Virus record (IMG/VR): IMGVR_UViG_3300049734_000151
Location: 1 to 25,126 of that record
DNA: 25,126 nt
Direction: 5' to 3' (one strand)
Origin: a virus
The notes beneath the pieces were generated by a model. That model saw only the letters and a program-made list of their open reading frames with translations, had not been told where the DNA came from and made no database searches. Made by a program: the position numbers and the translations under genes. Within the stretch, counting starts at the first letter, position 1. Each line of letters opens with the position of its first letter. Shown here piece after piece: positions 1 through 25,126 of the stretch.

Positions 1-19
1 CGCCGTATCGCCCCTGTGA
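1..19. repeat. Left copy of 19-bp terminal direct repeat (candidate attL core)
   Basis: The first 19 bases (CGCCGTATCGCCCCTGTGA) are identical to the last 19 bases of the window. The integrase gene begins about 90 bases inside this copy, as expected for an attachment core next to int. The alternative is that the window is a circular genome opened in assembly, with the repeat as its overlap. No tRNA 3' end is recognisable here. The identity is seen directly; the att role is inferred. Confidence 0.75.
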
Positions 20-67
20 CGCTCTCAACCATCCTGCAACCCGGACGGCTTGCGCTGCCATGCTGAA

Positions 68-83
68 TAGAACGACCGTTCTA
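68..83. promoter_or_regulatory. LexA/SOS-box-like palindrome upstream of integrase
   Basis: TAGAACGACCGTTCTA is a perfect palindrome with 7-bp arms and a 2-base centre. It contains GAAC-N4-GTTC, the core of LexA boxes in Bacillus and actinobacteria. It sits between the att core and the preferred integrase start at 108, where a LexA operator could control int. If translation began at the ATG at 60 the box would lie inside the coding region, which is one more reason to prefer 108. A phage-specific operator is the alternative. No convincing -35/-10 pair was found around it. Confidence 0.5.
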
Positions 84-107
84 CACGGCAAGGGAGGAAG
101 CCGGGTT

Positions 108-1157
108 GTGGACTTGAGGGATGCGGTGTCGTACCACCAGCTGGTGCTGGCCTCGGAGGGCCGGTCGGCCAAGACGCAGCGGCAGTACCTGATCTTCGAG
201 CGCGTCTTCCTGCACTACCTCGAGGCGGCCGGCATCGCGCCCGAGCTGGCAGCGCTGAACGTGACCAACGTGCGCGAGGGACTGGCCTGGTATCGGCGTC
301 AGGACGTCGCGCAGCGCACGCGCAACGGTGAGGTGGCCGCCCAGGCGTTCGTCGACATCATGCACCTGCTGGCGCGTTTTCTCGAGCGCGAAGCGATCCT
401 CGACGACGATCCGCTGCGCGGCCTGCGCCGGGTTAAGGTCGCCAAGCGATTGCGCCAGCCGTACTCGCAGTCGGAGGTGATTGCACTGTGGGGCGCCTGC
501 CGACAGTCACAGATGCCCGTGCGCGACGAAGCGTTGCTGCTGCTGTTGCTGGACACGGGCATGCGCATCGGCGAGGCGTGCACGATCACCCTCGACCGCT
601 TGAAGCTCGACCAGCGCATGGTCCTCGTCGGCGAGCACGGCAAGGGCCGCCGCGAACGCGTGGTGCCCATCGGCCAGACCGACAAACGCGACGGCGGCCG
701 AACCCTGCGCGCGCTCAGACGCTATCTGGCGGAGCGGCCCGAAGGTCCGCGCGCGGCGAATCGGCTATTCCTGGGTCGCGATGGGTACCCGCTCGAGGCC
801 GGCGGCGGCAGCGACGTCATCGAACGGCTCGGCAAGGCGGCGCACGTGACTGACCCTGGCCCGCACCGCCTTCGGCACACGTATGCGACGTGGTACCTGG
901 TGACGTATCCAGGCGACGAGATCGGACTTCGGCGAATCGTTGGCCACCTGAGCCGCGAGGTGCTCAGCGACTACGTCCACTTCGCCGAAAGCATCATCGC
1001 CGAGCGCGCAGGCAATGCCTCCCTGGCCGAGCGCTGGCTCAACCCGCACAGCGAGCCGGCGCAGGTGCCGTACCAGGGCGGCGAGCTGTCGAACGTCCGC
1101 AGTTTCCATTGCCGTGATTGCCAGCGGCACGCGGTCCGCCACACTCGGTCGCCATGA
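108..1157 (+). CDS. int: Tyrosine recombinase/integrase
   Basis: Site-specific integrase of the phage tyrosine recombinase family, which cuts and rejoins att sites through a covalent phosphotyrosine. Numbered from the upstream ATG at 60, an N-terminal SAM-like core-binding domain spans about 20-115 and the catalytic domain about 130-330. The full catalytic set is visible: R169 in TGMRIGE, K195 in GKGRRER, H269 and R272 in PHRLRHT, H296 in GHLS and nucleophile Y305 in SDYVHF. I prefer the GTG at 108 (349 aa): GGAGGA sits 9 bases upstream and the protein then starts just before the core-binding domain. The ATG at 60 (365 aa) has no visible Shine-Dalgarno. The tail after Y305 is long and ends in a Cys/His cluster (C351, C354, H357, H361) of unknown meaning. 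Neighbours are the att-like repeat upstream and the immunity gene 59 bases downstream. Confidence 0.95.
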   Translation: MDLRDAVSYHQLVLASEGRSAKTQRQYLIFERVFLHYLEAAGIAPELAALNVTNVREGLAWYRRQDVAQRTRNGEVAAQAFVDIMHLLARFLEREAILDDDPLRGLRRVKVAKRLRQPYSQSEVIALWGACRQSQMPVRDEALLLLLLDTGMRIGEACTITLDRLKLDQRMVLVGEHGKGRRERVVPIGQTDKRDGGRTLRALRRYLAERPEGPRAANRLFLGRDGYPLEAGGGSDVIERLGKAAHVTDPGPHRLRHTYATWYLVTYPGDEIGLRRIVGHLSREVLSDYVHFAESIIAERAGNASLAERWLNPHSEPAQVPYQGGELSNVRSFHCRDCQRHAVRHTRSP

Positions 1158-1198
1158 CCTGGCCTTTACCTCGGCGTACGCGCTGCTTTATTGACGGG

Positions 1199-1220
1199 CC
1201 ATAGGGTGCGCCCTCTATGG
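1199..1220. repeat. Imperfect inverted repeat across the start of the immunity gene
   Basis: CCATAGGG, a TGCG loop and CCCTCTATGG form an inverted repeat with a 2-base bulge. Its right arm contains the ATG at 1217. In the integrase transcript it could fold and mask the immunity-gene start; as DNA it could be an operator. No good Shine-Dalgarno lies upstream of that ATG, so translation control is plausible but unproven. Confidence 0.4.
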
Positions 1221-1444
1221 AATCCCTCATTGTCACCCTCATCGCGTGGGGCGTCGGGCTGTGCTTTTACTTCCTGCCGATCGCAGTCGCCATGATGCGC
1301 GAGAAGCGCAACAAAACACCGATCTTCGCATTGAACCTACTGCTCGGCTGGACCGTGCTCGGCTGGGGGCTCGCGCTCGTCTGGGCGCTCGTGACGGATG
1401 AGCCGAAGCGCCGTCCTCAGCCCACTCCTCAGGCAGCGCCATAG
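1217..1444 (+). CDS. Superinfection immunity membrane protein (Imm-like)
   Basis: A 75-aa protein with two predicted membrane helices (about 4-27 and 35-58) separated by a short charged loop, and a hydrophilic Pro-rich tail. The stretch NKTPIFALNLLLGWTVLGW, followed by ALVWAL, matches the conserved core of the T4 Imm-like superinfection immunity family (Pfam Imm_superinfect). In T4 the family blocks DNA entry of related phages at the inner membrane. It lies 59 bases behind integrase on the same strand, opposite to the lytic genes, so it is well placed for expression in the lysogen. The family call rests on the motif and on length; the exclusion function here is inferred. Confidence 0.8.
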   Translation: MESLIVTLIAWGVGLCFYFLPIAVAMMREKRNKTPIFALNLLLGWTVLGWGLALVWALVTDEPKRRPQPTPQAAP

Positions 1445-1469
1445 ACGGGCAAGACCGACTACGCCGAAG

Positions 1470-1856
1470 CTAGGGCTGCTTAGTCGCTCGCTGCATATCC
1501 TCCGCGCGTTCCTTCAAGCCCGGCGGCAGATCGGTCACGCCCTCGGCGCGTACCTGTTGGACGATGCTCAGGATGAAGACGCCCGAGTAGAACAAGCTCG
1601 CCCCGTAGAGCAGCGGGACGGTCGGCAGCAGGTAGTCGACCAGGCCGATCACCACCAGCAGCAATGCGATGCTGACGTGCTGAATGAAATAGTCGCCGAA
1701 CGGCGGCTCATGCGTGCGCCCGAGCAGCGTGCGCACGCCCAGATAGGCCACGTCGATGACCATCAGCAGGAAGCACAGTCCTACCCAGCCATGGCGGTAC
1801 TGCGAGGCCCACGCGGTGGCCTGCGCGCCAGCTTCGGAGAGTCCGGTGGTATCCAC
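1470..1856 (-). CDS. Putative holin
   Basis: A 128-aa membrane protein with three predicted helices (about 24-42, 60-78 and 80-101) and a charged C-terminal tail (KERAEDMQRATK). Size, topology and position directly after the endolysin-like gene fit a class I holin that permeabilises the inner membrane at the end of infection. I see no signature that fixes a specific holin family. The start is the GTG at 1854-1856, with only a weak GAG-type Shine-Dalgarno. It is the last gene of the minus-strand operon and converges with the immunity gene across only 25 bases. Confidence 0.7.
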   Translation of the reverse strand: MDTTGLSEAGAQATAWASQYRHGWVGLCFLLMVIDVAYLGVRTLLGRTHEPPFGDYFIQHVSIALLLVVIGLVDYLLPTVPLLYGASLFYSGVFILSIVQQVRAEGVTDLPPGLKERAEDMQRATKQP

Positions 1857-1893
1857 TCATCTCACGACGGGACGAGCGTGGCCGCGCCGAAAC

Positions 1894-2457
1894 TCACGTC
1901 CGACCCACCACGAACAAGATCCTCCACGCGCCCCACGTCGCCCACTCGGCGGGATCGAGCTCCTGGCCGACGCCCTTGTAGCGCGGCGCAGGATTGGCCA
2001 GCAGCAAGACGCTGCCATCGAAGCCGCGCAGGCCGGTGTGGTGGTAGAGGCGCCCACCGTTCATCTGGGCCGGGTACTGGCCCGCGATGCTGCCGGCGAT
2101 GCCCCAGAACGAGGTCTCCAGCCAGCGGATCGTCTCCAGTCCCTGCGCCTGGTACATCTGCTCCATCTGCGACATGTCCGCGTACGCCAGCCCATACTCG
2201 GGCGTGACCGCGGCGTAGCCACAGATCCGCCGCAGCTCGTCGACCGCGGTCCACTCGGTCCAGCTCGCCCCACCGTCCGGCGCCGGCACGCCCAGGCTGT
2301 TCATCACCCACGCCGCCGCGGCACACGAGCATGTCCACGCCGCGCTCTGGAAGACCGTCGGTTCGGCGCGGTTCCAGACCAGCTGGTCGGGTGGCGGCGG
2401 CTCGGGCGCGGGCGCCGTCCAGCGAACGGGCGCCCACAGTGCCGCAGTGCCGGTCAC
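1894..2457 (-). CDS. Cysteine peptidase-like endolysin (C39/papain-like)
   Basis: A 187-aa protein resembling the C39-like/papain-fold cysteine peptidases used as lytic enzymes in GC-rich phages. The region WTCSCAAAAWVMNSLG (42-56) holds the candidate nucleophile, C43 or C45. YHHTGLRGFDG (138-148) holds the candidate catalytic His (H139 or H140), and LLLANPAP (151-158) provides an Asn (N155) in the usual third position. A Pro-rich linker (about 15-24) precedes the catalytic part, and there is no signal peptide. It lies between the LGFP-like gene and the holin, so a peptidoglycan-cleaving lysis role is likely. The start is the GTG at 2455-2457, 9 bases after the preceding stop. Fold and motifs are read by eye; the substrate bond is unknown. 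Confidence 0.65.
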   Translation of the reverse strand: MTGTAALWAPVRWTAPAPEPPPPDQLVWNRAEPTVFQSAAWTCSCAAAAWVMNSLGVPAPDGGASWTEWTAVDELRRICGYAAVTPEYGLAYADMSQMEQMYQAQGLETIRWLETSFWGIAGSIAGQYPAQMNGGRLYHHTGLRGFDGSVLLLANPAPRYKGVGQELDPAEWATWGAWRILFVVGRT

Positions 2458-2466
2458 TTCCCTTAC

Positions 2467-2697
2467 CTAGCGCAGCGAGGCGCCATTGGTCGGATCCCAG
2501 GCAATGACCGCGCCCGAGGAGAACGACATCTGTACGCCGCCCGTGTCGGGATCCGGCAGCTCGTCGCTGGTCGGCACGCCGATGAACTGCCCGGCCTGTT
2601 TCAGCTCGGCCCAATAGCGCGCGATCGCGGTGTCGCTGTTATAGATGAGGCCACTGACGACCGAGCTCCAGGCGGCCTGATTGCCGATGTCGCTCAT
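2467..2697 (-). CDS. LGFP-repeat-like cell-wall-associated protein
   Basis: A 76-aa protein. Its second half, with IGVPTSDELPDPDTGG followed by a segment ending in FSSGAVIAWDP, resembles an LGFP repeat (lG-x-P-t-s-D-E...FxxGxIxW). LGFP repeats are found on secreted cell-wall proteins, mainly of actinobacteria and some other monoderms. The N-terminal half is helical (AIARYWAELKQAG) and fits the helix that precedes the motif. Its start overlaps the stop of the upstream membrane peptide (ATGA), and the endolysin-like gene follows directly. A role as a stand-alone wall-binding partner of the endolysin is inferred; a small virion protein is the alternative. Confidence 0.5.
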   Translation of the reverse strand: MSDIGNQAAWSSVVSGLIYNSDTAIARYWAELKQAGQFIGVPTSDELPDPDTGGVQMSFSSGAVIAWDPTNGASLR

Positions 2698-2846
2698 ACT
2701 AGCCGAGCTATCCCGAGCGCGCCGATCAGGCCGAAGACTACGACCGCGGTCATGGGCAGCACCCCGAGCATGCCCAGAATCGCCAGCAGGATGACGACGA
2801 GCGCGACGATGAATCCAATCGTGAACGGTTGAATACCGACCTGCAT
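2694..2846 (-). CDS. Small two-helix membrane protein (holin-like)
   Basis: A 50-aa ORF starting MQVGIQPFTIGFIVALVVIL and almost entirely hydrophobic: helix one at about 9-27, a short ILGMLGVLP turn, helix two at about 31-46, and a single Arg near the end. The start codon is ATG at 2844-2846, preceded by a strong AAGGGGGG Shine-Dalgarno 9 bases upstream. Its stop overlaps the next start (ATGA). As the first gene of the lysis cassette it could be a second holin or antiholin partner of the larger holin. No sequence family is recognised. Confidence 0.7.
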   Translation of the reverse strand: MQVGIQPFTIGFIVALVVILLAILGMLGVLPMTAVVVFGLIGALGIARLV

Positions 2847-2861
2847 TAACCGATTCCCCCC

Positions 2862-3266
2862 TTAACCCAAGATGGTGACGAATTGCGTAGGGACTGGTGG
2901 TGGTTCGGGCGGTTCGACATCGTCATACGTGACGTCCAGATAGCCCGTGTAATGAACTGGTGTACTGACCGTCTGTAGGAATGCCCATCTGAAACGGATG
3001 CTCACTGCATCCGCACTCATAACGCTTCCGGTGGTGCCTGTGTCGTCCGTCACACCTGCCGGGAACGAACAGGCAATAAATCCAGAACCGTCGTAAAACC
3101 CTCCCACCTGTTGTAATGCGACGTTGATTCCCCACGCATGCGCCGCGTCGAGATGGCCGATCATCAAGGTCGGAGCGAATCCGATCAGCGGATAGTGATC
3201 GTCATACACACACCCAAGCGCGGACGCGCAGGTGAAGTCGAGCGGGTAACGGACGGTGACAGCCAT
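2862..3266 (-). CDS. Hypothetical virion protein, probable tail adhesion component
   Basis: A 134-aa protein of unrecognised family with beta-rich composition and no membrane segment. C13, C19 and C66 could form disulfides. It ends in a Pro-rich tail (EPPEPPPVP). By position it is the last gene after the tail hub and before lysis, where receptor-binding or decoration proteins usually lie. Its base composition is unlike its neighbours: I count about 56% G+C over 2941-3240, against roughly two thirds elsewhere, with AT-ending codons. That fits a recently exchanged host-range gene. The start ATG lies 6 bases after the preceding stop. Confidence 0.7.
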   Translation of the reverse strand: MAVTVRYPLDFTCASALGCVYDDHYPLIGFAPTLMIGHLDAAHAWGINVALQQVGGFYDGSGFIACSFPAGVTDDTGTTGSVMSADAVSIRFRWAFLQTVSTPVHYTGYLDVTYDDVEPPEPPPVPTQFVTILG

Positions 3267-3272
3267 GGGGTC

Positions 3273-3734
3273 TCAGTACGGTTCCAATCGTCGGACGCGC
3301 AGGCCAAACAGCACGCGCGTAAACGACGCCGCGCTGGTCACGCTCACGCGCAACACACTGCTGCGCTCAACCAGCGTGTCCCAGCCGGCGAGCGCGGCGT
3401 CTTCCCCATAGCGCCCACTGGAGATGGACGGCGGCGCGCTGGCCACAATGCTCGTGAATGTCGGTGCTGGCCCACGAGGTGCCTTCGCCAATCCGAGGAC
3501 GATGCTGCCTGTCGTGCCGTCGAACTCCTGGATATACCAGCCGGTGATGCGCGCCTGAAAGTCGAACGACCAGGCGCCGGCCACACCAGCACTGATGGCC
3601 TCGCTCCCGGCGCCAATGATCATGAGCGCCGAGTCGACTTCGACCCCAGGTGCGGGCGGCAGCAGCTCGCGCACGTGGGCGTCGACATGCTGGAGAATCG
3701 CTTCGACGGCGCGAATAGCGAGTGGGTTGGCCAT
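3273..3734 (-). CDS. Small tail-fibre-like virion protein
   Basis: A 153-aa protein. The N-terminal 25 residues form a helix (ANPLAIRAVEAILQHVDAHV) that could trimerise or dock. The rest is a beta domain with the pattern TGWYIQEFDGTTGSIVLGL, then GWDTLVERSSVLRVSV, then TRVLFGLRVRRL. This pattern (gWxl..d.sGsiv...gWt..i...dvl.f.V.s...v.rv...L.v.r) recurs in small tail and fibre proteins of many siphoviruses. I chose the ATG at 3734, one base after the hub stop, over an upstream in-frame start inside that gene. The receptor-binding role is inferred from position and fold pattern. Confidence 0.7.
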   Translation of the reverse strand: MANPLAIRAVEAILQHVDAHVRELLPPAPGVEVDSALMIIGAGSEAISAGVAGAWSFDFQARITGWYIQEFDGTTGSIVLGLAKAPRGPAPTFTSIVASAPPSISSGRYGEDAALAGWDTLVERSSVLRVSVTSAASFTRVLFGLRVRRLEPY

Positions 3735-3735
3735 G

Positions 3736-5100
3736 TCAGACTGGTGGCGGATCGTATGGCTGCTCGAGCCCGCCACCGCTCAAGCTATACGTCGACGACC
3801 AGCCGTCGTCGACTTCCCAGCCGTAGCCCTGAACCCACATCTTCTCGCCGATCGCCAGTCGGTCAAGCGTGTCCAGCAGGCACGTCAATCCGGGCCCGTG
3901 CGCGTCGTCACGCCACGAGCGAACGTAGGCCGCGACGAACTCTTTGTTGACATCGTTCAGGACCGCGTCGGCGATGTCCTGAGCGTCGATGCCGCCATAT
4001 CCGAGCGGCGAGCCGTCCTCATCGTTGCCGTCTTCAATGAGGTCGCTGCTGAACGACTCAGGGTGCCTTGTGGCCGCGGTGGCCCCATCGCCCTGAAAGT
4101 CGTTCGCCCCATACGCAGCGCCCAGCACGGGCCCCAGACCGTCGCCGTAGTCGTGGCCGCGGACAATGGCGGCGTTCCTGGTCTGCTCGGTGTCCCTGGA
4201 GCCCGTCGAGCCTTCGAGGATGTCTTCATTGGCCAACGTGAAGCTGGTGGTCGTGCTCGACGGATGGCCAATCATCTGCACGCGGCGGATGGTCCCGTCA
4301 TGCTGCTGATAGGTGCGATAGAGCGTCGCCCGATCGAGCTGCTGGACGTACTGCCAGGCCGAGACGCCAGCATGCCAGTCGAATGCCTCGGGCGCCTCGG
4401 TGCCGAGCGTGATGCCCGTGCCCTGGATATCGGCCCCAACATACGAGATGCCTGGCACGAAGCCGAGCGCCCAGGCCACCAGCGCCTGGTCGGTCGCGCC
4501 ACTGGGAAACTCCTCGTCGAAAATCAGGTCGGTCTCGGGCGCCCACTCGGCCGCATAGGCGAGCGTGCCCGTCGCCACCATCTCGATCCCCTTCGGAAAC
4601 GCGGACGGCCTGAACCGCCGCACCTTGCCCACAAAGCGCGTGACGTTCGTCCCAGCGCCCGCGACCACCTCGAGCTCGTCCTCTTCGTTGCCCGTCGTCG
4701 GCTTCGCGGTCACGAACACCGAGCAGGTCGGCCAGCCACTATCAGCAGCGACCTGGCCGCGCGCGCTGAGCACATCAGTCACTTCTGTGCCGGCGAACAT
4801 CACGACCAGCGACACCTGTCTGATCGCGACGGTATAGGGCGGTACGGGCAGGACCGCGAGCGAGAGTGTCGGCGGTGCTTGCGACGCGACGACGTCATGC
4901 TCGAAGGTCTTGGGGCCAATGAACGCTTCGAAGCTGAGCGTGGCGACCTGTGCCTGCGTCGTCGAAACGGTGGACGCGGCGGTCCGCGGGAGCCGCAGAT
5001 CGACGGTGACGCCGACGCTGCCTGTCCGCCGGTTGATGGTTGGCGGGATGAGCAGCAAATCGACGGTGACGCCGACGCTGCCGGTCCGACGATCGGTCAT
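3736..5100 (-). CDS. Tail hub / baseplate protein (Tal- or gpD-like)
   Basis: A 454-aa protein following the tape measure and distal-tail genes. The segments RFVGKVRRFRPSAFPKGIEM and AYAAEW (about 155-186) and then WQYVQQLDRATLYRTYQ are typical of hub proteins that resemble late-control gpD or the Tal N-terminus. A later ILEGSTGSRDTEQTRNAAIV stretch resembles the part of such hubs where strands swap between subunits. The first 40 residues are odd: RRTGSVGVTVDL occurs twice, at 4-15 and 24-35, encoded by a 60-bp tandem DNA repeat. No peptidase or lysozyme domain is seen. Hub assignment rests on synteny and motif style. Confidence 0.65.
   Translation of the reverse strand: MTDRRTGSVGVTVDLLLIPPTINRRTGSVGVTVDLRLPRTAASTVSTTQAQVATLSFEAFIGPKTFEHDVVASQAPPTLSLAVLPVPPYTVAIRQVSLVVMFAGTEVTDVLSARGQVAADSGWPTCSVFVTAKPTTGNEEDELEVVAGAGTNVTRFVGKVRRFRPSAFPKGIEMVATGTLAYAAEWAPETDLIFDEEFPSGATDQALVAWALGFVPGISYVGADIQGTGITLGTEAPEAFDWHAGVSAWQYVQQLDRATLYRTYQQHDGTIRRVQMIGHPSSTTTSFTLANEDILEGSTGSRDTEQTRNAAIVRGHDYGDGLGPVLGAAYGANDFQGDGATAATRHPESFSSDLIEDGNDEDGSPLGYGGIDAQDIADAVLNDVNKEFVAAYVRSWRDDAHGPGLTCLLDTLDRLAIGEKMWVQGYGWEVDDGWSSTYSLSGGGLEQPYDPPPV
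4991..5090. repeat. 60-bp tandem duplication at the hub gene start
   Basis: The segments starting at 4991 and 5051 are 36/40 identical over their first 40 bases, with a period of exactly 60, so the reading frame is kept and 20 residues are added. The shared core GACGGTGACGCCG also occurs at 5113-5125, at the 3' end of the upstream gene. This looks like a local slip or unequal-crossover event at the gene junction. Confidence 0.75.
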
Positions 5101-5106
5101 GGTCTG

Positions 5107-6162
5107 TTAGCGGACGGTGACGCCGGCCTCGAGCGCATCGACGGCCGCGTTTGTCCAGGCCGCTGCGGTGTTGGGGTCCGTTTCATACAAACGGCGCAGG
5201 AACGCCGCGCTGGTCGTCAGGACCTGGGCCGAGCCTTCATCCGTGGTCGCGCCGCTTTTGACGGTCAGACCGATCGACCCGGCGCCCGCGTCGCTGTTCA
5301 ACGCGTACGCCAGCACCTCGCACGCGTTCACGGTCCAGGAGCCCGCCGGGATATTCGCCAGCGCATACAGATCCCGTTTGCCAGCCGTCGCCTCGTAGGC
5401 GTACTGCGTCATCGAGACCGGCACTTCGTTCACCTGACTCCAGTTGGCGCCGGTGTCAGTGCCGCCGCGCAGCAGCTCAGTGCTGGTGCCGGCGCCGGTC
5501 GGCTTCAGGAGGACGACGCGGCCGTCACCGATCCGACCGTTATTGATCGAACCCGCCGTATCGTTGATCGCCAGGTCGTCGAACACCTCATAGCCATCGG
5601 AGCCGAATGTCGCGCTCGCCGTGCCAATGCGGACGTACTGGATATTGGCATTGCCCGTCTGGGTGTTGTCGATGCCCGTCAGGTTGAGCCAGCGCGTGTC
5701 GTCGACCCAGACCTCGACCGTGCCGACCGTGGTGCTGGTGATTTGCCAGCGCACCTCAACGGTATGCCACTGGTCTGGGCTGAACTGGAGCGCGCTCGTG
5801 CCGAGCAGGCTGCCGGTGCCGCGGTAGACGCGCAGCAGCTGGTCGCCCTGCGTCCAGTTGATCTGGCCCTGTTGGCTATTCGCCGAGTCGTAAACGTTCA
5901 GGAAGTCGAACGCGCCGGCCGTCCCAGAGTGAATAAACAAGCCGAACCGCAGCCAGAGCTCGGTCTTGGCCGAACCCAGGTTGAAGGTGCGACCTGGATT
6001 CGCTGTCCAGCCGGAGAGCTTGTAGCCATAACTGCCCGGGCTCCGAGGCGCAGGGCTGCTGGAAATGACCGCTTCGGAGCCGCCGGCGCTCGGGGACGAG
6101 AAAGTGCCGCCAGGTTCCGCGACGTTGCCACTCTCCCAGCCGCAGGTCAACAGCCGGCTCAT
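5107..6162 (-). CDS. Tail protein with ConA/LamG-like lectin domain
   Basis: A 351-aa protein. Residues about 1-215 look like a concanavalin A-like (LamG-type) jelly roll: ELWLRFGLFI, then WHTVEVRWQI, then VEVWVDDTRWLNLTG, then IQYVRIG. The C-terminal 120 residues resemble the small beta domain common in phage structural proteins and end AAAWTNAAVDALEAGVTVR. ConA-like domains on tails usually bind host surface sugars. The start ATG overlaps the upstream stop (TGATGA region). Together with the two smaller genes downstream it probably forms the host-recognition tip. Confidence 0.7.
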   Translation of the reverse strand: MSRLLTCGWESGNVAEPGGTFSSPSAGGSEAVISSSPAPRSPGSYGYKLSGWTANPGRTFNLGSAKTELWLRFGLFIHSGTAGAFDFLNVYDSANSQQGQINWTQGDQLLRVYRGTGSLLGTSALQFSPDQWHTVEVRWQITSTTVGTVEVWVDDTRWLNLTGIDNTQTGNANIQYVRIGTASATFGSDGYEVFDDLAINDTAGSINNGRIGDGRVVLLKPTGAGTSTELLRGGTDTGANWSQVNEVPVSMTQYAYEATAGKRDLYALANIPAGSWTVNACEVLAYALNSDAGAGSIGLTVKSGATTDEGSAQVLTTSAAFLRRLYETDPNTAAAWTNAAVDALEAGVTVR

Positions 6163-6539
6163 CAGACGTAGGTCACTTTTGCGGTGAACTGGATCGCATC
6201 ACCCGCCTCGAGCGCCTGCGAGAACCCGTCGAAGATGGCATACAGCTGTCCACCTGACGGCGCATCGAAGAGCCCGACGTTCGTAATGGTCTTTGTGGCA
6301 TCCGCGGTAATCGTCCCGATGACCTGGTGCGTGTCATTGGTCTGGGTCACGGTGACGCGGCTGGACACCCCGGTGACGCGCGCCTCAGACGCCGGCGTCG
6401 ACACATCTGTGCTGCTCGCCGAGCCGGCGACGGCGCCGGTGCCCCAGCCGAGATAGCGCGGCTCAGCCTGCGCCGGCGTCGTGCCGATCAGGCGACCGGT
6501 GATCACGGCTTTGCCCTGGTTCGGGACAAGTGATGCCAC
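6162..6539 (-). CDS. Conserved small tail protein
   Basis: A 125-aa protein of the small-phage-protein pattern seen in many siphovirus tails: GKAVITGRLIG, then EPRYLGWGTGA, then EARVTG, then NDTHQVIGTI, then ITNVGLFDAPSGGQLYAIFD, ending in IQFTAKVTYV. In such proteins the GLFD segment belongs to a fibre or adaptor fold. I chose the GTG at 6537-6539 because GGGAGGAG lies about 6 bases upstream; the longer in-frame reading to 6602 has no Shine-Dalgarno. It is preceded by a 123-bp stretch without a convincing gene. Confidence 0.7.
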   Translation of the reverse strand: MASLVPNQGKAVITGRLIGTTPAQAEPRYLGWGTGAVAGSASSTDVSTPASEARVTGVSSRVTVTQTNDTHQVIGTITADATKTITNVGLFDAPSGGQLYAIFDGFSQALEAGDAIQFTAKVTYV

Positions 6540-6662
6540 TGGTGCTCCTCCCTTCAAAGCTGGCGACGACGCCGAGATCGGTGGTTGTGCGATGCGCCTC
6601 ACACGCTGGACCGTGGTCTCGGCAGGCGCGCACGATCACCATGCGCAAGCTGCCAGCGGTCG
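6540..6662. other. 123-bp gap inside the tail operon
   Basis: This is the longest stretch without a supported gene on the minus strand. It contains the Shine-Dalgarno of the downstream gene. I see no strong promoter, terminator hairpin or well-started small ORF. A reading frame beginning ATGGTGATC runs through it but has no Shine-Dalgarno and overlaps the next gene out of frame. Confidence 0.4.
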
Positions 6663-7016
6663 TCAGGTCCACAGGGCGGTCCGGACAAACGTGGCCGTCG
6701 CCTGACGGCGCGCGCCACCAGGCAGGTAGATCATCGCGCGCAGCTCGACGAGCAGCGCTGTCGTCGTGCCCAGTCCTTCGATCACAAGCGTGCCAGGACC
6801 GGCGCCGCGCGCCACGTCGATGATGACGCCCGATCCGCCCAGTGGCTGATGCGCGTGCCAGCGCTGCGTCATCAGCATGACCGCGTTCGTCCACTCGGCG
6901 AGCGTCTCGAAATGGGCGGTGACGGTGATGCGCTCCGGCTCCGCGGCATCCTGCGACGAGCCACGGACGACCGCCAGAAAGCTGGTGCTCGTGCCATCGA
7001 TCGAGAAGGTCGCCAC
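6663..7016 (-). CDS. Hypothetical tail protein (distal-tail position)
   Basis: A 117-aa beta-rich protein of unrecognised family (ERITVTAHFETLAEWTNAVM, later GTLVIEGLG and YLPGGARRQATATFV). It starts with GTG at 7014-7016, just after the tape-measure stop. The gene directly after the tape measure is usually the distal tail protein or a partner that closes the tail tip, and its small size and beta content fit that slot. The assignment is by synteny only. Confidence 0.6.
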   Translation of the reverse strand: MATFSIDGTSTSFLAVVRGSSQDAAEPERITVTAHFETLAEWTNAVMLMTQRWHAHQPLGGSGVIIDVARGAGPGTLVIEGLGTTTALLVELRAMIYLPGGARRQATATFVRTALWT

Positions 7017-7018
7017 AC

Positions 7019-8737
7019 CTAGCGCCTGACACCCGAGACCCTGACCACGGGCGGCATCTGGGCCTGGTCGGTCGCCTCGATCAATTCCTCGTAGGTGACC
7101 TGGCCGTCAGGCCCGAGCACTTGCACCGTGATCTGTGTCGGTGGACGCCTGAGAAAACCGTCGGCGATGGCCTGCTGCATGATCTGGCCGAGCACCTGTT
7201 GCTGCTGGTCGACGCGTGCCGCAGCGACGTTGATCAGCGTTTCCTGACGTGCGATGGCCTGCTCGATCCCGATCTGCGAGACGCGCGCGGCCAGGTCGAA
7301 TGCCTGTGCCTGGCGATTGGCCCCGAGCAGGCCGGTTTCGGCATCGAATGCTGCCAGCCGCTGACCAGGCGCCACATTACGTGTCAGGTTCCTGATCTCG
7401 GCTCGAGCACTCGAGCGCTCCGCCGCGGAGGTGCCACGGATACCCAGCACCAGACGTGCCCGTTCGATGGCGCGCTCGGTATCTTGCAGCGCCTGCTGGG
7501 CGGGCAAGGCGCGCTGCTGGGCCGCGATGCTCTGCAGCTCGAGCTGCAGCCGCCGCGAGGTCATCTCGCCGTGCTCGCGTTCCATCGAGGCGAGCTGCGT
7601 TTTCAGGTCAAGCTCCTCGCGCTGCATCGCCAGCAGATCGCGTACGGCCGCGTTGCGCTGATCCAGATAGGCGATCTCTTTGAGGCTCTGGATCTCGCGT
7701 TCGCCAGCACGCATCTCGGACGCAAGCTGCGTCACCGATACCCCGCCAGGAGCCGCGAACGCGCGTGCGACCGCTGTGGGTCGATAGAGTCCGGCGGCCA
7801 GCTCGAGGTCGGCAGGACTGACCTGGTTGCGCGCGATCGTCGGTTGGGTGGTACCGGCCCGGATGGCTGCAACGATGTCGGCCGCGGACGCGCCCGGCTT
7901 CGTGCGAATCACATCCAGGGTGATCGCCAGATCCTTCATGGCCTGTTCGGCAGCTTGCAGCCCGGTGATGGTCGCGGGCGCGGCGATCTTGCCGAAGGCG
8001 ATCGCCAGTCGGTTAGCCGACGATTCGGCCCTGAGCATCGCCCCATCCAGACTGTTGACCGACGAGGTGGCCAGCCCCTTGAACGTCGCGGTCTGGCGCA
8101 GCAGCTCGTCGTAGCGAACCTGTGCCTTCTGGGCGTCGGTCATGCGCTCGAAGGTGTTTTTGAGCGAGCCGTTGAGCGCGTTGTTTTTCAGGAAGGTTTC
8201 GTTCAGCGTCAGGCCCAGGTACTCGGATGCTTCGGCTTCACCGCGGATGGCCGACTGCACACGTTCGAACGCTTCGGCCACACCGATGCCGCGCACGCGC
8301 GCCAGGTCGGCGCTGGCGCGGATCAACTCCTGGGTCTGCTGGATGGTGAGGCCGTAGTTCGCGCTCAGCGTCCTGGCCGACAGCGCCGCCTCGAGGATGG
8401 CCTGCGACGTGAAGCCCGTCGTTTGCGCGAGCGAGGCGGCGAAGCGCTCGAATTGCTGAGCATTGCTGCCGTAGGCCGCGGCCGTGGCGCGCGTGACACG
8501 TTCGTTTTCACGTTGGGCCGTGATGCTCGCGGACAGCACCGCGGCGGCGGTGGTTGCAGCTGCCGCCACAGAGACGAACCCGGCCGCGTAGGACGTCAGA
8601 CTGCCCACCATTTGCTGGGTCACAGCATTGGTCCGCGTCGTGTCCTGCTGGACCCGGCGCAGCGCCGTGCTCGTCTTGTCAGCGCCCGACGTGTCGGCAA
8701 TGGTGCGCAGCAGCAGGCGCAGATCGGCTTCAGCCAT
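7019..8737 (-). CDS. Tail tape measure protein
   Basis: A 572-aa protein that sets tail length and is threaded through the tail tube. The N-terminus is helical (LRRVQQDTTRTNAVTQQMVG). A hydrophobic Ala-rich stretch follows at about 45-70, then the typical tape-measure core (FERFAASLAQTTGFTSQAI, ASADLARVRGIGVAEAFERV, SSANRLAIAFGKIAAPA), then a long coiled coil rich in Gln, Glu and Arg (about 345-430). At about 1.5 angstrom per residue it predicts a tail near 86 nm, short for a siphovirus. I chose the ATG at 8735-8737 (TGATG overlap with the chaperone extension) over the adjacent TTG. No lysozyme or peptidase insertion is seen. Confidence 0.92.
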   Translation of the reverse strand: MAEADLRLLLRTIADTSGADKTSTALRRVQQDTTRTNAVTQQMVGSLTSYAAGFVSVAAAATTAAAVLSASITAQRENERVTRATAAAYGSNAQQFERFAASLAQTTGFTSQAILEAALSARTLSANYGLTIQQTQELIRASADLARVRGIGVAEAFERVQSAIRGEAEASEYLGLTLNETFLKNNALNGSLKNTFERMTDAQKAQVRYDELLRQTATFKGLATSSVNSLDGAMLRAESSANRLAIAFGKIAAPATITGLQAAEQAMKDLAITLDVIRTKPGASAADIVAAIRAGTTQPTIARNQVSPADLELAAGLYRPTAVARAFAAPGGVSVTQLASEMRAGEREIQSLKEIAYLDQRNAAVRDLLAMQREELDLKTQLASMEREHGEMTSRRLQLELQSIAAQQRALPAQQALQDTERAIERARLVLGIRGTSAAERSSARAEIRNLTRNVAPGQRLAAFDAETGLLGANRQAQAFDLAARVSQIGIEQAIARQETLINVAAARVDQQQQVLGQIMQQAIADGFLRRPPTQITVQVLGPDGQVTYEELIEATDQAQMPPVVRVSGVRR

Positions 8738-9009
8738 CAATCGTCCTCATCGTCCTCGGCGAGGTCGCCGATGAATTCGTCGTCGGGACCAAGCCCGTCG
8801 TACGCGCGCGCGACCTTGCCCTCGATGACCAGCAGGCCGAGCAGCTGCTCGCGCTCGTCAGCCGGCACGTCGCGGTACAGGAACGGGCCGCCGCCGAAGC
8901 GCTCGGCGAGGAGGATCGGCAGGTAGGCATTCGGTGGCGCAATCCCTACCCGCGCGTCTGGCTTGCGTCGCTGGTCCTGGAGGTAGCGGAGGAGCTGGCG
9001 GCGAGTCCT
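8737..9009 (-). CDS. Frameshift extension of the tail assembly chaperone (gpT-like)
   Basis: This reading frame has no plausible start of its own and is entered by a -1 shift at the CCCAAAA heptamer (9015-9009). It adds 90 residues, from RTRRQLLRYL to the acidic end DLAEDDEDD, to the first 112 residues of the upstream chaperone, giving a fusion of about 202 aa. In lambda and many siphoviruses the shifted product (gpGT) bridges the tape measure and tail tube proteins during assembly. Its stop overlaps the tape-measure start by one base, the normal arrangement. Confidence 0.85.
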   Translation of the reverse strand, partial: RTRRQLLRYLQDQRRKPDARVGIAPPNAYLPILLAERFGGGPFLYRDVPADEREQLLGLLVIEGKVARAYDGLGPDDEFIGDLAEDDEDD

Positions 9010-9344
9010 TTTGGGACTTCGGTCGCCGCCCGCACTGCCTCGAGGTAGCGCGTGAACAGGAACGTCAGCACGCCCACCGGCAGATCGAGCTCCTGCGGCG
9101 AGCCGACCGCGCTTGGAACGCGCACTGGTTCGCCGTGCTCGCTGACGAAATTCCAATCCAGCACGATCTGGCCGAACGCGGCCCACCACTCGTCCTCCTC
9201 CTCGACCACCAGGAGCTGGTCGTAGACCGAGCTGCGCGGATTCAGCCTGACGGTCGCATGCCAGCCGGCATAGCCGATCTCGTCGAGCGTGATCTCGGCG
9301 GTCCTGATCGGAAACGCGACCGCAACGCTGCCGTTGAGCGTCAT
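8946..9344 (-). CDS. Tail assembly chaperone (gpG-like)
   Basis: A 132-aa unshifted product between the tail tube and tape-measure genes. The body (residues 1-112) is normal protein: DEIGYAGWHATVRLNP, then EEEDEWWAAFGQIVLDWNFV, then LDLPVGVLTFLFTRYLEAV. The last 20 residues after VPK are low-complexity Ser/Ala/Thr and read like out-of-frame translation, as expected beyond a slippery site. Its ATG overlaps the tail-tube stop (TAATGA). The chaperone keeps the tape measure soluble while the tail tube polymerises. Confidence 0.85.
   Translation of the reverse strand: MTLNGSVAVAFPIRTAEITLDEIGYAGWHATVRLNPRSSVYDQLLVVEEEDEWWAAFGQIVLDWNFVSEHGEPVRVPSAVGSPQELDLPVGVLTFLFTRYLEAVRAATEVPKGLAASSSATSRTSDASQTRG
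9009..9015 (-). other. Programmed -1 ribosomal frameshift site
   Basis: On the minus strand the bases are C CCA AAA, where CCA and AAA are zero-frame codons 111-112. This is an exact X-XXY-YYZ heptamer. A -1 slip moves directly into the open frame that encodes RTRRQLLRYL and ends at the tape-measure start. Position and direction match lambda G/GT and most long-tailed phages. I could not verify a stimulatory stem-loop downstream. Confidence 0.85.
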
Positions 9345-9748
9345 TACAAGTTGTCGATGGCCGTCCCGCGGGCGTCGGCGGTGACCGTGATCGTCTGAGC
9401 GGCCCGCGCACCGCTGCTGTAGTCGAAGTCGACGTCGGACAGCACGGCGTAGAACCTGGTCATGCTGGTCGGGTAATCCGGGTAGACCCCGACCATCACA
9501 CCGGTCTCGATGTCGCGCGCCGCTTGCAACGTGACATCGTCCAGGTCGAAGTACCCCTGCAGGCGGATGTTGGCTTTCGGAAAACCCTTGACCGAGGTCT
9601 CGTTGCCATCCTGAAACGAGGTGGTGTCGACCCGATCGGGCTGGCGCTCGATGTCGACCTGGCTGATCGAGCCAAGCTTCACGAATGGCCCGGTGGTGGT
9701 GGCGCTCATGAGCACGGCGGTGCGCTTGCCGTGAAGACGGGTGACCAA
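9344..9748 (-). CDS. Major tail tube protein
   Basis: A 134-aa beta-rich protein that should polymerise into the tail tube. Typical elements are FVKLGSISQVDIERQPDRVD, then a GFPKANIRLQGYFDL strand and a final AAQTITVTADARGTAIDNL. It is the last gene before the frameshifted chaperone, the standard tube-protein slot. The likely start is the TTG at 9746-9748, because AGGAG lies exactly 7 bases upstream; the in-frame TTG at 9754 is too close to that Shine-Dalgarno and overlaps the glycosyltransferase stop. Confidence 0.8.
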   Translation of the reverse strand: MVTRLHGKRTAVLMSATTTGPFVKLGSISQVDIERQPDRVDTTSFQDGNETSVKGFPKANIRLQGYFDLDDVTLQAARDIETGVMVGVYPDYPTSMTRFYAVLSDVDFDYSSGARAAQTITVTADARGTAIDNL

Positions 9749-9750
9749 GG

Positions 9751-10827
9751 TCAAGCTCCTTTCGCCGCTGAGAGATCAGCGGTCATCTGCGCCGCGCGCG
9801 CGGCGAAAGTGTGCGGGGTGATCGCCTGACGCATGGCCTCGGCACGTTGCTGCCGGGCATGGTCGTCGTACAGGAGTTGACGTACCAGGTCCTCGAGATG
9901 CTCGGGACCATCGAAGGTGGGTGCGGCCTCGCCGAAGGTTTCCAGGACCTCGGCACGCGCGTCGGTGACCAGCAGCGCCCCACCAGTGGCGGCCTGCTCA
10001 TAGCAGCGCGGGTTCATGCTCTCGGCGCCGAGGACGTGCTGCCCGCCCGCGAGACTGACCGACGTGCGATGCAGGTTCAGCCCGATCTTTGCCGCGCGAT
10101 ACAGCGCTGTGGTGCGCTGGTTGTCGACGAAGCCGATGTGCAGGTAGGGCTCGAGGGTGGCCTTCTTTCGGACGTTCTCCTCGCTCGGGAATCTGGAAAA
10201 GTCGAACAGGTCGGCGCTTCCGTAGATGCCGAGGTCGATGCCGGTCCAATCGACGGCGCTCAGCAGGTCGATGCGCTCTTGCCACAGCGTGCCCACAAAC
10301 ACCACGTCATGCGCTGGGACGTCGGGGTCCGGCTCAGCGAGGTAATGCCGCGCCGGGTCGTACGCGTGCCGCAGATAGTGGGCGTTGGGCAGCGCGGCCA
10401 CGCTCATGCGCTCGTTGGTCCACACGACGTCGACCAGGGCAGCGACCTCGGCCTGGCGCTCATCTTCGTAGGGGCTCTCGGTCAAGACCATGGCTGTCGG
10501 GACGTGCGCGCGTCGCAGCATCGTGTACACCGCGGGATGCACCATTCCAGAGGCGACGAAGACCACCCAATCGACCTCGTGGTAGAGCGCGTACTGCACG
10601 ACTTCGGACGAGGCGTGGAACAGCACATTGTTCGTATCGGGCTCCTGTCCGTGCGGCGAGCCCGCGGCCTCCCAACGCAGCTGCAGACAGCGATTGGCGT
10701 GGTCGATGCGGGTATGCGTTCGGAATTCGCCGACGGCATGCCCAACGGCGCGCAGGCCGTCGGCGATGCCGTTGTACAGGTCGATCGTGCTATGCGTCGG
10801 ACCTGGCGCACTGCACAGGATTTTCAC
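9751..10827 (-). CDS. Glycosyltransferase (GT-B fold, CgeB-like)
   Basis: A 358-aa enzyme with two Rossmann-like halves. The N-terminal half begins MKILCSAPGP, and the C-terminal half (about 170-350) contains ESMNPRCYEQAATGGALLVTD. That motif is the hallmark of the Glyco_trans_1_2 family (Pfam PF13524), whose Glu (E278) usually contacts the nucleotide-sugar. It should transfer an activated sugar to an acceptor. Lying between neck and tail-tube genes in the virion operon, it most likely glycosylates a virion protein. Its GTG start overlaps the methyltransferase stop (GTGA), so the two are probably made together. Donor sugar and acceptor cannot be read from the sequence; host wall sugar is an alternative target. 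Confidence 0.8.
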   Translation of the reverse strand: MKILCSAPGPTHSTIDLYNGIADGLRAVGHAVGEFRTHTRIDHANRCLQLRWEAAGSPHGQEPDTNNVLFHASSEVVQYALYHEVDWVVFVASGMVHPAVYTMLRRAHVPTAMVLTESPYEDERQAEVAALVDVVWTNERMSVAALPNAHYLRHAYDPARHYLAEPDPDVPAHDVVFVGTLWQERIDLLSAVDWTGIDLGIYGSADLFDFSRFPSEENVRKKATLEPYLHIGFVDNQRTTALYRAAKIGLNLHRTSVSLAGGQHVLGAESMNPRCYEQAATGGALLVTDARAEVLETFGEAAPTFDGPEHLEDLVRQLLYDDHARQQRAEAMRQAITPHTFAARAAQMTADLSAAKGA

Positions 10828-11330
10828 GCGGTCGCCACCAGGTACAGATCGCCGCGGTCCATGTGGACTTCACGATGCACGACCTTCAAGCCGGCCTGTT
10901 CGACCCACCAGACGAGCTCGGCGAGCGATACGTTCCGATAGAACTCGCCCGTACGGAGCGGGCCGCCGTCGATCGCTGAATGGGGGGCGCGCGGCTCGGT
11001 CGCGCACGTAATGAGCACGCGCCCACCAGGTTTGCGCAGGATCGCCGCGGCGTTGCGCACGATGGCGTCGGCCTGCTCGGCATGCTCGAGTGTTTCCATG
11101 CACACGACCAGGTCGGGCGCCTCGACTGGCACGTAGGTCGCGCCGTCGGCGACCACGTCGACACCCTGGCCGGCCTGCCGATCAATGCCCGTGTAGCTGG
11201 CCGCCGTCGCGAGCCACGGCCGAATCGAGCCGTTGAGATCGCGCGACCCGATCTCCAGGACATGGGAGTCCTGGACGCTGGGGAGGTCAGCGATGGCGCG
11301 CGCCGCGAAGCGCAACGCTTCGGCATGCAT
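10824..11330 (-). CDS. SAM-dependent class I methyltransferase
   Basis: A 168-aa single-domain class I methyltransferase. Motif I is VLEIGSRDLNGS (24-35), the acidic end of strand 2 is YTGID (46-50), and the motif IV region is DLVVCMETLEHA (73-84), followed by GGRVLITCA. The pattern matches Methyltransf_11/23 enzymes that act on small molecules or sugars, and there is no DNA-methylase catalytic signature (no DPPY or PCQ). It is coupled to the glycosyltransferase, so it may O-methylate the attached sugar. It starts with ATG 2 bases after the tail-terminator stop. Confidence 0.8.
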   Translation of the reverse strand: MHAEALRFAARAIADLPSVQDSHVLEIGSRDLNGSIRPWLATAASYTGIDRQAGQGVDVVADGATYVPVEAPDLVVCMETLEHAEQADAIVRNAAAILRKPGGRVLITCATEPRAPHSAIDGGPLRTGEFYRNVSLAELVWWVEQAGLKVVHREVHMDRGDLYLVATA

Positions 11331-11332
11331 GA

Positions 11333-11755
11333 CTACGCCATCACCTCGAGGTCGAATCGCACGCCCATGAATTCAGGAGCGCGGCCGTCCTCGTCGGCGC
11401 CGACGCGCATGGTCCCATAATCACGCCCGCCGTCGACTTTCATGCTATGGGCAGCGCCACCTAGCGTCGGGTCGGACTGCAAGGCGAGCCAGATGCTCAG
11501 ATCACCTTCCGTCCCGATGTACGCGTCCATCTGTTCCTGTGCCACGACCAGGTTGCCGAGCTGGAGCAGCACCGTGAGCTCGAGCTGGTACGTCATCGAG
11601 CCGTTGAGGTCCTCGTCATACGTCCAACTCAGCGGCCGCACGACCGCCACAGGCGGGTTGATCGTCGTCGGCCAGACGTCATAGACGCGCAGGCCGCTGA
11701 TGGTCTCGAGCTGGGTCTTGAGTCCGAGACGGATCGCGCGCAGTGAGGAGGTCAT
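11333..11755 (-). CDS. Tail terminator / neck protein
   Basis: A 140-aa protein. The N-terminal helix and strand (SLRAIRLGLKTQLETISGLR then VYDVWPTTINPPVAVV) match the pattern of siphovirus tail-terminator proteins (L..gL...i.glrvyd..p....PP.a.v). A helix with QEQMDAYIGTEGDLSIWLAL follows. The terminator caps the finished tail and joins it to the head. I chose the ATG at 11755, which overlaps the gp10-like stop (ATGA). Its slot after the gp10-like gene supports the call. Confidence 0.75.
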   Translation of the reverse strand: MTSSLRAIRLGLKTQLETISGLRVYDVWPTTINPPVAVVRPLSWTYDEDLNGSMTYQLELTVLLQLGNLVVAQEQMDAYIGTEGDLSIWLALQSDPTLGGAAHSMKVDGGRDYGTMRVGADEDGRAPEFMGVRFDLEVMA

Positions 11756-12165
11756 CGAGCCCAGATCCGCTCGATGGAGCGCTTGGCGGCGTCGACGTGG
11801 CGCCGCAGAGCGGCCCTGGCTGGGATGACCGCGCCACGAAACCAGCGCTGATGGGGCGATTGTCCCGAGTACTCGAGCAGGCGTGGATAGCGAAAGCCAC
11901 GTGGATGGGTGCGACTGCGCCTGCGCGCGGTGACCGAGACGCGGCCCCAGGTCGGGACCGGCCGCGCGTCCACTTTTGAGGTGATGCTGGTGCGCAGGCG
12001 ACCCGAGCGCCGCGGCGCCGCGCGCTCGACGATGTGGACCGCATCGGTGACCGTCGCGCTCATGGCCGCCTGGAGCGGTGGCGCGAGCAGCACGTCCTTG
12101 CGCAGCTTGCGCAGCAACGCAGGCAGCCCCTCGACCCGGATGTTCAGTCGCACAGGCATGCTCAC
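11752..12165 (-). CDS. HK97 gp10-like neck protein
   Basis: A 137-aa protein matching the HK97-gp10-like family: VEGLPALLRKLRKDV at the start, then the conserved IVERAAPRRSGRLRTSIT, then RYPRLLEYSGQSPHQRWF and a C-terminal amphipathic helix (AALRRHVDAAKRSIERIW). These proteins sit at the head-tail junction. It is unusually basic. The start is GTG at 12163-12165, overlapping the adaptor stop (GTGA). Confidence 0.85.
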   Translation of the reverse strand: MSMPVRLNIRVEGLPALLRKLRKDVLLAPPLQAAMSATVTDAVHIVERAAPRRSGRLRTSITSKVDARPVPTWGRVSVTARRRSRTHPRGFRYPRLLEYSGQSPHQRWFRGAVIPARAALRRHVDAAKRSIERIWAR

Positions 12166-12785
12166 CCGACCGCCTGGTGTCTGTACTGGGCCAGGGTGCC
12201 TTTGCTGTAATTCGACAGGCTGACCGTCGTCCGGGCCGCCGCGCCGCCGCCGTCACCCGCGGTCATCCCGTACGGCGTGACGTTTGCCTGCGCCTGGCGC
12301 AGCGATTCGTGCAGGCACACTTCCTCGACGCCGGCGGGCAAGTCGGCCAGCTCACTGAAACCTTTCAGGGCCGTCAGCCGGACCCCGCGGCGCATGCCCG
12401 CGGGAAACTGGTAGCGCCCGCCAGTTGCGGTCTCGATCCGCCAGTAGGGCCGCGGCTGACTGCCGGTCCTCGCGTTGTAGGGCGCCAGCACATAATCGGT
12501 CGGCGCCCAGGTCGTCGCGTAGGTGCCGTCGCCAGTGTCGTCAGTCTCGAGAGTGGTGACCGCCAGGATGTCGTCGACCAGCAGCTCGTGACCGCACAGC
12601 GGCGTGTAGTAGAGCGTTTCGGTGACGGCGTCGAACCGGCTATTACACTCCGCGTCGATCAGCCGACTGACCGCCTCGATGATGCCCTCGAGCATCTCAT
12701 CATTGCGCACGTCGCTGTCTGGCACGCCGAGCCGCGCCTTCAACTGGCTGAGCGAGCAATAGACGGACGCCGAGGGCATGGTCAT
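12162..12785 (-). CDS. Head-tail adaptor (gp6-like connector)
   Basis: A 207-aa protein of the HK97 gp6/phage adaptor type. It begins MTMPSASVYCSLSQLKARLG, followed by the helical core LEGIIEAVSRLIDAECNSRF that is the family's signature. The middle is a beta insertion, and a final helix carries VEEVCLHESLRQAQANV. The adaptor forms a ring under the portal. A second in-frame ATG lies 6 bases inside (12777-12779), so the exact start is uncertain by two residues. Confidence 0.85.
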   Translation of the reverse strand: MTMPSASVYCSLSQLKARLGVPDSDVRNDEMLEGIIEAVSRLIDAECNSRFDAVTETLYYTPLCGHELLVDDILAVTTLETDDTGDGTYATTWAPTDYVLAPYNARTGSQPRPYWRIETATGGRYQFPAGMRRGVRLTALKGFSELADLPAGVEEVCLHESLRQAQANVTPYGMTAGDGGGAAARTTVSLSNYSKGTLAQYRHQAVG

Positions 12786-12788
12786 CGG

Positions 12789-12893
12789 TCAGGTGGTTGG
12801 TGGCGCCGGCTCGGGTTGCGGCGCCGGCTCGGGCGCCTCGTCGCCTTCATCCACGGGCTCCGGCTCCGGTCGTGGATCGGGTTGCTCTCGCAT
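12789..12893 (-). CDS. Small Pro/Glu-rich peptide between capsid and adaptor genes
   Basis: A 34-aa ORF starting MREQPDPRPEPEPVDEGDEA and continuing with PEP repeats. It is strongly acidic and cannot fold alone. The ATG at 12891-12893 has GGGAGG 9 bases upstream; a second ATG at 12899 is too close to it. The DNA carries an 18-bp tandem repeat (GGCGCCGGCTCGGG at 12802 and 12820). It could be a head decoration or linker peptide, or a degraded gene. It fills the space between capsid and adaptor exactly and ends 4 bases before the adaptor ATG. Confidence 0.55.
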   Translation of the reverse strand: MREQPDPRPEPEPVDEGDEAPEPAPQPEPAPPTT

Positions 12894-12912
12894 AACCATT
12901 GGCCTCCCTCTC

Positions 12913-14211
12913 TCAGGTCGCCGAGTTCTGGTAGTACTTGACAGGTGCGTTCGCGCCGCCTGCGTTGGCGAGCAGTCCGTCGGTCCGCAAAAAGGCGAGG
13001 AAGCCGGACTGCAGGTAGTCGGCGTACCGCTCATCCAGGCGCAACAGCCGAATGTCCTGGACATCGCGAATCAGGTAGTAGCTGAAGTCGCCGAACAGGA
13101 TCGACTTCGCGCTCGCCGCCATCACGGCCACGTCCTGGTTGATCACGTACGGATAGCCCAGGATGGTCGGCCGCTCGCCGAGCGCCATGTCCTGCTGCCA
13201 CAGGGGGCGGTTCTGCGAGTCCTTGATTTGCTTGATGGCCTTGAGGGTCTGGTCGTTGAACATCCATTCGGCGTTATCGCGATAGCCCGGATCAACCGAG
13301 TGGATGAGGTTGACGAGGTTGTCGTAGGTGACGCCGGTCACGTTGCCCGCGCCCGTGGCCGTGGTGCCGTAGGACTGGGCGCCCGTCACCACACCCTCGG
13401 GCTGCGTACCACCGCCGGTGCCCGTCGTGAAGTGCGCGTTTATCGCACGGCCGAGCCGCATGGCCAGCGCGCGCGCCAGCCAGCTCTCGATGTCGAAGGC
13501 TGAGTCCTGCAGCATCTGGAAACTGACGCGAACCAGCTTGCTGGTGTACATGAAACTGCCGAGCGTCTTTTGCGCAAACGTGATGTCCTGCTCGGTGACC
13601 GCGGTATTTTCCGCCAGGATGGCGCCGATGTTGGCGGTATCGTCGACCAGCGGAATCGGCATCGGCGCGCCCGAGTCAGTCTGAACGATCGTCGCGCGCG
13701 AGCGGCGAACGCCGCCGATCTCTTTGAGGGCTTCGATGAGCCGGCGGTAGAAATCCTGCGGGATCAGCGCCCCGCCGACGGCGACCGAGGTCGTGCCCAT
13801 CGCGCGCGACTCGCTGGCGGTCCCGAAGTAGGGCTGCAGCGCGGCGCGCTGCTCGGGCTCCAGGCCGCCCATCCCGTGCCGCAAGTAGGAATAGAACGCA
13901 TCGGCGTAGCGCTCGTCACGGGGCAGCGTCGTGAGTTCGCGGCGGGAGCTCGAGCGCGTCGCGAGCGGCGCCGCCGCGTGCCGGTACGCGGGCGTGCCCG
14001 CTGGCACGGCGACGGTATCTTCGTCGAGCTGGCGAATGTAGTCGAGTCGCGAAATCGTCGAGCTCAGGTGCGCAATATCGCGTTGCGCACTTTCCCACAC
14101 ACGCTGTTCGTCTTCGGTCAGGTCGCGCTCCTCGCGGATCGCGAGATCGTTGAGCGAGCGCACCTCCTCGCGGCGGGCAGCTCGCTGGGCGCGCAGATCA
14201 TTGACATCCAT
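12913..14211 (-). CDS. Major capsid protein (HK97 fold)
   Basis: A 432-aa protein of the phage HK97 major capsid family. Residues 1-60 form a charged coiled coil (RAQRAARREEVRSLNDLAIR), the delta or scaffolding domain normally removed by the prohead protease; a disordered linker reaches about 110. The shell domain includes GGALIPQDFYRRLIEALKE, then TLGSFMYTSKLVRVSFQMLQ, then HFTTGTGGGTQPEGVV, then WMFNDQTLKAIKQIKDSQNR and SILFGDFSYYLIRDVQDIRL. The start ATG overlaps the protease stop by one base. The cleavage point cannot be read from sequence but should lie near residue 100-140. Confidence 0.95.
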   Translation of the reverse strand: MDVNDLRAQRAARREEVRSLNDLAIREERDLTEDEQRVWESAQRDIAHLSSTISRLDYIRQLDEDTVAVPAGTPAYRHAAAPLATRSSSRRELTTLPRDERYADAFYSYLRHGMGGLEPEQRAALQPYFGTASESRAMGTTSVAVGGALIPQDFYRRLIEALKEIGGVRRSRATIVQTDSGAPMPIPLVDDTANIGAILAENTAVTEQDITFAQKTLGSFMYTSKLVRVSFQMLQDSAFDIESWLARALAMRLGRAINAHFTTGTGGGTQPEGVVTGAQSYGTTATGAGNVTGVTYDNLVNLIHSVDPGYRDNAEWMFNDQTLKAIKQIKDSQNRPLWQQDMALGERPTILGYPYVINQDVAVMAASAKSILFGDFSYYLIRDVQDIRLLRLDERYADYLQSGFLAFLRTDGLLANAGGANAPVKYYQNSAT

Positions 14212-14924
14212 CAGTCAAACCTCAAGGAGTCGAGCCATTCGGCCCGGAGTTGTGCTCGCGTCTGCCAGGAATTCGGCTCCGGCTCCGAGTGCTCGCGCGG
14301 CTCGGACATCCCGTGAGTGATGGCTGGCTCCTCCGTCGAGTGGTTGCCCGGCTCGGACAGGAGGTACTGAATACTGGCAATGGCCGACCGGGCCCACGCC
14401 TCGGTCTGCGGGTACGCCGGGAAGGTGACCACCGACACATCGAACAGCCGTGCTTCCTGGAGCGTCACGTCGAGCATCTTGCTCGGCCCGCCTGGCTCCT
14501 CGGTCCACTTGACCGGGCGGAACCCGAACGACATCTGCGAGATGTCGCCACGTTTCATCGAAATCATCAGGTCGCGCGCCCACTGCGCATCGGGCGGCTC
14601 GATCTCGACAGCCAGCCCGTGCTTGTCCTCGTGCAACTGGAGCGTGCCGGCGCGGTTGCGCCCGAGCACGTAGTTCGGATCGTGGTTGAGCAGCGCGCGG
14701 ACGTCGGCCTCGCGGATGGTTTTCCGAAACGCGCCCGCGGCGATCCGCTCGCGGAACAGGCCCGGCACGATCTCGGCCCACTCGTTGAACACCGCGGCGT
14801 ACCCGCGAATCAACGGCGCCTCGTCGTCGCCCTCCTCGCCTGAGCGGACCTCGAGGTTCTGCAGGGTGACAGTCCGATGCTGGATAACGTCCGGATCGAA
14901 GATCCGCGGCTCGCGGGCGATCAT
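14211..14924 (-). CDS. HK97-family prohead protease (U35)
   Basis: A 237-aa maturation protease. The family pattern is clear: IRGYAAVFNEWAEIV (39-53), then RALLNHDPNYVLGRN with candidate catalytic H81, then DISQMSFGFRPVKW with candidate nucleophile S132, then EARLFDVSVVTFPAYP. It cleaves the capsid delta domain inside the procapsid. The C-terminal 60 residues are Glu/Pro/Ser-rich and probably form the self-cleaved tail. The ATG is preceded by GGAGGAG about 6 bases upstream and overlaps the portal stop (ATGA). Confidence 0.92.
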   Translation of the reverse strand: MIAREPRIFDPDVIQHRTVTLQNLEVRSGEEGDDEAPLIRGYAAVFNEWAEIVPGLFRERIAAGAFRKTIREADVRALLNHDPNYVLGRNRAGTLQLHEDKHGLAVEIEPPDAQWARDLMISMKRGDISQMSFGFRPVKWTEEPGGPSKMLDVTLQEARLFDVSVVTFPAYPQTEAWARSAIASIQYLLSEPGNHSTEEPAITHGMSEPREHSEPEPNSWQTRAQLRAEWLDSLRFD

Positions 14925-16198
14925 TGCGTCTCCTCCTCAACCTCCTCAACCACCGTTTTGGGTTGGGGTAGTGCCGGCGGCTCGGGCTCCGCGCCGGCCT
15001 GGTCGATGGGGATCATGTTGCCGTTGACCAGCAGCTCGTCGCCGCCCTCGGCCGGATTCATATCCTCGAGCTCGCGGATCTCGTTGGCCGTCATCCAGCC
15101 GTTTTGGCGCGCCGTGGCGTAGGCATTGAAGCGACTCAGGATGTCGCCGCGGACCAGGCCGCCCAGGTTGAACTTGACGAAGTACTGCCCGCGCTCGGCT
15201 TCTGTAAAGAGCGTGCGGTTGAGCGCTTTCTCGATGCGGACCGCCCACGGCGCGATGCACAAGGTCGCAAACTCCTGGCCGAGGTGCTCGACGTTGGAAA
15301 ACGTCGCCCGGTCCAGGTCGTTGATCAGGTGCGCTGGCACGCGGAACAGCCCGGCGATTTCGGACCGCGTGTACTTGCGCGTCTCGAGCCACTGCGCATC
15401 GTCGTTCGGCATGCCGATCGACTGCCACTTGAGCCCGTTCTCGAGGACCGCCACGCGATGCGAATTGCCCGAGATATTGCTGTGCGCCGTTTCCCAGGAC
15501 GCTCTGAGCCGCTCGATGGCGTCGGTCGACAACTGGCCCTCAAGTTGCAGCACGCCGCCCGGCCGCGAGTCGTTGGCAAAGAAGCGCGCGCCGTAGGTCT
15601 CGGTCGCCTTCGCCATCCCCAGCGACTCGCGGGCGAGCGCCACCGGCCCGTAGCCGACGAGTCCGTCGAAACTGAGGCCGCGAATGTGCAGCACACGGTC
15701 GGCGCGGCGTCGGATCGGCGACCCATCGTCTGCGGTCGACTGATAGACCAACGCATTCCGCGAGTTTTTGGTCGGCACCGTCCGGTCCGGCCGCAGCGGC
15801 CAGATCGACACCAGACTGCCGTCGACCGCGGAGCGATTGACCTCGGCGTACCCATTCCCCCACAACAGCACGTGCCCGGTCAGCGTCTCGAACAGGTCGA
15901 CCGACGACATCTCGTCGTTCGGCCCGATGTCGAGCAGGCGTGCCGCGGGATGGTCGCTCGCCAGCTCGCGGCCGCGCGCCAGTCGCCGATACACGTGCAC
16001 CGGTAAGGTGCCGATCGTCTCGGCGATGACCCGCACACAGGCGTACACCGCGGCGATCTGCAGCGCGTTTGAAGCGCTGACGTAGGCTCCGGACGCCGAC
16101 GGGATCGCGCCAAACGCCGCGAGCAGCGACGAGCCGGTGAGTGGCACCGAGACCCGCTCGACCGACTGCCGCGTGAAGATCTTGCTCAGGAAGCTCAT
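14921..16198 (-). CDS. Portal protein (HK97 family)
   Basis: A 425-aa protein of the HK97 phage portal family. Visible landmarks are AVYACVRVIAETIGTLPVHV, then HVLLWGNGYAEVNR, then RVLHIRGLSFDGLVGYGPVA, then FFANDSRPGGVLQLEG and LFRVPAHLINDLDRATFSNV. The portal is the dodecameric channel through which terminase drives DNA. The acidic C-terminus (EEVEEETQ) is normal for the family. I chose the ATG at 16198, which overlaps the terminase stop (ATGA), although an open frame continues upstream into the terminase gene. Confidence 0.93.
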   Translation of the reverse strand: MSFLSKIFTRQSVERVSVPLTGSSLLAAFGAIPSASGAYVSASNALQIAAVYACVRVIAETIGTLPVHVYRRLARGRELASDHPAARLLDIGPNDEMSSVDLFETLTGHVLLWGNGYAEVNRSAVDGSLVSIWPLRPDRTVPTKNSRNALVYQSTADDGSPIRRRADRVLHIRGLSFDGLVGYGPVALARESLGMAKATETYGARFFANDSRPGGVLQLEGQLSTDAIERLRASWETAHSNISGNSHRVAVLENGLKWQSIGMPNDDAQWLETRKYTRSEIAGLFRVPAHLINDLDRATFSNVEHLGQEFATLCIAPWAVRIEKALNRTLFTEAERGQYFVKFNLGGLVRGDILSRFNAYATARQNGWMTANEIRELEDMNPAEGGDELLVNGNMIPIDQAGAEPEPPALPQPKTVVEEVEEETQ

Positions 16199-17805
16199 AC
16201 GACCAGCAGTCCGCGGTCCTCGTACACCGAGTGGTCGGCAATGCCTTTGGCTACGGCATCGTTGCGTGCTTCCCAGGCCAGCACGGCGGCCATCGCAGCG
16301 TCGATCTTGGCCGGCGAGTCGGGGCGTTCTTTCTGGATGACCCACAACGGCTTGCCGTCCTCGTCGACGAAGGCGAGCGGCCTGCGCACGGCATTGCCGA
16401 TGTGCTCGGCCAGCAGGCGATCGCCGTTGTGTTTGACCTCGCCGGCGCCGATGGCCTGGGCGTAGGCGCGCACGGCGTAAGCCATCGGCTTCTGACGATT
16501 GGTCCACCACTCGACGACGCGCTCGGCGCCGAACTCGCCGGCCCACTTGGCGATGTACGTTTCCCAGTACGGCGGGTCGGCGTACAGCCGCCACACGTTG
16601 TAGCGACGGAAGGCGGCGGCGACCGCCACGTCGACCTCGTGGACGGGGACTTCCCAGTCCTCGACATGCAACGGCCGCTGCCAGATGCCGATCGGCCACT
16701 GGATGCCGGTCAGGACGTGCGTCGCCACCAGCGCGGTCGCATCCTGGCGACGTGAGCCGTCGAAGCCGAGCACAATCAGGGAGCGCTCAGGAATCGGCTG
16801 CTGGTCGACCAGGCTGCGCCACGCCTCGGCGTCGAATGCCCGCTCGGCGCCGCGAATCACCCGATTGAGCCACACCCGCTCGAGATAGGTGCGGTCCGAG
16901 CTGGGATCGCGCCATTGCTCGACGATGGCGTCGATATCCGACCACTCGGCCACCGGGCCCGACGCTTCCAGGACGGCCGCACGGACACCCTCGTCAGTCG
17001 TCAGGTCGTGGGCGTCGGACGCCTGCCTGTGAAAGTAGAACAGGCGAGAATCGGTGATTGCGCCTGTGAACACCTGGCGCGCATAGGCCATCGTCGACTC
17101 GGCGACTGAGCCCTCACCAGGCGCCGGCGCGGTCGTCGTCTCGAGCGCCCAGGCGTCGGCCAAGCGCCGCTTCGGCAGGTTCGCCAGCATCGTCTGGTGC
17201 GCTTGCTTCAATCGCGGCAGCGTGAACCGATGGGTCTCGTCGAAGACCTCGAAGGTCGTCCGCGCGCCGTCTCGGGAATCGGGCGCCGTGGACAACGCGA
17301 GCGCTTTGCCATCACCGGACTTGCGCATGATGCGCTCGAGTCCGATATCGAAGTCGTCGGCGAGCGGACCCTCGGAAATCATGACGTACAACGCGTAATA
17401 GGCCAGCTCCTCGGACTGTTCCGCCGTATACGCCACGAGCGGAATGAAGGGATCGCGGACGCCGACTCCCATGGGCGAGCCCTCCGCATCGAATCCACTA
17501 CAGCGGACCGGTGCGTTGGGGTGGAGCTCGGCGGCCGCGATCGCTGCGGCAAACTCCGTTTTCGCGGAGCCCTTGCGAAGACTTACACAACAGCGCTTGA
17601 ATCTCCGCCGCCCGGCTTGCGCATGGCCCGGCTTGTGGAGCTCGTACATGCGATAAATGAGTGCGCGTTTCTCATCGTCCAGACGGTACGGTTGTCCGCG
17701 GAGATCACCAGGCCCGTGCACCAGCCAGCGCTCCATCCAATCGCAGATCTGCTCGCCCAGTGTGGGATAGGTCAGATCTAGATCCGGAATAACCAGCGTG
17801 CTCAT
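16195..17805 (-). CDS. terL: Terminase large subunit
   Basis: A 536-aa packaging ATPase/nuclease. The N-terminal ATPase carries a Walker A-like loop SLRKGSAKTE (75-84, K82 and T83) and Walker B FEVFDE (185-190) with catalytic E190. The C-terminal RNase H-like nuclease shows LGFDGSRRQDATALVA with D349, then ADPPYWE with D410, then KIDAAMAAVLAWEA with D502 as metal-ligand candidates. It follows the small subunit with an ATGA overlap and is followed by portal with the same overlap, so the module is translationally coupled. Confidence 0.95.
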   Translation of the reverse strand: MSTLVIPDLDLTYPTLGEQICDWMERWLVHGPGDLRGQPYRLDDEKRALIYRMYELHKPGHAQAGRRRFKRCCVSLRKGSAKTEFAAAIAAAELHPNAPVRCSGFDAEGSPMGVGVRDPFIPLVAYTAEQSEELAYYALYVMISEGPLADDFDIGLERIMRKSGDGKALALSTAPDSRDGARTTFEVFDETHRFTLPRLKQAHQTMLANLPKRRLADAWALETTTAPAPGEGSVAESTMAYARQVFTGAITDSRLFYFHRQASDAHDLTTDEGVRAAVLEASGPVAEWSDIDAIVEQWRDPSSDRTYLERVWLNRVIRGAERAFDAEAWRSLVDQQPIPERSLIVLGFDGSRRQDATALVATHVLTGIQWPIGIWQRPLHVEDWEVPVHEVDVAVAAAFRRYNVWRLYADPPYWETYIAKWAGEFGAERVVEWWTNRQKPMAYAVRAYAQAIGAGEVKHNGDRLLAEHIGNAVRRPLAFVDEDGKPLWVIQKERPDSPAKIDAAMAAVLAWEARNDAVAKGIADHSVYEDRGLLVV

Positions 17806-18248
17806 GCCGCCGTATGAAGCATCGCCCGCGCGTCGCCCTCACCTCGAGCTCGTGTTGGCGCCGCCGGATTGCCACGCTCGGCCTTCTCGACCTTCTGGAC
17901 TTCCCATTGCAGCCGTCTCCGGTCAATCGGCGTCAACCCGTAACACTGACGTTGGCGCTGCAGCTCGGCTGCATACTTGACATCCCCCGTCCGCCAATAC
18001 TGCTCGTATAAATCAGCGCAGATGTACAGCCCGTGCAGGTCGGACGGCAGATATTCGGCGACCATCGGCGATCGCTGCACCTCGTGCCAGAACGACCGTG
18101 TCAGTTTCGACCATTCGCTGCCATCCACCCGCCGCGGAAGATTCGGCACTCTGACCTTGCGGCGTGCCACCACCAGCTCGGCTGGCTTGACGGGCGGTCT
18201 ATTCGTGCGTTGGCGGGTCGCCGGTGCCTTGGGAATCGGCGACGGCAT
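17802..18248 (-). CDS. terS: Terminase small subunit
   Basis: A 148-aa protein directly before the large terminase. It has a basic N-terminus, then a helical core with WSKLTRSFWHEVQRSPMVAE, LYICADLYEQYWRTGDVKYA and CYGLTPIDRRRLQWEVQKVE. The motif GLTP-x-DRRRL near the C-terminus is common in small terminases of actinobacterial and related phages. It should bind the packaging site and load the large subunit. No classic HTH is obvious. The stop overlaps the terL start by 4 bases. Confidence 0.8.
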   Translation of the reverse strand: MPSPIPKAPATRQRTNRPPVKPAELVVARRKVRVPNLPRRVDGSEWSKLTRSFWHEVQRSPMVAEYLPSDLHGLYICADLYEQYWRTGDVKYAAELQRQRQCYGLTPIDRRRLQWEVQKVEKAERGNPAAPTRARGEGDARAMLHTAA

Positions 18249-18325
18249 GCCTCAATCCGCTCCGGGTTGTAGGCACAAAAATCCGGCGGGTGGGTGGTCT
18301 AGGGACTCGTGGGTGGCAGAGATTT
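18249..18325. promoter_or_regulatory. Candidate packaging (cos) region with G-quadruplex motif
   Basis: This 77-bp non-coding gap lies between the HNH and small terminase genes. On the plus strand four GGG runs (18288-18290, 18292-18294, 18302-18304, 18311-18313) are separated by loops of 1, 7 and 6 bases, a canonical G-quadruplex pattern. The gap is bracketed by AAAATC (18278-18283) and its complement GATTTT (18321-18326). Non-coding DNA next to HNH and terS is where cos sites lie in many phages. The cos role is inferred; the motif is seen. Confidence 0.4.
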
Positions 18326-18652
18326 TCATGCCCCCTGGCCCCAGTGCGAGGATTGCAGCGCGGTCTTGCGCTTGTGGTGGGTTGAGCAGAGGGCTTGCAG
18401 GTTGTCCGCGGTGTCTGGGCCACCGAGTGCTCGAGGAGTGATGTGGTCGACGTCGGAAGCCCGAGCGTAGCACTGGTCGATCATGCAGACGTAGTGATCG
18501 TGCAGATAGCGAGCACGCAGCCGTTGCCAGGCCGAGTCATAGCCGCGTTGGGCCGCGGTTGGCCGATACGGGGTGTGCAGGAAGCAGCGCGACGTGCCGT
18601 TGGTGACGAGCTCGGGACAACCGGGCCGCGAACAGGGGCGCGATGGTGTCAT
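18326..18652 (-). CDS. HNH endonuclease adjacent to terminase
   Basis: A 108-aa HNH nuclease. An N-terminal Cys/His group (C7, C11, C23, H26) precedes the core: YDSAWQRLRARYLHDHYVC, then SDVDHITPRALGGPDTADNL (D69, H70 and N84), then LCSTHHKRKT (C89, H92, H93). HNH proteins next to terminase are established parts of the packaging machinery of cos phages and act with TerL to cut DNA. Its ATG overlaps the upstream stop (ATGA). A homing nuclease is the alternative, but the position argues for packaging. Confidence 0.9.
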   Translation of the reverse strand: MTPSRPCSRPGCPELVTNGTSRCFLHTPYRPTAAQRGYDSAWQRLRARYLHDHYVCMIDQCYARASDVDHITPRALGGPDTADNLQALCSTHHKRKTALQSSHWGQGA

Positions 18653-18969
18653 GGCGCAGGCTCAGGCTCAGGGGGTGGGGGTTCAGCAGCGGGCAGGGTT
18701 TGCGCGAAGGGCTTGACCTTGTCGCTCCAATCGCCACACCAGTCGTTGGCTTTGACCTCAGGCCACTCGACACCGAGGACATAGTCCTTGCGCCCGGTCG
18801 GGTAGGAGGCGGCTTGACTGGCTTGCGGAACCGCGGCTACGGGTTGGGCCACGCGGCAATAGCCGATCTGCACGCCGTCGACCGTGACCTGGCGACCGTA
18901 GAAGGCGACGACACCTGCGAAGTCGATGAAGGCGCAGTTTCCGCACGCTTGACCGGCAGGGATAGGCAT
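18649..18969 (-). CDS. Small conserved Cys-motif protein
   Basis: A 106-aa protein with four conserved-looking cysteines: ACGNCAFID (C9, C12), GYCRVAQP (C38) and NDWCGDW (C78). The pattern CxxC...CR.xP...WCG[DE][WF] recurs in small phage and bacterial proteins of unknown function and probably binds one metal ion. The C-terminal tail is Pro/Glu-rich. It lies between the replication and packaging genes and is coupled to the HNH gene by an ATGA overlap. Function unknown. Confidence 0.75.
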   Translation of the reverse strand: MPIPAGQACGNCAFIDFAGVVAFYGRQVTVDGVQIGYCRVAQPVAAVPQASQAASYPTGRKDYVLGVEWPEVKANDWCGDWSDKVKPFAQTLPAAEPPPPEPEPAP

Positions 18970-19078
18970 TTCGGCGCAAGTCTACACATCCGTGAAACGT
19001 CGCGTGAAACATAGAGCAGCGCTCGTTCATGGTGGCCAGATATCCATCGTGCAGCCGCCAGAACTGCTCGGGCGTCAC
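18758..19078 (-). CDS. Possible overlapping or truncated small gene
   Basis: A GTG at 19076-19078 overlaps the initiator stop (GTGA) and opens a frame beginning MTPEQFWRLHDGYLATMNER, which reads like a real phage protein N-terminus. It runs normally for about 36 codons, to 18970. It then continues for about 70 codons entirely inside the Cys-motif gene, where it becomes Arg-rich shadow sequence. Either a short coupled gene has lost its 3' part or the overlap is real. The first 36 codons are the only part I trust. Confidence 0.35.
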   Translation of the reverse strand: MTPEQFWRLHDGYLATMNERCSMFHATFHGCVDLRRNAYPCRSSVRKLRLHRLRRCRRLLRSPGHGRRRADRLLPRGPTRSRGSASQSSRLLPDRAQGLCPRCRVA

Positions 19079-19947
19079 GGCGCATGGTCCTCGAAGGTGC
19101 GGGCCCGGGCCAGGTAGCGCTCGTGTTCAGCGCGGATCTCGGGCGGGACCGTGGCGGGATCGAACGGCGGTCGAGTAGCCATTGCGGCCAGCTCGGCTTC
19201 GATCTCGGCGGGCACTGGAGGGGGCAGCGCTCGCGTCTCGGGGCGTTGTGGACGGACCTTGTGGCGTGGCGCATTGTCGAGATGCTCTCGGACGCTGACG
19301 TTGTCGGGGAACACCTCAGGGCACAGCGGACACTGCTGTTGCTCGGCGCGCAGCACGATCGGCCCGTCCTGTGTCTCGGCCAGGACGCGCCGCGGCGGCC
19401 CCTGGGCCAAGCCGCGAGCGCGCGCCCGTGGCCGGGGAGACTGCGTTAACGGACCTACCGGTGGTAGGTCCGGTTGGTCCGGTCCGGTAGAGTGCTGACT
19501 GTCATCAATGTCAGCGCTGACATCATGCTGACTGTCAGCAATGTCAGCGCTGACGTCAGCATGACCGGGTGCTGACATTCGGTCCCGCCGGCGGCGCTGC
19601 GCCTCCCGGTTCGACGCCTTGCGCAGCTCGCGCTGGGTGTTCAGTTTGCCGGCGTAGTCGAACCAGTCATGGAGTACATAGCCCTGTGCCGTGGCGTCCA
19701 GGAAGCCCGCTGACTGGAGCGCGTCGACGAAGCGGGCTGCGTCCTTGAGAGGCCAGCCGGCCGCGGCGGCCAGCGCCTCGCAGGGCACCAGGCCGACGAC
19801 GCCGTCGGCGTCCGCGTTGTCGAGCCCCCACCACCAGAGCTCGTGCAGATGGCCGATCAGCTTGTGCCGGTCAACGCGCAGCGCGCCCACGACCTCCAGC
19901 GTCTTCCGGTGTCGCCCCAGCGATTGATGCGACTCGATCCAGGCCAT
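19075..19947 (-). CDS. Replication initiator / replisome organiser with zinc finger
   Basis: A 290-aa protein in three parts. Residues 1-105 form a winged-helix domain typical of phage replisome organisers (MAWIESHQSLGRHRKTLEVV, then IGHLHELWWWGLDNADADG, then FVDALQSAGFLD, then VLHDWFDYAGKL). A basic helix (QRELRKASNREAQRRRRDR) and a disordered linker follow; the linker contains DVSADIADSQH and DVSADIDDSQH in tandem, encoded by DNA iterons. Residues 203-230 form a C2H2-like finger (C206, C209, H222, H229). It should bind the origin and recruit host helicase machinery. I chose the ATG at 19947 (TGATG overlap with the HNH gene). The DnaD-like C-terminal domain of classical organisers is absent. 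Confidence 0.75.
   Translation of the reverse strand: MAWIESHQSLGRHRKTLEVVGALRVDRHKLIGHLHELWWWGLDNADADGVVGLVPCEALAAAAGWPLKDAARFVDALQSAGFLDATAQGYVLHDWFDYAGKLNTQRELRKASNREAQRRRRDRMSAPGHADVSADIADSQHDVSADIDDSQHSTGPDQPDLPPVGPLTQSPRPRARARGLAQGPPRRVLAETQDGPIVLRAEQQQCPLCPEVFPDNVSVREHLDNAPRHKVRPQRPETRALPPPVPAEIEAELAAMATRPPFDPATVPPEIRAEHERYLARARTFEDHAP
19451..19576. other. Candidate replication origin inside the initiator gene
   Basis: Within the initiator coding region lie, in order: a perfect hairpin with 9-bp arms (GGACCTACC, loop GGT, GGTAGGTCC; 19451-19471); three copies of GGTCCGGT (19467, 19476 and 19481); and two 33-bp direct repeats (19493-19525 and 19526-19558; 31/33 identical). Nine GCTGAC/GTCAGC half-sites occupy 19494-19576, including the perfect 16-bp palindrome ATGTCAGCGCTGACAT (19508-19523). 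The repeat block is visibly less GC-rich than its surroundings. Iterons inside the initiator gene are the lambda O arrangement. The origin role is inferred. Confidence 0.6.
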
Positions 19948-20267
19948 CAGCTCGCCCGTCCGAACACGCGTCGCTGCGCCTCCCACGCCGGCCGCCAGTC
20001 CTGCTCGATCTCCCGCCCGGTCCTCGCCCGCTCACGCGCCGCGGCGAGCCACGCCAGGGCCTCGGCACGCGTCGGCGTGATCGGTTTTTCCACGCGATTG
20101 CAATGAGCACACATCAGCACCAGATTGGACGGGTCGTCGGAGCCGCCGACGCAGCGATCGACCAGGTGGCCGATGTCCCACATGCGACCAACGCGCGAGC
20201 CGCACACCTGGCACATGCCGCGGTCACGGCGATAGATCGTGTAGCGCTGCGAGCGCCAGCCAGTCAT
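19947..20267 (-). CDS. HNH endonuclease (early operon)
   Basis: A 106-aa HNH protein, distinct from the packaging one. MTGWRSQRYTIYRRDRGMCQ leads into CQVC (C19, C22). The core DIGHLVDRCVGGSDDPSNL (H34, N48) and LMCAHCN (C53, C56) complete the zinc and catalytic sites. The C-terminus is a charged helix. It lies directly before the initiator gene with a TGATG overlap. It could process DNA during replication or be a small mobile nuclease; the sequence does not decide. Confidence 0.88.
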   Translation of the reverse strand: MTGWRSQRYTIYRRDRGMCQVCGSRVGRMWDIGHLVDRCVGGSDDPSNLVLMCAHCNRVEKPITPTRAEALAWLAAARERARTGREIEQDWRPAWEAQRRVFGRAS

Positions 20268-20482
20268 CCAGGCCTTCGCCTGCGCCTGCCCCGACGGATG
20301 ACCTGATCCGATGGGAGTAGGTAGAAGTCCAGGGTTTCGCGCGAAAGCACCGACATGTCGGTGACCACCTTCACGCCTGGGATGCTCTTGATCGAGAGAA
20401 AGATGCCGGTGTGCCGCGAGTGGTGCAGGCCGGGCTCCATCTGGACCATCAGCACGCGCCCGATCGGGCTTTCGTCAGCCAT
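20264..20482 (-). CDS. Hypothetical small early protein
   Basis: A 72-aa protein of unrecognised family: a beta-rich front (GRVLMVQMEPGLHHSRHTGI, then SIPGVKVVTDMSVLS) and a very basic end (RRGRRRRRPG) that could bind nucleic acid. I chose the ATG at 20482, which overlaps the upstream gene by 8 bases; the longer in-frame reading lies inside that gene. Its stop overlaps the HNH start (ATGA). Confidence 0.7.
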   Translation of the reverse strand: MADESPIGRVLMVQMEPGLHHSRHTGIFLSIKSIPGVKVVTDMSVLSRETLDFYLLPSDQVIRRGRRRRRPG

Positions 20483-20768
20483 CGGCCTTCGTGCCGCGGC
20501 GCCGACGGCCGGCGGACGGGATGGAGGCGGTCCCTTCCGCCGACTCGCCGACACCATTGGGCGAGGCGCTGGCGATCGCCGCCTCGAGCGGCGTGCGCGC
20601 GACAGGCGCCTCGTGAAGCGTGAGAAAGACGTCTTTGTCGAGCAGCTCGTTGAGCGGATCGACCTCGATGTCGTGGGCCTCGAACATCACCCTGGTCACG
20701 GTCCTGGCGTCGTCGGAGCGCGACGGCGTGGTGCGCACGCTGGCGAGTCGGGCGCGGAACTGCGTCAT
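20475..20768 (-). CDS. Hypothetical early protein
   Basis: A 97-aa protein. A basic N-terminus (MTQFRARLASVRTTPSRSDD) precedes the only ordered-looking part, RTVTRVMFEAHDIEVDPLNE then LLDKDVFLTLHE, and a low-complexity basic tail (AGRRRRGTKADG). No family is recognised. It overlaps the Gp3-like gene by 4 bases (ATGA) and the next small gene by 8, so the three are probably co-translated. Confidence 0.7.
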   Translation of the reverse strand: MTQFRARLASVRTTPSRSDDARTVTRVMFEAHDIEVDPLNELLDKDVFLTLHEAPVARTPLEAAIASASPNGVGESAEGTASIPSAGRRRRGTKADG

Positions 20769-22348
20769 ACAAGCGTCTCCTGACTGGGCTCGGCCGTGCG
20801 CTGGGGCTCGGCGAGCGCCTGTTTCTTGGCCTCGATCCGGTCGCGCAGCTTCTCGCCCTTGCGCACGACGTCCTCGTGCTCGGCAGGGAACTGCAGCTTG
20901 AGATCGTCGAAGGCCACCTCGAGCCGCGCGGCCTCCTCGACCAGCTCGGCAAAGCGCTGCGCGATCGGCGAGCGGACCGTGACCGGTGGCTGCTTCTTAT
21001 TTTTTCCTGAGATGGAATCCTGCCGGTCAGGGGCCGCCTGCTCTGGAGGCGGAGCGAGCGGCTCGCCCGGTTCTGGGTCCGGGTCGGGACCACCGACCGG
21101 CAGGATCTCGCCTGTCGCCAGATCGACGACCTGGTCGTCGTCGTCGTCATCGGTGCCGTAGATCTCCGCGTACCGCCGCGCATTGCTCTGCCGCTGCTCG
21201 GGCGCCGTCGCGGCCTCGACCGCGCGCCGCGCGGCGACCATCAAGGCCGAGGCCTCGGCGTCCGATGCCTGCTCGAGGAAGCGCATCAATGAGTCGGTGC
21301 GACCTTCCGAAAAGGTCCACAGGAACTGCGCGCGCGCCTCTTCCGAGTCGAGTGGCGAGCCCTTGACCGCCGCGAACCACGCCTGCTGGTAGTAGCGCGC
21401 ATCGGCCCGCGGGCCGGCCTTGAGCTCGGCGAGCGCCGAGGGTGGCGGCGCGTCCAGGTCGACATCCAGCGTCTGGGCCGCGTCCTCGACGGTTTCCTCG
21501 GCCGGCAGCGGCAGGCGCATCGCTTCGCCCTCGGCCAGCGCCTGGCCAGCCAGGTTCTGCCACAGTCGCGGCGTGAGCTCGAGCTCGGCCGGCGGCACGA
21601 AGCGCGGCGTCCACACGCCGATCATGCGGTTGTGCCCGGTCGGGTCGGCGACTTCCCGCCACTCGAGCGTCAGCCGCAACGGCAGCCCGGCCAGGCGCCC
21701 GCCGGTCAGGCCGGACAGCTGCTTGAGCGAGCCCCAGATCGAGCGCAGGCTGTGGCGCGACGTGAAGCGCAGGCGATAGACGCCCAGCCCATCGGGGAAA
21801 TGGATCGTCGGCGTACTGCCCTTCCAGTAGCTGAGCACGAAGAAGACGCTGACGCTGACGCTGCACTGCTCGACCAGCCGCGCGTACTCGGCGCTGCCGG
21901 CCGGGTGCACCCGCCGCGGCTCGGGCACGAGCACCGTCCTGTTGTTCTGGCGCACTTCGCGCACGACGATCTCGGTCAACTGGTGCTCGTCGCCGTGCAT
22001 CTCGAGCCGTGAGGCCGAGCGCTTCTCGAAGCGCTGCTGGATGAACTGGCTGGGGTCGTCGAACGGGACGGCGATCTCGAGCCAGCGGTAGTCGCGCAAC
22101 TCGAGCGCTGTCCTCAAGCCTGGCGCGCGGAGAGAATCCTCGGGCGTCATGTGGATCCACTTGGCGTCGGCCTGGCGTGAGGCGCGCGGGATGGGCGGGT
22201 CGCGCGAGGTGTCGGTGTAGCCAGCGCTGATGGTCGCCAGCCAGGGCACGCGCGGCTGCTCGTTGGACAGGCCGCCCTGGTACTTGTCGAGCGGCTGAAA
22301 GCGGTCGATCGGATAGGTCTGGCGCGTGGTGGCAAGACTGGTGCTCAC
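20765..22348 (-). CDS. Large early protein with Gp3-like/metal-binding-like core
   Basis: A 527-aa protein and the largest early gene. The part from about residue 90 to 235 (LEIAVPFDDPSQFIQQRFEK, then VYRLRFTSRHSLRSIWGSL, then GGRLAGLPLRLTLEWREV) resembles the core of the Gp3-like phage family, often annotated 'hydrolase or metal-binding protein' and related to the phiC31 gp3 directionality factor. The Cys pairs common in that family are missing. The C-terminal half is acidic and disordered, with a run of six Asp encoded by a GTC-repeat tract near 21132-21150, and ends in a coiled coil (about 455-510). GTG start with GGAGGAG 5-6 bases upstream. Function is unproven; recombination or DNA metabolism is the best guess. 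Confidence 0.6.
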   Translation of the reverse strand: MSTSLATTRQTYPIDRFQPLDKYQGGLSNEQPRVPWLATISAGYTDTSRDPPIPRASRQADAKWIHMTPEDSLRAPGLRTALELRDYRWLEIAVPFDDPSQFIQQRFEKRSASRLEMHGDEHQLTEIVVREVRQNNRTVLVPEPRRVHPAGSAEYARLVEQCSVSVSVFFVLSYWKGSTPTIHFPDGLGVYRLRFTSRHSLRSIWGSLKQLSGLTGGRLAGLPLRLTLEWREVADPTGHNRMIGVWTPRFVPPAELELTPRLWQNLAGQALAEGEAMRLPLPAEETVEDAAQTLDVDLDAPPPSALAELKAGPRADARYYQQAWFAAVKGSPLDSEEARAQFLWTFSEGRTDSLMRFLEQASDAEASALMVAARRAVEAATAPEQRQSNARRYAEIYGTDDDDDDQVVDLATGEILPVGGPDPDPEPGEPLAPPPEQAAPDRQDSISGKNKKQPPVTVRSPIAQRFAELVEEAARLEVAFDDLKLQFPAEHEDVVRKGEKLRDRIEAKKQALAEPQRTAEPSQETLV

Positions 22349-22869
22349 GTGGTCTCCTCCTGTTTTCCGCGTGCGCGGTGGCGTGAGTCGCACGTCGTGC
22401 AGCGCCCCTTGGCAAGGTGCTTGCGCGCGGTGGTCCCGCAGTCGACACACGCGTCGTAACCGGTTGCCCAGCGCGGGGTCCTGCGAGCCGATAGGGCGAC
22501 GGTGCCAATGGCGGCCTCGAGGTGCTTGATCGCGGCGTCGAACCGCGCGGCCTCGGCGGTCGCGGATCGGGCGCGCGCTGCGGCGTCGCGCTGGCTCTTC
22601 CTGAACCCCTCGATGAGCGCCTGGGTCTGGGCCAGCCAGCGCTCGGTAGCCGCTGTGCGCGGCAGCTGCACGGGCGCACTCGACGCGGGCGCCGCCGCGA
22701 CGACCTGCGCGCCGTTCAGCCGGTAACGCTCGGTGTCGATCTTGTCCTGCGTGTGGGCGACCATCGCCACGGCGCCGCAGCGTGTGCACTTGCCCGCCGC
22801 GTTGGCATGGCTGTCGCCACAGTTGGGACACCAGGCGGTCGCCGGTGTGCCGCTGATCACGGTGCTCAT
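22345..22869 (-). CDS. Double zinc-ribbon protein
   Basis: A 174-aa protein with a zinc ribbon at each end: C14-x2-C17-x10-C28-x2-C31 near the N-terminus and C141-x2-C144-x12-C157-x2-C160 near the C-terminus. Between them is an Ala/Arg-rich helical stretch (about 72-125) that may form a coiled coil. Such an arrangement could bridge two nucleic acid or protein partners, but no family is recognised. I chose the ATG at 22869, which overlaps the upstream stop (ATGA). Its stop overlaps the GTG of the large gene (GTGA). Confidence 0.75.
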   Translation of the reverse strand: MSTVISGTPATAWCPNCGDSHANAAGKCTRCGAVAMVAHTQDKIDTERYRLNGAQVVAAAPASSAPVQLPRTAATERWLAQTQALIEGFRKSQRDAAARARSATAEAARFDAAIKHLEAAIGTVALSARRTPRWATGYDACVDCGTTARKHLAKGRCTTCDSRHRARGKQEETT

Positions 22870-23330
22870 GCGCACAACCTCCAGGTAACCCACTCGTGGA
22901 GCCGCCCCTGGCCGATCATCCAGCGCGTCGCGGCCCGCGCGGCAGTGCGGTCGAACACCGACAGGCCGGCCTGGCCCTGGGGTGTCGTGCGCCAGGTGCT
23001 GGGCAGGTATTGCAGCGGCCCGCTGGCGCCCGAGCGCGGGTTGACCGCCAGCGCGTAGCCGCGGCTCTCATGCCACTCGAGGCAGTCGATCAGGCGGTCG
23101 ATCGCATCGCGAGGCGGCGGCGCGGGCGCGTGCGGCGGCGTGGTCAGCAGGTAGGTGCGCGGGTCGGTCGCGACGGTCGCCGCGGCGGCCGCGAGGTCCT
23201 GCGGCTCGACGCCCGCCTCCGCGGCCAACGCGACCAGCTCTTCGCTCGGCTGACCGTGGATGTCCATTGCAGCGCCGACAACCACGCCGATCGCCACGCC
23301 CAGGGCGGCGCCGATGAGCAGGCGCGCCAT
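22866..23330 (-). CDS. Membrane-anchored transglycosylase-like protein
   Basis: A 154-aa protein. An N-terminal hydrophobic segment (about 4-21) is an uncleaved anchor or signal, and an Ala/Pro-rich stalk runs to about 74. The C-terminal domain has a lysozyme-like/SLT pattern: CLEWHESRGYALAVNPRSGA, GPLQYLPSTW and a final AARAATRWMIGQGRLHEW. E88 is the candidate catalytic acid, and C83 and C153 could form a disulfide outside the cell. Such domains cleave peptidoglycan glycan strands. Its place in the early operon, 20 kb from the lysis genes, suggests wall remodelling or exclusion rather than lysis. I chose the ATG at 23330 (TGATG overlap). Confidence 0.75.
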   Translation of the reverse strand: MARLLIGAALGVAIGVVVGAAMDIHGQPSEELVALAAEAGVEPQDLAAAAATVATDPRTYLLTTPPHAPAPPPRDAIDRLIDCLEWHESRGYALAVNPRSGASGPLQYLPSTWRTTPQGQAGLSVFDRTAARAATRWMIGQGRLHEWVTWRLCA

Positions 23331-23425
23331 CAGGACCCGTCCCACCAGACCACCCGACGCTGGCTCGCAATACAGGGCCAACGGCGGAGACAGATTCGAC
23401 AGATGACGAGGTTGACCGCCTTCAC
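23330..23425 (-). CDS. Small Cys/Trp-rich peptide
   Basis: A 31-aa ORF containing ICRICLRRWPCIASQRR and ending VVWWDGS, with three cysteines including one CxxC. The GTG start overlaps the upstream stop (GTGA), and its own stop overlaps the next ATG by one base (TGATG). The perfect fit between two overlapping junctions is the main evidence that it is translated. Function unknown. Confidence 0.5.
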   Translation of the reverse strand: MKAVNLVICRICLRRWPCIASQRRVVWWDGS

Positions 23426-23520
23426 GGGCCGGTGCTGCGCAGCGGGCCTGGCGCGAGGAAGTAGATCGCGGCGAATCCGATCAGCAGCAGCAGGATGAAC
23501 GTCACCAGCAGCCATCGCAC
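23422..23520 (-). CDS. Small single-helix membrane peptide
   Basis: A 32-aa ORF starting MRWLLVTFILLLLIGFAAIY and ending FLAPGPLRSTGP. It has one membrane helix (about 3-22) with Arg at the inner end. The GTG start directly follows the TGA of the upstream membrane protein, and the stop overlaps the next start (GTGA). It could assist the neighbouring membrane proteins. No family is recognised. Confidence 0.6.
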   Translation of the reverse strand: MRWLLVTFILLLLIGFAAIYFLAPGPLRSTGP

Positions 23521-23793
23521 TCACCAGCCCCCCACCAGTTGCATGACCGCGCGGGCGGTGAACACCGTCAGCCAGGCGGCTCCCAGCAGGACAGCCGCGG
23601 CGAGCAGCAGCGACGTCGCCAGTCCCGCGCCCAGCAGCACGGCGACCAGCGTGTCGAACCACACGTGCGACGGGTCGCGGCGTGCCGCGGATCGCCGTCG
23701 TCGCCGCGGCCGCGCCTGCCGGAACTGGGCGTCCAGATACAGGCCAGTGCGCGGCGCAGGTCGCGGTTTGTCCAATGCGCGCAGTGCGGTCAC
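23521..23793 (-). CDS. Membrane protein with Arg-rich N-terminus
   Basis: A 90-aa protein. The first 42 residues are very basic (RQARPRRRRRSAARRD) and should face the cytoplasm. The C-terminal half is hydrophobic, with one long or two short helices (about 47-85). No family is recognised. It overlaps the upstream gene by GTGA and is followed directly by the 32-aa membrane peptide, forming an early membrane-protein cluster with the transglycosylase-like gene. Confidence 0.7.
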   Translation of the reverse strand: MTALRALDKPRPAPRTGLYLDAQFRQARPRRRRRSAARRDPSHVWFDTLVAVLLGAGLATSLLLAAAVLLGAAWLTVFTARAVMQLVGGW

Positions 23794-24233
23794 AATGGCA
23801 GGTCCCCGTCGTCGTCGTCGTCATCGCCGACGGCCACGCCCGCGAGCGCGCGCTCCTCGGCGTTAGCGTTCGACTGCGCCCACCGCTCGGCTTCCTTCGC
23901 CTTCAGTTCGTCGTACTTGGCCTGGCGCTCGGCGCGCTCCGCATCGCTACACGCCGGGTGCATGTAGGACTCCTCCTCGTCGGGCAGCGGATCGCCGCAG
24001 CGATTGCACAGCCGCAGCTGGCGGATGAGCGCGCGGCGCACATGCAGATTGGCCGAGCGCTTAAGGTCGGACTCGACGCTCGCGCGTGCCAGGTCGACCA
24101 GGATGCGCAGCGACATCTCGGGATCGTCGCTGGGATCGAGCGCCGCGGCGAGCTGCGCGACGGCGCGCTCACTGCCATAGTCGCGGTCGTTCGCGCGCTT
24201 CTCGAGCTCGACGCTGATGTTCGTTACGCGCAC
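23790..24233 (-). CDS. Early protein with zinc-binding motif
   Basis: A 147-aa protein. The N-terminal half is helical (VTNISVELEKRANDRDYGSE, then LRILVDLARASVESDLKRSA). A small zinc site follows in LCNRCGDPLPDEEESYMHPA (C76, C79, H92, C95), then a charged helix and an acidic end (GDDDDDDGDLPL). The GTG start has GGAGG 9 bases upstream and overlaps the Cro-like gene by 10 bases, so it is the second gene of the early operon. A regulatory or DNA-binding role is plausible but not shown. Confidence 0.75.
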   Translation of the reverse strand: MRVTNISVELEKRANDRDYGSERAVAQLAAALDPSDDPEMSLRILVDLARASVESDLKRSANLHVRRALIRQLRLCNRCGDPLPDEEESYMHPACSDAERAERQAKYDELKAKEAERWAQSNANAEERALAGVAVGDDDDDDGDLPL

Positions 24234-24481
24234 GGGCTGAGTCCTCCAATGGGCACAGCGGCGGCCACGTCAGGCTCGCGCGCTGGCGTCACAAACGACA
24301 CCGGCACCTGCAGCACATCGGCGATGCGCTCGTACAGGTCGGATGGTTCAGGCAAGGCCCCGCTCAGGTACTTGTTGAGCTGGGTGTCGTGCATCTTGAG
24401 CTTCTGTGCGAGCCAGCGCTTGGATGTCCCACGCGCTTCGAGCAGGTCATCTACCGGGTGTCGTGCCCGCCTCACAACCAT
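24224..24481 (-). CDS. Cro-like XRE HTH regulator
   Basis: An 85-aa protein with an XRE/Cro-CI helix-turn-helix at about 8-60: VDDLLEARGTSKRWLAQKLK, then MHDTQLNKYLSGALPEPSDL, then YERIADVLQVPVSFV. It is the first gene of the long minus-strand operon and diverges from the larger plus-strand HTH gene, the classical Cro position. I chose the ATG at 24479-24481; a GTG two codons further in is possible. The candidate operator palindrome overlaps this start, suggesting repression at the start of the operon. Confidence 0.85.
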   Translation of the reverse strand: MVVRRARHPVDDLLEARGTSKRWLAQKLKMHDTQLNKYLSGALPEPSDLYERIADVLQVPVSFVTPAREPDVAAAVPIGGLSPCA

Positions 24482-24507
24482 GTGTGTGAGCCTACAGCCA
24501 CACACAT
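24480..24507. promoter_or_regulatory. Operator-like inverted repeat OL
   Basis: ATGTGTGTG (24480-24488) and CACACACAT (24499-24507) are perfect 9-bp arms around a 10-base spacer. The left arm covers the start codon of the Cro-like gene, and the right arm abuts a TATGAT box (24507-24512) that could be the -10 of the plus-strand repressor promoter. A repressor dimer here could control both directions. Confidence 0.55.
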
Positions 24508-24535
24508 ATGATTGCAAGCATGTTTGTATGCGCGT

Positions 24536-24555
24536 TACTCTCACGCGTGGGAGTA
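24536..24555. promoter_or_regulatory. Operator-like palindrome OR
   Basis: TACTCTCACG and CGTGGGAGTA are 10-bp arms with no spacer and one mismatched pair. The palindrome lies 14 bases before the repressor ATG, downstream of the likely promoter, a good place for autoregulation. Its sequence differs from the palindrome at 24480-24507, so the two may bind different proteins. Confidence 0.5.
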
Positions 24556-24568
24556 CCGGCATCGGCAC

Positions 24569-25102
24569 ATGAACCACTACTTGCGCGAGGCGATGCGAGC
24601 GCGCGGCTGGACCATTCCGAAATTGGCTGAGGCGTGCGATGTCGCGGTGGGCCTTGCGCAGCGCTGGGTATCTGATAACCCGCGCTACCGCGTCACCCCG
24701 AGCCCGGCTTCCTGCGAGAAGATCGCCACGGCGCTTGGCGTCGATTTGGATGAGACGCTCGCCATAGCCGGGCATCGCCCGCCGCGGCAAGAGCATGTCG
24801 ACGACGATCCGATCGAGCAGTACATCCGCGAAGGCACACGCCAGATGCACGAGCTGCTCGACGGCATCCCACGCGTCTACTGGCCAACGATTGTCAGGAA
24901 GGCATTCGACCGGGCACTCGACGGTGCGCGAGATATGGCACAGCTCCTGGCCGACCAGCAAACACGCGAACGCCCAACTACAACACGCGGCGTCGCCCCA
25001 GCTAAAGGCTCATCAGCGCGTTCTAGCTACGGCGCTGACACAGGTCCCGACCAGCTAAAGACTCGTCAACGGGTCGGCTCACTGGCCCTAGCAGGCGCAT
25101 AG
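24569..25102 (+). CDS. XRE HTH repressor (CI-like)
   Basis: A 177-aa protein. Residues 3-60 form an XRE helix-turn-helix (LREAMRARGWTIPKLAEACD, then VGLAQRWVSDNPRYRVTPSP, then ASCEKIATALGVDLDETLAI). A helical middle part (about 76-130, IEQYIREGTRQMHELLDGIP) probably dimerises. No LexA-type peptidase domain (no Ser-Lys dyad region) is present, so induction by RecA self-cleavage is unlikely. The last 45 residues are low-complexity; their DNA carries two direct repeats in different reading frames. I chose the ATG at 24569 because the HTH starts right there; an upstream ATG at 24512 lies in the operator region. In a circular genome this gene is followed by att and int. Confidence 0.85.
   Translation: MNHYLREAMRARGWTIPKLAEACDVAVGLAQRWVSDNPRYRVTPSPASCEKIATALGVDLDETLAIAGHRPPRQEHVDDDPIEQYIREGTRQMHELLDGIPRVYWPTIVRKAFDRALDGARDMAQLLADQQTRERPTTTRGVAPAKGSSARSSYGADTGPDQLKTRQRVGSLALAGA
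24998..25071. repeat. Two 21-bp direct repeats near att (candidate arm-type sites)
   Basis: Positions 24998-25018 and 25051-25071 match at 18 of 21 bases and share CCAGCTAAAG. The first is read in codon phase 0 of the repressor gene and the second in phase 2, so the likeness cannot come from protein conservation. Both lie 37-110 bases from the terminal repeat, the distance of integrase arm-binding sites in attP. Role inferred. Confidence 0.5.
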
Positions 25103-25107
25103 CCGTG

Positions 25108-25126
25108 CGCCGTATCGCCCCTGTGA
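25108..25126. repeat. Right copy of 19-bp terminal direct repeat (candidate attR core)
   Basis: Identical to bases 1-19. It begins 5 bases after the repressor stop. Joining the two copies places repressor, core, LexA-like box and integrase in one 200-bp stretch, a typical attP layout. Confidence 0.75.

Follow-up and report, generated by a model that had tools for sequence, protein, structure and literature searches.

A putative phage replication origin within the linker-coding DNA of its own initiator gene

In phage lambda, the origin repeats bound by the initiator O lie in the middle of the gene, between the N- and C-terminal domains (PMC7466680). Lambda iterons are partly palindromic. The replisome-organizer gene 38 of phage SPP1 carries its own oriL with direct repeats (PMC6316719), and in the RepA_N plasmid pSK41 the Rep boxes are central in rep, with pPR9 representing a swap of an N-domain together with its origin (PMC5703833). 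To our knowledge, RepA_N plasmids do not carry a polar short array. The origin of iteron plasmids lies outside the rep gene. Winged-helix Rep proteins (RK2 TrfA, F RepE) bind iterons and one strand of the DUE at the same time, and none of the DUE repeats is dispensable (PMC4081077). Basal unwinding in bacteria involves DnaA-boxes followed by DnaA-trios, a polar short repeat that is read as one strand (PMC8287927). Here, we describe a stretch of viral DNA (positions 19450–19576) that is very likely, with a probability of roughly 0.85, a phage replication origin inside the DNA encoding the linker of the phage's own initiator. Binding by the initiator and origin function are inferred, and we found no binding, unwinding, or replication data for this initiator family.

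The window, by which we mean the whole stretch of DNA that was analyzed, is the linear virus record IMGVR_UViG_3300049734_000151 of 25,126 bases, a contig representing a 25-kb fragment. The initiator gene (19075–19986, minus strand) encodes a protein of 303 aa, the N-terminal domain of which (residues 14–154) matches the phrog_9474 "replication initiation protein" profile with an e value of 4.2e-35. The protein consists of an N-terminal helical/winged-helix domain, a disordered linker, and a C-terminal region with a C2H2-like CxxC...H...H motif. In an AlphaFold2 model residues about 11–138 are confident and residues 150–213 are disordered, the mean pLDDT being 58 at residues 141–150 and about 45 at 150–213. 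Based on this model and a conserved motif, residues about 11–138 (19573–19956, minus strand) are predicted to form a DNA-binding domain that is helical with a winged element; the motif, MAWIESHQ..HPK..GHL..WWWALD..HDW.DY, is conserved across 62 relatives. Comparison of the model with PDB folds gave no match at an e value of 0.001 or less and returned generic winged helices only, and in a viral structure library the initiator resembles primosomal/replisome-organiser-like proteins. Pfam searches with the initiator gave no match at an e value of 0.1 or less to Phage_rep_O or the RepA_N domain (PF06970), and none to DnaA.

The C-terminal C2H2-like motif, CPLCPEVFPDNVSVREHLDNAPRHK (19261–19335, minus strand), weakly matches the Pfam model zf-C2H2_4 (e value 0.033), and a closely similar motif is present in one relative (L023). 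Many relatives carry DnaD-like or YPKKxGK C-domains at this place. It is possible that the C2H2-like C-terminus is a zinc-finger C-domain that contacts the helicase or its loader. The initiator relative in Paenibacillus phage Harrison is annotated as a replication initiation protein and adjoins a DnaC-like helicase loader, and a helicase loader gene likewise adjoins the initiator in the related phages phiPSA1 and Shimadzu; with Pfam and PHROG profiles, no helicase loader was recognized among the scanned genes beside the initiator in our 25-kb fragment. Genes for HNH endonucleases lie near the initiator at 18326–18652 and 19947–20267 (both minus strand), the upstream one overlapping the initiator start, and phage Harrison (L128) has the same order of HNH gene and then initiator. 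Upstream of the initiator, a large open frame (20765–22330, minus strand) does not match any PHROG profile; a role in recombination or single-strand annealing is possible and is suggested by position only.

An initial annotation, made from the sequence alone, had proposed that an iteron-rich origin is embedded in the initiator gene, naming two 33-bp direct repeats with 31/33 identity, a hairpin, three copies of GGTCCGGT, and nine GCTGAC/GTCAGC half-sites. All of these elements were confirmed to be present. The 33-bp repeats (19493–19525 and 19526–19558, plus strand, spacing 33) had been described as in frame and as coding for an 11-residue repeat in a disordered linker, and this held: the repeat, DVSADIADSQH/DVSADIDDSQH, begins the stretch where the structure model drops in confidence. 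Our amendment concerns the unit. The nine half-sites, which we refer to as module A (19494–19576), start at 19494, 19510, 19516, 19527, 19534, 19543, 19549, 19555, and 19571, and the five GTCAGC copies on the coding strand (19571, 19549, 19527, 19516, and 19494) have offsets of 0, 22, 44, 55, and 77. Every offset is a multiple of 11; because the five copies share one 11-bp phase, the 33-bp repeat is best described as three 11-bp turns.

The claim of an iteron role failed for GGTCCGGT. Its copies at 19467, 19476, and 19481 are the only three in the 25-kb window on either strand, and they are the plus-strand reading of sequence within a polar array, module B (19460–19488, minus strand), which on the coding strand reads ACCGG ACCGG ACCA ACCGG ACCT ACC ACC. 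There, the copies read ACCGGACCGGACCAACCGGACCTACCACC, mostly in 5-nt steps; they are part of a polar (ACCNN)n array rather than iterons. Module B also holds the window's only ACCnnACCnnACC. The junction 11-mer GTCAGCACTCT (19489–19499, minus strand), GTCAGC-ACTCT, comprises the last half-site and 5 nt ending in T and directly precedes the first ACC, so that the array starts 11 nt past the start of the last GTCAGC. The hairpin CGGACCTACC/GGTAGGTCCG (19450–19472) overlaps the end of the ACC array. Its claimed 9-bp arms held in part, as the arms (19450–19459 and 19463–19472, separated by a 3-nt loop) are 10 bp each, one pair more. The window contains no known RNA families, and its six near-matches to the DnaA box TTWTNCACA compare with 6.1 expected; none lies within 19450–19576. 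The central proposal of the initial annotation, that the initiator gene harbors an origin, is supported as the best reading of the locus, with binding and origin function remaining inferences.

The half-site cluster is more than a product of chance. GCTGAC/GTCAGC occurs 31 times across the full window, nine of them in the linker cluster, and nine half-sites in 126 bp is the densest cluster in the window for any 6-mer, the next best elsewhere being seven. When codons were re-drawn synonymously according to the phage's own usage (20,000 re-draws), the mean number of half-sites was 0.6 and the maximum 5, and none of the 20,000 re-draws reached nine. The half-sites occupy all three reading frames of the initiator coding strand and are, therefore, not a by-product of the peptide repeat. 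Folding of the repeat region as single-stranded DNA gave a z of −8.5. The segment 19491–19580 has 53% GC in a contig of 67% GC, which places it in the lowest 1% of 90-bp windows, yet it is not AT-rich in absolute terms. Cumulative GC skew, proposed earlier as a check, was of no help: on this short linear fragment it has a local maximum and no minimum near 19500, and it lends the origin reading no support.

We identified initiator relatives at 126 loci in IMG/VR and in the genomes of bacteria and archaea; after removal of copies, 91 distinct genes including that of the window remained, and the relatives are on contigs from Chloroflexota, Bacillota (many Paenibacillus), Verrucomicrobiota, Actinomycetes, and others. 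Relatives that keep the initiator without repeats would have refuted the initial annotation. This refutation was not met, as the densest 126-bp 6-mer cluster lies inside the initiator gene in 59 of the 91 and ties with flanks of up to 3 kb in 20, with the clusters inside the gene mostly at residues 120–190, that is, in the linker. It is also countered by the array motif, given that 56 of 87 linkers contain at least three ACCnnACC versus 2 of 1,022 segments of neighboring genes from the same loci. Overall, the 87 linkers contain 360 ACCnnACC versus 92 expected, distributed over the three frames as 131/100/129, and the control segments contain 71 versus 62 expected. Compared with synonymous re-draws, the linkers were more strongly autocorrelated at lag 11 (t = 11.8), lag 5 (t = 8.6), and lag 10 (t = 7.8) and, to a lesser degree, at lags 4, 9, 15, and 22; the control segments of neighboring genes showed no lag excess. 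The pattern persists in a thinned set of 20 genes with less than 55% mutual identity (68 ACCnnACC versus 15.9 expected; lag 11 t = 5.3, lag 10 t = 4.4). We conclude that the constraint on the initiator linker acts at the level of the DNA and not of the protein. About a third of the relatives have fewer than three ACCnnACC, some of these having ACA-type arrays and some none, and the 11-bp phasing test applied to single genes is significant in only 34 of 87; many members are, therefore, weak when taken singly.

The relatives share a common grammar in which 11-bp-phased, lineage-specific half-sites are followed by a polar (ACCNN)n array. Variants of the module A half-site in different lineages include GTCAGC, GTCACG, ACGTGC, GTAACG, GGACGT, GGACAT, and others, and module B has the consensus AC[C/A]N[A/T/G] with a median of seven units. 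The order is fixed, module A being upstream of module B in all 31 testable relatives (31/31), and so is the polarity, with 369 ACCnnACC versus 2 GGTnnGGT on the coding strand. With the first ACC as the alignment point, the start of the last half-site is commonly at −11, and position −1 is a T in 50 of 70 genes versus 26.9 expected. Because three 5-nt units make 15 bp, the array reads as 5-residue repeats; the resulting peptides (TVPNP, TGPDR, STEHN) vary between relatives, the nucleotide period is constant, and the TVPNP and TGPDR repeats are translations of a 5-nt DNA repeat. A G-quadruplex on the NNGGT strand was considered and set aside, as G pairs are missing from the required places in ACANN and AGAGA arrays. 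The hairpin, regarded initially as an origin component, is present in the window and is no general feature among relatives: it is significant (p ≤ 0.05) in only 10 of 72, and we rejected it as a third universal module and retain it as a minority feature. A minority of relatives (L066, L079, and L035) have strong C-rich/G-rich hairpins, for example CCCCCCTTCGG-ACCCG-CCGAAGGGGGG, directly after the initiator ACC array.

Within this retained architecture the half-site sequence turns over fast. The N-domain tree of 49 labeled relatives requires at least 19 changes of half-site class, and the nearest neighbor of the window's initiator on this tree (L006, 77% identical) has the half-site ACGTGC. Covariation with half-site class was not concentrated in the predicted recognition helix (residues 78–95), where identity is 45% within and 43% between classes, compared with 55% and 50% elsewhere. 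Half-site class is confounded with phylogeny and no specificity residue can, therefore, be named.

Two initiator families with unrelated N-domains also have 11-bp sites followed by an array, of either AGAGA (5-nt) or ACC (7-nt) units. In the phiPSA1-type set (64 distinct initiators, a few with other N-domains), TGTCCGCAATTTGTCCGC...GCGGACAGTTTGCGGACC form direct and inverted pairs 11 bp apart, the half-sites being GTCCGC at 11 bp, and are followed by AGAGA units that translate as REEKRREE; autocorrelation gave t = 17.1 at lag 5 and t = 8.6 at lag 11. The second family comprises 28 distinct initiators whose N-domains we take to be of the YdaU/DUF1376 type from the N-terminal motif, without a check against Pfam. 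In these, AACCANN 7-nt units (lag 7 t = 12.6, lag 14 t = 15.4) come after sites of the GTGCAC type (lag 11 t = 12.5). For both sets, the t values are descriptive and were calculated as though related genes were independent. Some initiators have C-domains that are 96–97% identical and N-domains that are only 21–26% identical, with each N-domain having its own sites and array. The cis element, therefore, belongs to the N-domain, and the site/array module is co-inherited with it, a situation that parallels the exchange between the plasmids pPR9 and pSK41 (PMC5703833). Natural swaps are seen in L133, L202, L204, L207, and L212, in which the C-terminal 110 residues are 96–100% identical and the N-domains are mostly unrelated (21–36% identity), with those of L202 and L207 as a near-identical exception; the linker repeats in these genes are, by type, AGAGA 5-nt, AACCANN 7-nt, and GATACA 6-nt.

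Could the repeats reflect the protein rather than the DNA? Under this explanation selection or replication slippage favors a repetitive Pro/Thr-rich disordered linker and the DNA repeats are merely codons; it is consistent with the predicted disorder of the linker and with tandem units of 33 and 15 bp, which are multiples of three as in-gene slippage leaves. We regard it as very unlikely, however, since the underlying unit of 5, 7, or 11 nt is no multiple of three, the motifs are spread over three frames and are lost in protein-preserving synonymous re-draws, and the peptide shifts from TVPNP to TGPDR, STEHN, or REEKR while the nucleotide period persists. That the repeats are a decayed or neutral expansion peculiar to this phage is all but excluded. 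The two near-identical 33-bp copies could reflect a recent duplication, but some half-sites are external to the 33-bp units, and the grammar is retained at the same place in relatives whose sequences differ, a family-wide pattern that contradicts this explanation.

Other explanations grant the sites a function in DNA. The half-sites could be operators that serve a phage repressor or allow the initiator to regulate its own gene, without any origin. The palindromic GTCAGCGCTGAC sites look operator-like and a Cro/C1-type HTH gene is present at 24512–25102; against this, the sites are about 400–500 bp into the gene and away from a promoter position, they travel with the initiator N-domain, they are in a fixed register with the ACC array that an operator does not need, and GTCAGCGCTGAC has two exact copies in the window, both in the repeat region and neither at the regulator gene, which together make this explanation very unlikely. 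A closer alternative accepts the origin and assigns the ACC array a role as a half-turn-phased bend in double-stranded DNA or as recognition sites for a helicase loader or primase, instead of as a single strand held by the initiator. In its favor, a 5-bp step corresponds to roughly half a helical turn and an 11-bp step to roughly a full one, array sequences differ by initiator type (ACCNN, AGAGA, AGTAG/ACCAG), and Bacillus subtilis DnaD reads a strand-specific ssDNA element beside that of the initiator (PMC10201434). However, the array tracks the N-domain and not the C-domain, a finding that speaks against C-domain-mediated recruitment of a loader or primase, the strict polarity (369:2) is less expected from a bending element, and the period of 7 in the YdaU-like type is not half a turn. 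We consider this alternative unlikely.

Under the preferred reading, an origin opened at the array, the N-domain of the initiator would bind the GTCAGC/GCTGAC half-sites of module A on one helix face in 11-bp steps and form a nucleoprotein complex. This complex would span the last site and its one-turn spacer (GTCAGC-ACTCT) to reach the ACC array, where the duplex would open and a specific strand of the 5-nt repeats would be kept single-stranded by the initiator or a partner. The fixed distance at which the polar array follows the last half-site suggests that the complex moves on to one array strand as the DNA opens, much like winged-helix plasmid Rep proteins on their DUE (PMC4081077) and DnaA on trios (PMC8287927). 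The sequences show the DNA grammar itself, with its polarity, register, order, frame independence, and co-inheritance with the N-domain; binding of module A by the N-domain, use of the array as a single strand, and the start of replication at 19450–19576 are all inferred. The C-domain, which is variable between phages, would recruit a helicase loader, helicase, or primase.

A bolder reading, which taken jointly with its parts we favor by only a narrow margin, is that many unrelated phage initiators carry one hidden intragenic origin grammar. Its parts are that the array unit is set by the type of N-domain (5-nt ACCNN or AGAGA, 7-nt AACCANN), that the system is a phage counterpart of DnaA-box/DnaA-trio opening, that N-domain and origin are inherited and swapped as one cassette, and that linker peptides such as TVPNPTVPN and REEKRREE are mere translations of the array. 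If this is true, the origins of very many uncultured phages and prophages would be readable from the initiator gene by half-site, register, array, and polarity, and origin specificity, incompatibility of related phages, and origin theft by satellites would be predictable from sequence. The half-site switches on a single protein tree, about 19 or more, would provide a data set for change in DNA specificity, and the arrays a candidate short-repeat code for strand opening outside DnaA. A grammar of 11-bp sites and a polar 5- or 7-nt array is undescribed in the open-licence literature that we searched, which is weak evidence given that subscription papers were outside the scope.

The repeats of the window, like those of lambda O, are located in the middle of the initiator gene. 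Lambda, however, has four iterons (six in Stx phages) and opens in an AT-rich region, whereas the window has 6-bp half-sites at 11 bp followed by a polar 5-nt ACC array; SPP1 differs in its combination of repeats and an AT-rich unwinding element. RepA_N replicons resemble the window in having sites in the linker-coding part, a winged-helix N-domain, and an exchangeable C-domain, the sites of the window being central by position only, and differ in that their binding-site sequences are unlike those of the window. Iteron plasmids differ in that their DUE repeats are 13-mers. With the DnaA-box/trio system and the DnaD element, the features shared by analogy are double-stranded boxes, a short gap, and a polar short repeat (PMC8287927, PMC10201434). 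The position of the ACC array one 11-nt turn past the last half-site resembles the spacing of box and trio only by analogy, with a unit of 5 nt rather than 3; the trios are trinucleotides, unlike the 5- or 7-nt units of the window's family. By function, the locus most likely belongs with the known origins inside initiator genes; such intragenic origins have been described for lambda O, SPP1, and RepA_N, and what is probably new here is the combination of 11-bp sites with a polar short array.
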